Assembly (NCBI GenBank): GCA_029961745.1
Contig: CP124680.1
Span: forward strand, 3,348,001-3,412,000
DNA length: 64,000 nucleotides
Source: Nocardioides sp. L-11A
GTDB taxonomy: Bacteria; Actinomycetota; Actinomycetes; Propionibacteriales; Nocardioidaceae
Reading direction: 5' to 3'
Shown here: positions 1 through 64,000 of the stretch, piece by piece
Layout: each line of letters starts with the position of its first letter
Position numbering within the stretch: the first letter of the stretch is position 1
Made by a program: the position numbers and the translations under genes
Notes under the pieces: generated by a model
Databases searched by the model: none
Told to the model about the DNA's origin: nothing
The model's input: only the letters and a program-made list of their open reading frames with translations

Positions 1-88
1 CCTCCGCCAGTCGATCTCTGAACTTCGCCGGGAGGAAGAGGCGGCCCTTGTCATCGAGCTTCGGGGTGTAGGTGCCCATGAAGAGCAT
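1..88 (-). CDS. mraZ: MraZ, N-terminal fragment (cut by left edge)
   Basis: MraZ is the AbrB-fold DNA-binding regulator at the head of the division and cell wall (dcw) cluster. The 29 visible residues begin [20 protein letters not shown], the typical MraZ amino end with its DxKGR turn. An in-frame ATG three codons later (position 79) is an alternative start. The rest of the gene, and presumably the dcw cluster, lies beyond the left edge. Four GTGGRG repeats at 10-base spacing lie 35 bases upstream and are the expected autoregulatory operator. Family identity is clear despite truncation. Confidence 0.93.
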
Positions 89-122
89 CGGGCCACCCCC
101 AGCCGTCCCACCGGACTCCGCC

Positions 123-162
123 GTTCCTCCACTTTCCCCCACAGTACTCCACTTTGCTCCAC
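123..162 (-). promoter_or_regulatory. MraZ operator: four GTGGRG repeats
   Basis: Read on the minus strand this holds GTGGAGCAAA, GTGGAGTACT, GTGGGGGAAA and GTGGAGGAAC back to back, so four GTGGRG boxes sit on one helix face at exact 10-base spacing. MraZ oligomers are known to bind such spaced direct repeats upstream of mraZ and repress the operon. The position just before the mraZ start supports this role. Confidence 0.9.
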
Positions 163-246
163 CGTCAACCACCAACGCCCCACTCCTTGCGGCGTTTCGC
201 ACCACCGCGCACCCTGAAAGCGCAGGTCAGCGCGCTGGGAGCACCG

Positions 247-282
247 GTGGAGCGGAGTGGAGGAGAAGTGGAGCGCCGGTGG
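247..282 (+). promoter_or_regulatory. Second GTGGAG repeat cluster, facing moxR
   Basis: GTGG(AG) occurs at 247, 257, 268 and 279, giving spacings of 10, 11 and 11. The repeats point toward moxR and lie just upstream of its probable -10 box. They look like a looser copy of the mraZ operator 85 bases away on the other strand. MraZ binding here is inference; the last box (GTGGCG) is degenerate. Confidence 0.5.
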
Positions 283-297
283 CGCCCACCGGAGCCG

Positions 298-303
298 TAG
301 GGT
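298..303 (+). promoter_or_regulatory. Probable -10 box of moxR operon (TAGGGT)
   Basis: TAGGGT matches the actinobacterial TANNNT -10 consensus 46 bases before the moxR start. No good -35 hexamer is visible; the GTGGAG repeats occupy that region. Confidence 0.5.
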
Positions 304-348
304 TGCTCCACCGCAGCGAGGTGGCTGCTGAGCAAAGGGAGAACAGCC

Positions 349-1314
349 GTGGAGTCGCCGAGCACCGACGTCGACAGCGTCACGCGCATTGCCGGCCGCA
401 TCCAGGCCAACGTGGAGAAGGTGATCGAGGGCAAGGGAGAGGTCGTCTCCGCCGCGATCGTCGTCCTGCTGGCCGAGGGGCACCTGCTGCTGGAGGACGT
501 CCCCGGCGTCGGCAAGACCATGCTGAGCAAGGCCCTCGCCCGCAGCATCGACTCGACGGTGCGCCGCATCCAGTTCACGCCGGACCTGCTGCCGTCCGAC
601 ATCACCGGCGTGTCGGTCTACAACCAGTCGACCCGCGAGTTCGAGTTCCGGCCCGGCGGCGTGTTCGCCAACGTCGTGATCGGCGACGAGATCAACCGGG
701 CCTCCCCCAAGACCCAGTCCGCGCTGCTCGAGTGCATGGCCGAGCGCCAGGTGACCGTCGACAACGTCACCTACCAGCTGGAGTCGCCGTTCATGGTGAT
801 CGCGACCCAGAACCCGGTCGAGATGGAGGGCACCTACCCCCTCCCCGAGGCACAGCGCGACCGCTTCCTGGCCCGGGTCTCGATCGGCTACCCCGTACCT
901 GCCGCGGAGATCGCCATGCTGGCCAACCACGGGGAGGTCAGTCCGCTCGACGACCTGGAGCCGGTGACCGACAGCGCCGAGATCCGCAAGATGTGCGCGA
1001 TCGTCGGCCAGGTGCACGTCTCCGACGCGGTGCAGCGCTACGCCGTGTCCCTCACGGCCGCCACCCGGCAGACCCCCGAGCTGGTGCTCGGCGCGTCGCC
1101 GCGGGCCACCCTCCACCTGGTCCGCGCCGCCAAGGCCCGGGCCGCCCTGCACCGTCGCGACTACGTCCTGCCCGACGACCTGCGGGCGCTGGTGCAGCCC
1201 GTGCTCGCCCACCGGCTGCTGCCCAGCGCGGAGGCCGCGATCGGCGGCCGCACCGTCGCGACCATCCTGGAGGGCATCGCCGCCCAGGTCCCCGTGCCCG
1301 ACCCGACCTCCTGA
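349..1314 (+). CDS. MoxR-family AAA+ ATPase
   Basis: A 321-residue MoxR AAA+ ATPase, a class of chaperone-like ATPase that acts with von Willebrand or DUF58 partners on protein complexes. Walker A (GVGKT) is at residues 53-57 and Walker B (GDEIN) at 112-116, and the rest covers the usual AAA lid, so the protein is full length. The GTG start is chosen because AAAGGGAG lies 7 bases upstream and the family's amino end aligns there. It is followed 12 bases later by the DUF58 gene and then the transglutaminase, the standard moxR/DUF58/tgpA operon. The substrate is unknown; cell envelope work is likely from the neighbours. Confidence 0.93.
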   Translation: MESPSTDVDSVTRIAGRIQANVEKVIEGKGEVVSAAIVVLLAEGHLLLEDVPGVGKTMLSKALARSIDSTVRRIQFTPDLLPSDITGVSVYNQSTREFEFRPGGVFANVVIGDEINRASPKTQSALLECMAERQVTVDNVTYQLESPFMVIATQNPVEMEGTYPLPEAQRDRFLARVSIGYPVPAAEIAMLANHGEVSPLDDLEPVTDSAEIRKMCAIVGQVHVSDAVQRYAVSLTAATRQTPELVLGASPRATLHLVRAAKARAALHRRDYVLPDDLRALVQPVLAHRLLPSAEAAIGGRTVATILEGIAAQVPVPDPTS

Positions 1315-1326
1315 GCGGCGCGGCGG

Positions 1327-2577
1327 ATGCGGCGACATCTCTCCTCCCTGACACTCCGCGGCCGCGCCTTCCTGGCCGCCGGAGCGACGGCGGTGGCGTG
1401 CGCGATCGGCTTCGGCCAGCCGGCACTCACCCGCGTCGGGGTGCTGATGATGGCGCTGCCCCTGCTGGCCGCCCTCGTCGTGAGCCGGCGGCGGCACGAC
1501 CCGGAGGTCGCCCGCTCGGTCTGGCCGCGACTGCTCCGCGCCGGCGAGACGGCCCGGATCGACCTCACCGTCTCCAGTGACCGCAAGCGCGCCGACGGCG
1601 CGCTGCTGATCGAGGACACCGTCCCCTACGCCCTCGGCGGCCGGGCCCGGTTCGTGCTGCAGGGCCTCGGGGGCGCCTGGGAGCGCACCGTCTCCTACCC
1701 GGTCCGCTCGGACCTGCGGGGCAGGTACGTCATCGGGCCGGTCGTCGCCCGCCTCGCGGACCCGTTCGGGCTGGTCGAGCGTCGCCGGCCGATCGGCGGC
1801 ACCGCGCAGCTGACGGTGACCCCCCGCGTCGTACCGCTCCCGTCGATCCCGCTGGCCGGGGGCTGGCAAGGTGCCGGCGAGCACCGGCCCCAGGCGTTCG
1901 CGTCGGGCTCCGCCGAGGACGTCAGCGTCCGGGAGTACCGCCGCGGCGACGACCTGCGCCGGGTCCATTGGCGCAGCTCGGCCCGGATCGGCGAGCTGAT
2001 GGTGCGCCGCGAGGAGCAGCCGTGGGAGGCCCACGCGACCGTGCTGCTGGACAACCGGCGCCTCGCCCACCGCGGCCAGGGCCCCGCCTCCAGCCTGGAG
2101 GCGGCGGTCATCGCCGCCGCGTCCGTCGCCGTCCACCTGGAGCAGCACGGGTACGCCGTCCAGCTCTGCACCGCCGACGGGATCGGTGGCGTGGCCGGCG
2201 CCGACAAGGCCGGCGCCCTGGGCGCCGAGCGGGCGCTGGAGCACCTGGCCGTCCTCGAGATGTCGCACCGCGCGACCCTCGACGTCGGCTGGTCCGGCGA
2301 GCAGGCGCGCGGCGGCGTGGTGGTGGCCGTTCTCGGCGGCTTCCTCCCCGACGACACCGCCGCCCTGCGCCGGATCCGCCACGACGCGGGCGTTGCGCTG
2401 GCCCTGGTGCTCGACGTCGGCCAGTGGTCGCCGAGCCGGGAGGCGCTCGGCGGCGACGCCGCCGCGCCGGTCACCTCCCTGGCCTGGCGCGCCACCGGCC
2501 TCGGACCACGCGACCAGCTCGACGCGGCCTGGCGCGAGCTCGGCCGGGCCCCGGTGCGCGGAGGTGCGCGCGGATGA
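1327..2577 (+). CDS. DUF58 domain protein, membrane-anchored
   Basis: 416 residues. Two hydrophobic segments near residues 12-45 should anchor it in the membrane. The DUF58 signature (REYRRGDDLRRVHW) lies near residue 201 and is followed by VLLDNR, the strand that begins the vWA-like fold. DUF58 proteins are partners of MoxR ATPases. The gene sits 12 bases after moxR and its TGA overlaps the ATG of the transglutaminase gene (ATGA), indicating translational coupling. The start is the first ATG after moxR. The molecular function of the family is not firmly known. Confidence 0.9.
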   Translation: MRRHLSSLTLRGRAFLAAGATAVACAIGFGQPALTRVGVLMMALPLLAALVVSRRRHDPEVARSVWPRLLRAGETARIDLTVSSDRKRADGALLIEDTVPYALGGRARFVLQGLGGAWERTVSYPVRSDLRGRYVIGPVVARLADPFGLVERRRPIGGTAQLTVTPRVVPLPSIPLAGGWQGAGEHRPQAFASGSAEDVSVREYRRGDDLRRVHWRSSARIGELMVRREEQPWEAHATVLLDNRRLAHRGQGPASSLEAAVIAAASVAVHLEQHGYAVQLCTADGIGGVAGADKAGALGAERALEHLAVLEMSHRATLDVGWSGEQARGGVVVAVLGGFLPDDTAALRRIRHDAGVALALVLDVGQWSPSREALGGDAAAPVTSLAWRATGLGPRDQLDAAWRELGRAPVRGGARG

Positions 2578-4925
2578 GCTCGCCCCGGCTCGGCGAACGT
2601 CGCGGACCGTTCGGCCCGGCGCTGCTCTTCGGCGTCCTCGCCGTGCTCACCACCTGGGCCGCGCTCACCGCGTGGCGCGGCTTCGTCGACCTTCCCGGGA
2701 CCTATCTCCGCCCGCTCGGAGTGCTCGCCGGGCTGCTCGCGGTCAGCGGTGCCCTGCTGCGCTGGCTCGGCACGCCGCGCTGGCTCACCACCCTCGTCCA
2801 GACCGTGCTCACCGCCCTGGTCGTCACCCGCCAGATCACCGGCTCGTTCCTCCCCACGGGGGACACCGTGGCCGCCATCGGACACGCCCTGGAGGCCTCG
2901 GTCGACAGCGCACGTCAGTACGCCGCCCCGATCGGCGCCGAGGTCCCTCCGGTCTGGCCGCTGCTCGTCGTCGCCGGCGCCGGCGTCCTGCTCCTCGTGG
3001 ACACGCTGGCCTGCACGTTGCGCAAGGTCCCCGCCGCCGGCCTCGGCCTGCTCGCGGTCTACGCGCTGCCGAGTGGTGTGCTCGACGGAGGTCCCGACGT
3101 GGGGAGCTTCCTCGCCGCCGCTGCGGGCTTCCTGGTCCTCCTCCACCTCGAGTCCCGGGACCATCTGCTGCGCTGGGGGCGCGCGGTCGGGCCCGACGAG
3201 GACACACTGTGGCGGGGCAACCCGATGCTCGAGGCCATGCGTGCCGGTGCCGGCCGGATCGGGATCGGCGCCACCGCGCTCGCCCTGGTGATCCCGGCCT
3301 TCCTGCCGACCGTGGGCGTCAACGTGCTCGACCTGGGCTCGGGCGGTGGCAACGGCGACATCCGGATCCGCAAGCCGATCGCCGACATGCGCCGCGACCT
3401 CGAGCGCGGGCGGGACGTGCCGCTCATCCGGGTCCGCACCGACGACCCGGACCCGTCGTACCTGCGGGTGTCGGTGCTCAACCGCTTCACCGGCGACGAG
3501 TGGAGCAGCGGGGACCGCGACGTCGCCCGGGACGACCGCGCCGACGGCCCGGTCGCGCGGCCGCCCGGCCTCGCGTCCGACGTACCCACCACGGCGTTCG
3601 ACTACGACGTCGAGATCACCGAGGACTTCAACTCGACGTGGCTGCCGACGCAGTATCCCGTCTCCGCGGTCGACGCGCCCGGCGACTGGCGCTTCGACCC
3701 GTCCACGATGGACTTCCTCGCCGCCGACGACGACCTCGACACCCGCGATCTTGCATACACGATGACCGCGCTGCGCGTGGAGTTCGGCACCCGACGCGAC
3801 TTCTTCCGCGACTCGGCGGACGACGACGTCTCCGAGGAGGTCCTCGACCTGCCGGGCACGGTGCCGGGGGTCGTGCGGAACCTGGCCCGCGACGTGACCG
3901 AGGGCGCCGTGTCCGACTACGAGCGGGCGCTGCTGCTGCAGCGCTGGTTCCGCCAGGACGGCGGCTTCACCTACGACCTGGCGAAGGCACCCGAGGGCAC
4001 CGGCAACCAGACCCTGGAGAGCTTCCTCGCCCGCGACGGCCGGGTCGGCTACTGCGAGCAGTTCGCCTCCGCGATGGCGGTGATGGCACGGACGCTGCGC
4101 ATCCCCGCCCGGGTCGCGGTCGGCTTCCTGGAGCCGGACCGGATCGGCGGCGATGTCTGGGAGTACAGCAGCCACGACCTGCACGCCTGGCCGGAGCTCT
4201 ACTTCGCCGGTTCGGGCTGGGTCCGCTTCGAACCCACGCCGTCGGGCCGGGTCGAGCAGGTCCCCGCCTACACCCGAGTCCCGGTCGACGGCGGCCCCGA
4301 CGACCCCCGGGGCGGTCCGACCGCACCCTCCTCGGCCACACCGGGCGCGACCGCGACGGTGGCGCCCAGCGCCGGGCCGAGCCGGCGTCCGGAGATCGAG
4401 CGCGACGCGGGAGACACCGCGAACGCCGACGACGGCGGCATCCCCACTCCGCTGCTCGTCGGCGGCCTGGTCGCGCTGGCGCTGGTCCTCCTCGGTGGGG
4501 CCGCGGTCGGCGGGCCCGCGTCGGTCCGGACCCGCGCCCGGCGGCACCGGCTGGCCGGATCACCCGACGACGTGTGGAGTGAGGTGCGGGCCACGGCGAT
4601 CGACCTCGGCCGGCACTGGCCGGACGGCCGCTCGCCACGGGAGGCCGGCCGCCTGCTGCTCGACCACCTCGGGGGACCGACCGACCCGACGGCCGAGCGC
4701 CCGCGGACCGGCGCCGAGGCCGCTCCCGAGGCGGCCGACGCCCTGGAACGAGTGGTGCTCGAGGTCGAGCGGTCGCGCTACGCGCGCCCGGGCGCCGTAC
4801 GCACGCAGGAGCGCACCACCCTCGCCGAGGACGGTGCGCTCGTGGTCGCCGCGCTGGAGGCGGGCGTCGGCCCGCGGGCCCGCCGCCGGGCCCGGTGGAT
4901 CCCCCGGTCGGTCTGGGGTCGGTAG
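2574..4925 (+). CDS. TgpA-like membrane transglutaminase
   Basis: 783 residues: an amino-terminal block of about six membrane segments (DUF3488/TgpA type), an extracytoplasmic transglutaminase-like core, a Pro/Ala-rich stretch, one more membrane helix and a cytoplasmic tail (DUF4129-like). The thiol core shows Cys494 in GYCEQFASAM and His537 in HDLHAWPE. The acid position is Glu553 in FEPTPS, where many homologues have Asp. The ATG overlaps the stop of the DUF58 gene by four bases, so the start is firm. It is the last gene of the moxR operon and ends at a repeat array with strong hairpins. The physiological substrate is unknown. Confidence 0.92.
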   Translation: MSSPRLGERRGPFGPALLFGVLAVLTTWAALTAWRGFVDLPGTYLRPLGVLAGLLAVSGALLRWLGTPRWLTTLVQTVLTALVVTRQITGSFLPTGDTVAAIGHALEASVDSARQYAAPIGAEVPPVWPLLVVAGAGVLLLVDTLACTLRKVPAAGLGLLAVYALPSGVLDGGPDVGSFLAAAAGFLVLLHLESRDHLLRWGRAVGPDEDTLWRGNPMLEAMRAGAGRIGIGATALALVIPAFLPTVGVNVLDLGSGGGNGDIRIRKPIADMRRDLERGRDVPLIRVRTDDPDPSYLRVSVLNRFTGDEWSSGDRDVARDDRADGPVARPPGLASDVPTTAFDYDVEITEDFNSTWLPTQYPVSAVDAPGDWRFDPSTMDFLAADDDLDTRDLAYTMTALRVEFGTRRDFFRDSADDDVSEEVLDLPGTVPGVVRNLARDVTEGAVSDYERALLLQRWFRQDGGFTYDLAKAPEGTGNQTLESFLARDGRVGYCEQFASAMAVMARTLRIPARVAVGFLEPDRIGGDVWEYSSHDLHAWPELYFAGSGWVRFEPTPSGRVEQVPAYTRVPVDGGPDDPRGGPTAPSSATPGATATVAPSAGPSRRPEIERDAGDTANADDGGIPTPLLVGGLVALALVLLGGAAVGGPASVRTRARRHRLAGSPDDVWSEVRATAIDLGRHWPDGRSPREAGRLLLDHLGGPTDPTAERPRTGAEAAPEAADALERVVLEVERSRYARPGAVRTQERTTLAEDGALVVAALEAGVGPRARRRARWIPRSVWGR

Positions 4926-5042
4926 GCGACCCGCTCGGCCCGAAGACTCGGCCCGGGGCTGCGCAGGGTCTTGTCGCCAGGCGGGCCTGGGTTGCGTCGG
5001 ACTGGACCGCGTGGCCGGCAGCGTGGCGCCCGCGCGCAGCGC

Positions 5043-5096
5043 ATCGAGTGACGCCCGCGGCCCGAGCGGAGCGAGGGCCGTGCGGTGTCACTCGAT
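5043..5096. terminator. Large hairpin, bidirectional terminator candidate
   Basis: Perfect 10-base arms ATCGAGTGAC and GTCACTCGAT enclose an inner GGCCC/GGGCC stem with a GAGCGGAGCGA loop. It sits between the convergent tgpA and DUF3040 genes. A second intact copy is at 5407-5460 and a degenerate one at 5246-5297. There is no U-tract, as is usual at high GC. Confidence 0.65.
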
Positions 5097-5406
5097 AGGC
5101 GACACGCTCGGCCAAAACCAAGCGGTGTCACTCGATAGGCGACACGCTCGGCCCGGTTCCCTACGCAGCTGTCTTGCCGCCAGGCGGACCTGGGTTGCGT
5201 CCGGGTGAACTGCGCGGCCGGCAGCGTGGCGCCCGCGCGCAGCGCATCGAGTGACGCCCGCGGCCCGAGCGGAGCGAGGGCCGGGCGGTGTCTCGATTGG
5301 CGACCCGCTCGGCCCGGTTCCCTGCGCAACTGTCTTGCCGCCAGGCGGAGCTGGGTTGCGTCCGGGTGAACTGCGCGGCCGGCAGCGTGGCGCCCGCGCG
5401 CAGCGC

Positions 5407-5460
5407 ATCGAGTGACGCCCGCGGCCCGAGCGGAGCGAGGGCCGTGCGGTGTCACTCGAT
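5407..5460. terminator. Third-unit hairpin, terminator candidate
   Basis: This has the same arms and inner stem as the hairpin at 5043-5096, here 25 bases beyond the stop of the minus-strand DUF3040 gene, so it is well placed to end that transcript. Confidence 0.6.
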
Positions 5461-5485
5461 AGGCGACACGCTCGGCCCTAGAAGG

Positions 5486-5905
5486 TCAGAAGCCGCCGCG
5501 GTCGCGGCGCCGGCGCCAGCGCGCCTGGAGCGTGTCCATGAAGCCGGACGAACGACCGTGGCTGCGGCCGCGCCGGCCGCCGTCGACCACGCCGAGGCCG
5601 GAGGGGTGCGCCGTGACGTGGGGACCCGACCCCGGCCGCTGACCGCGCAGGGAGCCGAGCAGGATCGTCGCCGAGGCGAGCATGATCAGGAAGCCCGCGA
5701 CGCCGACGGGCCAGTACCCGCTGACGGCCCCGCCCATCATGACCGCGACGCCCGCGGCGAAGACGACGCCGGCCAGGATGGCCCGACGACGGGCCGCTTG
5801 CCGGAGGGTCGTGCCCCGCAGGGTGGACGCGAACTTGGGGTCCTCCTCGCTGAGGGCGCGCTCCATCTGCTCCAGCAGTCGCAGCTCCTCTTCCGAGAGT
5901 GGCAC
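5486..5905 (-). CDS. DUF3040 membrane protein
   Basis: 139 residues beginning MPLSEEELRLLEQMERALSE and soon reading DPKFAS, the DUF3040 hallmark. Two closely spaced hydrophobic helices follow, then a Gly/Arg/Ser-rich basic tail. The GTG at 5905 is preferred over longer options because GGAGG lies five bases before it and family members start at this PLSE motif. A possible -10 (TACACT, 5957-5962) lies upstream. It is monocistronic and convergent with tgpA. DUF3040 proteins are small actinobacterial membrane proteins of unknown function, often near division genes. Confidence 0.88.
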   Translation of the reverse strand: MPLSEEELRLLEQMERALSEEDPKFASTLRGTTLRQAARRRAILAGVVFAAGVAVMMGGAVSGYWPVGVAGFLIMLASATILLGSLRGQRPGSGPHVTAHPSGLGVVDGGRRGRSHGRSSGFMDTLQARWRRRRDRGGF

Positions 5906-5991
5906 CGAATCCTCCGACACGTGTGAGGCGGTTCTCCGCCGATGACTCTTCCTCCAAGTGTAGGCAGGCATCTCCAGCGGTGGTAGGGCGT

Positions 5992-6015
5992 CCCCCGAAA
6001 TTGTCCGGTCGGGGG
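5992..6015 (-). terminator. Hairpin after dinB
   Basis: CCCCCGA and TCGGGGG form a 7-base stem with a 10-base loop, 38 bases beyond the dinB stop. It is the only stem seen between dinB and the next gene, so it is a reasonable end for the SOS operon. Confidence 0.5.
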
Positions 6016-6052
6016 CTCCGGGCTCCTCCGCGCTGACCAGGCCGACCCGCGC

Positions 6053-7258
6053 TCACAGCAGGCTGGCCGGGCGGACCGCGGCATGGCCGAACCGGTCGAC
6101 CGCACGGTCCACGGCCCGATCGGCGTCCGGCCAGCCGGGGTCGCGCTCCCCCAGCGCGAGCTGGCGGCCGTCGCCCGAGCGGACGTGGCGCAGCCCCTCG
6201 ACGCGGACGCCGACCAGGCGCACCGCGGCCGGACGGGGCCCACGGGCGTCGAGGAGCCCGTCGAGGAGTCCGACCGCCACGGCGTAGACCTCCTGGGTGA
6301 CGTCGGTGCGCTCCCGCAGGGTCCGCGAACGCTGGACGGTGGCGAAGTCGGAGAAGCGGACCGTGACCGTGACGGTGCGCCCGGTGCGGCCCGCGCCACG
6401 GACCCGGGCGGCCACCCGGGCGGTCAGCCGGAGCAGCTCGCGGCGCAGCGCCACCCGGTCGCGGAGGTCGACGGCGAGCGTGTGCTGGGCGCCCATACTG
6501 CCCTCCGGCTCGCCCTCCCCGAATCCGAAGACCCCGGCGCCGCCGGCGACCAGCTCGGAGCGGTCGGTCCCCCACACCAGGGCGTGCAGCTGGCCGCCCA
6601 GGTGGCGACCGACCATCCGGCGGAGCAGGTCGAGCGGGATCGCGGCCACATCGCCGACGGTGATCAGGCCGAGACGGTGGAGACGCTGGCGGGTGGCCTC
6701 GCCGACGCCGTAGAGGACGCCGACGTCGAGCGGGTGCACCTCCGCGACGAACCGCTCCGGCCGGATCACCCGGACCCCGTCGGGCTTGGCCTGGCGACTG
6801 GCGAGCTTGGCGACCGACACCGACGCGGCGATGCCGACCGAGCAGGTGATGCCGTGCTCGGCGCGCACCCGGGAGCGGAGCCGCTCGGCGATCGCCTCGG
6901 GAGGCCCGAACAACCGCACGGCGCCGCGCACGTCGAGGAATGCCTCGTCGAGCGAGGTCACCTCGACGACCGGCGTGATCGTGCGGAAGGTCTCCATGAT
7001 CGCCTTCGACACGGGCGTGAGCAGGCCGAAGTCGGGCGCCATGGTGACGGCGTGCGGGCACAGCCGAGCAGCCTCGGCGCCCGGCATCCCGGAGCGGATG
7101 CCGTAGCGGCGCGCGGGGTAGTTGGCCGACAGCACGACGCCACGGTGCCCGCCTCCGACGACGACGGGGACCTGCTCCAGCTCGGGCCGGTCACGGATCA
7201 TGACCGACGCGTAGAACGCGTCCATGTCGACATGGAGGATCGGACAGCGGACCGTCAC
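6053..7258 (-). CDS. dinB: DNA polymerase IV (Y family)
   Basis: 401-residue translesion polymerase. The catalytic carboxylates are visible: Asp11 and Asp13 in HVDMDAFYASV, and Asp104-Glu105 in SLDEAFLDV. Finger, palm, thumb (HhH near residues 180-200, LYGVGEATRQRL) and little-finger regions follow. The last residues do not form an evident QLxLF beta-clamp motif, so clamp binding may be weak or through another segment. It is the third gene after a consensus SOS box at 8620-8635 (HEPN protein, methyltransferase, dinB), so damage induction is expected. The start is ATG; 33 bases separate it from the methyltransferase stop. Confidence 0.95.
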   Translation of the reverse strand: MTVRCPILHVDMDAFYASVMIRDRPELEQVPVVVGGGHRGVVLSANYPARRYGIRSGMPGAEAARLCPHAVTMAPDFGLLTPVSKAIMETFRTITPVVEVTSLDEAFLDVRGAVRLFGPPEAIAERLRSRVRAEHGITCSVGIAASVSVAKLASRQAKPDGVRVIRPERFVAEVHPLDVGVLYGVGEATRQRLHRLGLITVGDVAAIPLDLLRRMVGRHLGGQLHALVWGTDRSELVAGGAGVFGFGEGEPEGSMGAQHTLAVDLRDRVALRRELLRLTARVAARVRGAGRTGRTVTVTVRFSDFATVQRSRTLRERTDVTQEVYAVAVGLLDGLLDARGPRPAAVRLVGVRVEGLRHVRSGDGRQLALGERDPGWPDADRAVDRAVDRFGHAAVRPASLL

Positions 7259-7291
7259 GGCCCACCTCGCGGACGCGCGGCGGGAGGAGGC

Positions 7292-8008
7292 TCAGGGGGT
7301 GCGCTGCGCCACGATGTGGAGCTGGGTGGCGAGGGGGAGGTACTCCGGCCGACGGGCGACCGCGCGCTCCAGATCGACGAGGGCCGCGGCCGCGCCGGGC
7401 TCCTGGTCGATGAGCGCCGCGGGCACCAGGTCGGCGAAGACCCGGACCGCGTGGACCGAGGCCGCTCCGAAGCCGTGCGCGGCGAGCAGCTCGTCGATCT
7501 CCTCGGCGGTGAACCGACGGCCGGTCCGGGCGTCCACCGGCGCCCGGTCGTCGAGCAGGGCCCGCGCCTGCTGGAAGTGACCGGCCATGGCCCGGGTGAT
7601 GACGGCCGCGTGCCGCTGACCGACCACGAGGCTGAGCAGGCCGCCCGGACGCAGCACCTGGCCGATCCGGTCGAGCGCGAGCGCGGGGTCGACGACCTCG
7701 AGCACGCCGTGGCACAGCACCACGTCGGCGCTGTCGGCACCGACCACGTCGACCAGGTCGGTGACGTCGCCTTGCAGCCCGGAGACCTCCACGCCGACCT
7801 CCTGGGCCCGCCGGGCGAGGGACGCCAGCGCGTCCGGGCTCGGATCGACCACGCGGACCCGGTGGCCGGAGCCGGCCAGCCGGACGGCGAAGCCGCCGGT
7901 GCCGCCGCCCAGGTCGACGACCTCGCGGGGTCCACCCGCGAGCGCGGACTCCAGGGCGTCCCACACGACGGCGGTGCGGACCGATCCACGCTGCTCGCGA
8001 GAGGCCAT
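7292..8008 (-). CDS. Class I SAM-dependent methyltransferase
   Basis: 238 residues. SAM-binding motif I is VVDLGGGTGG at residues 30-39, followed by an acidic end to strand 2 (VVDPSP) and motif IV around DVVLCHGVLEVV, so the Rossmann methyltransferase core is complete. It resembles SmtA/UbiE-like enzymes of unknown substrate. The start is the ATG at 8008; a TAGTGT -10 lies 7 bases before it, so the gene may also have its own leaderless transcript. It sits between the SOS-controlled HEPN gene and dinB. The substrate cannot be told from sequence. Confidence 0.88.
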   Translation of the reverse strand: MASREQRGSVRTAVVWDALESALAGGPREVVDLGGGTGGFAVRLAGSGHRVRVVDPSPDALASLARRAQEVGVEVSGLQGDVTDLVDVVGADSADVVLCHGVLEVVDPALALDRIGQVLRPGGLLSLVVGQRHAAVITRAMAGHFQQARALLDDRAPVDARTGRRFTAEEIDELLAAHGFGAASVHAVRVFADLVPAALIDQEPGAAAALVDLERAVARRPEYLPLATQLHIVAQRTP

Positions 8009-8015
8009 GCGCCGA

Positions 8016-8021
8016 ACACTA
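8016..8021 (-). promoter_or_regulatory. -10 box for methyltransferase/dinB (TAGTGT)
   Basis: TAGTGT is separated from the ATG by 7 bases, the spacing that gives a leaderless mRNA in actinobacteria. It would give dinB a basal promoter independent of the SOS box. Confidence 0.5.
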
Positions 8022-8022
8022 G

Positions 8023-8070
8023 CCGGATGGCGCGAGCGCGTCGCTCGTGCCTCGCGCCGCGCCGTCGCGC
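8023..8070 (-). repeat. Partial copy of the intergenic repeat
   Basis: Read on the minus strand, this contains GGCGCGGCGCGAGGCACGAG followed by CGACGCGCTCGCGCCATC. The same segment ends the repeat units at 11258 and 13658. It is in the opposite window orientation and lies just upstream of the methyltransferase start. Confidence 0.6.
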
Positions 8071-8137
8071 GCACAGTTGACGACGCTTCCCGCGACGACC
8101 GATCTCAACGAGCGGCACCCAGCCACGGCTCGGTCCG

Positions 8138-8596
8138 TCACCCGACCGCGAGGCCGGCGAGCTGCTCACCGAGCGGGACATGGGGCGTCAGTCCGAGGGC
8201 CTGCTCCACCACGGCCAGGAAGCGGTCGGCGTCGCGGACCAGGTCGTCGGCCTCGCGCTCGCTCGCCGCCCGCGTGGACCCGGCCTCGGCGGCCGCCCGC
8301 TTCGCCGCGCCGGCGGCGAAGAAGGCCGCCCACTCCGCCAGCTCGGGGGCGACCTCCGCCAGCAGCACCCAGGCGTTGCGCTGCGGGCGGCGCCGCCCCG
8401 GCTCGGGACGAGCCCGGGCGGCCAGCAGCGCCGCCGCGGCCCGCAGGGCGGCGACGTGGGCACAGGCGTAGCGGGTGGCGACGTCACGCGCCGCGACCGC
8501 CTCGCTCAGGGACTCTGCCGCCCGGCTGAGGTAGTTGTGGGTGGTCGCCGGCAGGGCGTGCGGGCTGACCGTGAAGGGGGCGAACTGCTGGGCCAC
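8138..8596 (-). CDS. SAV_6107-type HEPN domain protein
   Basis: 152 residues, nearly all helical, matching the actinobacterial SAV_6107 HEPN family (SRAAESLSEA, then RYACAHVAALRAAAALL). HEPN folds include RNases and nucleotide-binding proteins, but I do not see a clear Rx4-6H catalytic motif, so it may be non-catalytic. The GTG start has AAGGAG 8 bases upstream. It is the first gene behind a perfect SOS box, followed by a methyltransferase and dinB, so a role in the damage response is inferred. The exact function is unknown. Confidence 0.8.
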   Translation of the reverse strand: MAQQFAPFTVSPHALPATTHNYLSRAAESLSEAVAARDVATRYACAHVAALRAAAALLAARARPEPGRRRPQRNAWVLLAEVAPELAEWAAFFAAGAAKRAAAEAGSTRAASEREADDLVRDADRFLAVVEQALGLTPHVPLGEQLAGLAVG

Positions 8597-8619
8597 GGCG
8601 TCTTCTCCTTCGGATCGAT

Positions 8620-8635
8620 TCGAACATGTGTTCGA
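8620..8635. promoter_or_regulatory. LexA (SOS) box
   Basis: TCGAACATGTGTTCGA is a perfect match to the actinobacterial LexA consensus TCGAAC-N4-GTTCGA. It lies 24 bases before the start of the HEPN gene that leads the operon ending in dinB. Confidence 0.93.
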
Positions 8636-8713
8636 ACGATCTGAAGGTACACCCCGGGTCCGACACGACTCAAGCGTCGGTCGGCATCCCCGCCGGGCGG
8701 CCCCGGGCGCGGC

Positions 8714-9181
8714 TCACACCTCGGCGTGCTCCGAACGGCGGCCGGCCTCGCGGACGAACTGCCGGCTCTGCGGATGCCACAGGAAGACCAGGGTCACCGC
8801 GCCGATCACGGCCGCCGCGATCGCCATCCCGTCGACCATCGTGGGCGGGTCGGTGCGGACCGTGGCGACGGCGACCAGGATCACCCCGACCACGATCGCG
8901 GCGAGCGCGTGGCGCGCCCAGTCGTAGCCCGTGCGGAAGAGCGCGATCAGCGTCGCCGCCAGGACGGCGGTGACGCCGTACAGGACGAGGATCACGGGGA
9001 CGAACTCGACCGGCTGGACGGTGCTGTCGCCGACCTGCATCGGCGACCACACGCTGCCGAGGTCGTCGCGACGCGTGACGACCAGGACGCACACCAGCAG
9101 GCCGGCCGCCACCAGGAACCACAACAGCCAGCACGCGATCACGACGGCGGGCGGCCGGGCCTGCTGCTCGGTCTCGGGCAT
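8714..9181 (-). CDS. Four-helix membrane protein, function unknown
   Basis: 155 residues with four predicted membrane helices (about residues 12-34, 60-82, 90-108 and 117-135) and a loop between helices 1 and 2 that holds a TRRDD charge cluster. The start ATG has GGAGG four bases upstream. It is divergent from the YbaK-like gene. No catalytic motif was seen. Similar small membrane proteins are common in Nocardioides-like genomes; no function is proposed. Confidence 0.75.
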   Translation of the reverse strand: MPETEQQARPPAVVIACWLLWFLVAAGLLVCVLVVTRRDDLGSVWSPMQVGDSTVQPVEFVPVILVLYGVTAVLAATLIALFRTGYDWARHALAAIVVGVILVAVATVRTDPPTMVDGMAIAAAVIGAVTLVFLWHPQSRQFVREAGRRSEHAEV

Positions 9182-9215
9182 GGTTCCTCCAGTCCGTGGG
9201 TGGGATCGTGCTCGG

Positions 9216-9221
9216 TAGGGT
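9216..9221 (+). promoter_or_regulatory. -10 box of YbaK-like gene (TAGGGT)
   Basis: TAGGGT then 7 bases to the ATG at 9229: a leaderless arrangement that also decides the start. Confidence 0.6.
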
Positions 9222-9228
9222 CGTCCCC

Positions 9229-9708
9229 ATGTCGGCCGAGCATCCCTCGATCACCCGGTTCCGCGACGAGCACCAGCGCCGGGGCGGAACCGGCGAGATC
9301 GTCATTCTGCCCGACTCGGTCCACACCGCCGCACTCGCGGCCGAGGCGCTGGGCTGCGAGGTGGGCGCGATCGCCAACAGCCTGCTCTTCGACGCCGACG
9401 CGACTCCGGTCCTCGTCCTCACCTCGGGCGCGCACCGCGTGGACACCGCACACGTCCGCGCCACCATCGGCGGTCCCGAGCTGCGCCGCGCCCAGCCGGA
9501 CTTCGTCCGCGAGCACACCGGACAGGTGATCGGCGGGGTCTCCCCCATCGGTCATCCCCGGCCCGTGCCGACCTACCTCGACTCCTGGCTGCGGCGCCAC
9601 GAGGTGGTCTGGGCCGCGGCCGGCCACCCCGCGGCGGTGTTCTCGACGACGTACGACGAGCTGCTGGCGCTCACCGGCGCCACCCCCCTCGACGTCGCGA
9701 GGGACTGA
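9229..9708 (+). CDS. YbaK/ProX-type aminoacyl-tRNA deacylase
   Basis: 159 residues of the YbaK/EbsC editing-domain family, which hydrolyses mischarged tRNA (for example Cys- or Ala-tRNA-Pro). The family pattern is seen in CEVGAIANSLLF, the GPELRRA segment that places the conserved Lys/Arg, and VIGGVSPIGHP near the active-site pocket. The ATG at 9229 is preferred over one 33 bases upstream because TAGGGT lies 7 bases before it. It ends 2 bases before the FAD oxidoreductase GTG, so they are probably co-transcribed. Which tRNA it edits is not evident. Confidence 0.85.
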   Translation: MSAEHPSITRFRDEHQRRGGTGEIVILPDSVHTAALAAEALGCEVGAIANSLLFDADATPVLVLTSGAHRVDTAHVRATIGGPELRRAQPDFVREHTGQVIGGVSPIGHPRPVPTYLDSWLRRHEVVWAAAGHPAAVFSTTYDELLALTGATPLDVARD

Positions 9709-9710
9709 CC

Positions 9711-11027
9711 GTGGCCCGCATCGTCGTCGTCGGCGGCGGCCTCGGCGGACTGGCCGCGGCCGCGCGGCTGGCCAAGCTCGGTCACGAGGTGGCGCTGCTC
9801 GAGGCGTCCACGGAGCTCGGCGGGGCGCTGGCGCCCGTCGAGCGCGACGGGCACGTGTGGGATGCCGGTCCGGCGTCCACGCTGCTGCCCGCGGCGCTCC
9901 GCGACCTGTTCCGCAAGTCGGGCCGGCCGCTGGAGAAGGAGCTGGGCACCGACCTGGAGCCGCTCCCCGTGCTGCGCGAGCACCGGTTCGCCGACGGCAC
10001 GTCGGTGCGACTGCCCGGCGGCTCCCGCGCCGAGCAGATGGCGGCCTTCGACGAGCTGGGATCAGGGCTCGGCACCAAGTGGACCGAGCACGTCGACGTC
10101 TACGGCCCGGTCTGGGACGTGCTGCGCCGCCACTACGTCGAGGTGCCCTGGGACCCGCGGACCAAGGGCGCGGTCCCCAAGGAGCTGGACGGGCTGTTCG
10201 ACATCCGCGAGACGCTGTACAAGCGACTGCGACACGCGTTCCGCGACGAGCGGCTGGCCCTGGTCGCGGGGCACCCGGCCGTCGCCGAGGGGCACGACCT
10301 GCGCAACGTCCCGTCCTGGGTCGGCGTCACCGCCTTCCTGGAGCAGCGCTTCGGCGGCTGGCGGGTCCCCGGCGGGATGGGCCGGATCGCCGGCCTGCTC
10401 GGCGCCCGCCTCGAGACCCGCGGCGTCCAGGTCCGCACCCGCACCGAGGTCACCGATCTCGTGGTGCGCGAGGACCGCGTCGTCGCCGTACGCACCGCGG
10501 AGGGCGAGGCCGAGGCCGACGTCGTGGTGGTCGCGATCGACCCGCGCCGGCTCCCCGCCCTGGCCCGGTACGTCGAGCGGACGATGCCCGCCATCCCGCC
10601 GGTCGTCGCCCACGTCGGCCTCACCGGCGACCTGCCCGACCTGCCCCACGAGCTGGTGATCCACGAGGAGCCGCTGCTCACCGTCCGGACCGGTGGCATC
10701 GCCCCCGACGGCGGCGCCGCCTGGACGATCCACGGCCGCGGCAAGATCGCCGAGGACCTTCTCGACGCCCTGGCCCGGCACAAGATCGACATCCGCGAGA
10801 ACGTCGTGACCCGGGTCGACCTCTCCCCCCGCGATCAGGTCGAGCAGTGGCGCGGCTCGCCGATGGGCGTGCTCTGGCAGGGCCGGGGCACGGTCCGCCG
10901 CCGGGTCGGCCCGTCCACGCCGATCGCCGGTGTGTACGCCGCCGGCGCACACACCGCGCCCGGAGCCGGCGTGCCGTTCGTGGCCCAGTCGGCCGCGCTC
11001 GTCGCCCAACTCGTCGGCCCCGCTTAG
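9711..11027 (+). CDS. FAD-dependent oxidoreductase, phytoene-desaturase-like
   Basis: 438 residues. The amino end carries the dinucleotide-binding motif GGGLGGLAAAARLAKLGHEV with the acidic strand end LLEA, and the carboxyl end has GVYAAGAHTAPGAGVP, the second FAD contact typical of the CrtI/amine oxidase superfamily. It is shorter than true CrtI (about 490-500). A polyprenyl synthase gene lies 1.2 kb downstream, but metF intervenes and no other carotenoid genes are present, so a terpenoid substrate is only a suggestion. The GTG start follows the upstream gene by two bases. Confidence 0.82.
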   Translation: MARIVVVGGGLGGLAAAARLAKLGHEVALLEASTELGGALAPVERDGHVWDAGPASTLLPAALRDLFRKSGRPLEKELGTDLEPLPVLREHRFADGTSVRLPGGSRAEQMAAFDELGSGLGTKWTEHVDVYGPVWDVLRRHYVEVPWDPRTKGAVPKELDGLFDIRETLYKRLRHAFRDERLALVAGHPAVAEGHDLRNVPSWVGVTAFLEQRFGGWRVPGGMGRIAGLLGARLETRGVQVRTRTEVTDLVVREDRVVAVRTAEGEAEADVVVVAIDPRRLPALARYVERTMPAIPPVVAHVGLTGDLPDLPHELVIHEEPLLTVRTGGIAPDGGAAWTIHGRGKIAEDLLDALARHKIDIRENVVTRVDLSPRDQVEQWRGSPMGVLWQGRGTVRRRVGPSTPIAGVYAAGAHTAPGAGVPFVAQSAALVAQLVGPA

Positions 11028-11041
11028 TCGCCTTCGGCGAC
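11027..11041 (+). terminator. Short hairpin at end of FAD oxidoreductase gene
   Basis: GTCGCC and GGCGAC flank a three-base loop and begin on the last base of the TAG stop codon. It is a compact stem, followed by the interspersed repeat. Confidence 0.5.
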
Positions 11042-11084
11042 CCCGAGCGACGGGCTCGCGACCTTCCTCACGTGTCGGTCATCG

Positions 11085-11258
11085 CGGGAAGCGAGGCGAC
11101 GCAGCGGAGGAAGCGACGAAGGAGCGACCGGAGCGGAGGAGGCGAGTCTTTCCGCGAGCCGACAGGCTTGCCGCCACCCGAACCCAGCCACCTACCGGAC
11201 TCGACGGCGCGCGCGGCAGCGTGGCGCGAGGAACGAGCGACGCGCTCGCGCCATCAAA
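11085..11258 (+). repeat. Intergenic repeat unit (single copy)
   Basis: This unit starts ATCGCGGGAAGCGAGGCGAC and ends CGACGCGCTCGCGCCATC. It aligns over its whole length with 13484-13658, sharing GCGACCGGAGCGGAG, GCGAGCCG, TTGCCGCCA and GCGCGAGGAACGAGCGACG. It fills most of the gap between the convergent FAD oxidoreductase and metF genes and overlaps the last bases of metF. Confidence 0.8.
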
Positions 11259-12144
11259 CCGTGATCTGCAGGGCCTCGAAGATCTCCAGCGTCGCCTTGG
11301 ACCGGTTCAGCGTGTAGAAGTGCAGGCCCGGCGCACCACCGGCGAGCAGCTCGTCGCAGAGCTCGGCGGCGAGCTTGATGCCCTCGGCACGCACGGCGGC
11401 GGGATCGCCGTCGTACGCGCTGATCCGGGCGACGATGTCGTCGGGCACGCTGGTGCCGATCAGCTCGCCCTGGCGGCGGATCGCGGCCAGGTTCAGGATC
11501 GGCATGATGCCCGGCAGGATCGGGATGTCGACGCCGCGGGCGCGGACCCGCTCGACCAGCGCGAAGTAGTCCGCCGCCCGGAAGAACATCTGGGTGACCG
11601 CGAACTCGGCGCCGGCCCGGGCCTTGGCCACGAGGACGTCGGCGTCGGCGTCGAGCGACTCCGCGGAGGGGTGGCCCTCGGGGAAGGCGGCGATGCCGAC
11701 CCGGAAGTCGCCGCGGGAGCGGGCCAGCTCGACCAGGTCGACGGCGTAGTTGAGACCGCCCTCGGTGGGCGTCCAGTCGGCACGGGGGCCCTCCTGCGGG
11801 TCGCCGCGCAGCGCCATGACGTGGCTGACGCCCTCGGCGACATAGGAGTCGAGGATGCCCTCGAGCTCCTCGCGGGTGTGACCGACGCAGGTCAGGTGCG
11901 CCATCGGGACCATCGCGGTCTCGCGGGCGATCCGGCCGGTGATCGCCACCGTCTTGTCGCGGGTGCTGCCGCCGGCGCCGTAGGTCACGGAGACGAAGGT
12001 GGGGCGATAGGGCTCCAGGGCGCGGATCGCGTCCCACAGCTGGGCCTCACCGGCCTCGTCCTTCGGGGGGAAGAACTCGAAGGAGAAGGATCGCCCGCCC
12101 CCGCGGAGGATCTCGCCGAGGGAGCGTCCGGCACCGGTAGTCAT
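11254..12144 (-). CDS. metF: Methylenetetrahydrofolate reductase
   Basis: 296-residue TIM-barrel flavoenzyme that reduces 5,10-methylene-THF to 5-methyl-THF for methionine synthesis. It shows FSFEFFPPKDE near residue 20 (the catalytic Glu region), VSVTYGAGGSTRDKT, HLTCVGHT, MALRGDP and the QMFF strand, so all family blocks are present. The ATG at 12144 is chosen because TACACT lies 7 bases upstream (leaderless) and the family begins here; a longer frame upstream would overlap the divergent synthase promoter. It is a single gene convergent with the FAD oxidoreductase. Confidence 0.96.
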   Translation of the reverse strand: MTTGAGRSLGEILRGGGRSFSFEFFPPKDEAGEAQLWDAIRALEPYRPTFVSVTYGAGGSTRDKTVAITGRIARETAMVPMAHLTCVGHTREELEGILDSYVAEGVSHVMALRGDPQEGPRADWTPTEGGLNYAVDLVELARSRGDFRVGIAAFPEGHPSAESLDADADVLVAKARAGAEFAVTQMFFRAADYFALVERVRARGVDIPILPGIMPILNLAAIRRQGELIGTSVPDDIVARISAYDGDPAAVRAEGIKLAAELCDELLAGGAPGLHFYTLNRSKATLEIFEALQITV

Positions 12145-12151
12145 GGGCCGC

Positions 12152-12213
12152 AGTGTAGGTGCCCCTGCCCCGCCGGGGCCGGGCATCTCGCCGATCGCCC
12201 TGGTCACTAGGCT
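12152..12213. promoter_or_regulatory. Divergent leaderless promoters of metF and polyprenyl synthase
   Basis: On the minus strand TACACT (12152-12157) lies 7 bases before the metF ATG. On the plus strand TAGGCT (12208-12213) lies 7 bases before the GTG of the polyprenyl synthase gene. Both transcripts should begin at or next to their start codons. Confidence 0.65.
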
Positions 12214-12220
12214 CACATCC

Positions 12221-13309
12221 GTGACCAGCCAGGCGTGGGACCCGACCGCTTTCCGGACCGAGGTCCAGGCCACCCTCGACGCGTTCCTGGCCGACCAGGC
12301 CGCCCGGCTCGCCCCGCTCGGCGGCGACGCCGCGCGGCTGCTGTCCGAGGCCCGGGTGACCGTCACCGGCGGCAAGCGGTTCCGGGCGGCGTTCTGTCAC
12401 TGGGGGTACGCCGCGCTCGCCGGCGCGCCGACGGGCGACGACGCCGAGGCGGTACGCCGGGCCGCGGCCGCGCTGGAGCTGCTGCACGCCAGCGCACTGG
12501 TCCACGACGACCTGATGGACGCCTCCGACACCCGCCGTGGCCGCTCGGCCACCCACCGCACCTTCGAGCGGGCCCACCGCGCCGACGGCTGGCGGGGCGA
12601 CCCGGAGCAGTACGGCGCCGCGGCCGCGATCCTGCTCGGCGACCTGCTGCTGTCCTGGTCCGACGAGCTGCTGCGCCGCTGCGGGCTGGGCTGGGACCGG
12701 GTCGGGCCGGCCCTCGACGTGTTCGACCTGTGCCGCTCCGAGGTGATCGCCGGCCAGTTCCTCGACGTGTCCGTGCAGGCCCGGGGACGCGCCGACGTCG
12801 CGCAGGCGATGACCGTGCTGCGCTACAAGTCCGCGAAGTACTCCATCGAGCGGCCGATCCACGTGGGCGCCGCGCTCGCCGGCGCCGACGCGATCACGCT
12901 CGACCGGCTCAGCGCCTTCGGGCTGCCCCTCGGCGAGGCGTTCCAGCTGCGCGACGACCTGCTCGGCGTCTTCGGCGACCCGGCCACCACCGGCAAGCCG
13001 GCGGGCGACGACCTGGTCGAGGGCAAGCGGACCGTGCTCGTCGCACTCGCCCTCGCGCAGGCGGCACCCGCCGACGCCGAGCGGCTCGACGCCGCGCTCG
13101 GCACCGCCCTCTCCGAGGCGGAGGTGGCCGACCTGCGCGCGATCATCGACGGCTGCGGCGCCCGCGCCGAGGTCGAGACGATGATCGACGACCTCGCCCG
13201 GCAGGCCGTCGAGGCGCTCCGTGGCGGGCAGGCCGACGCCGGCTGGGACGCCGCGGCCTGTGGGGTCCTGGAGCAGCTCGCCGCCGCGGCGACCCGGCGC
13301 ACGCGCTGA
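12221..13309 (+). CDS. Polyprenyl (geranylgeranyl-type) diphosphate synthase
   Basis: 362-residue trans-isoprenyl diphosphate synthase that condenses IPP with an allylic diphosphate. The first aspartate-rich motif is HDDLMDASDTRRG and the second is LRDDLLGVFGD; GGKRFR near residue 47 and QFLD also match. No bulky-residue ruler was analysed, so chain length (C15-C30) is open. The start is GTG at 12221, seven bases after TAGGCT. The 3' end was duplicated in the repeat array that follows: the last 13 coding bases recur at 13449. Confidence 0.93.
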   Translation: MTSQAWDPTAFRTEVQATLDAFLADQAARLAPLGGDAARLLSEARVTVTGGKRFRAAFCHWGYAALAGAPTGDDAEAVRRAAAALELLHASALVHDDLMDASDTRRGRSATHRTFERAHRADGWRGDPEQYGAAAAILLGDLLLSWSDELLRRCGLGWDRVGPALDVFDLCRSEVIAGQFLDVSVQARGRADVAQAMTVLRYKSAKYSIERPIHVGAALAGADAITLDRLSAFGLPLGEAFQLRDDLLGVFGDPATTGKPAGDDLVEGKRTVLVALALAQAAPADAERLDAALGTALSEAEVADLRAIIDGCGARAEVETMIDDLARQAVEALRGGQADAGWDAAACGVLEQLAAAATRRTR

Positions 13310-13660
13310 GCCAGCGCCAACCCCGCCGGCCGTCGCGGGAGCGGAGAAGGCAAGTCTTGCCGCGAGCCGGCCGTCTTGCCGCCATGCCAAGGCCGGACCT
13401 ACCCGGGCCAACCGCGTGCGCGGCAGCGCGGCGCGAGGAACGAGCGACGCGCACGCGCTGAGCCAGCGCCAACCCCGCCGGCCGTCGCGGGAAGCGGGGC
13501 CGACGGAGCGCAGGGAGCGAGGAACGAGCGACCGGAGCGGAGAAGGCAAGTCTTCCCGCGAGCCGGCCGTCTTGCCGCCATGCCAAGGCCGGACCTACCC
13601 GGGCCAACCGCGTGCGCGGCAGCGCGGCGCGAGGAACGAGCGACGCGCTCGCGCCATCCA
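13297..13660 (+). repeat. Two tandem intergenic repeat units
   Basis: Unit 1 runs 13297-13448 and unit 2 runs 13449-13660. Both begin with GCGCACGCGCTGAGCCAGCG, which in unit 1 is the end of the polyprenyl synthase gene, so the duplication copied its final codons. Unit 2 carries about 41 extra bases (AGCGGGGCCGACGGAGCGCA onward) and matches 11085-11258 better. This fills the 353-base gap before the barstar-like gene; no gene was seen in it. Confidence 0.82.
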
Positions 13661-13662
13661 AC

Positions 13663-14076
13663 TCAGGCCAGCAGCGGCACGACGTCCTCCGGGCCGGGTC
13701 CGCGCAGCAGCACCTCGATCGCCGGATCGGCCTCCCCGCGCTGCCCCAGGACGCCGGTCACGACGCCGAACCACCGCGGCTCCGCTCGGGCGAAGCCGGC
13801 CCAGGCGTCCCACAGCAGCACGGTCGGGCCGGCGAGGTCGCGCAGGCAGTCGTTCAGGGCGTCGGCGTTGACCCCGTAGTAGTCGGGGAACGCCAGTGCG
13901 TCGCCGATCGCCCGCAGCACGGCGGGCGTGGTGTCGAGGGATGCGCCGTCGACGTACCCGAAGGCCCAGCCGGCACGCTCCACCGCGTGCCGGACGTCGG
14001 CGACGTCGAGCGCCGACTCCCAGCGGTGCACGCCCGGAGCGTGCCGCCCGGCCAGGACGGCGGCCAGCCCGCTCAT
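13663..14076 (-). CDS. Barstar-family protein (RNase inhibitor)
   Basis: 137 residues with the barstar signature in its second half: DALAFPDYYGVNADALNDCL, then DLAGPTVLLWDAWAGF and a family-typical hydrophobic tail. Barstar binds barnase-type RNases with acidic helix-2 residues; the Asp/Glu-rich region is present. An amino-terminal extension of about 35 residues precedes the fold. Its ATG overlaps the TGA of the RNase gene (ATGA), so toxin and inhibitor are translationally coupled. No signal peptide is seen, so it should act in the cytoplasm. Confidence 0.88.
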   Translation of the reverse strand: MSGLAAVLAGRHAPGVHRWESALDVADVRHAVERAGWAFGYVDGASLDTTPAVLRAIGDALAFPDYYGVNADALNDCLRDLAGPTVLLWDAWAGFARAEPRWFGVVTGVLGQRGEADPAIEVLLRGPGPEDVVPLLA

Positions 14077-14555
14077 CGACTCTCCCGGATGCGCTCGAAG
14101 GACGCGTAGTGGTCCGCGGTCCAGTACAGCTCTCCCCCGTCGCCGGCGATGATCCGTCGCGCGCCCCGGTGGTCGAGACCGGGCGTGTCGACCGTGTACT
14201 CCGCGTAGTAGCCGCGTGGCCGCTCCGGGAGCAGCCCCTCGACGTTGCCGAAGGTGGAGCCGTCCTTGCCGGGGTACGGGAACGGCCCGCCGGCCTCGAT
14301 CAGCTCCACGGTCGCGGCGGCCTCGGGCGGGAGCCCCGCGAGATCGACGTACGACAGGCCGTGCTCGTCGGTCGCCGCCGGGCCGGACGGGCTCGACGAC
14401 ACGGACGGGCTCGACGACACGGACGGGCTCTCCACCGCCCGGGCCGGGTCGGTGTCCTCGGGCCCGCCGGACTGCAGCCACCAGACCCCGACCAGCAGGA
14501 CGACGGTGACGAGCGTGGAGACGACCTGGGTCGTGCGCCGGCTCAGCCGCGGCAC
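14073..14555 (-). CDS. Membrane-anchored barnase/RNase Sa-type ribonuclease
   Basis: 160 residues. A hydrophobic helix at about 11-27 is followed by a Ser/Pro linker containing a 6-residue repeat (SVSSSP twice) and then the microbial guanyl-RNase fold from residue 65. Expected catalytic residues are visible: Glu119 (YAEYTVDTPG), Arg133/134 (GARRII) and His149 (TADHYASF). Because the fold follows a single amino-terminal helix, the RNase should face outside or be released. GAGGGAG sits 5 bases before the GTG start. The barstar-like gene overlaps it by four bases. The target (self defence, competition or nutrient RNA) is unknown. Confidence 0.88.
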   Translation of the reverse strand: MPRLSRRTTQVVSTLVTVVLLVGVWWLQSGGPEDTDPARAVESPSVSSSPSVSSSPSGPAATDEHGLSYVDLAGLPPEAAATVELIEAGGPFPYPGKDGSTFGNVEGLLPERPRGYYAEYTVDTPGLDHRGARRIIAGDGGELYWTADHYASFERIRESR

Positions 14556-14565
14556 GTGCGCTCCC

Positions 14566-14934
14566 TCAGAACGCCAGCGCCTGAGCGCGGCGCTTGACCT
14601 CCGAGCCGCGGTTCTCGCGCAGCGCGTCGATCGGGCGGCCGGGCAGGTCGGCGTCGAGGAAGATCCACGCGATGCACTCGCGGTCGTCGAAGCCGCTGTC
14701 GTGCAGGAGGGTCAGCAGGCCGGGCAGGCCCTTGACCGGCTCGCCGTCGACCAGGAAGAGGGCCGGGATCCCCTGCCGGCCGTCGCCGGGCTTGGCCGCG
14801 GCGAGCTGGTGGTCGCGCACCATGGTGCGCACCTTGGCCGGCGTGACGCCGATCTCGGCGGCGGCCTGGTCCCAGTCCAGCCAGTCCGCCACCAGGGCGG
14901 CGAGGTCGAGGTCGGCCAGTCGCGGTTCGCTCAT
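14566..14934 (-). CDS. Rv2175c-family DNA-binding protein
   Basis: 122 residues matching Rv2175c: an amino-terminal winged/MerR-like HTH (WDQAAAEIGVTPAKVRTMVR, residues about 21-40) and a carboxyl domain with GIPALFLVDG and the ECIAWIFLDAD block. In Mycobacterium tuberculosis Rv2175c is a phosphorylation substrate of the neighbouring kinase PknL. Here too it is divergent from a PASTA kinase, so the pairing is probably conserved. The ATG start fits the family length. It ends 10 bases before the RNase gene on the same strand. Confidence 0.9.
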   Translation of the reverse strand: MSEPRLADLDLAALVADWLDWDQAAAEIGVTPAKVRTMVRDHQLAAAKPGDGRQGIPALFLVDGEPVKGLPGLLTLLHDSGFDDRECIAWIFLDADLPGRPIDALRENRGSEVKRRAQALAF

Positions 14935-15049
14935 GGGGCCATCCTCCCCCACCGGCGTGGCTGCGGGCGGACGTGGCCCCTCCCCGTACGATGGCTTCCT
15001 CCGGTCACTTCCCCGGCCGGTCCAGAAGAACATGCACAGGAGGGTCGCT

Positions 15050-17170
15050 GTGCACGAAGACCAGCGCGTCCGCGGCGCCGCCGCCGCGCGCCGCGGCGAC
15101 CCCTCGTCAGGCCGCACGCCGCGGGTGGAGGACCACCAGTACGGCCGCCTGCTCGACGAGCGCTACCGGATCGGCGTGCGGATCGCCCGCGGCGGCATGG
15201 CCAGCGTCTACGAGGCGGTCGACACCCGGCTGGACCGCACGGTCGCCGTCAAGATCATGCACCCCGGCCTCGGCGACGCGACCACGCGCGAGGACGAGTC
15301 GTTCGCGCGCCGGTTCGTGAGCGAGGCCAAGGCCGCGGCCCGGCTCTCCCACCCGCACGTGGTCGCGGTGTTCGACCAGGGCCGCGACGACAGCGACGGC
15401 ACGGTCTACCTCGTCATGGAGTACGTCCCGGGCCACACCCTGCGCGACACCATCGGCAAGGAGGCGCCGATGTCGCCCGAGCGGGCGCTGGCGCTGCTCG
15501 ACCCGGTCCTCTCGGCGCTCGGCGCCGCGCACCGCGCGGGCCTGATCCATCGCGACGTGAAGCCCGAGAACGTCCTCATCGCCGCCGACCCGCACTCGGG
15601 CGCGACCCGGATCAAGGTCGCCGACTTCGGCCTGGCCAAGGCGGTCAGCGCCGACACCCAGCACACCGCCACCAACGGCGTCCTCATCGGGACCGTGTCC
15701 TATCTCGCTCCCGAGCTGGTCGTCGAGCAGCGGGCCGACGCCCGCGCCGACGTGTACGCCGCCGGCGTGATCCTCTTCGAGCTGCTCACCGGCACCAAGC
15801 CGCACACCGGGGAGACGCCGATCGCGGTGGCCTACCGCCACGTCCACGAGGACGTCCCGCGGCCGTCCACCGTGGTGCCCGGGATCCCCGACTACGTCGA
15901 CGCCCTCGTCCTGCGAGCCACCACCCGCGACGCCAGCCTGCGCCCGGCCGACGCCACCGTGCTGCTGCACCACGTGCGCCGGGTCGCGCAGGCGCTGCAC
16001 GACGGCGTCCGCGAGGACCCCGAGCTGGTCGCCGACCTGCTGCCCGCGGCGCGGGTCACCGCTCCGGACCCCGCAGCGGCCGTCGGCGGCGACACCACCC
16101 CCGAGCCGGTGAGCTCGCTGTGGGACGGCCTGCCCGACCTGGTCGACGAGCCGGCACAGCGCACGGCGGTGCGGACCGCCGCCCGGCCGCCGGCGCCCCC
16201 GGCGCCCTCACCGCACGAACAGACCTCGGTCATCGCCGAGCCGCCCGCGGCACCACCGCGGCGCAGGCGGCGGCGTGGCCGGCGGATCGCCCTCGCGTTG
16301 GTCCTGGTCGTCCTCGTGGCCGCCGTCGGCGGCACCGCCTGGTGGGTCGGGTGGGGGCGGTTCACGACGACGCCCGGCGTGGTGGGACTGGAGCAGGCGG
16401 CGGCCCAGGCGAAGCTCGAGGAGGCCGGCCTGGGCGTCACCGTCGGCGACGAGGTCTACTCCGAGAGCGTCGAGAAGGGCCTCGTGATCGCCACGGACCC
16501 CCGGCCCGGTGAGCGGATCCTGCCCGACGGCGAGGTCGCGCTGACCGTCTCCCTCGGCAAGGAGCGCTACGACGTCCCCGACCTCGCCGGCAAGACCGTC
16601 GCCGAGGCGGAGGCCGCTCTCGCGGAGGTGAAGTTCGTCGCCGGTCAGCCCGTCGAGCGCTGGTCGGAGACCGTCGAGGAAGGCCGGGTGATCCAGAGCC
16701 AGCCCGCGTTCGGCACGCCGGAGGCCGCCGCCCTGCCCGTCGGGACCTCGGTCACGCTGGTCGTCTCCCAGGGACGCAAGCCGATCAAGATCCGCAGCTT
16801 CGTCGGCAAGGACGCCGACAAGGCGACCCAGGCCCTGGAGAAGAAGGGGCTGAAGGTCGAGGTCGCCGAGGAGCGCTACAGCGACGACGTCCCCGAGGGC
16901 CGGGTGATCAGTCAGTCGCCCGACTCCGGCACCCGGTACCGGAGCGACACCGTCCAGCTCGTCGTGTCGAAGGGCCCGGAGCTGGTCACGGTCCCCTCCG
17001 TCCGGCTCAAGTCGACCGACGACGCGGTCGCGCTCCTGGAGAGCCTCGGCCTGGTCGTCAAGATCGAGCGCGCCGACATCTACATCAACGGCAGCGTGGC
17101 CTGGAGCACCAGCCCCGGCGGCGGCAGCAAGGTGCGCAAGGGCAGCACCGTGATCCTCGACGTCGTCTGA
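15050..17170 (+). CDS. Ser/Thr protein kinase with four PASTA domains
   Basis: 706 residues. The kinase domain spans about 35-300: glycine loop ARGGMASV, Lys68 in VAVKIM, catalytic HRDVKPEN at 167-174 and DFGLAKA. A Pro-rich juxtamembrane segment leads to one membrane helix (about 412-432) preceded by a basic cluster. Four extracellular PASTA repeats then run to the end and should sense peptidoglycan fragments. The GTG at 15050 has AGGAGG 6 bases upstream; an ATG at 15032 is the alternative. Its divergent Rv2175c-like neighbour suggests a PknL-position kinase, but mycobacterial PknL lacks PASTA domains. Confidence 0.93.
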   Translation: MHEDQRVRGAAAARRGDPSSGRTPRVEDHQYGRLLDERYRIGVRIARGGMASVYEAVDTRLDRTVAVKIMHPGLGDATTREDESFARRFVSEAKAAARLSHPHVVAVFDQGRDDSDGTVYLVMEYVPGHTLRDTIGKEAPMSPERALALLDPVLSALGAAHRAGLIHRDVKPENVLIAADPHSGATRIKVADFGLAKAVSADTQHTATNGVLIGTVSYLAPELVVEQRADARADVYAAGVILFELLTGTKPHTGETPIAVAYRHVHEDVPRPSTVVPGIPDYVDALVLRATTRDASLRPADATVLLHHVRRVAQALHDGVREDPELVADLLPAARVTAPDPAAAVGGDTTPEPVSSLWDGLPDLVDEPAQRTAVRTAARPPAPPAPSPHEQTSVIAEPPAAPPRRRRRRGRRIALALVLVVLVAAVGGTAWWVGWGRFTTTPGVVGLEQAAAQAKLEEAGLGVTVGDEVYSESVEKGLVIATDPRPGERILPDGEVALTVSLGKERYDVPDLAGKTVAEAEAALAEVKFVAGQPVERWSETVEEGRVIQSQPAFGTPEAAALPVGTSVTLVVSQGRKPIKIRSFVGKDADKATQALEKKGLKVEVAEERYSDDVPEGRVISQSPDSGTRYRSDTVQLVVSKGPELVTVPSVRLKSTDDAVALLESLGLVVKIERADIYINGSVAWSTSPGGGSKVRKGSTVILDVV

Positions 17171-17250
17171 GGGCTTCCGACAGGGACTGGTCAACCACGC
17201 CGGACAGGCGCACCATGGGCGGTGGGGGGAACCCAACCAACGGAGTCGAC

Positions 17251-17733
17251 ATGGCCGGTCACATCATCCACGTGCATGCCACCATCCCCGCCCCGCCGGA
17301 GCAGGTCTGGGATGTCATCACCGACATCGCCCACGCCGACGACGTGCTGCGCAGCGTCAGCGAGACCGAGATCCTCACCGAGGGGGCGTACGACGTCGGC
17401 ACCGCCTGGCGCGAGCGGCGCACCCTGTTCGGGCACCACGGCCCGGAGGAGCTGCAGGTCGTCGAGTCGGAGCCACCGCGTCGTACCGTCGTCGAGGCCG
17501 AGGTCGGCAATGACGTGATCCGGACGGCCTACCGGCTCACCCCGTCCGGCCCCGACGCGACCGGCACCCGGCTGGCGATGACGACCACCGTGGAGATGAG
17601 CCACCGGTCCGCGCTGTCGCGGGCCATGTGGGCGATGTTCGGCGGGTTCAGCTACGACCGCACCCGCAAGGTGCTCGAGCACGACCTGGAGGACATCGAG
17701 GCGGAGGCCTGCCGTCGGGCGACCTCCGCGTGA
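17251..17733 (+). CDS. SRPBCC (START/Bet v1-like) protein
   Basis: 160 residues of the polyketide cyclase/dehydrase-like SRPBCC fold: a first beta strand (HIIHVHATIPAPPEQVWDVI), a central sheet and a long carboxyl helix (DRTRKVLEHDLEDIEAEA). These proteins bind hydrophobic ligands; no ligand can be named. The ATG at 17251 is chosen over one at 17215 because GGAG lies five bases upstream and the fold starts there. It sits 80 bases after the kinase gene. Confidence 0.8.
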   Translation: MAGHIIHVHATIPAPPEQVWDVITDIAHADDVLRSVSETEILTEGAYDVGTAWRERRTLFGHHGPEELQVVESEPPRRTVVEAEVGNDVIRTAYRLTPSGPDATGTRLAMTTTVEMSHRSALSRAMWAMFGGFSYDRTRKVLEHDLEDIEAEACRRATSA

Positions 17734-17784
17734 TTCGCCGGTTCTGACATCTCGCCGGGCCGTCGGGGTACGGTGAGCCCCGCG

Positions 17785-18825
17785 ATGACCACCCCGACGC
17801 ACTGCACCAGCTGTGGGCACGAGCTCGGGATCGGCCGGTTCTGCACGAACTGCGGACAGCCCGTGCCCGGCCGGCACCCCGAGGCCGCGCCCACTGCCGG
17901 CACGCCCGTGGTGCCGCCGCCGACGGGTCAGCTGCCGCCCGCCGCGCGCTATCCGCTCTACGCCGACGCGACGACCGTCCTGCCCGGGCCGCCTCCGCCG
18001 CCCGGGCCGCCTCCGGCGCCCGTCACCCACGTCGTCCCCGAGCCGGGCGCGCCGGCGCCGTACACTCCGCCGCCCGGTGCGCCGCCCGCGCGGGGGCGGT
18101 CCGGCCGGCCGTGGCTGCCCTGGGCGCTCGGTGTCGTCGTGCTCGCGCTGGTCGCCGGCATCGGCGCCTTCCTGCTGATCGCCGCCGGGGGCGACGACGA
18201 CCCCGCCCGGGCCGGCGACGACCGCACCGGCGCACCGAGGGGCCAGGGCACCGACGACGCTCGGCCGGCCCGGCCGAGCGGGTCGGCCGGCGAGCCGCGG
18301 CCCGACAGCACGGGGACGGCCGCACCGGTCGAGACGCCCGACCCCGACGACGTCGCCGACCTCACCTCGACCGCGCGCGCCGAGGTCCCGGACACGGCCC
18401 CGCCGTCCCGCGACCGGCAGAACCGCCCGGTGACGTACGACGCCGAGAACATGCTCGACGGCCGCCCGCGCACGGCGTGGCGGATGACCGGCGACGGCAC
18501 CGGCGCGAGCCTCCTGTTCGACCTCGGGCAGGAGGTCGTGCTGACGGAGGTGGGGCTGGTCAACGGCTACGCCAAGGTCGACGGCGCCGACAACTGGTAC
18601 CTCGGCAATCGCCGGATCCGCGCGGTGCAGTGGGAGTTCGACGACGGCACCCGGATCACCCAGAAGCTCACCGACGGCCGGCCTCTGCAGCCGCTGGCCG
18701 TCGACCCGGTCGCCACGACGCGGATCGTGCTGCACCTGGTCGAGGTGACCGCCCCGGGCAAGGGCCCCGAGGGCCGCGACTTCACCGCGATCAGCGAGGT
18801 CCGCTTCCGCGGCGCCCCCAGGTGA
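17785..18825 (+). CDS. Zinc-ribbon membrane protein with discoidin-like C-terminal domain
   Basis: 346 residues in four parts: a zinc ribbon (CTSCGHELGIGRFCTNCG, Cys-x2-Cys twice, residues about 6-23); a Pro-rich cytoplasmic linker; one membrane helix near residues 113-135; and an exported Asp/Arg/Pro-rich linker leading to a beta-rich domain of about 130 residues. The last part (NMLDGRPRTAWR... SLLFDLGQ) resembles the F5/8-type C or NADase-associated glycan-binding fold. The ATG at 17785 lies 10 bases after TACGGT. Linking a cytoplasmic zinc ribbon to an outside carbohydrate-binding-like domain suggests signalling or wall anchoring, which is inference. Confidence 0.78.
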   Translation: MTTPTHCTSCGHELGIGRFCTNCGQPVPGRHPEAAPTAGTPVVPPPTGQLPPAARYPLYADATTVLPGPPPPPGPPPAPVTHVVPEPGAPAPYTPPPGAPPARGRSGRPWLPWALGVVVLALVAGIGAFLLIAAGGDDDPARAGDDRTGAPRGQGTDDARPARPSGSAGEPRPDSTGTAAPVETPDPDDVADLTSTARAEVPDTAPPSRDRQNRPVTYDAENMLDGRPRTAWRMTGDGTGASLLFDLGQEVVLTEVGLVNGYAKVDGADNWYLGNRRIRAVQWEFDDGTRITQKLTDGRPLQPLAVDPVATTRIVLHLVEVTAPGKGPEGRDFTAISEVRFRGAPR

Positions 18826-18831
18826 GCCCGC

Positions 18832-18860
18832 GGTCCGGGCGGCCCCGCGCGGCCCGGACC
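18832..18860. terminator. Bidirectional hairpin between convergent genes
   Basis: GGTCCGGGC and GCCCGGACC form a perfect 9-base stem with an 11-base loop, filling the 40-base gap between the zinc-ribbon gene and aroG. It should end both transcripts. Confidence 0.75.
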
Positions 18861-18865
18861 CGGCC

Positions 18866-20203
18866 TCAGCGCTTCTGGAGCATGCTGGCGACCTGGAAGG
18901 CCATCTCCAGCGACTGCACCCGGTTGAGGCGCGGGTCGACGACCGACTCGTAGCGGTGGGCCAGGCCCTGTTCGTCGAGCTCCTCGCCGCCACCGACGAT
19001 CTCGGTCACGTCGTCGCCGGTGTTCTCGACGAGGATGCCGGCCGGGACCGTGCCGAGGGCACGATGGACGTCGAAGAAGCCCTGCACCTCGTCGAGGACA
19101 TCCTCGAAGCGGCGGGTCTTGTAGCCGTTGGACGCCTCGAAGGTGTTGCCGTGCATCGCGTCGCACACCCAGGCCACGTCGACCCCCTCGGCCGTGACCT
19201 TCTCGACCAGTGCCGGCAGGCCGTCGCGGATCTTGGCCGCCCCGAAGCGGGTGATGAAGGTGAGCCGGCCGGACTCGTTGGCCGGGTTGAGCTTCGCGGC
19301 CAGCGCGAGCGCGTCGTCCGCGGTGGCATTGGGGCCGAGCTTGCAGCCGATCGGGTTGCTGATGTGACTGAAGTACTCGACGTGGGCACCGTCGAGCTGC
19401 CGGGTGCGCTCGCCGATCCACACCATGTGGCCCGAGACGTTGTAGGGCTTCTCGGTGCGCGAGTCGATGCGCGTCATGGCGTGCTCGTACTCGAGCAGCA
19501 GCGCCTCGTGCGAGGAGTAGAAGTCGACCCGGTGGAACTCCTCGGGGTCGGCGCCGATCGCCTGCATGAAGGTCAGCGCGCGGTCGATCTCGGCGGCCAT
19601 CGCCTCGTAGTGCTGGCCGACCGGGCTGTTGCGGACGAACTCGGAGTTCCAGGTGTGCACCTGGCGCAGGTCGGCGTAGCCGCCGGTGGTGAAGGCCCGC
19701 ACGAGGTTCAGCGTGGACGCCGAGGCGTGGTAGACGTCGAGCAGCCGCTGCGGGTCGGGGCGCCGGGACTCGGGGGTGAACTCGAAGCCGTTGACCGCGT
19801 CGCCCCGGTAGGCCGGCAGGGTCACCTCGCCGCGGGTCTCGGTGTCGGACGAGCGGGGCTTGGCGTACTGGCCCGCGAGCCGGCCGACCTTCACGACGGG
19901 CACGGACGCGGCGTAGGTCAGCACGACCGCCATCTGCAGCAGGACCCGGAGCTTGTTGCGGGTGTTGTCGGCGGTCGCGTCGACGAAGGTCTCGGCGCAG
20001 TCGCCGCCCTGGAGCAGGAATGCCTCCCCTCGGCTGGCCGCGGCGATCTTCGCCTTCAGCTCGTCGCACTCGCCCGCAAAGACCAGCGGAGGCAGCGTGC
20101 GCAGTCGCTCGACGGCCGCGGCGAGGGCCGCGGGGTCGTCGTACGACGGCTGCTGCTTCGCTCCGATGGCGTGCAACTGCTCGAGGGACGGGAGGGTGCT
20201 CAC
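18866..20203 (-). CDS. aroG: Class II DAHP synthase
   Basis: 445-residue type II 3-deoxy-D-arabino-heptulosonate 7-phosphate synthase, which condenses PEP and erythrose 4-phosphate as the first shikimate step. Recognisable blocks are FLLQGGDCAETF with the metal-binding Cys, KVGRLAGQYAKPR, and VWVCDAMHGNT with metal and substrate contacts. Length is near the family norm of about 450-460. The GTG at 20203 follows a TACCAT -10 by six bases, so it is leaderless; the frame is open much further upstream but without family similarity. It is monocistronic and convergent with the zinc-ribbon gene. Confidence 0.95.
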   Translation of the reverse strand: MSTLPSLEQLHAIGAKQQPSYDDPAALAAAVERLRTLPPLVFAGECDELKAKIAAASRGEAFLLQGGDCAETFVDATADNTRNKLRVLLQMAVVLTYAASVPVVKVGRLAGQYAKPRSSDTETRGEVTLPAYRGDAVNGFEFTPESRRPDPQRLLDVYHASASTLNLVRAFTTGGYADLRQVHTWNSEFVRNSPVGQHYEAMAAEIDRALTFMQAIGADPEEFHRVDFYSSHEALLLEYEHAMTRIDSRTEKPYNVSGHMVWIGERTRQLDGAHVEYFSHISNPIGCKLGPNATADDALALAAKLNPANESGRLTFITRFGAAKIRDGLPALVEKVTAEGVDVAWVCDAMHGNTFEASNGYKTRRFEDVLDEVQGFFDVHRALGTVPAGILVENTGDDVTEIVGGGEELDEQGLAHRYESVVDPRLNRVQSLEMAFQVASMLQKR

Positions 20204-20223
20204 CGCCCAATGGTACCCAGTGG

Positions 20224-21678
20224 TCAATCGTCGGTCGGGTCGATGTCCATGTGCTCGATGTCGGCGAAGTGACCGCCCTCGGGCTTGTAGAAGAGTCGGG
20301 TGAGGATCCAGAGCACGACACCGATGCCGAGCAGGCCGGCGGCGATCTTGTACTGGATCATGTCCGCCTCCAGCCGGGCCCAGGGACCGAGCAGGTAGGC
20401 GCAGAAGAGCGCGCCCAGGACCGGGACCACGGTCGGCGCCCGGAAGCCGTGGGGTCGGGTCGGCTCGCGCCGCAGGACGAGGCAGGCGACGTTGACGATG
20501 GTGAACACGGCGAGCAGCAGCAGGGCGGTCGTGCCCGACAGGGCGCCGACGATGGTGCTCTCCGACGCGAGTCGCACGTAGGCGATCAGGCCGCACGCCA
20601 GCAGCGTGGTGAAGCCGATGGCGACGTACGGCGAGCGGCGTCCGGGGAGCACCTTGCCGAGGACGGGCGGCAGCACCCGCTGGCGGGCCATGCCGTAGAT
20701 CAGCCGACTGGCCATCAGCATGTTGATCAGTGCCGTGTTGGCGACCGCGAACACCGTCATGAACGGGAAGAAGTCGTCGATCGGCAGGTCGGGCGCGCCG
20801 AGCTTGACGACGTCGATGAGGATGCCGGCCTCGGCGTTGGTCGGCGAGCCGATCTTGTCGGCCGGGATGACGGCGACGACGGAGACCGCGACCAGCATGT
20901 AGATGATCACGGCGATGCCGAGCCCGGTCAGCATCATCCGCGGGAAGATCCGCTCCGGATCCTTGGTCTCCTCGACCATGTTGACCGAGTCCTCGAAGCC
21001 GACCATGGAGAAGAACGCGATCGCGGTGGCGACCGTGACGGCCATGAACAGGCCCTTGTCGTCGGGACTCTCGAAGACGGTGATCCGGTCGAGGTCGCCG
21101 TCGCCCTTGCCGATGACCCAGATGCCGATCCCGATCACGATCGCCAGCGCGGCCATCTCGATCAGGGTGAGCACGACGTTGAACTTCACGCTCTCCCCGA
21201 CGCCGCGCAGGTTGATCAGCGCCAGCAGCAGCATGAACGCCAGTGCGACGACCAGCACCAGCTCCTTGCCGGGCGCGTCGTTGCCGAACCCGATCAGCAG
21301 GTTGGACGCCAGGAGGCCCGAGGAGGTCGACGCGCTCGTGATCCCGGAGCAGACGACCGTGAACGCGACCAGGAAGGTCACGAAGTGCACGCCGAACGCC
21401 TTGTGGGCGTAGAGCGCGGCCCCCGCTGCCTGGGGGTACTTCGTGACGAGCTCGAGATAGGAGTAGGCCGTCAGCGTGGCGATCGCGAAGGCGACCAGGA
21501 ACGGCAGCCAGGCGATGCCGCCGACCTGCCCGGCGAGGCGGCCGGTGACGGCGTACACGCCCGCGCCGAGGATGTCGCCGACGATGAACAGGAGCAGCAG
21601 GCCTGGTCCCAGGACCCGCTTCAGCTCCGGCTGGCCGTGCCCGCCCTGCGTCGTCTCTCCGGTGGTCTCAGTGGACAT
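20224..21678 (-). CDS. APC-family amino acid permease
   Basis: 484 residues with about twelve membrane helices. The first helix carries the substrate-binding glycine motif (FIVGDILGAGVYAVTGRLAG) typical of amino acid/polyamine/organocation carriers, and a long family-typical sequence follows. It belongs to the basic or broad amino acid permease branch, but the substrate is not predictable. AAGGA lies six bases before the ATG. The last residues are acidic (DIEHMDIDPTDD). It ends 20 bases before the aroG start on the same strand. Confidence 0.9.
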   Translation of the reverse strand: MSTETTGETTQGGHGQPELKRVLGPGLLLLFIVGDILGAGVYAVTGRLAGQVGGIAWLPFLVAFAIATLTAYSYLELVTKYPQAAGAALYAHKAFGVHFVTFLVAFTVVCSGITSASTSSGLLASNLLIGFGNDAPGKELVLVVALAFMLLLALINLRGVGESVKFNVVLTLIEMAALAIVIGIGIWVIGKGDGDLDRITVFESPDDKGLFMAVTVATAIAFFSMVGFEDSVNMVEETKDPERIFPRMMLTGLGIAVIIYMLVAVSVVAVIPADKIGSPTNAEAGILIDVVKLGAPDLPIDDFFPFMTVFAVANTALINMLMASRLIYGMARQRVLPPVLGKVLPGRRSPYVAIGFTTLLACGLIAYVRLASESTIVGALSGTTALLLLAVFTIVNVACLVLRREPTRPHGFRAPTVVPVLGALFCAYLLGPWARLEADMIQYKIAAGLLGIGVVLWILTRLFYKPEGGHFADIEHMDIDPTDD

Positions 21679-21720
21679 CTGCGTCCTTCCTCTCCCGAGG
21701 TGGAAAGTCACTCCCGGCCC

Positions 21721-22353
21721 TCACCTTCGCGCAGGCCGCTCCGATTGGGAAGCATTTGTCCGGGGTGGCGGCATGTCGAGATCACGGCGGGGCGCGACGT
21801 CGAGGGAGTCGAGCAGCCCGAGGAAGGCCCGGGCGAAGGGGTTGCCGGCGGTGCCCGACGCGACGGCCCGCCAGTCGACCTGCTCGCGCACCGCCCGGGC
21901 GGCGGGGAGCACGGCGGTGAAGTCGCAGGCGTGCTCCTCCAGGGAGGCGAGCTTGTCGGTCATCAGCACGGTCGCCGAGAGCACCGGCATCCGCACCGAC
22001 TCCACTTCGATCTCGTCCGCGTCGCCGAAGCGAGAGCGCTGGATCGGATCGTTGCGGACCCGGAAGATGACGTCGACCATCGCGTCGTCGACGAAGACCT
22101 TGAACAGCCAGTCCTCCGGTGGCTGCACGACGTCGAGACCACGCTCGGCCAGGACGTCCTCCACCCGCGCGGCGTCCTCCTCCGCGATCATGAAGTCGAC
22201 GTCGTGGTCCGGCTCCGGTCCACCGCGCGCCCACAGCCCGTAGCTGCCGGCCAGGGCGAACGGCACGCCCGCCTCCTTCAACAGCACGGCGACGAGCTTG
22301 AGCGCCTCCCGCAGGTGGCCCGAGCCCACCGCGCCCTCCCCTGCCTCGGTCAC
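21721..22353 (-). CDS. Nucleotidyltransferase-fold protein
   Basis: 210 residues. FALAGSYGLWARGGPEPDHD followed by VDF near residues 29-51 carries the Gly-Ser and the Asp-x-Asp pair of a pol-beta-like nucleotidyltransferase fold. The rest resembles the minimal NTase-like proteins of the AbiEii/DUF4111 type. No partner antitoxin or HEPN gene is adjacent, so a toxin role is not supported. The GTG at 22353 follows a weak TACCGC box (22360-22365) by six bases. It is divergent from the EEP-family gene. Confidence 0.75.
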   Translation of the reverse strand: MTEAGEGAVGSGHLREALKLVAVLLKEAGVPFALAGSYGLWARGGPEPDHDVDFMIAEEDAARVEDVLAERGLDVVQPPEDWLFKVFVDDAMVDVIFRVRNDPIQRSRFGDADEIEVESVRMPVLSATVLMTDKLASLEEHACDFTAVLPAARAVREQVDWRAVASGTAGNPFARAFLGLLDSLDVAPRRDLDMPPPRTNASQSERPARR

Positions 22354-22359
22354 GCAGGT

Positions 22360-22404
22360 GCGGTACCCACGCGGGCGGCTGACATGCGGGCGGGCGGGTA
22401 CCGC
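22360..22404. promoter_or_regulatory. Divergent start region, NTase and EEP genes
   Basis: TACCGC occurs on each strand, 6 bases before the NTase GTG (22360-22365, minus) and 7 bases before the EEP ATG (22399-22404, plus). Both are weak TANNNT variants but symmetrical, as expected for two leaderless promoters. Confidence 0.4.
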
Positions 22405-23177
22405 CGCGGCGATGCGCATCGTGACGTTCAACATCCTCGGCGGCCGCACCCAGTACGACGCCGAGGTCGACGTGGCCGTGCTGCAGCGGGCGATCGCCGA
22501 CCTCGATCCGGACGTGCTCGCGCTGCAGGAGGTCGACCATCTGCTCCAGCGCTCGGGTCATGCCGACCTGACCGCGCTCGCCGCCGAGGCCATGGGCGCG
22601 ACCGACCATCGCTTCGTGGCCGCGCTCGCCGGCAGCCCCGGTGCGACCTGGACGGCCGCGACCGGTGACGAGCAGCCCGGGGACGCCGCCTACGGCATCG
22701 CGCTGCTGAGCCGGATGCCGGTCAGCGGGTGGCAGGTGATCCGCCTCCCGGCCGTGCCCACGCAGGTGCCGATGCGCTTCCCCGGCCGGCTGCTGCCGAC
22801 CTGGGTGCGCGACGAGCCGCGGGTCGCGGTGAGCGCGACCGTGGAGACGCCGGACGGCCCCCTCACCGTCACCACCACCCACCTGTCCTTCATCCACTGG
22901 TGGAACGGCCGTCAGCTCGGACGGCTGACGCGCTCGCTCTCCGGCGCGCGGCGGCCGCTCGTGCTGACGGGCGATCTCAACATGGGCCCGGCCCGGGCGG
23001 CGCGGGTCAGCGGGCTCACGCCGCTCGCCGAGCACGCGACCTTCCCCGCCGACCGGCCGCGCGAGCAGCTGGACCACGTGCTGGCCGACCCGCCGCTGGC
23101 CGCCCGGGCGACCGCGCGCCGGATGGCACTGTCGGACCACCGGGCGCTGCTCGTGGACCTCGACCTCCGGTACGCGC

Positions 23178-24206
<1,029 letters not shown>

Positions 24207-24212
24207 ACCGCC

Positions 24213-24234
24213 AACCTACGTCGGACCCTAGGCT
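24213..24234. promoter_or_regulatory. Back-to-back promoters of pfp and DUF1028 gene
   Basis: TAGGTT (24213-24218, minus) precedes the pfp ATG by six bases and TAGGCT (24229-24234, plus) precedes the DUF1028 ATG by seven. The start codons are 35 bases apart, so the two promoters must share their upstream DNA. Confidence 0.6.
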
Positions 24235-24241
24235 GCAGGCC

Positions 24242-25060
24242 ATGACCTTCTCGATCGTGGCCCGGTCCGCCGACGGCGACACCTGGGGTGTCGCCGTCGC
24301 CTCCAAGTTCCTCGCGGTCGGCTCGGCCGTGCCCGCCGCCGTCGCGGGCGTCGGTGCCGTCGCCACCCAGGCCGACGCCAACGTCGCCTACAAGGGCCTC
24401 GCGCTCTCCCATCTCGACGAGGGCGCGACCGCGCCGGTCGCGCTGCAACGGCTCCTCGAGGAGGACGACGGCCGGGCGCACCGGCAGGTCGGCATCGTCG
24501 ACCTCGACGGCACCGCCGCCACCCACACCGGCGCCGAGTGCATCCCGTGGGCCGGCGGGGCGACCGGTGAGGGCTACGCGATCCAGGGCAACTGCCTCGC
24601 CGGCTCCGAGGTGGTCGAGGCGATGGAGGCGGCCTGGCTCGCCGGCGACCCGGAGTCCACGCTGCAGGACCGCCTGCTGGCCGCGCTCGCCGCCGGCGAC
24701 GCCGCGGGAGGCGACCGTCGGGGCCGCCAGTCCGCGGCGATGCTCGTGGTCCGCGAGGCCGCGGGCTACGGCGGTCTGGACGACGTCGCGGTGGACCTTC
24801 GCGTCGACGACCACCCGGCCCCGATCGACGAGCTCGCCCGGCTGCTCGACCTCCACGACCTCTACCTCACCGCCTCCACCGAGAAGGAGCGGGTCGCCGT
24901 CGACGACACGCTGCGCGCCGAGCTGGAGACCTTCGCCGCCGCCGGCGGCCACCGGGACTTCCACACCTGGGTGGGCACCGAGAACTACGAGATGCGGGTC
25001 GCGCCCGACCTGGCCTGGATCGACCGGCGGGTGCTCGCGATCGTCCGCGGCGACGGCTGA
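24242..25060 (+). CDS. DUF1028 (Ntn-hydrolase-like) protein
   Basis: 272 residues. The amino end MTFSIVARSADGDTWGVAVA and the following SKFLAVGSAVP block are the DUF1028 signature, a family related to Ntn hydrolases such as the proteasome and glycosylasparaginase. An acidic carboxyl third (residues about 190-272) follows. Activity is not established for the family. The start is decided by TAGGCT seven bases upstream. It is a single gene, ending at a strong palindrome next to the IS30 element. Confidence 0.87.
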   Translation: MTFSIVARSADGDTWGVAVASKFLAVGSAVPAAVAGVGAVATQADANVAYKGLALSHLDEGATAPVALQRLLEEDDGRAHRQVGIVDLDGTAATHTGAECIPWAGGATGEGYAIQGNCLAGSEVVEAMEAAWLAGDPESTLQDRLLAALAAGDAAGGDRRGRQSAAMLVVREAAGYGGLDDVAVDLRVDDHPAPIDELARLLDLHDLYLTASTEKERVAVDDTLRAELETFAAAGGHRDFHTWVGTENYEMRVAPDLAWIDRRVLAIVRGDG

Positions 25061-25069
25061 GCCGGGCGC

Positions 25070-25103
25070 TGCAGGAATCGCCGGTCGACCGGTGATTCCT
25101 GCA
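25070..25103. terminator. 34-base palindrome after DUF1028 gene
   Basis: TGCAGGAATC and GATTCCTGCA arms enclose CCGGTCGACCGG, forming an almost perfect palindrome ten bases past the stop. It can end transcription from the left before the insertion sequence. Confidence 0.75.
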
Positions 25104-25124
25104 CTTGTCGGGCGTTGCAACGCC

Positions 25125-26395
25125 TTGGGCTCAAGGGGTGAGCGCAACACTTGTCTGTTGATGGGGTGTTGTGATGGGTGCTCGTCGTGGTCGTCCGCGG
25201 CTGCCTGTTGAGTTGGAGTACGAGTTCTGGGACGTCGTGCGGGCGGGCTGCTCGATCGAGGAAGCATCTGTGGCTGTCGGCGTGTCGGTCTCAGCGGGCC
25301 GGGCGTGGGTCGGTGAGCGTGGCGGGGTGATGCCGCCCGCAACAGCCGGCCCGGGCAGTCGACGGCTGAGCTTCGCCGAACGTGAGGAGATCGCCCTGCT
25401 GCGCGCTGAGGGCAGGGGCGTACGAGAGATCGCCCGGACGGTCGGGCGCGACCCAGGCACGATCAGCCGAGAGCTGCGTCGCGTGTCCCACAGCCCCGTG
25501 TCCAGTGCGCAACGACGCGCTTATCGGGCCTCGACTGCACAAGGCGATGCCGACGCGCGAGCCAAGCGGCCCAAGACGGCGAAGCTCGCCACGAATCTGC
25601 CGCTGCGCCGCGAGGTCCAACAGCGTCTGCGGGAGAATCACAGTCCCGAGCAGATCGCTGCCCGGCTACGCGAGGACTTCCCCGACGATCCGGAGATGTG
25701 GGTGTCGCACGAGACGATCTACCAGGCGCTCTACGTGCAGGGCCGCGGAGCGTTGAAGCGGGAACTGGTCAAGTATCTGCGCACCGGTCGGGCGGTCCGC
25801 AAACCACACCGACGACCCGATAAGAGGCGTGGCCAGATCCAGGGCATGGTGAACATCGCTGATCGGCCCAAACAGGTCGAGGACCGGGCGGTGCCCGGTG
25901 ACTGGGAAGGCGATCTGATCCTGGGGTCAACCGAGTCGGGCTCGGCGATCGGGACGCTGGTCGAACGCGCGACCGGGTTCACCATGCTGCTGCACCTGCG
26001 CGGCGACCACACTGCCGAAACGGTTGCCGGCGCGATGATCGAGAAGATGCTTGACCTGCCCGAGCAACTTCGTCGCTCGCTGACCTGGGACCAGGGCAGC
26101 GAGATGGCCAACCACGCACAGATCGCCGAGGCGACCGGGCTCGACATCTACTTCTGCGACCCGCACTCGCCGTGGCAGCGCGGCACGAACGAGAACACCA
26201 ACGGGTTGCTGCGTCAGTACTTCCCCAAGGGCACCGACCTGTCGCGGTGGGGACCTGGCTACCTCGACAAGGTCGCAGCCGAGCTCAACGCCCGTCCCCG
26301 CAAACGACTCGCCTGGCGCACCCCCGCCGAAGCCCTCGACAAGCTACTGTCCGAGCAATCGAATCCACCTGGTGTTGCGACCACGGCTTGAATTC
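25125..26395 (+). mobile_element. IS30-family insertion sequence
   Basis: About 1.27 kb. The ends are imperfect inverted repeats sharing CGCAACAC and TCAAG, about 17 of 24 positions (left 25127-25150, right 26372-26395 read in reverse). GCC on both sides (25122-25124 and 26396-26398) would be a 3-base target duplication, typical for the family. It contains one intact transposase gene. Codon use is visibly less GC-extreme than in the neighbouring genes, consistent with recent arrival. Exact ends are uncertain by a few bases. Confidence 0.82.
25171..26391 (+). CDS. IS30-family transposase
   Basis: 406 residues, apparently intact. Two amino-terminal HTH regions are present: GCSIEEASVAVGVSVSAGRA, and the IS30 signature REEIALLRAEGRGVREIART ending in PGTISRELRR. 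The DDE core is Asp244/Asp248 (GDWEGDLI), Asp307 (TWDQGSEM) and Glu341 (GTNENTNG), with the family's 33-residue D-to-E gap. Translation can begin at GTG 25171 or the next codon, ATG 25174. The stop lies four bases inside the right end. No frameshift was seen, so transposition may still occur. Confidence 0.95.
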   Translation: MMGARRGRPRLPVELEYEFWDVVRAGCSIEEASVAVGVSVSAGRAWVGERGGVMPPATAGPGSRRLSFAEREEIALLRAEGRGVREIARTVGRDPGTISRELRRVSHSPVSSAQRRAYRASTAQGDADARAKRPKTAKLATNLPLRREVQQRLRENHSPEQIAARLREDFPDDPEMWVSHETIYQALYVQGRGALKRELVKYLRTGRAVRKPHRRPDKRRGQIQGMVNIADRPKQVEDRAVPGDWEGDLILGSTESGSAIGTLVERATGFTMLLHLRGDHTAETVAGAMIEKMLDLPEQLRRSLTWDQGSEMANHAQIAEATGLDIYFCDPHSPWQRGTNENTNGLLRQYFPKGTDLSRWGPGYLDKVAAELNARPRKRLAWRTPAEALDKLLSEQSNPPGVATTA

Positions 26396-26453
26396 GCCCG
26401 CCCGTCAAGTGCAGGAACTGCCCTCCCAGTGGTGCGCCTGAGGCTCCTGGGAC

Positions 26454-27344
26454 TCAGCCCAGCCGGTCCCGCGCGGCCTGCGCGGCGTCCCGCTCCGCGG
26501 TGGCGGTGCGCAGGTCGGCGGCGGTGCCGTCGCGGACCTCCTCCGCCTCGGCCAGCTCCTCCTCCACCGCCTCGGACCGCTCCTCCAGCTCGGCGAGACG
26601 GCGGCGCAGCTCGTCGGTCTCCGCCTCCAGCTGCAGGGACCGGGCGGACAGCCGCTCGACCTCGGCGGCCGCGTCGTCGTGGGTGGCCCGCGCGGCGTCG
26701 TACTCCTCCTGGGCGGCGGCGAGCCGCTCGTCGGCGGCGGCGAGCGCCTTGGCCGCCCGGTCGGGGTCCGGCACCAGGTGCAGGTCCGGCGGGCCGGGGC
26801 GGGGCGCCTCGCGGGGGCTGGCGCTGAACCCCAGCGCCGCCGGTACGGCGACGGCGCCGGCCAGGTCGTCGGCGTCCATCGGCTCGAGGCCAGTCGTCCG
26901 CAGGGCGCTGACGAGCAGGCCGCTGCGCACCGCGCGACCGCACTCGGCGTCGACCATCGCCGCCGTGAGCGTGGCCTCGACCTGCTCGGCGACCGCCTCG
27001 GTGACCCGCAGCCCCTCCTCGGCGGCGATCCGGCGGGCCTGGGTGGTGACGGCGGCGGTGACCTGGCGCCGCTGGCGGGTCAGCGCGCGCAGCTCGCCGG
27101 CCGACATCGCCTCCTGGGCCTCGCGCAGGGCCGCCCCGACACTGAGGACCTGGTCGACCTGGGCCGCCTCGCGGCGGACGAGGAGGTCGACGACCCACGC
27201 CGCGGTGCTGGGCTTGCGCAGCGCCTTCACCTGCGCCGCCAGCGGTGTGCCTTTGAGCTCGCGGGCCCGGGCGTCGCGGGCCGGGGTGAACTCCGCGAGC
27301 GGCAGCGCGTAGAGCTCGTCGGCGATCTCCAGCAGGTCAGCCAC
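26454..27344 (-). CDS. Coiled-coil protein, function unknown
   Basis: 296 residues, almost wholly helical. The first 110 residues (LLEIADELYALPLAEFTPAR, then LKALRKPSTAAWVVDLLVRR-like sequence) look like a conserved actinobacterial domain of unknown function. Residues about 185-290 form a long Ala/Glu/Arg coiled coil with heptad character. There is no signal peptide or membrane helix. The GTG start is the first in frame. It is transcribed toward the split terminator, with the TetR gene 21 bases upstream on the same strand. I do not recognise a function. Confidence 0.72.
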   Translation of the reverse strand: MADLLEIADELYALPLAEFTPARDARARELKGTPLAAQVKALRKPSTAAWVVDLLVRREAAQVDQVLSVGAALREAQEAMSAGELRALTRQRRQVTAAVTTQARRIAAEEGLRVTEAVAEQVEATLTAAMVDAECGRAVRSGLLVSALRTTGLEPMDADDLAGAVAVPAALGFSASPREAPRPGPPDLHLVPDPDRAAKALAAADERLAAAQEEYDAARATHDDAAAEVERLSARSLQLEAETDELRRRLAELEERSEAVEEELAEAEEVRDGTAADLRTATAERDAAQAARDRLG

Positions 27345-27365
27345 GCTCGGAGTCTTCCAGATCCG

Positions 27366-27968
27366 TCATCGCAGGCCGGCTCCGATCATGGCGACGGTGA
27401 GGTCGACCAGGTCGTCGCGGTCGACGCCGGCGGGACGGGTGAGGGCGATCCGCAGGCAGGCCGAGACCAGGACGCCCATCAGCATGAACACGACCGCCTC
27501 GAGCTGTTCGGGCGCGAGATCCGGGCGGTGCCGGCGCGGCAGCAGCGAGGCGAGTCGGTGCAGGTCGGCCTCGATCTCGGGGAGCACGTTGGCGCTGCTC
27601 CCGGTGGGCAGCTGGTTGACCATGGCGGTGATGACGCCGCGGTGCCGCTCGAACCCGCTCACGAGGCTGACCACGACCAGCCGCAGCGCCTCGTCCAGGT
27701 CGAGCTCGAGTGCGTCGACGACGCTGACCATGAGGTCGTCGCTGATGGCGTGCACCGCCTCTTCGCGCAGCACCGCGAGGAGCTCGGTGCGGTCGTTGAA
27801 GTAGCGGTAGAAGGTGCCGCTGCTGACGTGGGCGTCACGGATCACCGCCGTGGTCGTCAGCCGGTCGATGCCGTCGCGCTCGAGGATCCGCACCGCCGTG
27901 TCGAGCAGCAGCCGCCGGGTCTGCACCGCCCGGTCCTGGCGCGGCCGGGCCCGCTGCCGCTGCGCCAC
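27366..27968 (-). CDS. TetR-family transcriptional regulator
   Basis: 200 residues. The amino-terminal HTH is clear: RRLLLDTAVRILERDGIDRL, followed by TTAVIRDAHVSSGTFYRYFN, the TetR recognition helix with the Y-R-Y-F end. The carboxyl helical domain resembles regulators of lipid or fatty acid genes, but the ligand is unknown. The GTG start lies 4 bases after the stop of the response regulator gene, so it is probably co-transcribed with it. Its target is not evident; no good palindrome was found in the adjacent gaps. Confidence 0.88.
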   Translation of the reverse strand: MAQRQRARPRQDRAVQTRRLLLDTAVRILERDGIDRLTTTAVIRDAHVSSGTFYRYFNDRTELLAVLREEAVHAISDDLMVSVVDALELDLDEALRLVVVSLVSGFERHRGVITAMVNQLPTGSSANVLPEIEADLHRLASLLPRRHRPDLAPEQLEAVVFMLMGVLVSACLRIALTRPAGVDRDDLVDLTVAMIGAGLR

Positions 27969-27972
27969 CCGG

Positions 27973-28629
27973 TCAGTCCTCGTCGCCGTCGTCGAGGCCC
28001 TGCTCGATGACGTAGCGGGTCAGCTCGACCCGGTTGTGCATCTGCAGCTTGCGCAGCGTGTTCTGCACATGGTTCTGCACCGTGCGGTGCGAGAGCACCA
28101 GCCGCTCGGCGATCTGCTTGTACGACAGTCCCTTGGCGACCATCTTGAGGATCTCGGTCTCCCGGTCGGTGAGCCGCTCACCGGGCGGCGTCTCCGGCTC
28201 GCTCATCCGCCGGAACTCCCCGAGCACCAGGGCCGCGAGCCCCGGCGTGAAGACGCTGTCCCCCGCTGCCACCCGGCGTACGGCGGCCAGGAGCTCGTCG
28301 CGCGAGGCGGACTTGACCAGGTAGCCGGTCGCGCCCGCCTTCACCGCCGCCAGCACGTCGTCCTGCTCCCCCGATGCCGACAGGATGAGCACCCGCGAGG
28401 ACGGCTCGCTCGCCAGCACCTGCGCGGTGACCTCGACCCCGCTGGGCGCGGGGATCTGCAGGTCGAGCACGACCACCTGCGGCCGGGTCGCCCGGAACCG
28501 TGCGATCGCCTCGGTGCCGGTCGCCGCGACCGCGACCACCTCGAAGCCGGCGGCGTCGAGGTCGCGCTCCACGGCGTCGCGCCACATCGGGTGGTCGTCG
28601 ACGACCATCACCCGGATCCGGTCCGTCAT
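27973..28629 (-). CDS. NarL/LuxR-type response regulator
   Basis: 218 residues: a receiver with acidic pair Asp11-Asp12, phospho-acceptor Asp56 (VVVLDLQIP) and Lys in GYLVKSAS, then a LuxR HTH (LTDRETEILKMVAKGLSYKQ). The ATG is fixed by TAGGGT seven bases upstream (28637-28642), so it has a leaderless promoter of its own. The matching kinase is 660 bases upstream on the same strand, separated by the flavin-reductase-like gene. The TetR gene follows four bases later. Targets are unknown. Confidence 0.93.
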   Translation of the reverse strand: MTDRIRVMVVDDHPMWRDAVERDLDAAGFEVVAVAATGTEAIARFRATRPQVVVLDLQIPAPSGVEVTAQVLASEPSSRVLILSASGEQDDVLAAVKAGATGYLVKSASRDELLAAVRRVAAGDSVFTPGLAALVLGEFRRMSEPETPPGERLTDRETEILKMVAKGLSYKQIAERLVLSHRTVQNHVQNTLRKLQMHNRVELTRYVIEQGLDDGDED

Positions 28630-28636
28630 GGGAGGG

Positions 28637-28642
28637 ACCCTA
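28637..28642 (-). promoter_or_regulatory. -10 box of response regulator (TAGGGT)
   Basis: TAGGGT followed by seven bases and the ATG. It shows that the regulator can be transcribed without its upstream kinase. Confidence 0.55.
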
Positions 28643-28778
28643 GATGATGGCCGCCGACGTGCGTGCGAGGTCAGGTGGACGGCACGTGCTCCTGCAGCCA
28701 CGTGGTGCGCCGGTCGAGCACGGCCGGGTCGATCCGTCGGGATGGTCCCCGGACCACGCTCGTGGGGGTGCTGCGGAC

Positions 28779-29291
28779 TCAACCGCGGTGGAAGCGACCA
28801 CGCCGGTGCAGGAGGGCCTCGGAGCCGGCCTCGTCGTCGCCGATCTCGACCTGCTCGATGGCGGCGGTGACCTCGACCGACCAGCCGACCGGGCGCTCGT
28901 CCCGCAGCCGGACGCCGGCCCAGGTGCGGGCCGTCGCGAGCCGCGGGCCGTAGGCAGTGGCAGCGAACTCGGCCTGCCGGAACGGGCCACCGGGCGCGGG
29001 CGCCGTACCGGCGAAGGCCTCGGCGAGCTGGCGGTCGGCCCACGCCAGCAGCTGGACCACGCCACGGCCGGTGTCGCGGAGCACCTCGAGCAGGTCGGAG
29101 TCGGGGTCGAGCAGCGCCAGCACCGCGGGCTCGGGGCCGAGGGCGACCATGAGGGAGGTGACCGTCAGCCCGGCGCGGTCGTCCACATCGCCGGCGGTCC
29201 ACAGCGTGACCGCACCACCGGCCCGGCCGCGGAACCGGCGGGCCGGGTCGGGGTCCGCCTCGGCGAAGGGATGGGTGCTGTGGATGGTCAT
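28779..29291 (-). CDS. Flavin-reductase-like domain protein
   Basis: 170 residues with the flavin reductase/FMN-binding split-barrel layout: RRFRGRAGGAVTLWTAGD near the amino end, GLTVTSLMVALGPEPAVLAL (the FMN-binding strand region) and a closing beta segment. The ATG overlaps the TGA of the histidine kinase gene (ATGA), so the two are coupled. It lies between a sensor kinase and its probable response regulator, so flavin or redox input to that system is a possible reading. Catalytic residues for a specific reductase were not identified. Confidence 0.75.
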   Translation of the reverse strand: MTIHSTHPFAEADPDPARRFRGRAGGAVTLWTAGDVDDRAGLTVTSLMVALGPEPAVLALLDPDSDLLEVLRDTGRGVVQLLAWADRQLAEAFAGTAPAPGGPFRQAEFAATAYGPRLATARTWAGVRLRDERPVGWSVEVTAAIEQVEIGDDEAGSEALLHRRGRFHRG

Positions 29292-30430
29292 CGTCCGTCC
29301 TCCCGTGCGCGACCGTCCCGGGGTACGGCGAAGGTCCATTCGGTGCCGTAGCCGCCGGTGTCGAGCGTGGCGGTCCCACCGAGGTCGCGCACCCGGCCCC
29401 GGATGGACTCGACGACACCGAGCCGGCCCTCCTGCTCGGCGGCCGCCAGCCGGCCGTCGGCGATCCCGGGCCCGTCGTCGCGGACGCTCACCTCGACCCG
29501 GTCGCCGAGGTCCTCCACGAGCACCCAGGCGGGCGCGTCGACGCCGACATGCCGCTCGACGTTGTCGAGACAGGCCCGGACCACCGCCACCAGCTCGGTC
29601 ACGGCGTGGGCCGGCAGCTCGATCGGCCCCGCCGGCACGCCCACCTCCGTGCGCGGGCGCGAGGCCAGCGCGGTGAGCGCCGCGGCGAGGTCGGCCCGCC
29701 CGGCCGCGGCGTCCGGGGACGTCGTGGTGACCGCGTCCTGCGAGCGGATCAGGGTGCGCAGCGCCTGCTCCTGGACGCCGGCGGCCCGGCCGAGCTCGCC
29801 GCCCTGCCGCTGGACCAGCGCGAGGACCTGCAGCACGCCGTCGTGGACGGCGCGGGCCAGCCGGGTGCGCTCGGCCGCCGCGGCCGCCTCGCGCTGGGCC
29901 CGGTCCCGCTCGGCGGCCATCTCCTTCAGCGACTCGCAGACGAAGCCGACCATCGAGCCGCCGAGCAGGATGAGGAAGACGTTGCCCCAGTCCTTCTGCG
30001 CGACGTGGGAGCGGCTGAGCAGGTCGACGGCGCCGAGCAGCACGGCCGCGACCGTCCCGCCGCGCCAGCCGTAGCGGATCGCCCAGGCGAGGAGGGCGCC
30101 GACGATCCAGTAGCCGGGGATGGTGGCCTGGAACCAGGCGCCCTTGACGACCGGTGTCGCGAGCAGCAGGGCGACCGCCAGCGCGAGGTCGCCCAGCAGG
30201 ACGGCGGGCACCCGGCGCTCCGGCGCGGCGTACACGACGATCGCCGCGACGGTCGCGACGACCATCACCCCGACGCAGGTCCAGCCGAGCACCGGGTGGT
30301 CGAAGTTGGCACGGTAGGCGTTGAGGGCCACGGCGTACCCGAGGACGACGACCCGCAGCACCGCCAGGGCGCGGAACATGCGGTCCTCGACCGCGATCGC
30401 GGCCCGTGTGGTGCTCCCCCCGTCGGTCAC
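29288..30430 (-). CDS. Sensor histidine kinase (NarL-system type)
   Basis: 380 residues. About five or six membrane helices (residues 20-165) form the sensor, followed by a short coiled coil, the phospho-acceptor His196 in RLARAVHDGVLQ (HisKA_3-like/MacS type) and an ATPase domain with ELVAVVRACLDNVERHV and DDGPGI. It is the first gene of a coupled pair with the flavin-reductase-like gene and is the likely partner of the response regulator at 27973-28629. The signal is unknown; there is no periplasmic loop large enough for a ligand domain. Confidence 0.9.
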   Translation of the reverse strand: MTDGGSTTRAAIAVEDRMFRALAVLRVVVLGYAVALNAYRANFDHPVLGWTCVGVMVVATVAAIVVYAAPERRVPAVLLGDLALAVALLLATPVVKGAWFQATIPGYWIVGALLAWAIRYGWRGGTVAAVLLGAVDLLSRSHVAQKDWGNVFLILLGGSMVGFVCESLKEMAAERDRAQREAAAAAERTRLARAVHDGVLQVLALVQRQGGELGRAAGVQEQALRTLIRSQDAVTTTSPDAAAGRADLAAALTALASRPRTEVGVPAGPIELPAHAVTELVAVVRACLDNVERHVGVDAPAWVLVEDLGDRVEVSVRDDGPGIADGRLAAAEQEGRLGVVESIRGRVRDLGGTATLDTGGYGTEWTFAVPRDGRAREDGR

Positions 30431-30441
30431 CGGTCCGTCGG

Positions 30442-31188
30442 TCAGGACGCCAGCTTGCCGGGCTCGCCGTCGCCGCGATCGCTGCGCCGCGACTCCGCCT
30501 TGGCGCGGGTGGCGTACATGTCGACGTACTCCTGCTGGGAGAGCCGCATGATCTCGTACATGATCTCGTCGGTGATCGAGCGCAGGATGAACCGGTCGTT
30601 CTCCATGCCGGCGTAGCGCGAGAAGTCGAGCGGCTTGCCGAAGCGGACGGTCGGGCGGGTGATCCGGCCGAACTTCTTGCCCGGGGGCGCCACGACGTCG
30701 GTGCCGACGACGGCCACCGGGATGACGGGGACGCCGGTCTCCAGGGCGAGCCGGGCGATGCCGGTCTTGCCGCGGTAGAGCCGACCGTCGTGCGAGCGGG
30801 TGCCCTCGGGGTAGATCCCGAACAGCTCGCCCTCGGCGAGGACGCGCTTGGCCGACACCAGGGCACCGGACGCCGCGTCGCCGCTGGCCCGGTCGATCGG
30901 GATGTTGCCGGTGCCGCTGAAGAAGTTCTTCTGCAACCAGCCCTTGACGCCGGGCGAGGTGAAGTACTCGGCCTTGGCGACGAAGCGCACCATCCGCGGG
31001 ATCACCAGCGGCATGAAGAGCCAGTCGGCGTACGACAGGTGGTTGCTGGCGAGGATCGCCGGGCCGGTCGCGGGGACGTTCTCCACGCCTTCGGCCCGGG
31101 GACGGAAGACGACCTTCAGCAGCGGCCCGAGGGCGACGAACTTCAGGAACCAGTAGAACAAGCGACCGAACCTCCCAGAATCAAGCAC
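30442..31188 (-). CDS. 1-acyl-sn-glycerol-3-phosphate acyltransferase (PlsC-like)
   Basis: 248 residues. The acyltransferase motif I is NHLSYAD (His50, Asp55) and motif III is YPEGTRS (Glu128, Arg131), with IPIDRA as motif II, so the catalytic set is complete. It should acylate lysophosphatidate at the membrane, or a related lipid acceptor. The GTG at 31188 is poorly supported by a ribosome site; a TTG about ten codons in, behind GGGAGG, is an alternative start. It lies 11 bases before the histidine kinase gene on the same strand. Confidence 0.9.
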   Translation of the reverse strand: MLDSGRFGRLFYWFLKFVALGPLLKVVFRPRAEGVENVPATGPAILASNHLSYADWLFMPLVIPRMVRFVAKAEYFTSPGVKGWLQKNFFSGTGNIPIDRASGDAASGALVSAKRVLAEGELFGIYPEGTRSHDGRLYRGKTGIARLALETGVPVIPVAVVGTDVVAPPGKKFGRITRPTVRFGKPLDFSRYAGMENDRFILRSITDEIMYEIMRLSQQEYVDMYATRAKAESRRSDRGDGEPGKLAS

Positions 31189-31248
31189 CGTTCATCGACC
31201 TGCGCCCGCCCGCATGGGCGCCACTGAGGCAGCCTAGCGGTGGTGCGG

Positions 31249-31254
31249 CACAAT
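31249..31254 (+). promoter_or_regulatory. -10 box of hydrolase gene (CACAAT)
   Basis: CACAAT is followed by six bases and the ATG at 31261. The same hexamer precedes the gene at 52089 at similar spacing. Confidence 0.45.
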
Positions 31255-31260
31255 CTCGCC

Positions 31261-32064
31261 ATGCCGCCGAGCACTCCGGACCGTGGGACCGACCTGACCG
31301 CGCCGCTCACGATCGCGGCCCGCCCCGAGCTGACGGGCGGGCGCCGGATCGCCGTCCTGCTCAGTCACGGGTTCACCGGCTCGCCGGCGTCGATGCGCCC
31401 GTGGGGTGAGCACCTCGGCGCCCTCGGGTACGCCGTCGCCGTGCCCCTGCTGCCCGGGCACGGCACCACCTGGCAGGACCTCAACACCCGGCGCTGGGCC
31501 GACTGGTACGCCGAGCTCACCCGGGTCTTCGACGCGCTGCGGGCCGAGCACGACGCGGTCGTCGTCGGCGGGCTCTCGATGGGCGGGGCGCTCGTGCTGC
31601 GACTGGCCGCCGACCGGCCCGACGAGGTCGCGGGCGTGATGGTCGTCAACCCGGCCGTCGCCACCAGACGGCTGGACGTCAAGCTGCTTCCGGTGCTCAA
31701 GCACCTGGTGTCGTCCTTCCCCGCGATCGCCGGCGACATCAAGAAGCCGGGGGTGCTGGAGCACGGCTACGACCGGACCCCGCTGAAGGCGATCCACTCG
31801 CTGATGCAGGCCTGGCCGGCCCTGCGTGCCGACCTGCCGCGGATCACCGCTCCCCTCGTCTACTTCCGCTCGGCCGACGACCACGTCGTCGACGACGCCA
31901 CCGAGCCGCTCGTGATCGGCGGCGTCTCGTCGGCCGACGTGACGCGGGTCGCGCTGCCCGAGAGCTACCACGTGGCGACGCTCGACAACGACGCACCGAC
32001 GATCTTCGCGGAGTCCGCTGCGTTCGTCGCGCGGGTGACCTCCTCCGCCCAGGGCGTAGCCTGA
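31261..32064 (+). CDS. Alpha/beta hydrolase, carboxylesterase/lipase type
   Basis: 267 residues. The nucleophile elbow is GLSMGG (Ser near residue 112), an oxyanion HGFTGSP motif is near residue 38, the acid is in SADDHVV and the catalytic His is in SYHVATLD. The overall pattern resembles Est30/monoacylglycerol lipase-like carboxylesterases. The ATG at 31261, six bases after CACAAT, is preferred over a GTG 21 bases upstream. The next small gene starts five bases after the stop. The substrate is unknown. Confidence 0.9.
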   Translation: MPPSTPDRGTDLTAPLTIAARPELTGGRRIAVLLSHGFTGSPASMRPWGEHLGALGYAVAVPLLPGHGTTWQDLNTRRWADWYAELTRVFDALRAEHDAVVVGGLSMGGALVLRLAADRPDEVAGVMVVNPAVATRRLDVKLLPVLKHLVSSFPAIAGDIKKPGVLEHGYDRTPLKAIHSLMQAWPALRADLPRITAPLVYFRSADDHVVDDATEPLVIGGVSSADVTRVALPESYHVATLDNDAPTIFAESAAFVARVTSSAQGVA

Positions 32065-32068
32065 GGGC

Positions 32069-32488
32069 GTGCAGCGGGACGACCCGGACTACGACGACGC
32101 GGCCTGGCAGGCGATCGTCGACAACTACGGCGAGCGCGTCGAGTTGGAGACCCCCGACGACGAGGACGATGCCGACCCCGGTCCGGCGCCCGAGTCCTAC
32201 GACGACCGCTACGACGACACGTACGACGACCTCGACCAGGCCGACGAGGACCGCTTCGTCCCCGCCCAGGCGCCGCCGGTGCCCGTGCCGCCCCCGGACC
32301 GGATGCTCGCCTGGCTCGGGGTGTTCGGGGCGCCGGCCGTGCTGCTGGTCTTCCTCGTGCTCGGCCTGGGCATGCCGTCCTGGCTGGGGTGGCTGCTCGT
32401 GGCCTGGTTCGTGGGCGGCTTCTGCTATCTCGTGATCCGCTCGCCCGGCCCGCCCCGCGACCCGTGGGACGACGGCGCGCGCGTCTGA
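32069..32488 (+). CDS. Acidic membrane protein, function unknown
   Basis: 139 residues: a very acidic, Tyr/Asp-rich amino half (many DD and YDD pairs), a Pro/Val linker and two membrane helices (about 78-98 and 101-122). The GTG start follows TAGCCT (32057-32062) by six bases; that box overlaps the stop of the hydrolase gene. No family is recognised beyond similar small actinobacterial proteins. It is convergent with the ROK gene. Confidence 0.72.
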   Translation: MQRDDPDYDDAAWQAIVDNYGERVELETPDDEDDADPGPAPESYDDRYDDTYDDLDQADEDRFVPAQAPPVPVPPPDRMLAWLGVFGAPAVLLVFLVLGLGMPSWLGWLLVAWFVGGFCYLVIRSPGPPRDPWDDGARV

Positions 32489-32513
32489 GCGGCCGAGCCG
32501 CGGTACGCCGCGG

Positions 32514-33428
32514 TCAGGCGCGCCCGTCGCGCGCGAGCAGGGCGGCGCCGATGGCGCCCGCCTCCGGCCCGAGCCGGGCGGGGACGAGGGCGGGGACCGC
32601 GCGGTAGGCGGTGCCCTGCAACGAGCCGGCGAGCGCCCGCCGGGCCGGGCCCAGCAGCAGGTCGCCGACGGCCGAGACACCGCCGCCGACCACGACGACC
32701 TCGGGGTCGAAGGCCGAGACCAGGGCGGCCGAGCCGACGCCGAGCCAGGTGCCGATCGAGGCGAACGAGTGCAGCGCGACCTGGTCCCCGGCCAGTGCCA
32801 GCGCCGTCACCTCGGGACCGTCGAGGTGACGGCCGAGCGCGACCCGGGTCACTCGCTCCAGCGCGCGGCCGCTGCAGTACTGCTCCCAGCAGCCGCGCAG
32901 GCCGCACTCGCAGGCCAGGCCGTCCGGCACGGCCTGCATGTGGCCGAACTCCCCCGCCAGGCCGTGCGCCCCACGGACCACCCGTCCGTCGAGGACGACG
33001 GCGCCGCCGATGCCGGTGCCGATGGTGATGAGCAGCGCGGACCGCACCCCGCGGGCGGCACCGGCCACGAGCTCGGCGTACGCCGCGCAGTTGGCGTCGT
33101 TGTCGAGGACGACGGACAGTCCGGTCCGCTCGGCGATCGCCTGGCGCACCGGGGCGTCGCGCCACGGCAGGTGGGCACCGAACAGGAAGCGCTCCCCGGC
33201 CGCGTCCACCAGCCCCGCAGCGGAGACGCCGAGGCCGGCCGGCCGGGCCCCGGCGGACACGTCGCGGGCGGCGAGCACCACCGCCTCCTCCACCGCCTCC
33301 GGTCCCGCCGAGACGCCCGGCATCGGCCGGGTCGCGGTCGCCTCCACCGCGCCGGCGGCGGACAGGCGCACCGCCAGCACCTTGGTGCCGCCGACATCGA
33401 CGCCGACGTAGCTCCCGGCCCCGCTCAT
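32514..33428 (-). CDS. ROK-family sugar kinase (second of a tandem pair)
   Basis: 304 residues. It shows the ATP motif GVDVGGTKVLAV, catalytic Asp in VVLDNDANCAAYAE, TIGTGIGGAVV and the ROK zinc site CECGLRGCWEQY with the upstream GEFGHM His. It should phosphorylate glucose or another hexose. It begins 10 bases after the stop of the paralogous ROK gene and is the last gene of the operon. The ATG at 33428 is preferred over a start 12 codons earlier. The two paralogues differ markedly outside the motifs, so they may have different substrates. Confidence 0.9.
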   Translation of the reverse strand: MSGAGSYVGVDVGGTKVLAVRLSAAGAVEATATRPMPGVSAGPEAVEEAVVLAARDVSAGARPAGLGVSAAGLVDAAGERFLFGAHLPWRDAPVRQAIAERTGLSVVLDNDANCAAYAELVAGAARGVRSALLITIGTGIGGAVVLDGRVVRGAHGLAGEFGHMQAVPDGLACECGLRGCWEQYCSGRALERVTRVALGRHLDGPEVTALALAGDQVALHSFASIGTWLGVGSAALVSAFDPEVVVVGGGVSAVGDLLLGPARRALAGSLQGTAYRAVPALVPARLGPEAGAIGAALLARDGRA

Positions 33429-33438
33429 CCTCGCGTGC

Positions 33439-34368
33439 TCATCCCCGCGCGAGGTCCGCGGCACCGATCACGCCGGCGCGGTTGCCGAGGGCGGCCGGCA
33501 CGATCGCGGGCCCGGGCCGGTGGCCCCGGCCGGTCAGCTCGCTGTCGAACGCCGCCCGGACCGGCGCGAGCAGCAGGTCGCCGGCCGCCGCGACGCCGCC
33601 GCCGACGACGACCACGGCGGGGTCGAGGACGGCGACCAGCGAGGCGATGCCGTGGCCCAGCCAGCGACCCAGATCGGCGAGATGACCGATCGCGACGACG
33701 TCGCCGGCCGCGGCCGCCGCGGTGACCATCGGCCCGGTGATCGCCGCCGGGTCGCCGCCGGCGGCGTCGAGGATCGCGGGACTCGGCGCGGACCGTGCCG
33801 CGCGGACGAGCGCGGTGCCGCTGGCGTAGGACTCCAGACAGCCGCGGTTGCCGCACCCGCACGGCAGCCCGTCGGGGACGACGCACAGGTGGCCGATCTC
33901 GGCAGCGACCCCGTGGGCGCCGCGCAGCAGCCGGCCGCCGGTGACGACACCACCGCCGACGCCGGTGCCGACCGTCACCATGAGCTGGTCGTCGGCGCCG
34001 CGACCGGCACCGTGGCGGAACTCGCCCCAGGCCGCGGCGTTGGCGTCGTTCTCGACGACCACGGGCAGGCCGGTGCGCCGGGCCAGGTCGGCGCCGAGCG
34101 GTTCATCGCGCCAGGCGATGTTGGGGGCGAAGAGCACGGTCGACCGGTCCGCGGCGACATAGCCGGCGGCGCCCACGCCGACCGCGCGCACCGCCTGCGC
34201 CGCAGTCAGGCCGGCGACCAGGTCCGCGACCGTCGTACCGATCGCGGCGGCGTCGGCCGCCGGCGACTCGACCCGTGCCTCGGCGACGACGGTGCCGGCG
34301 GCGTCGACCACGGCACCGGCGATCTTGGTGCCGCCGATGTCGATCCCGCAGGTCAGGTCGCCGGTCAC
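33439..34368 (-). CDS. ROK-family glucokinase (first of a tandem pair)
   Basis: 309 residues. DIGGTKIAGAVV forms the phosphate-1 loop, VVENDANAAAWGEF holds the catalytic Asp, VGTGVGGGVV the phosphate-2 region, and EIGHL plus CGCGNRGCLESY the zinc-binding ROK signature. This is the usual sequence of actinobacterial glucokinase. Its GTG start overlaps the TGA of the DUF5304-like gene (GTGA). It is in an operon SRPBCC, ArsA-like, DUF5304-like, ROK, ROK. An order like this, near an acyl-CoA ligase, is familiar from streptomycete glkA regions (recalled, not checked). Confidence 0.9.
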   Translation of the reverse strand: MTGDLTCGIDIGGTKIAGAVVDAAGTVVAEARVESPAADAAAIGTTVADLVAGLTAAQAVRAVGVGAAGYVAADRSTVLFAPNIAWRDEPLGADLARRTGLPVVVENDANAAAWGEFRHGAGRGADDQLMVTVGTGVGGGVVTGGRLLRGAHGVAAEIGHLCVVPDGLPCGCGNRGCLESYASGTALVRAARSAPSPAILDAAGGDPAAITGPMVTAAAAAGDVVAIGHLADLGRWLGHGIASLVAVLDPAVVVVGGGVAAAGDLLLAPVRAAFDSELTGRGHRPGPAIVPAALGNRAGVIGAADLARG

Positions 34369-34787
34369 GGTGCCGGGTCCGGCCCGTCGTCGTCGAGGTC
34401 GATGTGCTGCACCTCGGGCCCGCGCGGGGCACCGGAGCCGCTGTCGGGCGGCTGGGGCAGCGTCTCGAGCAGGCCGGCCGCGGCCTGGAGCAGCGAGGAG
34501 GCGGCCACCGCCAGGTGCGCCTTGACCTCGGGCGAGGTCTGCCGGACCGCATGCACCACCCGGCACACCGGGCAGTAGCGGCACTCGGCCGCATCGGTCG
34601 CGAGGTGCTCGTTGACGTCGTGCGCCATGGCCGCGGCCTGGCCGGCGAGCCCGGACAGGTTGCCGAGCCCTCCGGCAGTGTCGCCGGTGTGCTGCTTGGC
34701 CAGGTCGGCGAAGGCGCCGAGGAGCTTCATCGCCTCCTCGCCGACGCTGCCGACGCTGTCATCGGGCTCATCGGGCTCATCGGGCAT
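34365..34787 (-). CDS. DUF5304-like small acidic protein
   Basis: 140 residues, acidic at both ends, with a central helical segment and one CRYCPVC motif (Cys-x2-Cys-x2-Cys) that could bind a metal. Similar proteins stand next to glucokinase in Streptomyces. The ATG overlaps the end of the ArsA-like gene by 11 bases, and its stop overlaps the glucokinase start, so it is tightly coupled. Function unknown. Confidence 0.75.
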   Translation of the reverse strand: MPDEPDEPDDSVGSVGEEAMKLLGAFADLAKQHTGDTAGGLGNLSGLAGQAAAMAHDVNEHLATDAAECRYCPVCRVVHAVRQTSPEVKAHLAVAASSLLQAAAGLLETLPQPPDSGSGAPRGPEVQHIDLDDDGPDPAP

Positions 34788-36000
34788 GGTGCTGGTCTCC
34801 CATCGCCACCGGATCGGGCTCCGCGAACCGTACCCGCAGCTCACCCTCGACCACGCTCGCGCCCACCACCCGCAGCCGGGCCAGGCCCGGCGGGAGCGTC
34901 ATCAGCCGCCGGTAGGAGCCCACGGTCATCACCAGTTCGTCGCCGTTGCGCGCGAGGTCGACCTCGGACCGGGTCACGAACGGCAGCGCGAGGTGGGCGA
35001 CCGCGCCGGACTCGCCGCGGGTGACCCGGAACGGCCCCTCCCCCGCTGGTACGGCGAGCGGGTCGGCGCCGTCGTACAGGCCGGCGGCGAGCTCCGCCAA
35101 CGCGCTGACGCCGACGGGCTCGGCGGCCTGGTACTCGGAGGTCCACACCGGCAGTCCCCCGAACGACTGGGCCACCTCGGCGAGCACGCCGGCCTGGGCC
35201 GCGACCCAGCCGGCCCGCCAGGGATCGCCGTCTCCGTCGGGGAAGACCCGGTTGGCGACCACCCCGTCGACGCGGTAGCCGAACAGGCACAGACTCGTGT
35301 AGGCGCGGCGGGCCTCGGCGAGCACGACCTGCTCGGGGGTGAGCACGAGGCGCACGCTCGCCTCGGGCCCCGAGAGCAGCCCACGGACGTCGTCGAGCTC
35401 GCCGTGCAGGCGGGTGATCGCATCGAAGACCGCGTCCCCCGGCATCGGTACGCCGGCCGCACGGTTGAGCACCGGCCGCAGTGCGCGGACCAGGCGCCGC
35501 TGGATCGGCAGCAGCCGCTCGAGGTACCAGCCGAGCGCCTCGGGCAGCGCCAGCAGCCGGAGGGTCTCCGCGGTGGGCGCGCAGTCGACGACGATCACGT
35601 CCCAGCGTCCCGAGCGGGCATGCTGGCGCAGCTCCAGCAGGGCCAGCACCTCCTCGGCCCCCGGGATGACCGTCATCTCCTCCGCGGCGACCGGATCCAT
35701 GCCGACCGCGTCGAGCACCGAGAGGAGGTAGCGCTGGATGTCGGCCCAGGACTGCTCGAACCGCAGCTGGGCGTCGACCTGCTGGAGGAACAGGCCCGCG
35801 GCCACCTCCGTGGGCTCGGCGCTCCGGTTGGTCGAACCCGTCGCGACCCCGACCGCGCCGTACGCGTCGGCCAGCGAGTGTGCGGCATCGGTCGAGATCA
35901 CCAGCGTGCGCAGGCCCCGCGCGGCCGCGAGGGCCGCCGTACCGGCCGCGACGGTGGACTTGCCGACTCCGCCCTTGCCGGTGAAGAGAACGATCCGCAC
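34777..36000 (-). CDS. ArsA/GET3-like ATPase
   Basis: 407 residues of the anion-transporting ATPase family. The deviant Walker A GKGGVGKST is at residues 8-16, with switch regions STDAAHSL and VDCAPTAET. No arsenical metal-site cysteines are in the usual places and no arsB/arsR genes are near, so arsenic export is unlikely. A role in protein targeting or regulation is as plausible. The GTG start places the P-loop where the family has it. It sits between the SRPBCC gene (11 bases upstream) and the DUF5304-like gene. Confidence 0.88.
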   Translation of the reverse strand: MRIVLFTGKGGVGKSTVAAGTAALAAARGLRTLVISTDAAHSLADAYGAVGVATGSTNRSAEPTEVAAGLFLQQVDAQLRFEQSWADIQRYLLSVLDAVGMDPVAAEEMTVIPGAEEVLALLELRQHARSGRWDVIVVDCAPTAETLRLLALPEALGWYLERLLPIQRRLVRALRPVLNRAAGVPMPGDAVFDAITRLHGELDDVRGLLSGPEASVRLVLTPEQVVLAEARRAYTSLCLFGYRVDGVVANRVFPDGDGDPWRAGWVAAQAGVLAEVAQSFGGLPVWTSEYQAAEPVGVSALAELAAGLYDGADPLAVPAGEGPFRVTRGESGAVAHLALPFVTRSEVDLARNGDELVMTVGSYRRLMTLPPGLARLRVVGASVVEGELRVRFAEPDPVAMGDQHHAR

Positions 36001-36011
36001 GCCGGCAGGCC

Positions 36012-36467
36012 TCAGCTGCCGGACTCGACGCGCTTCTTCAGGCCCTTGAGCGCGGTGTCGATGAGGATCTTCTCGCCCTTGCGCTTGAGCATGCCGATGA
36101 GCGGGATCGAGACGTCGAGGGCGAGCCGGTAGGTGACCTCGGTCGCGCCGCCGCTCTCGCGCAGGACGTAGGCGCCCTCCAGCGCCTTGAGCATCTTGCC
36201 CTCGACCAGGGTCCAGGTGACCTGGCGGTCGCCGTCCCAGACGTAGGCGAGGGTGTACTCGTCCTTGATCGGCGAGACGTCGAGGGCGAAGAAGACCTCG
36301 CGCGCCCGACCCGCCTGGGCGGAGTCGCTGTCGTCGTACGCCGAGCGGACCTCGGCGACGGTGACGCCCTTGGCCCACTGCGGGTAGGCCGCGAAGTCGG
36401 CGATGACGGCCATCACATCCGCGGCAGGTGCGTCGACGACGATCGACGAGGACGTCTGTTCGGCCAT
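36012..36467 (-). CDS. SRPBCC (polyketide cyclase/dehydrase-like) protein
   Basis: 151 residues of the START-like fold: SSSIVVDAPAADVMAVIADF (first strand and helix), YPQWAKGV, a beta sheet and a carboxyl helix ending KGLKKRVESGS. It is probably a lipid- or isoprenoid-binding protein. The ATG follows TAGCCT (36474-36479) by six bases, making it the leaderless first gene of the ArsA/ROK operon. It is divergent from the acyl-CoA ligase gene. Confidence 0.85.
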   Translation of the reverse strand: MAEQTSSSIVVDAPAADVMAVIADFAAYPQWAKGVTVAEVRSAYDDSDSAQAGRAREVFFALDVSPIKDEYTLAYVWDGDRQVTWTLVEGKMLKALEGAYVLRESGGATEVTYRLALDVSIPLIGMLKRKGEKILIDTALKGLKKRVESGS

Positions 36468-36473
36468 GCCGGA

Positions 36474-36542
36474 AGGCTACCGGACCTCCGGAGCGCGGGG
36501 TCCGCGGCGTGCCGCAGGTCACGGCGGGGCCCGGAGTAGGCT
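36474..36542. promoter_or_regulatory. Divergent promoters of SRPBCC operon and acyl-CoA ligase
   Basis: TAGCCT (36474-36479, minus) lies six bases before the SRPBCC ATG. TAGGCT (36537-36542, plus) lies 39 bases before the ligase GTG, giving that gene a short leader with an AGGAG ribosome site. Confidence 0.6.
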
Positions 36543-36581
36543 GCTGGCGCTTGTTACCGGCGCGTCAGACCAGGAGAAACG

Positions 36582-38372
36582 GTGCGCGAGTACTCCACCC
36601 CGCAGACCATCGAGATCCCGACTACCGGCAATCTCACCGACGACGTGGTCCGCAACGCGGCCGAGGCGCCGCAGGCGGTGCAGTTCAGCCGCGCCACGGA
36701 CGACGGCGGCTGGGCGGACGTCACCTGCGCCGAGTTCCTCGGCGAGGTCGCCGCGGTCGCCAAGGGACTGCTGGCGGCCGGGCTGCAAGCCGGCGACCGA
36801 GTCGCGATCATCTCGCGGACCCGCTACGAGTGGACGCTGCTCGACTACGCGATCTGGTTCGCGGGCGCGGCGACGGTGCCGATCTACGAGTCGTCCTCGG
36901 AGGAGCAGATCAACTGGATCCTCTCCGACTCGGGCGCCCGGGCGGTCGTCTGCGAGGACGCCGGGCACCGCGCCCGGGTCGACGCCACGCGCGCCCGGCT
37001 GACCGCGCTGGAACACCTGTGGACGCTCGACGACGGCGCGATCGCCACGCTGACCGCGCTCGGCGCGGACGTCAGCGACGATGACCTGGAAGCCCGGCGG
37101 CGCACCGCCGGCCCCGGCGACCTCGCGACCCTGATCTACACCTCGGGCACCACCGGTCGTCCCAAGGGCTGCATGCTCACCCACGACAACTTCCAGACCG
37201 AGCTCTGCGTCGCGGTGGCCGAGCTGGAGCGACTCTTCGACACCGAGGGCGCCTCGACGCTGCTCTTCCTGCCCCTGGCGCACGTGTTCGCGCGGATCAT
37301 CCAGGTGGGCTGCGTGAAGTCCCGCACCCGCCTGGGCCACAGTGCCGACATCAAGAACCTGCTCCCCCAGCTGGCGACCTTCCGCCCGACCTTCATCCTC
37401 GCCGTGCCGCGCGTGTTCGAGAAGGTCTTCAACACCGCGTCGCAGAAGGCCACCGCCGACGGCAGGGGCAGGATCTTCGACCGCGCCGCGGAGACCGCGA
37501 TCGCCTACTCCCGCGCCCTCGACGGCGGCCGGATGCCGATCCGCGTGCGCGCCCAGCACGCCGTCTTCTCGCGGCTGGTCTACGCCAAGCTCCGCGCGGC
37601 GCTCGGCGGCAACTGCGAGTTCGCCGTGTCCGGCGGCGCCCCGCTCGGCGACCGGCTCGGCCACTTCTACCGCGGGATCGGGGTGACCGTGCTCGAGGGC
37701 TACGGCCTCACCGAGACCACCGCCGCGCTCACCGTCAACCTCCCGGACGCCCAGAAGGTCGGCACCGTCGGGCGACCGATCCCCGGCACCGCCGTACGGA
37801 TCGCGGACGACGGCGAGCTGCTGTTCCGCGGCGGCCAGGTCTTCACCGGGTACTGGAACAATCCGGAGGCCACCACCGAGGCGATCGACGGCGAGGGCTG
37901 GTTCCACACCGGCGACGTCGGCGAGGTCGACGACGAGGGCTTCGTGCGGATCACCGGGCGCAAGAAGGAGATCCTCGTGACCGCCGGCGGCAAGAACGTC
38001 GCCCCCGCGGTGCTCGAGGATCGGGTCCGGGCCTCGGCGCTGGTCAGTCAGTGCCTGGTCGTGGGCGACGGCCAGCCCTTCATCGCAGCGCTCGTGACCA
38101 TCGACGAGGAGGCCTTCCCGGCCTGGGCGGAGCGGCACGGCAAGTCCGGCAAGGTCGCCGACCTCGTCGACGACGAGGACCTGCGCGCGGAGGTCCAGGC
38201 CGCGGTCGACGAGGCCAACAAGGCGGTCTCCAAGGCGGAGTCGATCAGGAAGTTCGCGATCCTGCCGACGGACTGGACCGAGGAGGCCGGCCAGGTGACG
38301 CCGAGCCTGAAGCTGAAGCGGAACGTCGTGCTGCGGGAGTGCCGCGACGAGATCGCCGCGCTCTACCACTAG
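36582..38372 (+). CDS. Long-chain fatty acid-CoA ligase
   Basis: 596-residue AMP-forming acyl-CoA synthetase. The AMP-binding loop YTSGTTGRPKG is at about 185-195, followed by the ATP/AMP motif GYGLTET, WFHTGDVG and the hinge/GRKKEI segment with the late catalytic Lys region. Size and motifs match FadD15-like long-chain ligases. GTG start with AGGAG eight bases upstream. It is monocistronic, with a hairpin just past the stop, and is divergent from the SRPBCC/ArsA/ROK operon. Confidence 0.93.
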   Translation: MREYSTPQTIEIPTTGNLTDDVVRNAAEAPQAVQFSRATDDGGWADVTCAEFLGEVAAVAKGLLAAGLQAGDRVAIISRTRYEWTLLDYAIWFAGAATVPIYESSSEEQINWILSDSGARAVVCEDAGHRARVDATRARLTALEHLWTLDDGAIATLTALGADVSDDDLEARRRTAGPGDLATLIYTSGTTGRPKGCMLTHDNFQTELCVAVAELERLFDTEGASTLLFLPLAHVFARIIQVGCVKSRTRLGHSADIKNLLPQLATFRPTFILAVPRVFEKVFNTASQKATADGRGRIFDRAAETAIAYSRALDGGRMPIRVRAQHAVFSRLVYAKLRAALGGNCEFAVSGGAPLGDRLGHFYRGIGVTVLEGYGLTETTAALTVNLPDAQKVGTVGRPIPGTAVRIADDGELLFRGGQVFTGYWNNPEATTEAIDGEGWFHTGDVGEVDDEGFVRITGRKKEILVTAGGKNVAPAVLEDRVRASALVSQCLVVGDGQPFIAALVTIDEEAFPAWAERHGKSGKVADLVDDEDLRAEVQAAVDEANKAVSKAESIRKFAILPTDWTEEAGQVTPSLKLKRNVVLRECRDEIAALYH

Positions 38373-38380
38373 GTCCCGAG

Positions 38381-38402
38381 GGGTCCCTATCCCACGGGAC
38401 CC
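38381..38402. terminator. GGGTCCC/GGGACCC hairpin after acyl-CoA ligase
   Basis: Seven-base perfect arms with an 8-base loop, nine bases past the stop. It can act as the ligase terminator, and it is also the first of two palindromes arranged like those before the flp pilin gene. Confidence 0.55.
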
Positions 38403-38406
38403 GCGA

Positions 38407-38420
38407 GGGACCATAGTCCC
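38407..38420. promoter_or_regulatory. DosR-box-like palindrome upstream of tad operon
   Basis: GGGACCATAGTCCC differs at one core position from the known DosR/DevR consensus GGGACTWWAGTCCC. Its centre is 22 bases from the preceding palindrome and about 155 bases before cpaB. A NarL-family regulator is encoded within the same locus. Binding is untested. Confidence 0.5.
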
Positions 38421-38502
38421 GACGGGCCATCCCGCAGGTTGCGATCGGACATCATTCAGCGGCATTTGGCGATTTCGCTCACGCCACGGGCGCCGTCTTC
38501 GC

Positions 38503-38508
38503 TAGCCT
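38503..38508 (+). promoter_or_regulatory. Probable -10 box of tad operon (TAGCCT)
   Basis: TAGCCT lies 60 bases before the cpaB start and gives a leader with a GGGAGG ribosome site. No clear -35 was seen. Confidence 0.45.
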
Positions 38509-38568
38509 CGCGGTGCGCTGCAGCCGGGAGCTGCGGGACTCACACATGGGGAGCGGGAGGGCTCTGAA

Positions 38569-39288
38569 GTGGACCGTCGCAGATTGTTGCTCGTCGTGGC
38601 CGCGGTGATCGCCGCGCTCGGTGTCGGGCTGGTCTTCGTGTTCGCCCGCGGCGCCGAGTCCCGTGCCGCGGAGAAGTACCAGACGACCAAGGTCGTCACG
38701 GTCGCCGCCGGGAAGACCGTCCTCCCCGGTGAGAGCATCAAGTCCGCCCTCGACACCGGCAAGCTCGCCGAGACCGAGGTCCCGCAGGGCCAGGTCCTCG
38801 ACAACGCCCTGCGCCAGGGTGATCTCGGCAACCTCGACGGCAAGGTCGCACTGACCACGCTGTACGCCGGCGAGCAGCTGCTGTCGACGAAGTTCGGCGG
38901 GGTCGGCGACACCGTCGACGTCGCGTCACTGCCGCTGCCGCAGGGCATGATCGCCAAGCCGGAGTCCTTCGACCTCCCGGTGGGCTCCTTCATCGAGCCC
39001 GGGTCGCAGCTCGCCGTCTTCCTCACGGTCAACCCCGCCACGCCCACCTGCCTGCTCATCGACCGCGTGACGGTGCTCTCCAAGGGCGCGCAGACCACGA
39101 CCACGGTGGAGGGCGGCGCGACCGAGGGCAGCGCTCCGGCGCTGCACCTGGCGGTGACCCAGCAGCAGTTCGAGTGGCTCCAGGACGGCCGTGAGCGCGG
39201 CAAGCTGTCCGTGGCCCTGCTGAACTCGGAGAGCGAGGTCCAGCTCGACAAGACCGGACCCTGCGCCACCATCCGCGACAGCGAGTGA
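38569..39288 (+). CDS. cpaB: CpaB/RcpC-like Flp pilus assembly protein (SAF domain)
   Basis: 239 residues. One amino-terminal membrane helix (about 5-27) precedes an exported region with an SAF-like beta-clip (KTVLPGESIKSALDTGKLAE) and the RcpC/CpaB carboxyl region. In Tad systems this protein helps build the pilus channel. GTG start with GGGAGG eight bases before it. It leads the operon cpaB-cpaE-cpaF-tadB-tadC and lies nine bases before cpaE. The annotation rests partly on that context, as CpaB sequence similarity is weak. Confidence 0.82.
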   Translation: MDRRRLLLVVAAVIAALGVGLVFVFARGAESRAAEKYQTTKVVTVAAGKTVLPGESIKSALDTGKLAETEVPQGQVLDNALRQGDLGNLDGKVALTTLYAGEQLLSTKFGGVGDTVDVASLPLPQGMIAKPESFDLPVGSFIEPGSQLAVFLTVNPATPTCLLIDRVTVLSKGAQTTTTVEGGATEGSAPALHLAVTQQQFEWLQDGRERGKLSVALLNSESEVQLDKTGPCATIRDSE

Positions 39289-39297
39289 GGTCGTCTC

Positions 39298-40485
39298 ATG
39301 CCGGTTCTCGTCGAACAGGATCCCACCCTCGTCGACAGCCTGGTCCGGGCGATGCCCACCGGCTCCCAGGCGGTCGCCACGACCGAGCGGGCGCTGGCGT
39401 GGCTCGACCAGCACCCTGACGAGTACGTCGTCGCCCTCGGGCCGTCGGTCGAGCTGCTCTCGGCGCTCGCGACCTCGGAGGAGCTACGCATCAAGCGACC
39501 GACCGTCAGCGTCGTCCTGGTCCGCGACCACTTCGACACCGAGGTCCTCACCCGGGCGATGCAGGCCGGCGTCCGCGACGTCGTCGTCGCCGGCGGCGAC
39601 GAGAAGGCGCTGACGAGCGCGATCGAGCGCGCCCACCAGCTCTATCAGGCCCTGCGCGGGCCGGGCGGCGCCCGGCAGCTGGGCCGGGTCGTGACCGTGT
39701 TCTCCCCCAAGGGCGGCGTCGGCAAGACCACCTCGTCGGTCAACCTGGCCCTGGCCCTCACCGATCGCGGCGCCCGCAAGGTCTGCCTCGTCGACCTCGA
39801 CCTCGCGTTCGGCGACGTCGCCATCACGATGCAGCTCTTCCCGACCCACTCGATCGAGCAGGCCGTGGGCTCCGAGGACTCCATCGACCTCGCGATGCTC
39901 GAGGGCTTGCTGACCCGGCACCAGGACACGCTGACCGTGCTCGCGGCGCCGGCCCACCCCGACGTGCGCGAACGGGTCACGCCGCTGCTGATCTCCCGGA
40001 TCCTGCGCGCCCTGCGCGACGGCTTCGACTACATCGTCGTCGACACCTCGCCGTCGTTCGACGACGCGACCCTGACCGCGCTGGACGAGACCGACGAGTG
40101 CGTGATCGTCGCGACGCTCGACGTACCCACGCTCAAGAACGTCAAGGTCGCTCTCGAGACGATGGACATGCTCAGCATCGCCCGCGGGCACCGGCACCTC
40201 CTGCTCAACCGCGCCGACGACCAGGTCGGCATCAGCGTCGAGAAGGTCGAGAGCATCCTCGGCATGCCGGTGAGTGCCCAGGTCGCCACCGCCGTCGACA
40301 TCGCCGCCGCCACCAACGCCGGCACCCCGATCGTCTCCCACAAGCCGGGGCACCCGGCGAGCCTCGCCTACGCGCACCTCGCCGCGTCGGTGACCGGCGA
40401 GCCGATCCCGGCACCGGCGGCCGCGGCCCCGCAGCCGACCGAGGCACCTCGCTCGCGCGGGCTGTTCCGGCGCGGAAGGAGCTAG
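39298..40485 (+). CDS. cpaE: CpaE/TadZ-like ATPase for pilus localisation
   Basis: 395 residues: an atypical receiver-like domain (1-115) and a ParA/MinD-type ATPase with the deviant Walker A SPKGGVGKTT near residue 138, switch I DLDLAFGDVA and switch II VVDTSPSFDD. The last 40 residues are Ala/Pro/Arg-rich. TadZ/CpaE proteins place the Tad machine at the cell pole or membrane. Ribosome site and spacing are ordinary; cpaF follows after two bases. Confidence 0.88.
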   Translation: MPVLVEQDPTLVDSLVRAMPTGSQAVATTERALAWLDQHPDEYVVALGPSVELLSALATSEELRIKRPTVSVVLVRDHFDTEVLTRAMQAGVRDVVVAGGDEKALTSAIERAHQLYQALRGPGGARQLGRVVTVFSPKGGVGKTTSSVNLALALTDRGARKVCLVDLDLAFGDVAITMQLFPTHSIEQAVGSEDSIDLAMLEGLLTRHQDTLTVLAAPAHPDVRERVTPLLISRILRALRDGFDYIVVDTSPSFDDATLTALDETDECVIVATLDVPTLKNVKVALETMDMLSIARGHRHLLLNRADDQVGISVEKVESILGMPVSAQVATAVDIAAATNAGTPIVSHKPGHPASLAYAHLAASVTGEPIPAPAAAAPQPTEAPRSRGLFRRGRS

Positions 40486-40487
40486 TC

Positions 40488-42017
40488 GTGTCCAGCCTCT
40501 CCGAGCGTCTCGCCGCCGCCCGCCGTGAGGCTGCGGCCCAGGGCCGGCATGCCGCGACGCCCTCGGCCGACGCCGAGCTCCTCGCCGAGGTCGTCGGTGT
40601 GTCCGAGTCGACCGCCGAGGTCCCGGCCGCGGCGGCGCCGGAGCCCGCCGCGACCGAGCGCAGGACCCCCGGCCCGCTGTCCTCCCGAGCCGCCGCGGCG
40701 GCCGGCGAGAGCCGAGGCGGCCGCCGGATCGCCGGCACCGAGTCCGACCGGCTCGAGGACCTCAAGTCCAGCGTGCACGCCGAGCTGATCAAGCAGCTCG
40801 GCCCGCACCTCTACGACGCCGAGATGGACCAGGACGAGCTGGACCGCACCGTCCGCACCGTCCTCTCCGACGTCCTCGGCGCCCAGGACCGGCCGCTCAG
40901 CGCGGCCGACCGGGCCCGGGTCACCCAGGAGATCACCGACGACATCCTCGGCTACGGCCCGATCGACCCGTACCTGCGCGACCCCGAGGTCTCCGAGGTG
41001 ATGGTCAACGGCCACGACGACGTCTGGCTGGAGAAGGACGGCCGACTGGTCAAGGTCGAGGCGCACTTCGCCGACGAGGCGCACCTGCGCCGCACGATCG
41101 ACAAGATCGTGTCCCGCATCGGCCGTCGGGTCGACGAGTCCTCCCCCATGGTCGACGCGCGCCTGCCCGACGGCAGCCGCGTCAACGCCATCGTCCCGCC
41201 CCTGGCGATCGACGGCTCCGCGCTGACCATCCGCAAGTTCTCGACCGACCCGCTGACCGTGCAGGACCTGATCAACTTCGGGTCGCTGACGCCGCAGACG
41301 GCCGACTTCCTCGACGCCTGCGTCCGGGGCCGGCTCAACATCATCGTCTCCGGCGGCACGGGCGCCGGGAAGACGACGACGCTCAACGTGCTGTCCTCCT
41401 TCATCCCCACCGACGAGCGGATCGTCACGATCGAGGACGCCGCCGAGCTCCAGCTCAAGCAGGACCACGTCGTCCGGCTCGAGTCGCGGCCCGCCAACAT
41501 CGAGGGCAAGGGCGCGGTGACCATCCGCGACCTGGTCCGCAACAGCCTGCGGATGCGGCCCGACCGCATCGTCGTCGGCGAGGTCCGCGACGCCTCCGCC
41601 CTCGACATGCTCCAGGCCATGAACACCGGCCACGACGGCTCCATCTGCACCCTGCACTCCAACGGGCCGCGCGACACCCTCTCCCGCATGGAGACGATGG
41701 TGCTGATGGCCGGCATGGAGCTGCCGATCCGCGCGATCCGCGAGCAGGTCGCGTCCGCGGTCGACCTGATCGTGCACCAGACCCGTTTCAAGGACGGCTC
41801 GCGCCGGATCACCCACATCACCGAGGTGGAGCGGATGGAGGGCGACATCATCACCCTCCAGGACGTCTTCGTCTTCGACAACTCGGCCGGCTTCGACGAG
41901 AACGGCCGGGTCCTGGGCCGGCTCCGCTCCACCGGGCTGCGCCCGAAGTTCCTGGAGAAGCTCGCCTACGCCAACGTCGCGGTCGACCCGACGATCTTCC
42001 GGACGGAACGCATCTGA
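40488..42017 (+). CDS. cpaF: CpaF/TadA secretion ATPase
   Basis: 509 residues. A disordered Ala-rich amino region (1-85) precedes the secretion ATPase: Walker A GGTGAGKTTT near residue 290, Asp box/EDAAELQL, Walker B with VGEVRDASALDML, and the His box LHSNGPRD. It powers Flp pilus extension. The GTG at 40488 has GGAAGGA seven bases upstream; the frame continues further upstream inside cpaE but without similarity. Its stop overlaps the start of the next gene by one base (TGATG). Confidence 0.93.
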   Translation: MSSLSERLAAARREAAAQGRHAATPSADAELLAEVVGVSESTAEVPAAAAPEPAATERRTPGPLSSRAAAAAGESRGGRRIAGTESDRLEDLKSSVHAELIKQLGPHLYDAEMDQDELDRTVRTVLSDVLGAQDRPLSAADRARVTQEITDDILGYGPIDPYLRDPEVSEVMVNGHDDVWLEKDGRLVKVEAHFADEAHLRRTIDKIVSRIGRRVDESSPMVDARLPDGSRVNAIVPPLAIDGSALTIRKFSTDPLTVQDLINFGSLTPQTADFLDACVRGRLNIIVSGGTGAGKTTTLNVLSSFIPTDERIVTIEDAAELQLKQDHVVRLESRPANIEGKGAVTIRDLVRNSLRMRPDRIVVGEVRDASALDMLQAMNTGHDGSICTLHSNGPRDTLSRMETMVLMAGMELPIRAIREQVASAVDLIVHQTRFKDGSRRITHITEVERMEGDIITLQDVFVFDNSAGFDENGRVLGRLRSTGLRPKFLEKLAYANVAVDPTIFRTERI

Positions 42018-43954
42018 TGCGCCGGCAGCGCACTGTCCGCGGGGTCGCGTCGCTGCTGACCGCCCTGCTCGCCCTGCTCGCGCTGCTGGTCGCCGGTCCG
42101 GCCCACGCCGCGGACGGCGGCATCGCCCACGTCGAGTCCACCGGCGACGGCATCCGGATCCTCGTCGACGTCCCGGCCGGCGTCCGCGTCGACCTCGCCG
42201 GGGTGCGCGCGACGCTCGACGGCGACGAGCTGGACGCCGCCGCGACCAGCACCAGCTCCGGGTCGGCGGTCAGGCGGACCACCGTGCTGGTCATCGACAC
42301 CAGCAACTCGATGCGCAAGCAGGGTCGGTTCGAGGCCGCCCAGCGCGCCGCCACCACCTATCTCGCCGCCGTCCCCGAGGACGTCGAGGTCGGCATCGTC
42401 ACCTTCGACAGCACCGTGGAGGTCGCCCTCGAGCCCACGACCGACCGCGCCGCGGCCCGGACGGTGATCGGCGGTCTGTCCCTGCAACGCAACACGCTGC
42501 TCTACGACGGCGTCATCGCCGCCACCGATCTCGCGGGCGACAGCGGGCAGCGGTCGCTGCTGCTGCTCTCCGACGGTGCCGACGCCGGGAGCAGCGCCGC
42601 CCTGGAGGACGCGACCGCCGCGATCGAGGACGCGGGCACCCGGGTCCACATCGTCGGCCTCGACCTCCCCGAGGACCAGCTCACCCCGCTGCGCGCGATC
42701 GCCGAGGCCGGCAAGGGCGACGTGATCACCTCCAGCGGCAGCGCCCTGGCCGCGGCCTTCGCCGAGCAGGCCGAGGCCCTGGCCGACCAGGTCCTCGTCA
42801 CGGCGCCCCTGCCGGACGGCTTCTCGGCCGACGTGGCGACCGTCCAGGTCACCCTGCCGACCGCTGCCGGCGAGCCGGTGGTGGCCCGCGCCCTCGCCAA
42901 GATCGAGACCGCCAGCACGCCCGGGACCGCCGCGCCGCTGCCCACGATCTCCGACGACGGCACCGGCTGGACCGCACCCGACTGGCTGCTGTGGGTCGGC
43001 ATCGGCGTGTTCGCCGCCGGCCTGCTCGCCGTGGCCCTGCTGCTCGTCCCCGCCCGTCCGGCCCCGATGAGCATCGCGGACCGCGTGACGGCGTACAGCA
43101 CGCGGGTGACGGGGCTCGAGGAGCGGGAGCAGCACAAGCCCCAGGCCGACCCGGTGCTCGACCAGGCCAAGGCCGCCGCCGCGGGGATCCTGGAGCGCAA
43201 CAGCGCCCTCAACGACCGGATGACCCGGCGTCTCGCTGCGGCCGGCAGCGAGTTCAAGCCCTCGGAGTGGCTGCTGCTCCACATCGGCACGGTGCTCGCC
43301 GGCGGTGTGATCGGGCTGCTCCTCGGTCGGGGCAGCATCATCGTCGGCATCCTGCTGATGGTCGTTGCCTTCTTCCTGCCCCCGCTGTACCTCACCTACA
43401 TGGCCGGGCGCCGGCGCCGCGCCTTCGACGCTGCGCTCCCCGAGGTCCTCCAGCTCCTGTCCGGGGCGCTGAGCGCCGGCCTGTCCCTGGCCCAGGCGGT
43501 CGACACCGTGGTCCGCGAGGGCCCCGAGCCGATCGCCTCGGAGTTCAAGCGGGTGCTGGTCGAGGCCCGGATCGGCGTGGCGATCGAGGACGCCTTCGAC
43601 GGCGTCGCCGACCGCTTCCAGAGCAAGGACTTCCGGTGGGCCGTGATGGCGATCCGGATCCAGCGCCAGGTCGGCGGCAATCTCGCCGAGCTGCTGACCA
43701 CGGTCGCCGCGACGATGCGCGAGCGGCAGTTCCTGCGCCGGCACGTCCGGGCCCTCTCCGCCGAGGGCCGGATGTCCGCGGTGATCCTCTGCGCGCTGCC
43801 GCCCGTCTTCGCCGTCTACCTGTTCCTCACCAACCGTGAGTTCCTCAACCCGCTGGTGGCCGATCTCCGCGGCTGGATCCTGCTGGGATTCGGTGCCGTC
43901 TGGATGGCTGTCGGCACCTTCTGGATGTCCCGCATGGTGAAGGTGGACCTCTGA
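42017..43954 (+). CDS. tadB: vWA domain fused to TadB-like inner-membrane platform
   Basis: 645 residues. Signal peptide 1-31 (cleavage after AHA), then a secreted von Willebrand A domain with an intact MIDAS start DTSNS at 94-98 and SDGAD later, a linker, a membrane helix near 321-343, and a type II secretion F domain (about 470-640) with the usual TadB helices. Ordinary TadB is about 300 residues without vWA. The fusion places an adhesion- or assembly-type domain outside the cell on the pilus platform. Both ends overlap neighbours by a base (TGATG), so it is one coupled gene. Confidence 0.88.
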   Translation: MRRQRTVRGVASLLTALLALLALLVAGPAHAADGGIAHVESTGDGIRILVDVPAGVRVDLAGVRATLDGDELDAAATSTSSGSAVRRTTVLVIDTSNSMRKQGRFEAAQRAATTYLAAVPEDVEVGIVTFDSTVEVALEPTTDRAAARTVIGGLSLQRNTLLYDGVIAATDLAGDSGQRSLLLLSDGADAGSSAALEDATAAIEDAGTRVHIVGLDLPEDQLTPLRAIAEAGKGDVITSSGSALAAAFAEQAEALADQVLVTAPLPDGFSADVATVQVTLPTAAGEPVVARALAKIETASTPGTAAPLPTISDDGTGWTAPDWLLWVGIGVFAAGLLAVALLLVPARPAPMSIADRVTAYSTRVTGLEEREQHKPQADPVLDQAKAAAAGILERNSALNDRMTRRLAAAGSEFKPSEWLLLHIGTVLAGGVIGLLLGRGSIIVGILLMVVAFFLPPLYLTYMAGRRRRAFDAALPEVLQLLSGALSAGLSLAQAVDTVVREGPEPIASEFKRVLVEARIGVAIEDAFDGVADRFQSKDFRWAVMAIRIQRQVGGNLAELLTTVAATMRERQFLRRHVRALSAEGRMSAVILCALPPVFAVYLFLTNREFLNPLVADLRGWILLGFGAVWMAVGTFWMSRMVKVDL

Positions 43955-44874
43955 TGCTTCTGCTGCTCGCCCTCATCCTCTTCGCCGGCGCCATCGCGGC
44001 GCTCGGTGCCGCCTTCGCCAAGGAGCAGCCCCAGGGCCTGGCCCGCGCCCTCGAGGCGCTTGAGAGGTCCGGTCATGCCGGACAGGAACTGGTCGACGAG
44101 GTCGATCCACCCTTCGCCGAGCGCATCCTGGCCCCTTTCCAGGCCCGCGCCCTGACGCTCGGGCGGCGCCTGACCGGTGCCGACAAAGCTGAGAGGCTTC
44201 GGCGACGACTCGATCTCGCCGGCAATCCGCAAGGTTGGACCGTCGACCGAGTGCTCTCGATGAAGGTGCTGTTCGCCGTCATCCTGCCGATCGTCGTTCT
44301 CGCCTACGGAGCCATGCTCGGCGGCTCACCTACCACTCTCGTGGTCATCGCCATTGCGGCTGCCGCCCTCGGCTTCATGGGCCCCGATCTCTATCTCCAG
44401 AACAAGTCGGCCCACCGGGCCGACCAGATCCGCCGGTCCCTGGCCGACGCCGTCGACCTGCTCACCATCAGCGTGGAGGCCGGCCTCGGCTTCGACGCCG
44501 CGGTCCAGCAGGTCGCCCGCAACACCGACGGACCGGTGGCCGAGGAGTTCTCCCGGGTGCTGCGCGAGATGCAGCTCGGCATGAGCCGCTCGGACGCCCT
44601 CAAGGCGATGGGGGCGCGCAGCAACGTCGAGGACCTCAACACCTTCGTGGGCTCGATGGTGCAGGCCGACGCCTTCGGCATCCCGATCGGCCAGGTGCTG
44701 CGCGTGCAGTCCAGCGAGATCCGGGTCAAGCGACGCCAGTACGCCGAGGAGAAGGCGCAGCAGGTGCCGGTCAAGATCATGATCCCGCTGATCCTCTTCA
44801 TCCTGCCGTGCCTGTTTGTGGTGGTGATGGGCCCAGCGGTGTTGAACGCGATCGACGCGTTCAACGGCAACTGA
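43954..44874 (+). CDS. tadC: TadC-like pilus platform protein
   Basis: 306 residues of the type II secretion F family: membrane helices at about 2-20, 105-150 and 270-300, with the conserved cytoplasmic block (LADAVDLLTISVEAGLGFDA, then EEFSRVLREMQLG). With TadB it forms the inner-membrane platform for Flp pili. It starts on the last base of tadB's stop. The kinase gene follows 29 bases later with its own promoter. Confidence 0.9.
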   Translation: MLLLLALILFAGAIAALGAAFAKEQPQGLARALEALERSGHAGQELVDEVDPPFAERILAPFQARALTLGRRLTGADKAERLRRRLDLAGNPQGWTVDRVLSMKVLFAVILPIVVLAYGAMLGGSPTTLVVIAIAAAALGFMGPDLYLQNKSAHRADQIRRSLADAVDLLTISVEAGLGFDAAVQQVARNTDGPVAEEFSRVLREMQLGMSRSDALKAMGARSNVEDLNTFVGSMVQADAFGIPIGQVLRVQSSEIRVKRRQYAEEKAQQVPVKIMIPLILFILPCLFVVVMGPAVLNAIDAFNGN

Positions 44875-44890
44875 GCGGGCGGCACGGCAC

Positions 44891-44896
44891 TAGGGT
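44891..44896 (+). promoter_or_regulatory. -10 box of the tad-locus histidine kinase (TAGGGT)
   Basis: TAGGGT is followed by seven bases and the ATG. The two-component pair can therefore be transcribed apart from the pilus operon. Confidence 0.6.
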
Positions 44897-44903
44897 GGAG
44901 ACC

Positions 44904-46478
44904 ATGCCCAGCAGCCAGACCTACGCGGTGGTGGGCGCGGCGCGCCTCTTCGCGCTGCTGGCCATCGGCGGCCCGATCGCCTGGTTCCACCAGGAGCAGG
45001 GCCTGCTCGCACTCGCGGCCGTCGGCGGGATCTGGATCTACCAGGCAGCGACGGCGACCCGTCGCGAGCTGGAGCTCTCGCTCAGCCCGGCGACCGAGGC
45101 CGCGGCCATCGGCGTGGTCTGCGCCCTCGGCATGATCGACGCACCGGTGATCCTCGCCGCTCTCGTCGTCCCCCCGCTCTATGCCACCGCGATCGCCGGG
45201 GTGCGGACCATGCTCCGGACCGTGCTGGTCGAGCTGATCACCGTGGTCGCCCTCGGCCTGATGTGGTGGGAGAACGTCTCGGCTGACCAGGCGGTGGCGA
45301 TCTTCACCTGGACCATGGCCGGCCTGGGCCTGAGCCTGATCGCGGCGGTCACCTTCTCCTCCGACCGGGTCACGGACCCGCTGGCGCCCTATCGCGACGC
45401 CCAGGAGCACCTCAAGCAGCTCAACGACCTGGCCGGCAGCCTGAGCTCCGGCCTCGACGTCGGTGCGCTGGGCGGCGAGCTGCTCAGCCAGGTCAGCGAC
45501 GACATCCCCAACCGCGCCCTCGTGCTGTACGTCCCCCGGGGCGACACCCTGTCCCCGGTGGCTTCGACGGTCGAGCTCGAGCCGGCCGACGCGATCGCGG
45601 TCGAGACGCTCGCCGGCGACGTCCGGCTGCAGGCCCCCGAAGCCGGTCACCCCGTCGAGATCGGCGAGGGCTTCGCCTTCCGGGTCAGCGAGCAGGCCAT
45701 CGTCGCCGGCCTGCGCCCCGTCGGCTCCGACGTCGGCCGCGCCCTGCCCCTCGCCTCGGTCGCGCGCGATCTCGCCGACATGGCGGTCAAGCTGGACGCG
45801 GCCCTGCTGTTCGCCCAGTTCCGCGATGCCGCCACCGCCGACGAGCGCAACCGACTCGCCCGCGAGATGCACGACGGCGTCGCCCAGGACATCGCCTCCC
45901 TCGGCTACATCATCGACGCGCTCGCCGCGCGGCCGGCCGACGAGCAGCAGGCCCAGGCCCTCGGCATGCTGCGCGAGCGGGTGTCGAAGGTGGTCGCGGA
46001 GGTGCGCCAGTCGGTGATGAACCTGCGCACCAGCATCGGCGAGAGCGAGAGCCTCGGCGCCGCCATCAGCAATGTCGCGCGCCACCTCTCCGAGGCCTCC
46101 GGCATCCCGATCCGGGTCCGGCTCGACGAGCAGCCCACCCGGCTGCGGCCCGAGGTGGAGGCCGAGCTCTTCCGGATCGCCCAGGAGGCGATGAACAACG
46201 CGGTCAAGCACGCCCGCGCGACGTCCATCGACGTCCGCTGCCAGGTCTACGCCCCCGAGGCGGTCATCACCGTCACCGACGACGGCGTCGGCCTGCAGAC
46301 GGCCCGATCCGACTCGCACGGGCTGAAGATCATGCGCGAACGTGCCAGACTGATCGGCGCGGATCTCCTGGTCCGCGACAACGCCAGCCGGGGCCTGACG
46401 GTCACGGTCGCCCTCAAGATCCCCCGGAGCACGCTCACCACCGAAGGCGCCTCCCCGATCCTCACGGAGCAGCGATGA
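44904..46478 (+). CDS. Sensor histidine kinase in the tad locus
   Basis: 524 residues: about six membrane helices (10-155), a GAF-like region (about 175-310), then phospho-acceptor His323 in LAREMHDGVAQD (HisKA_3) and an ATPase domain with FRIAQEAMNNAVKHA and DDGVGL. The ATG is fixed by TAGGGT seven bases upstream. Its stop overlaps the response regulator start (ATGA). It lies between tadC and the pilins, so control of pilus genes is likely. The signal is unknown. Confidence 0.92.
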   Translation: MPSSQTYAVVGAARLFALLAIGGPIAWFHQEQGLLALAAVGGIWIYQAATATRRELELSLSPATEAAAIGVVCALGMIDAPVILAALVVPPLYATAIAGVRTMLRTVLVELITVVALGLMWWENVSADQAVAIFTWTMAGLGLSLIAAVTFSSDRVTDPLAPYRDAQEHLKQLNDLAGSLSSGLDVGALGGELLSQVSDDIPNRALVLYVPRGDTLSPVASTVELEPADAIAVETLAGDVRLQAPEAGHPVEIGEGFAFRVSEQAIVAGLRPVGSDVGRALPLASVARDLADMAVKLDAALLFAQFRDAATADERNRLAREMHDGVAQDIASLGYIIDALAARPADEQQAQALGMLRERVSKVVAEVRQSVMNLRTSIGESESLGAAISNVARHLSEASGIPIRVRLDEQPTRLRPEVEAELFRIAQEAMNNAVKHARATSIDVRCQVYAPEAVITVTDDGVGLQTARSDSHGLKIMRERARLIGADLLVRDNASRGLTVTVALKIPRSTLTTEGASPILTEQR

Positions 46479-47137
46479 ACCACCCCGCGGGTGACTCGAC
46501 CACCGTCCTCTTGATCGACGACCACGAGCTGATCCGCGACGGCCTCGGCGCCGTCATCGACCTGGAGCCGGACCTCAGCGTCGTCGCGACGGCCGGCTCG
46601 GTGGCCGAGGGCGTGCAGCGCTACCACGAGGTGCGCCCCGACGTGGTGATCACCGACCTGCAGATGCAGGACGGCACCGGGCTCGACGTGGTCCGCACCC
46701 TGCGCCGGGAGAGCGACGAGGTGGGCCTGATCGTGCTGACCATGCACTCCGGCGACGAGCAGATCTTCGCCGCCATGCAGGCCGGCGCGTCCGGCTTCGT
46801 CGGCAAGGACGCTCCGTCCACCGAGGTGATCAAGGCGGCGCGGCACGCCGCGGTCTCCCCCAAGGCCTTCGTCTGCGCGGGCCTGGTCGGGGCGATGATG
46901 CGCCGCCAGTCGGCCGAGTCGACCGCGCTCACCGAGCGTGAGCACGACGTGCTGCTGCTGCTCGCCGAGGGCCTCAACGCCGCGGCGATCGGTCAGCGGC
47001 TCTACCTGTCGGAGTCGACCACCAAGTCCCACATCGCCCGGATCTACCAGAAGCTGGGCGCCGCCAACCGGGCCCAGGCGCTGGTCACCGCGATGCGGAT
47101 CGGGCTGCTCTCGACCGTGCAGCCGTCGGCCCGCTGA
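46475..47137 (+). CDS. NarL/LuxR-type response regulator in the tad locus
   Basis: 220 residues: receiver with Asp15-Asp16, phospho-acceptor Asp61 (VVITDLQMQ) and Lys in GFVGKDAP, then a LuxR HTH (LTEREHDVLLLLAEGLNAAA). It is translationally coupled to the kinase by an ATGA overlap. The palindromes at 38381-38420 and 47159-47201 flank the structural genes and pilin and are candidate binding sites; NarL-family proteins bind such inverted half-sites. A hairpin lies 22 bases past the stop. Confidence 0.93.
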   Translation: MNHPAGDSTTVLLIDDHELIRDGLGAVIDLEPDLSVVATAGSVAEGVQRYHEVRPDVVITDLQMQDGTGLDVVRTLRRESDEVGLIVLTMHSGDEQIFAAMQAGASGFVGKDAPSTEVIKAARHAAVSPKAFVCAGLVGAMMRRQSAESTALTEREHDVLLLLAEGLNAAAIGQRLYLSESTTKSHIARIYQKLGAANRAQALVTAMRIGLLSTVQPSAR

Positions 47138-47158
47138 GTCCGGCGCGGCCGCACCCCC

Positions 47159-47179
47159 GGGACCCGTAGCACGGGGTCC
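47159..47179. terminator. GGACCC/GGGTCC hairpin after response regulator
   Basis: GGACCC (47160-47165) and GGGTCC (47174-47179) pair around an 8-base loop. It can end the two-component transcript, and it is also the first of a two-palindrome arrangement before the pilin gene. Confidence 0.5.
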
Positions 47180-47183
47180 GGCG

Positions 47184-47201
47184 CTAGTCCGAAGTGACTA
47201 G
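47184..47201. promoter_or_regulatory. CTAGTCC palindrome upstream of flp pilin
   Basis: CTAGTCCGAAGTGACTAG is an inverted repeat centred 23 bases after the GGACCC palindrome. It matches the sequence at 63941-63958 at 16 of 18 positions. It is a candidate operator for pilin transcription, 112 bases before the start codon. Confidence 0.55.
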
Positions 47202-47312
47202 CCGCGAGAAGACGAACTCCCGATCCGTCACCGGGACGATTCCGGCAGAGTTCCGGCTATCGGGGAGCACTCCCCGGGGACACGCAGCATCAGTGCACAC
47301 AGGGAGAACCCG

Positions 47313-47507
47313 ATGATCCAGTACCTCACGATCCTGTTCAACGCCCGCTTCGCGAAGGACGACGAGCGTGGTGCGACCGCCGTCGAGTACGGCCTGCTCG
47401 TCGCCCTCATCGCCGCCGCCATCGTCGCGATCGTCGCTCTGCTGGGCGATGACATCAAGGGTGCCTTCGACACTGTCGAGAACTCCATCGGCGGCAGCCA
47501 GGGCTGA
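47313..47507 (+). CDS. flp: Flp-family type IVb pilin
   Basis: 64 residues, the structural subunit of the Tad pilus. The prepilin site is RG/ATAVEYGLLVALIA, with Glu at the conserved +5 position and a hydrophobic helix that follows. The short leader (18 residues, including basic residues) and small size are typical. The start ATG has AGGGAG six bases upstream. It has its own promoter region with two palindromes, and a hairpin after it separates it from the second pilin. No prepilin peptidase gene is in the window. Confidence 0.95.
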   Translation: MIQYLTILFNARFAKDDERGATAVEYGLLVALIAAAIVAIVALLGDDIKGAFDTVENSIGGSQG

Positions 47508-47519
47508 CGCTCGATCATG

Positions 47520-47552
47520 ACGGCCGCGCTACCCGGTTGGGGGCGCGGCCGT
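47520..47552 (+). terminator. Hairpin between the two pilin genes
   Basis: ACGGCCGCGC and GCGCGGCCGT form a perfect 10-base stem with a 13-base loop followed by TTCTATT. It is a classic terminator shape, probably letting only part of the flp transcript reach the second pilin. Confidence 0.8.
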
Positions 47553-47586
47553 TCTATTCGGCGGTCAGAGCGGACCAGGAGACAAC

Positions 47587-47757
47587 GTGAACTCATCGGG
47601 TGGTGAGACGCAGCGGGGCGCGACCGCTGTCGAGTACGGCCTGCTCGTCGCCATGATCGCAGCGATCATCGTGTTCGCCGTCATCCTGTTCGGCGAGGAC
47701 GTGACAATGCTGTTCGAGAACACGAGCGCGAGCGTCGACAGCGCGGTCAATCCCTAG
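47587..47757 (+). CDS. Second small Flp-type pilin
   Basis: 56 residues: MNSSGGETQRGATAVEYGLL and a hydrophobic helix, ending in a short Ser/Val tail. It has the same G/ATAVEYG processing site as flp but a shorter leader (11 residues) and different tail, so it may be a minor pilin. GTG start. Its last 11 bases overlap, tail to tail, the end of the M48 peptidase gene. Confidence 0.85.
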   Translation: MNSSGGETQRGATAVEYGLLVAMIAAIIVFAVILFGEDVTMLFENTSASVDSAVNP

Positions 47758-48997
47758 GCCGCGCCTCGAACCGGTTGGCCAGCCCGATCCGCTGCAGCAC
47801 CGTCGGGTGCGAGCCGAACCACCACTGCGACCACGCCGGGGGTGTGGGGTCGGCATGGGACCGCAGGGCCAGACGGCGCTGGAGGTCGACGAACGCCTGG
47901 GGGGCGTTGGTCACCTCCAGCGCCGTCTGGTCGGCCCGGGTCTCGACCGCCCGGCTGATCCCGTTCTGGACCGGTGCCGTCAGCAGGGTCGCGAGCGCGA
48001 CCAACGCCAGGACCCGCGGCACCGAGGAGATCTCGTCCCCCTCCGTCCGGTCGCGGCGGGGGCCCGGCAGCACCAGGCCGAGCAGGCCCACGCCCAGCAG
48101 GGCGCCCGCCGCACCGAGCAGGGTGCCGGTCAGCACGTCGTCGTACTTCGCGTGGGCGAGCTCGTGGGCCACGACCGAGAGCGTCTCGTCGCGGGGCGAG
48201 TCGTCGACGAGGGTGTCGTAGAGGACGACCCGGCGGCTGTGCCCGAAGCCCGAGACATAGGCGTTGAGGGTGGTGGTCCGCCGCGACGCGTCGGCGACCA
48301 GGACGTCGTCGACCGCGACCCCCTCCGCCTCGGCGAGGGCGAGCACGTCCGAGCGCAGCGCTCCGTCGGGCAGCGACACGAACCTGTTGAAGACCGGCTC
48401 GACCACCACCGGATAGGCGAACGAGCCGAGCACGACCAGGACCGCGGCCGCCAGGCCCGCCACCGCGGGCCACAGCCGCGGCAGGCGCCGCATGCAGCCC
48501 ACGAGCGCCACGACGGCGATCGAGGTCCCGACGACCGTCACCAGGAGTCCCTTGGCCTGGTCGAGGCTCCAGGCCGCCCAGCTGCTGGTCACCAGTCCCT
48601 CGTCGAGGCCGAGCATCCGCAGCGCAACGCCGAACGGCAGCGCCACCAGCATGCCGACCAGGCTCAGCGCGAACACCACGACGACGACGCGGATCCACCA
48701 CCAGCCGCGCAGCCGGCCCGCCCAGCGGCGCCCGTTCCGCCCGAAGCCCAGCCAGAGCGCCACCGCCAGGGTGACGGCGAGCCGGGACCAGCTCCAGATC
48801 CGTCCCCACAGGGCGTAGTGCTCGCCGCGCTCGATCTGCTCGCGCGTGAAGACCGAGGCCGCGGTCACCGGGTCGGGCGGGCCTCCGGGGACCGGATGCC
48901 ACGGGACCCGGGCGAGGGCGATCAGCACGAAGGCCGCGGCGCCCACCAGTGCGGTGCCGAGGGCGACCCGGCGCACCGCCGCGGTGTTGTCGAGCAC
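47747..48997 (-). CDS. M48 (Ste24-like) membrane metallopeptidase
   Basis: 416 residues. Six or so membrane helices surround the zinc site H278-E-x-x-H282 (VVAHELAHAKYDD), with the third ligand expected in ETRADQTALE. Size and topology fit the Ste24/CAAX protease branch more than HtpX. The GTG at 48997 is the likely start; it lies at the very end of the long palindrome 48998-49212. The tail overlaps the second pilin gene on the opposite strand. Substrates are unknown. Confidence 0.9.
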   Translation of the reverse strand: MLDNTAAVRRVALGTALVGAAAFVLIALARVPWHPVPGGPPDPVTAASVFTREQIERGEHYALWGRIWSWSRLAVTLAVALWLGFGRNGRRWAGRLRGWWWIRVVVVVFALSLVGMLVALPFGVALRMLGLDEGLVTSSWAAWSLDQAKGLLVTVVGTSIAVVALVGCMRRLPRLWPAVAGLAAAVLVVLGSFAYPVVVEPVFNRFVSLPDGALRSDVLALAEAEGVAVDDVLVADASRRTTTLNAYVSGFGHSRRVVLYDTLVDDSPRDETLSVVAHELAHAKYDDVLTGTLLGAAGALLGVGLLGLVLPGPRRDRTEGDEISSVPRVLALVALATLLTAPVQNGISRAVETRADQTALEVTNAPQAFVDLQRRLALRSHADPTPPAWSQWWFGSHPTVLQRIGLANRFEARPRD

Positions 48998-49212
48998 TAG
49001 TGGCCAGCTCCGTAGGTTGTGCGTGGGTGGCCTGTGCGCCGGGTGCGTGCATCGCAAGGCGCCGGCGCGCAGCCATACCGGGTTGTCGGGAACGAGCGGA
49101 GCGAGTGCCCGACAACCCGGTGCTCCGCTGGCGTTTCGCAAGCGTCGGCAACGCCGCGAGGTGCGTGCCCGGCGTGCAGGACACTCGTAGAACCTCCGGG
49201 GATGGCCACTAG
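48998..49212. repeat. 215-bp imperfect palindrome filling an intergenic gap
   Basis: The two ends are reverse complements: CTAGTGGCCA is exact, followed by diverged but alignable arms (AGGTT, CCTG, CGCCGGG, CGC in the same order) and a central perfect 14-base stem ACCGGGTTGTCGGG/CCCGACAACCCGGT with a GAGCGGAGCGA loop. It spans the gap between the gluzincin lipoprotein stop and the M48 start. It could be a MITE-like element or a giant terminator. Confidence 0.7.
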
Positions 49213-49219
49213 CACCCGG

Positions 49220-50437
49220 TCAGCCTGCCACGCCGGGCAATGCGGCGAGCCGGTCCAGCCAGGCGGCGGTGAGCTCGGCCTCGGTCCAGCTCGCGTGCTC
49301 GCGCAGCGCGGCGGCCAGGTCGCCGTCGTCGAGGACGTCGGCGTACATCTCGACCAGCGCCCGCTGCCCCGCGTGCTCGGCGAGGGTGACGCAGACCAGC
49401 CAGGCGGCCTCGTAGACGGCACCGAGGTGGCTGGCGGTCGGGTCGAAGTCACCCGGGGCCGGGAGCGTCTCCGGGGGGCCTTCCCGGCGTACCTGCGCAG
49501 CGATCTGCCCCGCTGTCGTACGGAGGGGAAGGTCGACGTCGCGCAGGGCGACATAGTCGGCGAAGCCCTCGACCAGCCACAGCGGCGCCTGCCGGGCCGC
49601 GACCGCGTCGGTGAGCGCGTGCACGGCCTCGTGGGTCATCACGACCTGGGCCGCGACCCGGTCGAGGCCGTCGTACACCCCGCGGTTGAGGAACACGTGC
49701 ACCGGGCTCCCCGCGGCCTCGGTGCCGTCGACCGGCGCGGTGATGGCCGCGATCGCGTCGTACTGTCCCGGATCGGTGTCGAGCGCGCGCCGCATGCCCT
49801 CGGTGTCGGCCGGCACCTCCACGACCAGGCCGCCGTCGCCGGGCACCACCGCGCGGGCCTGCGCGACGGCGCGGCGCGCCGCGGCGAGGTAGCGACCGGC
49901 ACCGGCGTCGTCGCCCGCGACCGCGACCACCACCGCCCCGTCCCTGCGTACGGCGAGCGGGCCGGTGAGCCACAACGGGAGCCGGGCGCCGCTGCCCCCG
50001 ATCGCCGCGATCGTGGCGCCGCGGTCGGCGAAAGAGACCGGGAGCTCGATCCGCGCGGACGCCTCGTCGATCCCGTCGACCCGCCAGGTCACCGCCACCT
50101 GTCCGTCCCAGGCGTCGTCGCCGTGGGTGCGACCGGTCTCGGTGACATAGCGCAAGGTGACGTCCGCGAGCCCGAGCGCGTCGGCATTGGCGACCACGGC
50201 CGTCAGCAGCTCACGCGCAGCGGCGTCGGCGCCGAGGTCGGCTGCGGCCGGTCCGTCAGCATCACGGATCGCCTCCTGGAGGTCCGCCAGGGTGTCGGCC
50301 GCCCCGGCTGCGTCGGCGACGTCACCGGTGGCCACCGGAGGCGGCGCGACGTAGTCGTCCTTCGAGCAGCCGCCTGCCAGGAGCGCGGCGGCCGTCAGGA
50401 GCGCCGGGAGGACGTGGCGCCCGGTCGGGGGCCTCAC
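49220..50437 (-). CDS. Lipoprotein with gluzincin-type metalloprotease motif
   Basis: 405 residues. The lipobox LLAGGC puts the lipidated Cys at residue 24. Later, THEAVHALT gives H269-E-x-x-H273 and WLVEGFADY gives Glu290, a zinc-peptidase arrangement like the peptidase MA/M1-like gluzincins. The amino two thirds look like a binding or scaffold domain. The GTG start overlaps the stop of the NlpC/P60 gene (GTGA), so it is expressed from the same riboswitch-controlled transcript. The target is likely outside the membrane, perhaps wall-linked proteins; unproven. Confidence 0.8.
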   Translation of the reverse strand: MRPPTGRHVLPALLTAAALLAGGCSKDDYVAPPPVATGDVADAAGAADTLADLQEAIRDADGPAAADLGADAAARELLTAVVANADALGLADVTLRYVTETGRTHGDDAWDGQVAVTWRVDGIDEASARIELPVSFADRGATIAAIGGSGARLPLWLTGPLAVRRDGAVVVAVAGDDAGAGRYLAAARRAVAQARAVVPGDGGLVVEVPADTEGMRRALDTDPGQYDAIAAITAPVDGTEAAGSPVHVFLNRGVYDGLDRVAAQVVMTHEAVHALTDAVAARQAPLWLVEGFADYVALRDVDLPLRTTAGQIAAQVRREGPPETLPAPGDFDPTASHLGAVYEAAWLVCVTLAEHAGQRALVEMYADVLDDGDLAAALREHASWTEAELTAAWLDRLAALPGVAG

Positions 50438-51429
50438 CCAGGCCGGACCGCTCCGGTGTAGGGCATCTCGTCGAGGTCGGAGACCTTGACGCCGGCGCCC
50501 GGGTTGGCCGCGTGCACGATCAGGCCGTTGCCGAGGTAGATCCCCACGTGGCTGATCGGGCTGTAATAGAAGACGAGGTCGCCGGGCTGCAGGTCGCTCT
50601 TCGCGACCCGGGCGCCGCTGCCGTACTGGGCCCGGGAGGAGTGCGGCAGGCTCACGTCGGCCTGGGCGTAGGCCATCATCGTCAGGCCGGAGCAGTCGAA
50701 GGCGTTGGGCCCGGTGGCGCCCCAGACGTAGGCGTCGCCGACCTGGGCGAGGGCGTACTCGATCGCCGCGGCGGCCCGGCCGGAGGCCGGGATGGAGGTG
50801 GCGTCGATCGGGCGGCCCGCATTGCGGGACAGGAGCGCGGCCCGCTCCTCGGCCTCGAGCTGCGAGAGCAGGTCCTGCGCCTCGGCCAGCTTGGCGTCGG
50901 CGGTCTTCTTCTCCTCCGCGAGCGTCGCCTTCAGCTGCCGGATGTCGTCACGGCGCTGGGCGGTCTGGTCCTTGCGGATGTCGTAGGCCTCGAGCTCGGC
51001 ACCGTAGTCGGCGAGGAGCGAGTCCTGGAGCCCCTCCACGGTGGACCTCGTCGAGAGCTCGTCGAGGAAGCCCTGGGAGTCGGCGGACAGCAGCTCGCCG
51101 GTGGGGCCGAGGCTGCCGGACTGGTACTGCTGGATGAGGGAGTCGCGGACGTCGGAGCGGACGCCGGCGAGGGCGTCGCCCTGGCGGGACTGGTCCGCCT
51201 CGAGGGAGGCGAGGTCGTCGTTGAGCTCGGTGAGCTCGAGCTCGGCGTCGTTGTAGCGCTCGGCCGCCTGCTCGGACTCATGGAAGAGCCGGTCGACCCG
51301 GGCCTGGACGGTGGTGATGTCGGGCTCCGCCTGGGCGGGGGTGGTGGCGCCGCTGATCGACAGCGTGATCGCTCCGGTGACGGCGAGTGCCGCGAGCGCG
51401 GCGGTGGTGCGTGTCCGGCCGTTCAGCAC
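50434..51429 (-). CDS. Secreted NlpC/P60 peptidoglycan hydrolase
   Basis: 331 residues: signal peptide 1-34 (AQA cleavage), a long coiled coil (about 38-195), and a carboxyl NlpC/P60 domain with Cys246 (FDCSGL), His294 (SHVGIYLG) and His306 (VHAANPG). This is the RipA/RpfA-neighbour type of cell wall endopeptidase. GTG start with AGGGGA upstream. A c-di-AMP riboswitch lies just before it, as known for actinobacterial cell wall hydrolases. It is coupled to the downstream lipoprotein gene. Confidence 0.95.
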   Translation of the reverse strand: MLNGRTRTTAALAALAVTGAITLSISGATTPAQAEPDITTVQARVDRLFHESEQAAERYNDAELELTELNDDLASLEADQSRQGDALAGVRSDVRDSLIQQYQSGSLGPTGELLSADSQGFLDELSTRSTVEGLQDSLLADYGAELEAYDIRKDQTAQRRDDIRQLKATLAEEKKTADAKLAEAQDLLSQLEAEERAALLSRNAGRPIDATSIPASGRAAAAIEYALAQVGDAYVWGATGPNAFDCSGLTMMAYAQADVSLPHSSRAQYGSGARVAKSDLQPGDLVFYYSPISHVGIYLGNGLIVHAANPGAGVKVSDLDEMPYTGAVRPG

Positions 51430-51451
51430 GAGCTGGCGGTCCCCTCTGGTC

Positions 51452-51625
51452 GTCGTACGCCTACCGGGTGAACTGACGGATTCGGGCACGACTCGCCCTA
51501 CCCGCACTCCTCACGCTGGCCGCGGCCCGTGCGGACCCCTGCCCTCGCGCCTCGTGCGGGATTCACCCCAGAGTGGTTGGTTCCCCGGCTCCGGACCCCG
51601 AGCGGTTCCGGACTCAGCGCGGCAT
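51452..51625 (-). ncRNA. c-di-AMP (ydaO/yuaA) riboswitch
   Basis: On the minus strand the conserved blocks appear in order: GGAGCCGGGGAACC, TGGGGTGAATCC, GTAGGGCGAG, CCGAATCCGTCAG and finally ACCCGGTAGGCG, which pairs with the 5' CGCTGAGTCC region. This is the ydaO class (RF00379), which binds c-di-AMP. It ends 22 bases before the NlpC/P60 start, matching the known actinobacterial arrangement at cell wall hydrolase genes. Ends are approximate. Confidence 0.93.
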
Positions 51626-51669
51626 CCGCGCGGGTCGGTCGACCCACTTCCTCGGACACCTGAGCGAGC

Positions 51670-51698
51670 AGCCTAGTCACAGGCTCCGGTCGGGCCAA
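51670..51698 (-). promoter_or_regulatory. Promoter of riboswitch-NlpC transcript
   Basis: TTGGCC, 17 bases, then TAGGCT (51670-51675). This places the transcript start near 51663, about 40 bases before the riboswitch core. The rest of 51430-51786 holds the riboswitch and no gene. Confidence 0.55.
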
Positions 51699-51786
51699 AC
51701 CCGTCCGGGGCGTGTTGGGGACGATCGCGGCGTGCCGGACACCACATCCGTCACATCTGCCCCGTGGGCCACGTGGGTCACGATGG

Positions 51787-51993
51787 TCACGCGGACTCGA
51801 CCCGGGGACCGTCGACGGGCTGGACCAGCCGCAGCGGCGGCACCAGCCCCCCGTCGGCCAGGGCCTCGAGCGCGGCCATCTCGTCGTCGCCGATCACCAG
51901 CTCGGGTGGGGGCCCGAGCAGCACCGTCACCACACAGTCGTGGCAGGCCAGGCCCCGCACCACGCAGGTGTCGCAGTCGATCCTCGTCGTCAT
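51787..51993 (-). CDS. Small cysteine-rich protein, function unknown
   Basis: 68 residues starting MTTRIDCDTCVVRGLACHDC: a paired Cys-x2-Cys and Cys-H-x-Cys cluster that suggests zinc or iron-sulfur binding, then VVTVLLGPPPELVIGDDEM and a short tail. Small proteins like this are widespread in actinobacteria. The ATG is favoured because the Cys cluster begins the conserved region. It lies upstream of the riboswitch promoter. Confidence 0.7.
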   Translation of the reverse strand: MTTRIDCDTCVVRGLACHDCVVTVLLGPPPELVIGDDEMAALEALADGGLVPPLRLVQPVDGPRVESA

Positions 51994-52088
51994 GCCGGCG
52001 AGACTCGCAGCACCGTCCGACACAACCCCCGCGACGGACTCACGCGTACCGCTCCCACCGCCGTCCCGCGGCTGACACAATCGCCCGG

Positions 52089-53438
52089 GTGAGCGCCGAG
52101 CACCACCCCCGGGACCGCCGGACGGCCCGGGTCGGGCTGGTGCTGTTCCTGCTGACCGCGGTGCTCTACGTCGCCACGGCCGGCTACCAGCGCGTGCACA
52201 TCGACGTGCTGTCGGCCGACGTCGGCGCCTGGCGGATCGCAGCGACGGGCGAGCCGTCCATCGACGGACTCGACACCTCCTCGATCAACCGCAGCCGGGT
52301 CGACCTGTTCTCCACCGTCCACGACGGGCGCACCGTCATCGCCCGCTCGCCGGGGGTCGTCGCGGCCGGCGTGCCGGCGTACGCACTGCGTCAGTGGGTG
52401 ACCGACGCGGGACCGGACGCCGAGGACTTCACCACGGTGCCGCCGACGGTGACCGCGGCGCTGCTGACCGCGCTCAGCGTGCTCCTCATGTGGGGCGCGC
52501 TGCTCCGGCTGACGACGCGGCGCCGGGCGACGGCGGCCGCACTGGTGTTCGCACTGGCCACGCCGGTCTGGTCGGTGGCGGCCGACGGGATGTGGACGCA
52601 CACGCTGACCGTGCTGGGCGTCAGCGGGATGGCCTTCGGCGCGGCCCGCGACCGCTGGCTGCTGGTCGGACTGTTCGGCGGGATCGCCGTGTGGGGTCGG
52701 CCGCACATGGCGCTGGTGGCGGCCGCTCTCGCGCTGACCTGCGCCTGGGTCCGGCGCCGGCCCGGGATCGTGGCCCGCGTCGCCGCGGTCGGTGCGACCC
52801 TCACCGCGGGCGCCAGCCTGTGGTCCTACTGGCTCTACGGCCGCTGGTCCCCGTCCGGCGGCTACGCCCCGGCCCCCTACCTGTCCCGGGGCGCGGGCGC
52901 GCAGTACGAGTTCAACCAGACTCTCGGCGGCCTGCTGCGCAACGAGGCGGCGATGTGGCTCTCCCTGGATCGGGGCATCCTGGTCTGGACGCCGGTGGTC
53001 GTGGTCCTGCTGCCCCTCCTCGTCCAGACCTGGCGCAGCCAGCCCGCGTGGACCCGGGCGCTCTTCCTCGCCGGCGTCGGCTACACCCTGTTCCAAGGCG
53101 CCGTGGCGCCCTTCCACGGCGGCGACGGCATCTACGGCTATCGCCACGGGCTGGAATTCCTCGCGTGTGCGACGCCGGCGCTGGTCGTGGCCACCGCCCG
53201 GGTGGGCCGGCGCACGCGGGTCGTGCTCACGGTCGTGATCGGGGTCCAGCTCGCCGCCTTCTCCCTGGGCGGCGTGCTCAACCGGCCCACGCTCTCGTTC
53301 CGGCACCACTGGAACGACAACGCCTTCGTCTCCGGGCTGCGCGACGTCCCGCTGCTGTGGGCGTGGGTGGCGATCAGCGTCGCCCTGGTCCTCCTGCTCT
53401 CCCGGATGTTCCTGCGGGAAGGGGCACGGGAGGCCTGA
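52089..53438 (+). CDS. Polytopic membrane protein, glycosyltransferase-like
   Basis: 449 residues with about ten membrane helices and an amino loop (DVLSADVGAWRIAATGEPSI) that resembles the first extracytoplasmic loop of GT-C glycosyltransferases, where Asp-x-Asp/Glu residues bind lipid-linked sugar. No full GT39/83 match is claimed. The GTG follows CACAAT (52076-52081) by seven bases. It is a single gene, 61 bases before the nuclease gene. Confidence 0.68.
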   Translation: MSAEHHPRDRRTARVGLVLFLLTAVLYVATAGYQRVHIDVLSADVGAWRIAATGEPSIDGLDTSSINRSRVDLFSTVHDGRTVIARSPGVVAAGVPAYALRQWVTDAGPDAEDFTTVPPTVTAALLTALSVLLMWGALLRLTTRRRATAAALVFALATPVWSVAADGMWTHTLTVLGVSGMAFGAARDRWLLVGLFGGIAVWGRPHMALVAAALALTCAWVRRRPGIVARVAAVGATLTAGASLWSYWLYGRWSPSGGYAPAPYLSRGAGAQYEFNQTLGGLLRNEAAMWLSLDRGILVWTPVVVVLLPLLVQTWRSQPAWTRALFLAGVGYTLFQGAVAPFHGGDGIYGYRHGLEFLACATPALVVATARVGRRTRVVLTVVIGVQLAAFSLGGVLNRPTLSFRHHWNDNAFVSGLRDVPLLWAWVAISVALVLLLSRMFLREGAREA

Positions 53439-53486
53439 TCGGCCTCGGGCCGGGCGCGGCGCCCGGGATGCGTCGGAGGTGACGCC

Positions 53487-53492
53487 TACCGT
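53487..53492 (+). promoter_or_regulatory. -10 box of DEDDh/GIY-YIG nuclease (TACCGT)
   Basis: TACCGT is seven bases before the ATG at 53500, supporting that start over one 21 bases upstream. Confidence 0.5.
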
Positions 53493-53499
53493 CGGGGAC

Positions 53500-55221
53500 A
53501 TGACGGCAGCACCCATCAGCGGCACACGGCGGTGGGATGCGCAGCGCGGCTTCGACGAGCTCGGCCGGCCGCTGCACGACGTGACCTTCTGCGTCGTCGA
53601 CCTCGAGACCACCGGCGGCTCGCCCGGCGACGGCGACATGATCACCGAGATCGGCGCGGTGAAGGTCCGCGGGGGCGAGGTGCTGGGCGAGTTCCAGACC
53701 CTGGTCAACCCGCACACCGCCATCCCGGCCTTCATCGCCGTGCTCACCGGCATCACCAACGGCATGGTCGCCGACGCCCCGCCGATCCGGTCGGCGCTGC
53801 CGGCGTTCCTGGAGTTCGCCGCCGGCTCCGTGCTCGTCGCCCACAACGCCCGCTTCGACGTCGGCTTCCTCAAGCACGATGCGCTGCGCCTCGACATCGC
53901 GTGGCCCGACTTCGACGTCCTCGACACCGTCAAGCTCGCCCGCCATGTGGTGTCTCGCGACGAGGCGCCCAACCACAAGCTCTCGTCACTGGCCCGCGTC
54001 TTCCGGTCCGGCACCACCCCCAACCACCGCGCGCTGGCCGACGCCCGGGCCACCGTCGACGTGCTGCACGGCCTCATGGAGCGCCTCGGCGGGCTGGGGG
54101 TCCACACGCTCGAGGAGCTGCAGGGCTACTCCAGCAAGGTCGCGAGCGCCGCGCGCCGCAAGCGGCACCTCGCCGAGCACCTCCCCCACGCCCCCGGCGT
54201 CTACCTCTTCCGCGACGACAGCTCCCGGGTGCTCTACGTCGGCACGTCGCGCGACCTGCGCCGCCGGGTCCGCAGCTACTTCACCGCCTCGGAGAAGCGC
54301 ACCCGGATCGGCGAGATGGTCCAGATCGCCTCGTCGGTGAGCGCGGTCGAGTGCGCGACCCCGCTGGAGGCGTCGGTCCGCGAGCTGCGCCTGATCGCCG
54401 AGCACAAGCCGCCCTACAACCGCCGCTCCCGTCATCCGGAGAAGGTCACCTGGCTCAAGCTCACCCGGGAGCCGTGGCCGCGGCTGTCCCTGGTCAAGCG
54501 GGTCCTCGACGACGACGCCGACTACCTCGGCCCGTTCTCCTCGCGCGCGGCGGCGGAGAGCTCGCTGGCGGCCCTGCACGAGGTCTTCCCCATCCGGCAG
54601 TGCACCGACCGGCTCGGCCGGCAGCCGCGGCGCAGCGCGTGCGTCCTGGCCGAGATGGGGCGCTGCCTGTCCCCGTGCGACGGCAGCGTCGACCCGCAGA
54701 CGTACGCCGCGGTCGTGCGCCAGCTGCGCGACACGCTCCTGCGCCGTCCCGACGACGTCGTCGACCTCGTGCACGCCCGGATGTCGGCGCTGGCCGCCGA
54801 GGAGCGCTTCGAGGAGGCGGCCCACCACCGCGACCGGCTGGCCGACTTCGTGCGCGCGGCCGCCCGCAACCAGCGGCTGACCGCGCTCACCGGCTGCCCC
54901 GAGGTGACCGCGGCCCGCCGCGAGGACGACGGCCGCTGGGCGGTCCACGTGGTCCGCCACGGGCGGCTCGCCGCCGCCGGGGTGATCCCCGCCGGCGCCG
55001 ATGCCGTCGCCTACGTCGACGGCCTGCGCGCCACGGCCGAGACCGTGCTGCCGACGATCGGCCCGACCCCCGCCGCGACCGCCGAGGAGTCCGAGCGGAT
55101 CCTGCGCTGGCTCGAGTCGCCCGGGGTGCGCCTGGTCGACGTCGTCGGCGAATGGGCCTGCCCGGTCCAGGGCGCGGGTCGCCACGCGACCGCCTTCCTG
55201 AGCACTAGGGTGAGCCCATGA
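53500..55221 (+). CDS. DEDDh exonuclease fused to GIY-YIG/UvrC-like region
   Basis: 573 residues. The first 200 form a DnaQ-type 3'-5' exonuclease: Asp34-Glu36 (VVDLETTGG), AHNARFDVGF and HRALADARAT. Residues from about 215 carry a GIY-YIG endonuclease start (PGVYLFRDD, VLYVGTSRDLRRRV), followed by a UvrC-like Cys cluster (QCTDRLGRQPRRSACVLAE) and a UVR-type helical hairpin (EERFEEAAHHRDRL). This Cho/DnaQ fusion is a known actinobacterial form. The ATG is seven bases after TACCGT. It probably acts in excision repair. The RAM gene overlaps its stop by four bases. Confidence 0.9.
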   Translation: MTAAPISGTRRWDAQRGFDELGRPLHDVTFCVVDLETTGGSPGDGDMITEIGAVKVRGGEVLGEFQTLVNPHTAIPAFIAVLTGITNGMVADAPPIRSALPAFLEFAAGSVLVAHNARFDVGFLKHDALRLDIAWPDFDVLDTVKLARHVVSRDEAPNHKLSSLARVFRSGTTPNHRALADARATVDVLHGLMERLGGLGVHTLEELQGYSSKVASAARRKRHLAEHLPHAPGVYLFRDDSSRVLYVGTSRDLRRRVRSYFTASEKRTRIGEMVQIASSVSAVECATPLEASVRELRLIAEHKPPYNRRSRHPEKVTWLKLTREPWPRLSLVKRVLDDDADYLGPFSSRAAAESSLAALHEVFPIRQCTDRLGRQPRRSACVLAEMGRCLSPCDGSVDPQTYAAVVRQLRDTLLRRPDDVVDLVHARMSALAAEERFEEAAHHRDRLADFVRAAARNQRLTALTGCPEVTAARREDDGRWAVHVVRHGRLAAAGVIPAGADAVAYVDGLRATAETVLPTIGPTPAATAEESERILRWLESPGVRLVDVVGEWACPVQGAGRHATAFLSTRVSP

Positions 55222-55496
55222 TCACCGCCATCGTCTTCGTCCAGGCCGAGACCGCCCGGATCCCCGAGGTCGCGGAGGCGATCGCGGCGCTCGAAGGCGT
55301 GAGCGAGGTCTACTCCGTGACCGGCCAGATCGACCTGATCGCGCTGGTCCGGGTGAGCTCCCACGACGACATCGCCACCGTGGTCGCCGATCGGCTCAAC
55401 AAGGTCGACGGCGTCGTCGACACCGAGACCCACATCGCCTACCGCGCCTACTCCCGCCACGACCTCGAGGCGGCGTTCTCGCTGGGCCTCGACTGA
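55218..55496 (+). CDS. Stand-alone Lrp/AsnC ligand-binding (RAM) domain
   Basis: 92 residues, a complete RAM domain: ITAIVFVQAETARIPEVAEA, GVSEVYSVTGQIDLIALVRV and a closing helix, with no HTH. Such single-domain proteins are thought to bind amino acids and form octamers. The ATG overlaps the nuclease stop (ATGA) and follows TAGGGT (55206-55211) by six bases, so it has both coupling and its own leaderless promoter. Confidence 0.88.
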   Translation: MITAIVFVQAETARIPEVAEAIAALEGVSEVYSVTGQIDLIALVRVSSHDDIATVVADRLNKVDGVVDTETHIAYRAYSRHDLEAAFSLGLD

Positions 55497-55501
55497 CCGA
55501 C

Positions 55502-56920
55502 GTGACCGAAGCCCGGGTCCTGGCCGAGCAGCCCGGCGCGACGCCGTCGCGGTTCCCGCTGCTCGCCCGGGCGATCCCGGTGCTCGTCGGGTGTCTGCTC
55601 GCGCTCCTGCTGGTCCTGCTGGCCCGGCGCCCGTTCCGGGCCTTCGACACCTACTTCCACCTCCGCTTCGGCGAGGAGTTCCGGCACGGCTGGTCGATCG
55701 CCCACCCCGGCCAGCTCAGCAGCGCCTCGACCAACGACTGGGTGCCGACCCAGTGGCTGGCCCAGGTCGGGCTGTCCTGGGTCGAGGACGTCGCCGGCAC
55801 CACCGGGCTGATCGTCGTGCTGGCCGCCGTCGCGGCGGCGCTGACCGGCTCGCTCTACCTCCTGCTGCGACGCCGGGCCGGCCCGGCGTCGGCCGCGGTG
55901 CTCACCGCGGTGGTCGTGGCCGGTTGGCTGCCCAGCCTGTCGTTGCGCCCGCAGGTGCTCAGCTACCTGTTCCTGGTCGCCGTCGTCGCGGCCTGGGACC
56001 GCGCCCGCCGCACCGGCCGCCCGCCCTGGCTGTTGGTGCCCCTCGCCTGGGTCTGGGCGACCTGCCACGGCATGTGGGTGCTCGGCGTCGGGGCCAGCGC
56101 CGTCCTCGCCGTCGCCGTCCTCCTCGAACGCCGTCCCCTCCGGCGCGCGTCCCTCGCCCTGCTGGCGGTGCCGGTCGCGATGCTGCTGGCCGCCCTGGTC
56201 ACGCCGGTCGGGCCGCGGCTGCTCTCGGCGGTCCTGCTGGTCAACTCACGGGCCGAGTACTTCCACGAGTGGCGTGCCCCCGAGCTGGTCACGGTCGGCG
56301 CGCTGCCGGTGACCGGGCTGCTGGTGGCGGCGGTGCTGCTGCTCGTGCGCCGCGTCGGCGTCCGGCCCTACGACGTCGCCCTGCTCGGGCTCGGTGGCGT
56401 GTTCGCCGTCTACTCCCAGCGCACCCTGCCGCTGGCGCTGATCGTGCTCGCCTGCGTGGTCGCGGGCGAGGCGCGCCGACGCGCGCCGCGGGTCTCCTGG
56501 GCCGAGAGCGCCGGCCTGGCCGCCCTCGCGGCCCTCGTCCTGGTGGTGGCCCCCAGCCAGTCGGTCCTGGACGACTCCGCCGACGACGTCCGGCGGTTCA
56601 CCACCGCCCTCGACGCGCTGCCCGCGGGCAGCGTCGTGCTCACCGACTGGCCGAGCGGCAGCGTCCTGCTGTGGACCGAACCGCAGCTGGAGATCCTGCT
56701 GCACGGCTACGGCGACGTCTACACCGACACCGAGCTGGAGCGGTACGACGACCTGGCGCGTCTCGCGCCCGGCTGGGACGTGACCCTGGCGCGACTGGCG
56801 CCGGACGCCGCACTGCTGCCCCTCGACGACCCGCTGGCCTATGCGCTCGCCGATCGAGGCTGGTCGTTGGTGCAGACCGACGGCGAGAAGCCGCTCGTCC
56901 TGCTGTCGCCACCGCGCTAG
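55502..56920 (+). CDS. Polytopic membrane protein, function unknown
   Basis: 472 residues with about ten membrane helices. An amino-terminal loop has FDTYFHLRFGEEFRHGWSIA, and a carboxyl extracytoplasmic domain of about 110 residues (SVLDDSADDVRRFTTALDAL, VVLTDWPSGS). The layout resembles GT-C or O-antigen-type membrane enzymes, but no catalytic motif is clear. GTG start, five bases after the RAM gene. It is convergent with trpD. Function not assigned. Confidence 0.7.
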   Translation: MTEARVLAEQPGATPSRFPLLARAIPVLVGCLLALLLVLLARRPFRAFDTYFHLRFGEEFRHGWSIAHPGQLSSASTNDWVPTQWLAQVGLSWVEDVAGTTGLIVVLAAVAAALTGSLYLLLRRRAGPASAAVLTAVVVAGWLPSLSLRPQVLSYLFLVAVVAAWDRARRTGRPPWLLVPLAWVWATCHGMWVLGVGASAVLAVAVLLERRPLRRASLALLAVPVAMLLAALVTPVGPRLLSAVLLVNSRAEYFHEWRAPELVTVGALPVTGLLVAAVLLLVRRVGVRPYDVALLGLGGVFAVYSQRTLPLALIVLACVVAGEARRRAPRVSWAESAGLAALAALVLVVAPSQSVLDDSADDVRRFTTALDALPAGSVVLTDWPSGSVLLWTEPQLEILLHGYGDVYTDTELERYDDLARLAPGWDVTLARLAPDAALLPLDDPLAYALADRGWSLVQTDGEKPLVLLSPPR

Positions 56921-56948
56921 CGGAACCTCTCAGCCGGTCATTGGCCGG

Positions 56949-57971
56949 TCACGCCGAGGCGGCGGCCACCCAGCGGTCCAGCGTGGCCCGAGCCGCGCCG
57001 GAGTCGACCGCGTCGGCAGCCCGCGCGATGCCCGCCGCCAGCGCCTCGTCGTACGCCGCCCCGGGGGCGGCGTAGACCGCGAGCGCCGCACCGGCGTTGA
57101 GCAGCACGGCGTCGCGCACCGGGCCGGTCTTCCCTTCGAGCAGATCCCGGACCACGCCGGCATTGTGCTGAGCGTCTCCGCCGCGCAGGTCCTCGGCCGT
57201 CGCGGGGGCGATGTCGAAGCGTGCCGGGTCGACCTCCACCTCCTCGACCGCGCCGTCGTGGACGACCCACAACCGCGACGTGGTGGTCGTGGTGAGCTCG
57301 TCGAGCCCGTCGTCGCCACGGAACACCCAGGCGTCGACGCCACGGCGCGCGAAGACGCCGGCCATCACCGGCGCCATCCGCGGGTCCGCGCAGCCGATGG
57401 CCTGGGCCGCGGGGCGGGTGGGGTTGGCCAGTGGGCCGAGCACGTTGAACGCCGTACCGATCCCCAGCTCCTTGCGGGGCACGGCGGCGTGCCGCATCGC
57501 CGGGTGGAAGGCCGCCGCGAAGCAGAAGGTGATGCCGGCCTCCTCGGCGACCTCGGCCACGCGGTCGGCGGGCAGGTCGAGCCGGACGCCGAGCGCCTCC
57601 AGCACGTCGGCGGTCCCGGCCTGCGACGACGCCGACCGGTTGCCGTGCTTGACCACCCGCGCACCGGCGCCGGCGGCGACGACCGCGGACATGGTCGAGA
57701 TGTTGACCGAGAACGAGCGGTCACCGCCGGTGCCGACGACGTCGAGCAACCGGCCGGGGACGTTGATCGGCGTCATCACGGCGTACATCGCCTCGACGAG
57801 CCCGGTCAGCTCGTCGATCGACTCCCCCTTGGCGCGCAACGCGACCATGAAGCCGGCGATCTGGGCCGGGGTGGCCTCGCCGGCGAGGATCTCGCCCATC
57901 GCCCAGGTCGACTGGGCGGGCGTGAGATCGTCCCCGGCGATCAGGGCGCCGAGGACGTCGGGCCAGGTCAT
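56949..57971 (-). CDS. trpD: Anthranilate phosphoribosyltransferase
   Basis: 340 residues of the tryptophan pathway enzyme that joins anthranilate to PRPP. Landmarks are [13 protein letters not shown] (PRPP pyrophosphate loop), [12 protein letters not shown] (anthranilate/PRPP site) and [11 protein letters not shown] with NVLGPLANP, so it is full length. The ATG at 57971 matches the family amino end; upstream codons in frame lack similarity. No other trp genes are adjacent. The receiver-like gene upstream is on the same strand, 13 bases away. Confidence 0.95.
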
Positions 57972-57984
57972 CGCTGGATCGGGC

Positions 57985-58386
57985 TCACGCAGGCACGCGG
58001 GCACGCAGCAGGGAGACCACGGCCTCCGCGAGCTGGATCGGGTCGAGCGGGTGCGGTACGGCGGCGTCCGCGCGCGACCAGGTCGCCAGCCAGGCGTCCT
58101 GAGGCCGACCCGTGAGCACCACCAGCGGCGGGCAGTCGAGGATCTCGTCCTTGAGCTGCTTGGCGATGCCCATGCCACCGGCCGGGACCGCCTCGCCGTC
58201 GAGGATGGCGAGGGCGAGCTCGCCCGCGTCCATGTTCTGGATGACGACGGGCTCCGTCGCGACCTCGACGTACTCCAGGTCGGGCAGGTCCGGGTGGGGC
58301 CGCCGGCCCAGCGCCAGGATGACCTGCTCGCGGGTGTGGACGTCGTCGCTGTAGACGAGCACCTTCAGAGTCTTCTGAGAACTCAC
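57985..58386 (-). CDS. Receiver-like protein, function unknown
   Basis: 133 residues with a receiver-type alternation: [20 protein letters not shown] at the amino end (acidic pair Asp14-Asp15), [18 protein letters not shown] where the phospho-acceptor strand should be (AILDG), and [13 protein letters not shown]. No output domain is present. It may be a degenerate or single-domain response regulator. The GTG follows TAGCAT (58394-58399) by seven bases. It is probably co-transcribed with trpD. Confidence 0.75.
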
Positions 58387-58396
58387 CTGCGCGATG

Positions 58397-59365
58397 CTAC
58401 TCGGACGGCGCCCGCTCCGCCGGTGTGACCTCGGTCGCGGCGTGCCGTTCGAGCCGCTGGCGGCGCTCGAGCCGGTCGAGACGCCGGTCCTCGCGCTGCG
58501 CCTCCTGCATCGAGGAGCGCACCCACTGCACGAACAGCACCACGAAGAACACCAGGCCGACCAGGTCGCCCGCTCCCCACAGGATGCCGCCGGCGAGCCG
58601 CTGGTCGTCGAACGGGTCCGGCAGCCAGGCACCGAGCGGTCCGTCGTGGAGCGCGGGGTACCAGTCGCCTCCCAGCAGCGTCTTCTGCCCCATGATCGTC
58701 ACGCCCAGGAACGCATGAAAGGGCAGCGTCATCACGGTCAGCAACACCCGGAAGGGGTGACTCACCCGGCCCGGCAGCGGGTCCACGCCGACGATCGGCC
58801 AGAAGAAGAGCGCGCCGACCGCGACGAGGTGGACGTGCATCATCTCGTGGACGTAGGCGGAGTGCAGCGAGGCGTCGTACCAGCCGCTGAAGTAGAGCGC
58901 CCACGGCGAGAGGACGTAGAGCCCGAAGGCCAGCGGCGGAAAGCCCAGCACCGTGGCGAGCCGGGAGTGCAGCAGCGCGAGCAGCCAGGCCCGGGGCCGC
59001 CGCGGCAGGGTGCGCAGGGCGAGGGTCACGGGCGCCCCGAGCGCCAGCGAGAGCGGCACGACCATCGACAGCACCATGTGCTGGACCATGTGCGCGCTGA
59101 GGAGCACCGTGTCGTACGCCGCGAGCCCCGAGGACGTCGCGAGGTAGAAGGCGAGCATCCCGAGACCCCAGGCGATCGAGCGGCCCACCGGCCACCGGTC
59201 CCCGCGCCGGCGCAGCGCGAGCACGCCGACGGCGTACAGGCCGCTGGCCCAGACGGTCACGATCAGCGGCAGCGGGGCGAGCCCCCACTGCGAGAGCAGC
59301 GCGCCGGCGTCGAACGGGGGCAGGGAGTCGACCCCGGTCGCGGCGGAGGACCACACCAGCACCAT
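58397..59365 (-). CDS. CtaG-like cytochrome c oxidase assembly protein
   Basis: 322 residues with about seven membrane helices and His-rich segments between them (LLSAHMVQHMVLSMVVPL and SAYVHEMMHVHLVAVGALF), the pattern of the caa3-type CtaG_2 family involved in copper delivery to or assembly of cytochrome oxidase. The carboxyl tail (about 40 residues) is Arg/Glu-rich. ATG with GGGAGG five bases upstream. It is divergent from ctaE across a region with a 26-base inverted repeat. Confidence 0.85.
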   Translation of the reverse strand: MVLVWSSAATGVDSLPPFDAGALLSQWGLAPLPLIVTVWASGLYAVGVLALRRRGDRWPVGRSIAWGLGMLAFYLATSSGLAAYDTVLLSAHMVQHMVLSMVVPLSLALGAPVTLALRTLPRRPRAWLLALLHSRLATVLGFPPLAFGLYVLSPWALYFSGWYDASLHSAYVHEMMHVHLVAVGALFFWPIVGVDPLPGRVSHPFRVLLTVMTLPFHAFLGVTIMGQKTLLGGDWYPALHDGPLGAWLPDPFDDQRLAGGILWGAGDLVGLVFFVVLFVQWVRSSMQEAQREDRRLDRLERRQRLERHAATEVTPAERAPSE

Positions 59366-59385
59366 GCGTACCTCCCTGACCCGTT

Positions 59386-59411
59386 CAGGACCTATTCGAG
59401 CCTAGGTCCTG
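59386..59411. promoter_or_regulatory. Inverted repeat between ctaG-like and ctaE genes
   Basis: CAGGACCTA, eight bases, TAGGTCCTG: perfect 9-base arms with a spacing suited to a dimeric regulator. It lies 21 bases upstream of the ctaG-like start and 67 before the ctaE start, so it may control either or both. Confidence 0.6.
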
Positions 59412-59464
59412 CCTGGTAATCGCTCAGAACGGGGGGTCGGGTGCCACCCCGCGGCGATAGACGC

Positions 59465-59470
59465 CATAAT
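59465..59470 (+). promoter_or_regulatory. -10 box of ctaE (CATAAT)
   Basis: CATAAT overlaps the in-frame ATG at 59469, so that ATG cannot be transcribed from it. The GTG at 59478, seven bases beyond, is then the start. Confidence 0.55.
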
Positions 59471-59477
59471 GGCGCCC

Positions 59478-60122
59478 GTGGCGATCTCAGCTTCGGCATC
59501 TCTTCCGGCCTCGCGCCTGCACGGCCAGCACGACCGACCCAGCATGGTCGCGGTCGGCACCATCATCTGGCTGTCCAGCGAGCTCATGTTCTTCGCGGCG
59601 CTCTTCGCCGCGTACTTCACGATCCGCTCGGTCTCCCCCGAGATGTGGGCGGAGAACACCGAGCTGCTGAACGTGCCGTTCGCTTCGGTCAACACCACGA
59701 TCCTGGTGCTGTCGTCGTTCACCTGCCAGCTCGGCGTGTTCGCCGCGGAGCGCGGCCAGGTCTCGCGGGCCGGCTCGCTGCTGCAGGTCGGCAAGTGGGG
59801 CCTGCGCGAGTGGTTCATCCTGACCTACGTCATGGGCGCGATCTTCATCGGTGGCCAGGCGCTCGAGTACGCCGAGCTCATCCACCACGGCGTCACGATC
59901 CCCAACGACGCCTACGGCACGATGTTCTACCTGACCACCGGCTTCCACGGCATCCACGTGACCGGCGGTCTCATCGCCTTCCTCTTCGTCCTCGGCCGCA
60001 CGTACGCCGCCAGGCGCTTCACCCATGAGCAGGCGGTCAGCGCGATCGTCGTCTCCTACTACTGGCACTTCGTCGACGTGGTGTGGATCGGCCTGTTCGC
60101 GACGATCTACCTCATCAAGTGA
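59478..60122 (+). CDS. ctaE: Cytochrome c oxidase subunit III
   Basis: 214 residues, the aa3 oxidase subunit III of the actinobacterial bc1-aa3 supercomplex. About five membrane helices carry family blocks [20 protein letters not shown] and a late [10 protein letters not shown] plus [13 protein letters not shown]. The GTG at 59478 is chosen over the ATG at 59469, which is inside the -10 box. It leads a cluster with qcrC, qcrA and qcrB, 57 bases before qcrC; the oxidase subunits I and II are not in the window. Confidence 0.95.
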
Positions 60123-60179
60123 CGCGGTGGGGCTGATGACGAAGAGCTGTTGGATCTTCCGGACTGACAAGGACTGATT

Positions 60180-61055
60180 GTGCGCCTTCTGAACCGATCC
60201 GCCGGTCGACTCTCGCGGCACCGCCGCGGTCCGATCGCCGGAGTCCTGGTGCTCGTGTGCGGCCTGCTGCTGACGGGCGGTCTCTACGCGGCGCTCGCGC
60301 CGGCCCAAGCGGACACCGACCAGAGCCAGGCGGAGCTGGTCAAGGAGGGCCGCGAGCTGTTCCTGGTCGGCTGCGCCTTCTGCCACGGCCAGAACGGCGA
60401 GGGCGTGCTCACCCAGGGCGGGTCGCAGTACGGCCCGGCGCTGACCGACGTCGGCGCCGCCGCGGTCGACTTCCAGGTCGGCACCGGCCGCATGCCGATG
60501 GCCCAGCCCGGCGCCCAGGCGCCGCGCAAGGAGGTCGTCTACACCAAGGAGGAGACCGCCGCGCTGTCGGCGTTCGTCGCCTCGCTCGGCACCGGTCCGG
60601 CCATCCCGGACAAGGAGCTCTACTCGACCGAGGGCATGAGCGAGAAGGAGGTCGAGGAGCTCGTCACCCGCGGTGGCCAGATCTTCCTCGCCAACTGCAC
60701 CGCGTGCCACAACTTCGAGGGCTCCGGCGGCGCCATGCCGCGCGGCGGCTACGCGCCCAAGATCCGCGGCGTCGACTCCAAGCACATCTACGAGGCGATG
60801 CTCACCGGTCCGCAGTCGATGGACACCTTCTCCGACGGCAACATCCCGCCCGAGGACAAGAAGGCGGTCATCGCCTATCTCAACGAACTCGACGAGGCCC
60901 CGAGCTACGCCGGCTTCACGCTGGGCAGCCTCGGCCCCGTCAGCGAGGGCATCATCGCCTGGATCGGTGGCATCGGCCTCCTCGTCGGCTTCGCCGTCTG
61001 GATCGCCGCGCACACCACCCGCTCGAGCAAGAAGAAGGACGAGGCGGCAGCGTGA
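60180..61055 (+). CDS. qcrC: Diheme cytochrome c subunit of the bc1 complex
   Basis: 291 residues. Amino signal-anchor helix (about 18-38), two class I heme c sites (C65-AF-C68-H69 and C173-TA-C176-H177) and a carboxyl membrane helix (about 255-278). This is the fused diheme QcrC that replaces cytochromes c1 and c in actinobacteria. GTG start with AAGGA upstream. Its stop overlaps the qcrA start (GTGA). Confidence 0.96.
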   Translation: MRLLNRSAGRLSRHRRGPIAGVLVLVCGLLLTGGLYAALAPAQADTDQSQAELVKEGRELFLVGCAFCHGQNGEGVLTQGGSQYGPALTDVGAAAVDFQVGTGRMPMAQPGAQAPRKEVVYTKEETAALSAFVASLGTGPAIPDKELYSTEGMSEKEVEELVTRGGQIFLANCTACHNFEGSGGAMPRGGYAPKIRGVDSKHIYEAMLTGPQSMDTFSDGNIPPEDKKAVIAYLNELDEAPSYAGFTLGSLGPVSEGIIAWIGGIGLLVGFAVWIAAHTTRSSKKKDEAAA

Positions 61056-62155
61056 CCGACGCACACGACACCCACTCCGACCCGCAGGGGCGCGAGCTCG
61101 CGGTCGCCGGGCCGATCCCGGACCCGGGTCTGCCCGAGCACCAGTGGCGCCCCACGGACGTCGACCCCGCGAAGGAGAAGCGCGCCGAGCGCCAGGTCGC
61201 CGCGTTGTTCGGCCTCTCGGCCGTCTGCACGGTCCTCTTCCTGGTCGCCTACTTCACGCTCGACATCGGCGACGACTGGGACGTCATCGCCGGCTTCGGC
61301 GCCTCGACCATGGCCTTGGGCCTCACCCTCGGCCTCGCACTGATGTTCATCGGCGTCGGCGTCATCCACTGGGCCCGCAAGCTGATGGCCGACCACGAGA
61401 TGGTCGAGCTCCGGCACCCGGCGCGCTCCTCCGACGAGGACCGTGAGGTCGCCGTCCAGGCGATCACCGACGGTCTCAACGAGTCGGGCATCGGCCGACG
61501 GCCGCTGATCCGCAACTCGCTGCTCGGCGCGGTCGGCCTGCTCGGGCTCCCGGCCGTCGTCCTGCTGCGCGACCTCGGCCCGCTGCCGGGCGACAAGCTC
61601 TACCACACGATCTGGGGCAAGGGCCTGAAGGACAAGCCGATGCGGATCGTCCGCGACGGCATCTGGACTCCCATCCTCGCCTCGGACCTCGAGATCGGCG
61701 ACCTGGTCAACTGCCAGCCAGACGCCCTGCACAACCCCGAGCGCTACGACATCGACCCGACCGAGGTCGAGGGCGTGAACCTCCAGATCCACAAGTCCAA
61801 GGCGTCGCTGATCCTGCTGCGGATGAACCCGGGCGACATCATCCCGGGCAAGGACGCGAAGGGCGACAGCCGCGAGAACTGGGCGGTCAACGGGATCGTC
61901 GCCTACTCGAAGATCTGCACCCACGTCGGCTGCCCGATCTCGCTGAACGAGCGCACGACGCACCACCTGCTCTGCCCGTGCCACCAGTCCACCTTCGACC
62001 TCGCCGACTCCGGCAAGGTGGTGTTCGGTCCCGCCGGCCGTCCGCTGCCGCAGCTGCCGATCGCCGTCGACGACGAGGGCTATCTGGTCGCGCAGAGCGA
62101 CTTCGACGAGCCGGTCGGCCCGAGCTTCTGGGAGCGTGACTACTATGAGCGTTGA
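61052..62155 (+). CDS. qcrA: Rieske iron-sulfur subunit of the bc1 complex
   Basis: 367 residues. Three amino membrane helices (the actinobacterial form, between about 50 and 190) precede the Rieske domain. The cluster ligands are C289-T-H291 and C308-P-C-H311, with C294 and C310 forming the disulfide. It starts at GTG overlapping qcrC's stop. It overlaps the qcrB start by 11 bases. It belongs to the quinol oxidising complex. Confidence 0.96.
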   Translation: MTDAHDTHSDPQGRELAVAGPIPDPGLPEHQWRPTDVDPAKEKRAERQVAALFGLSAVCTVLFLVAYFTLDIGDDWDVIAGFGASTMALGLTLGLALMFIGVGVIHWARKLMADHEMVELRHPARSSDEDREVAVQAITDGLNESGIGRRPLIRNSLLGAVGLLGLPAVVLLRDLGPLPGDKLYHTIWGKGLKDKPMRIVRDGIWTPILASDLEIGDLVNCQPDALHNPERYDIDPTEVEGVNLQIHKSKASLILLRMNPGDIIPGKDAKGDSRENWAVNGIVAYSKICTHVGCPISLNERTTHHLLCPCHQSTFDLADSGKVVFGPAGRPLPQLPIAVDDEGYLVAQSDFDEPVGPSFWERDYYER

Positions 62156-63860
62156 TGTGAGCAAGGTCGCCTCGACCAACGGCACGACGCCCGCCACGGC
62201 CAAGGGCGGCAAGTCCGCCGGCGCCATCGCCACGTGGGCCGACGAGCGTCTCGGCCTCGGCACGGCGATGAAGAAGAACATCCGCAAGGTGTTCCCGGAC
62301 CACTGGTCCTTCATGCTCGGCGAGATCGCCCTGTGGAGCTTCGTCGTCCTGCTGCTGACCGGTGTCTTCCTGACGCTGTGGTTCGACCCGAGCATGACCG
62401 AGGTCCAGTACAACGGCGCCTACGACCCGCTCCGCGGTGTCCACATGTCCTCGGCGTTCGCCTCGACGATGGACATCTCCTTCGACGTCCGCGGCGGTCT
62501 GCTCATGCGGCAGATGCACCACTGGGCCGCGCACGTCTTCATCGCCTCGATGATGATCCACATGCTCCGGGTCTACCTGACCGGCGCGTTCCGCAAGCCG
62601 CGTGAGCTGAACTGGGTCATCGGCTGCCTGCTCCTGCTGCTCGGCACCCTCGAGGGCTTCACCGGCTATTCCCTCCCCGACGACCTGCTCTCGGGCACCG
62701 GCGTCCGGGCCGCGGACGGCTTCATGAAGGCCTCCCCGGTGGTCGGCTCCTACATGTCGTTCTTCGTGTTCGGCGGCGAGTTCCCGGGCGACTCGATCAT
62801 CCCGCGGTTCTACGCCGTGCACATCCTGCTCATCCCCGGCCTGCTGCTCGCGCTCATCGCCGCGCACATGCTGCTGCTCGTCTACCACAAGCACACCCAG
62901 TGGGCCGGCCCCGGCCGGACCGAGGAGAACGTCGTCGGCTACCCGATGCTCCCGGTCTACGCGGCCAAGGCGGGCGGCTTCTTCTTCATCGTGTTCGGCA
63001 CGATCGCGATGCTGGGCGGCCTGTTCTCCATCAACGCGGTCTGGAAGATCGGCCCGTACGACCCGTCCAAGGTGACCGCGGGCTCCCAGCCCGACTGGTA
63101 CATGGGCTGGCCCGACGGCCTGCTCCGGATCATCCCGGCGTGGGAGACCCACATCTGGGGCATCACGCTCTCGTGGAACGTCATGCTCCCGATCCTGGTG
63201 ATGCCGCCGCTGCTGCTGATGCTCCTGATGGCACTGCCGTTCATCGAGTCCTGGATCACCGGCGACAAGCGGGAGCACCACCTGCTCCAGCGGCCGCGCA
63301 ACGCCCCGACCCGGACCGCGGTCATGGTCGCGCTGATGACCTTCTACGGCCTGTCCTGGGCCGCGGGCGGCAACGACATCATCGCGATCAAGCTCCACCT
63401 GAGCATCAACCAGATCACGTACTTCATGCGTGGCGCGGTGTTCATCGGTCCGGTGATCGCCTTCATCATCACCCGGCGCTGGTGCATCTCGCTCCAGCGT
63501 CACGACGAGGGCAAGCTGCTCCACGGCTACGAGACCGGTGTCCTGGTCCGCTCCCCCGAGGGCGGGTACGCCGAGAAGCACCTGCCGCTCCCGGAGAGCA
63601 AGGCCTACACGCTCACGGCCCGCGACGACGACCCCCGGCCGGAGACGGCCGAGGAGATCGAGGCCTCGGGTGTGACCGGTCGCCGGCTCCGGCTGCGCAA
63701 GCTGCGGGCCAAGCTCGCCACCGTGTTCTTCGCGGACAACGTCCAGAAGCCCACGGCGGAGGAGCTGCACGAGGCTCAGCACCACGCGGAGCACGAGCTC
63801 CACGAGCTCGAGTCGCAGATCGCCGCCGGTCCCAACCGGCACGGTCCCTCCGAGCACTGA
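62145..63860 (+). CDS. qcrB: Cytochrome b subunit of the bc1 complex
   Basis: 571 residues with eight or more membrane helices. Heme histidines are in the MRQMHHWAAHVF and AVHILLIPG/AAHMLLL segments. The long carboxyl tail (about 130 residues, acidic and Arg-rich) is typical for actinobacteria and contacts partner subunits. The ATG at 62145, inside the end of qcrA, has GGGAG upstream; a GTG nine bases earlier is possible. It ends before a 36-base palindromic terminator. Confidence 0.95.
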   Translation: MSVDVSKVASTNGTTPATAKGGKSAGAIATWADERLGLGTAMKKNIRKVFPDHWSFMLGEIALWSFVVLLLTGVFLTLWFDPSMTEVQYNGAYDPLRGVHMSSAFASTMDISFDVRGGLLMRQMHHWAAHVFIASMMIHMLRVYLTGAFRKPRELNWVIGCLLLLLGTLEGFTGYSLPDDLLSGTGVRAADGFMKASPVVGSYMSFFVFGGEFPGDSIIPRFYAVHILLIPGLLLALIAAHMLLLVYHKHTQWAGPGRTEENVVGYPMLPVYAAKAGGFFFIVFGTIAMLGGLFSINAVWKIGPYDPSKVTAGSQPDWYMGWPDGLLRIIPAWETHIWGITLSWNVMLPILVMPPLLLMLLMALPFIESWITGDKREHHLLQRPRNAPTRTAVMVALMTFYGLSWAAGGNDIIAIKLHLSINQITYFMRGAVFIGPVIAFIITRRWCISLQRHDEGKLLHGYETGVLVRSPEGGYAEKHLPLPESKAYTLTARDDDPRPETAEEIEASGVTGRRLRLRKLRAKLATVFFADNVQKPTAEELHEAQHHAEHELHELESQIAAGPNRHGPSEH

Positions 63861-63869
63861 TCCGACGGC

Positions 63870-63905
63870 GAAGGCCCGGACACCCCGCGGGGTGTCCGGG
63901 CCTTC
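63870..63905. terminator. 36-base perfect palindrome after qcrB
   Basis: GAAGGCCCGGACACCCC and GGGGTGTCCGGGCCTTC flank GC, giving a 17-base stem nine bases past the stop. It is a strong intrinsic terminator, usable from either side. Confidence 0.9.
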
Positions 63906-63940
63906 GTCGTTCCGGCGTGGCCGTCCAGTGCCCCTGGCAG

Positions 63941-63958
63941 CTAGTCCGAAAGGACTAG
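63941..63958. promoter_or_regulatory. CTAGTCC palindrome near right edge
   Basis: CTAGTCCGAAAGGACTAG, perfect 7-base arms, flanked by an outer GGCAG/CTGCC pair. It matches the site before the flp pilin (47184-47201) at 16 of 18 bases. The gene it may control lies beyond the window. Confidence 0.55.
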
Positions 63959-64000
63959 CGCCGGGCTGCCATTTCCGCCGGATCGACGGATCCGGGTTAC

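Follow-up and report, generated by a model that had tools for sequence, protein, structure and literature searches.

A NarL-type operator before the Flp pilin gene of Nocardioides is shared with whiB4/wblA and may be read by OrrA

The window analysed here, a stretch of 64,000 nucleotides, covers positions 3348001-3412000 of one 5.68 Mb contig of Nocardioides sp. L-11A and carries a Tad/Flp pilus locus on its forward (+) strand. Aided by Pfam, we read the gene order as acyl-CoA synthetase, cpaB, tadZ/cpaE, cpaF, tadB, tadC, histidine kinase, NarL-type regulator and flp. The machine genes cpaB to tadC (38569-44874) are followed by the histidine kinase (44889-46478; HisKA_3, HATPase_c, with five hydrophobic stretches near the N end), by the NarL/FixJ-type response regulator of the tad operon (46475-47137), hereafter the tad regulator, and by the Flp pilin gene flp (47313-47507; PF04964, E 2e-14). 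A second Flp-like pilin gene lies at 47587-47757 and holds the second PF04964 match of the genome (47611-47727). The set of cpaB, cpaE/tadZ, cpaF, tadB, tadC and flp was complete here by Pfam, and 40 fetched relatives have the same genes. TadB (42017-43954) carries a fused von Willebrand factor A (VWA) domain, and a whole-length match was found in many, not all, same-genus relatives. Gene names rest on Pfam for the tad locus, the sugar transferase mentioned below and some neighbour genes, and were otherwise given by eye. Among 80 named relatives of the tad regulator, nearly all from Nocardioides with a few from Pimelobacter, Marmoricola and unassigned MAGs, the nearest belong to N. carbamazepini and Nocardioides sp. 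LHD-245 (97% identity).

The earlier note on this DNA had described matching modules of two palindromes before the tad operon and before flp, and all four stretches are present, letter for letter, where it had placed them. On the cpaB side, GGGTCCC-8-GGGACCC (38381-38402, +), a possible terminator hairpin 8 bases past the acyl-CoA synthetase stop, precedes the DosR-like GGGACCATAGTCCC (38407-38420, +); on the flp side, GGACCC-8-GGGTCC (47160-47179, +), 22 bases past the response regulator stop, precedes CTAGTCCGAAGTGACTAG (47184-47201). The module itself dissolved on comparison with relatives and was rejected: neither first palindrome was present anywhere in 40 sister loci, and the hairpin tendency across loci was unremarkable. 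When the fold energy of the 60 bases after the stop codon was compared with mononucleotide shuffles, this strain gave z = -3.0 after the synthetase stop, whereas the medians across loci were -0.2 (n=39) and -0.89 (n=41), with z under -2 in 5 and 11 loci. The proposal that the first palindromes are terminators keeps in its favour their place close behind stop codons and the fold energy of this one strain, but not conservation.

The element that is conserved is the second palindrome at flp, which we redefine as the 7-2-7 palindrome TAGTCCGAAGTGACTA (47185-47200, +), extended in this strain by C 47184 and G 47201. The consensus, TAGTC[C/A]-N4-[G/T]GACTA, spans 16 bases in the NarL-type 7-2-7 layout, with positions 1-6 and 11-16 conserved as an inverted repeat around an A/T-rich centre. 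The genome-wide search that the earlier note had proposed for this palindrome bore it out. TAGTCC-N4-GGACTA with at most one mismatch occurs at nine places, seven of them outside long GC3-rich frames; a second gene caller puts the other two just before a gene (L024) and at a gene end (L016). The strict consensus occurs at 5 places, compared with 0 for the reversed control. At two mismatches its 81 places are nothing special beside the 254 of the reversed control, which leaves only near-perfect matches informative by themselves.

Conservation was examined in sister loci chosen by tadB, matches to which were found in 64 of 116 genomes; 40 of the 63 from other strains were fetched, all of the same genus. 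Matches to the kinase, the regulator and flp lie in the same place in all 40, with flp inverted in two, and the flp operator scores at least 9/12 in every one. Between regulator and flp, 37 of the 40 reach 10/12 and 28 are strict; L046 has 9/12, and in the inverted-flp loci L062 and L064 the site stands before the inverted gene (9/12 and 10/12). With this finding we dropped the idea that these two loci had lost the site together with a change in the recognition helix. Where two flp genes are present (L041 and L065), each has its own site. In a partly overlapping sample, the 76 of the 80 named loci with flp no more than 1.5 kb from the regulator, 71 have a site of at least 10/12 and 47 a strict site in the 1.5 kb that follow the regulator; among 1323 control windows taken from these loci, the corresponding counts are 83 and 2. 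On these alignments the predicted pilin operator is real and genus-wide; its sharing with whiB4/wblA, described below, is the finding. No operator of Flp/Tad pili in Nocardioides was found in the literature searched, most subscription journals lying outside that search. For Micrococcus luteus, the accessible part of PMC8467076 places mutations that affect com genes close to an operon whose genes include cpaB-like and cpaE-like ones and a sensor kinase; no mention of a palindrome was found in that part.

To define the promoter, 37 flp upstream regions (36 relatives and the window) were aligned on the operator. Counted from the operator start, they share two elements, a C-GAT box spanning +35 to +39 and, at +61 to +67, a sequence resembling a -10. 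In the box, at offsets 35 and 37-39, C is kept in 31, G in 34, A in 32 and T in 33 of the 37 rows; in the window it corresponds to CCCGATCC (47219-47226, +), in the -35 area and conserved in most rows. Conservation likewise points to CAGAGT (47246-47251, +), 61 bases after the operator start, as the likely -10. If transcription starts seven bases after it, the operator centre falls near -66. Promoters of a whiB gene, read towards whiB, show the same geometry, with a GTCTGT-like element at +35 to +40 and a TACCTT- or TAACTT-like element from about +61 to +63. Two unrelated promoters, those of flp and whiB, thus have this operator in common, and its distance from the -10 as well. The whiB gene adjoins a gene for a penicillin-binding protein with a PASTA domain (ponA2) and genes for ArsA-like ATPases (the latter by eye), which we take to be the surroundings of whiB4 and wblA. 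At ponA2 itself (L023, L074-L123), a TACCCT-like -10 recognized by eye often stands about 12 bases before the ATG, which suggests a leaderless transcript.

Before cpaB, a corrected register gives the probable weak operator TAGTCCCGACGGGCCA (38414-38429, +; 10/12), 139 bases from the gene. Ten members of the clade share this register (the window, L224-L227, L229-L232 and L236), 135-140 bases from cpaB in those listed. TAGTCC and GRRCCA are kept in 10/10 of them and the DosR-like left half GGGACC in 5/10, although choosing these members for their site biases the count towards the right half. When all 15 aligned rows are taken, the 16 columns of the site are no better kept than what surrounds them: their mean identity is 0.61, that of the whole stretch 0.70 and that of its upstream part 0.38. 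A strict site precedes cpaB in L070 and weaker sites occur in other loci, but in many loci nothing exceeds what chance gives (10/12 is reached by 61 of 1600 random windows of 380 bases), and the window's own site, a two-mismatch match, is weak alone given the reversed control. We therefore regard it as a probable operator in this clade, not a general one. Of the claim that pilin and machine answer to one regulator, what stands is the NarL-type operator before flp, its weaker copy before cpaB in this clade and a strict copy before a distant tadE/G-like operon; on this pattern, flp and the tad machine may share a regulator.

The cpaB stretch had also been read as a DosR/DevR box, and it does lie one base from the core GGGACTWWAGTCCC. 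No conserved core was found, however: this strain has one mismatch, and the left half GGGACCATAGTCCC provides is the less conserved side. GGGAC-N4-GTCCC, for which the earlier note had proposed a search of promoters, has 28 occurrences in the 5.68 Mb genome, where its reverse has 4, but marks no promoter set, 12 of the 15 fetched places lying inside a long GC3-rich frame; with one mismatch it is found 4 times in the window, fewer than the 10.0 of shuffles. The DosR/DevR reading was dropped on the intragenic position of most of these places and the poorly kept left half at cpaB, and the resemblance of the flp operator to the DosR box, like the paired first palindromes, is incidental. GGGAC-N4-GTCCC is nevertheless seven times commoner than its reverse.

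Across the genome, strict sites lie before flp, a sugar transferase gene, whiB4 and a tadE/G-like operon, and between genes for a PLP decarboxylase and a uracil-DNA glycosylase. The sugar transferase site, TAGTCCGAAAGGACTA (63942-63957, +), is the third in the window and stands about 100 bases before a Bac_transf gene that starts just past the window end; N. carbamazepini (L099) has it likewise. Sites recur at tadE/G-like genes (this genome, L086, L098 and L106; L082 with PF13400), at SigB-type sigma factor genes (L089, L097 and L105) and at genes for CAP-domain proteins (L024, with one mismatch, and L087). As far as an annotation that is partial and mostly by eye allows, the target set leans to the cell surface. 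Some arrangements were noted in passing. In L089, L097 and L105 the site is flanked on one side by the SigB-type sigma factor gene and on the other by a group of genes that includes a DosR-like regulator (assigned by eye). At L016 (1501-1516) it overlaps the stop of the PLP decarboxylase-like gene, 246 bases before the uracil-DNA glycosylase-like gene, with similar cases in L090 and L107. Overlapping tandem operators shifted by 14 bases occur in L085 (2355-2384), L108 (2482-2511) and L112 (2506-2535), and at 2062459-2062488 of this genome, where the second copy is imperfect.

The earlier note had suggested that the kinase/regulator pair of the locus has a dedicated regulon of its own, and genomes without the tad regulator bear directly on it. 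An ortholog (E 1e-50 or better) was found in 59 of 116 genomes, all of the same genus. Twelve same-genus genomes lack it, and none of these has a Flp match, two being only 84-85% complete; within the genus, regulator and flp are gained and lost together. The absence is polyphyletic: in a tree built from ponA2 of 22 genomes, among them 9 that lack the regulator, it requires 6 changes, at least 3 of them forced by well supported branches. The whiB operator nevertheless reaches at least 10/12 in 12/12 of the regulator-less genomes. They hold 11 strict sites, of which 9 lie between whiB and ponA2, 1 by a sigma-factor-like gene and 1 elsewhere; the three genomes without a strict whiB site score 10, 11 and 11 of 12 there. 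The operator likewise reaches at least 10/12 in 35/35 regulator-bearing genomes fetched by their ponA2 gene, and is thus present in all 47 Nocardioides chosen without the motif, 12 of them without flp or tad regulator. Two second ponA-like loci (G039 and G052) that scored 7/12 were excluded as paralogs of the whiB-linked gene. With 13 further regulator-bearing genomes whose whiB site was found via the motif itself, 48 of the 59 regulator-bearing genomes are covered. Because the operator is kept in 12/12 regulator-less genomes, something other than the tad regulator must keep it. A regulon strictly dedicated to the tad regulator was rejected on these whiB sites, which occur with the same spacing in Streptomyces as well.

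The reader we propose is OrrA, whose control of wblA in Streptomyces coelicolor was reportedly described by Zhu et al. in 2022. A candidate ortholog was present in 24/24 Nocardioides tested, with at least 73% identity to the copy of this genome; copies of two flp-less genomes are 93% identical to each other and 76-78% identical to it. Combining G055 and G061, Pfam gives the gene order kinase, lpqB, phosphoribosyltransferase, hpf, regulator, secA. This genome has the same order as far as the regulator, and the 12 kb read from it contain no secA. By the SCO numbers, we take this position to be the place of OrrA beside MtrAB. A table in the available part of the review PMC9739842 gives SCO3008, close in number to MtrB/MtrA (SCO3012/3013), and the same part states that OrrA directly regulates wblA in S. 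coelicolor. The assignment of orthologs rests on sequence and gene order, the Nocardioides copies having been compared among themselves. Two traits expected of an OrrA-WblA regulon are present, an ortholog in the genome and a whiB4/wblA site at the same spacing to the -10.

The comparison was extended to other genera. In Streptomyces, TAGTCCGTTCGG[A/G]CCA precedes whiB in 9/9 genomes fetched (family f20), and TAACGT stands some 62 bases from the first base of this sequence; genus and WblA name come from one of the nine, whose WhiB matches Streptomyces WhiB/WblA at up to 100%. OrrA was found in 19 of 22 genomes tested outside Nocardioides. A whiB site of at least 10/12 is present in 13 of these 19 (G181 doubtful, and six belonging to f20) and in 0 of the 3 without OrrA; six of the 19 have OrrA and no 10/12 whiB site. 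Of all fetched upstream regions of putative whiB orthologs outside the genus, 18/37 reach 10/12, nine of them from Streptomyces. No OrrA binding sequence was found stated in the literature searched, which left out most subscription journals, and the motif described here would be OrrA's own site.

That OrrA is the reader has, in our estimate, a slightly better than even chance of being right. A division of labour is possible, if doubtful, in which the tad regulator reads the sites at flp, cpaB, tadE/G and the exopolysaccharide gene, OrrA reads the near-identical site at whiB, and the two share a target because both are NarL-type. Gene neighbourhood speaks for it, as do the joint occurrence of regulator and flp, both missing from the 12 same-genus genomes above, and the reported precedent of PprB, a two-component regulator of the tad locus in Pseudomonas aeruginosa. 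A hand tally of this genome and 19 regulator-bearing genomes with complete place listing puts 30/71 strict sites outside flp, whiB and tadE/G (23 of the 30 looked at, all but G062:695786, G051:C23, G051:C56, G026:C15, G021:C16:135327, G007:C12:167303 and G053:C16:109430), against 2/11 in the 12 genomes lacking the regulator. OrrA acting alone does not predict this excess. Since the reversed control itself has 11 places in the 20 genomes and 2 in the 12 genomes, the excess is signal in part only. The palindrome centre also differs: at flp it is AA, with A at position 8 in 73 of 92 and at position 9 in 72 of 92, whereas at whiB position 9 is T in 47/59 and position 8 is even. Counting C/T against A/G at positions 6 and 11 gives 27:16 at flp and 5:32 at whiB (Fisher p 9e-6, uncorrected for relatedness). 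One reader does not explain the difference; a single reader does suffice for the spacing common to both promoters. The recognition helix of the tad regulator is unlike OrrA's, and across three genomes this regulator has at most 41% identity to the other NarL-type regulators found. Among seven genomes of other genera with Flp and no regulator ortholog, five have no strict site, and G106 and G108 have one each, not at flp, a comparison confounded by relatedness.

It is unlikely that another genus-wide regulator, for instance of the DosR-like L155 group, the L213 group or another family, reads all the sites. Several NarL-type regulators of this genome are reciprocal best matches with those of two flp-less genomes, and a DosR-like regulator accompanies one class of sites, at the SigB-type sigma factor gene; yet OrrA alone among them is reported, in the literature found, to act directly on wblA (PMC9739842, in the part available), and the DosR core is not the conserved element. 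Joint reading of the flp operator by OrrA and the tad regulator, perhaps as a heterodimer, is quite unlikely. Pili would then form only when global developmental and local surface or envelope signals coincide, and the differing centres at flp and whiB would be the trace of two dimers. BldM and WhiI form a heterodimer in Streptomyces. Very improbable, finally, is a reading without any regulator, in which the palindromes terminate transcription or arose by chance: the first palindromes do stand close behind stop codons, with the strong fold after the synthetase in this strain, but the hairpin tendency noted above is unconserved, and at the second flp palindrome position, sequence and distance to the -10 are conserved even with flp inverted, which led us to reject a terminator there.

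On present sequence evidence, OrrA is the most likely reader and the tad regulator a possible second. With OrrA as reader, the palindrome at flp, and more weakly that at cpaB, would be a NarL-type operator through which the pilin promoter is wired into the OrrA-WblA circuit. A dimeric response regulator would bind the operator, centred about 66 bases upstream of the inferred flp transcription start, and from there would bring in RNA polymerase by class I activation. We infer that this regulator is the orphan NarL-family OrrA, and that its Nocardioides circuit would take in the Tad pilin promoter, tadE/G, the weaker tad-operon site and the exopolysaccharide gene, with a possible second input from the kinase and regulator encoded in the tad operon itself. 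A link between Tad pili and the OrrA-WblA circuit would be new, with binding predicted. Operator, promoter spacing, a short list of target genes and a proposed known regulator are now named. If the reading is right, WhiB4/WblA and Tad pili are switched together, which would couple attachment to surfaces with a regulatory circuit described in filamentous bacteria, and the operator sequence can be used to seek OrrA targets in other Actinomycetes.

Among known operators, NarL binds the 7-2-7 site TACYYMT-N2-AKRRGTA. The operator described here shares its layout, the outer TA, the pyrimidines and the C/A at the sixth place, and differs in having G instead of C at the third base. The DosR/DevR core GGGACTWWAGTCCC is also a NarL-type palindrome, one base from the cpaB stretch, but its half-sites are oriented oppositely and it is absent from the flp site of this strain. 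The BldM group I operator TCACcCgnncGgGTGA, given in the available part of PMC4125116, is likewise a 16-base 7-2-7 palindrome of a NarL/FixJ-type response regulator, with the half-site TCACCCG compared with TAGTC[C/A]N here. PprB resembles the tad regulator in being named as controlling a tad/Flp locus, a likeness drawn from its description. The closest parallel is OrrA-wblA in S. coelicolor: the operator stands at the same distance before the whiB4/wblA -10 in Nocardioides and in 9/9 Streptomyces. Tad pili are not mentioned in the OrrA-wblA account in the available part of PMC9739842, whereas in Nocardioides the operator is found additionally before flp, the tadE/G-like operon and the sugar transferase gene and, weakly, before the tad operon.
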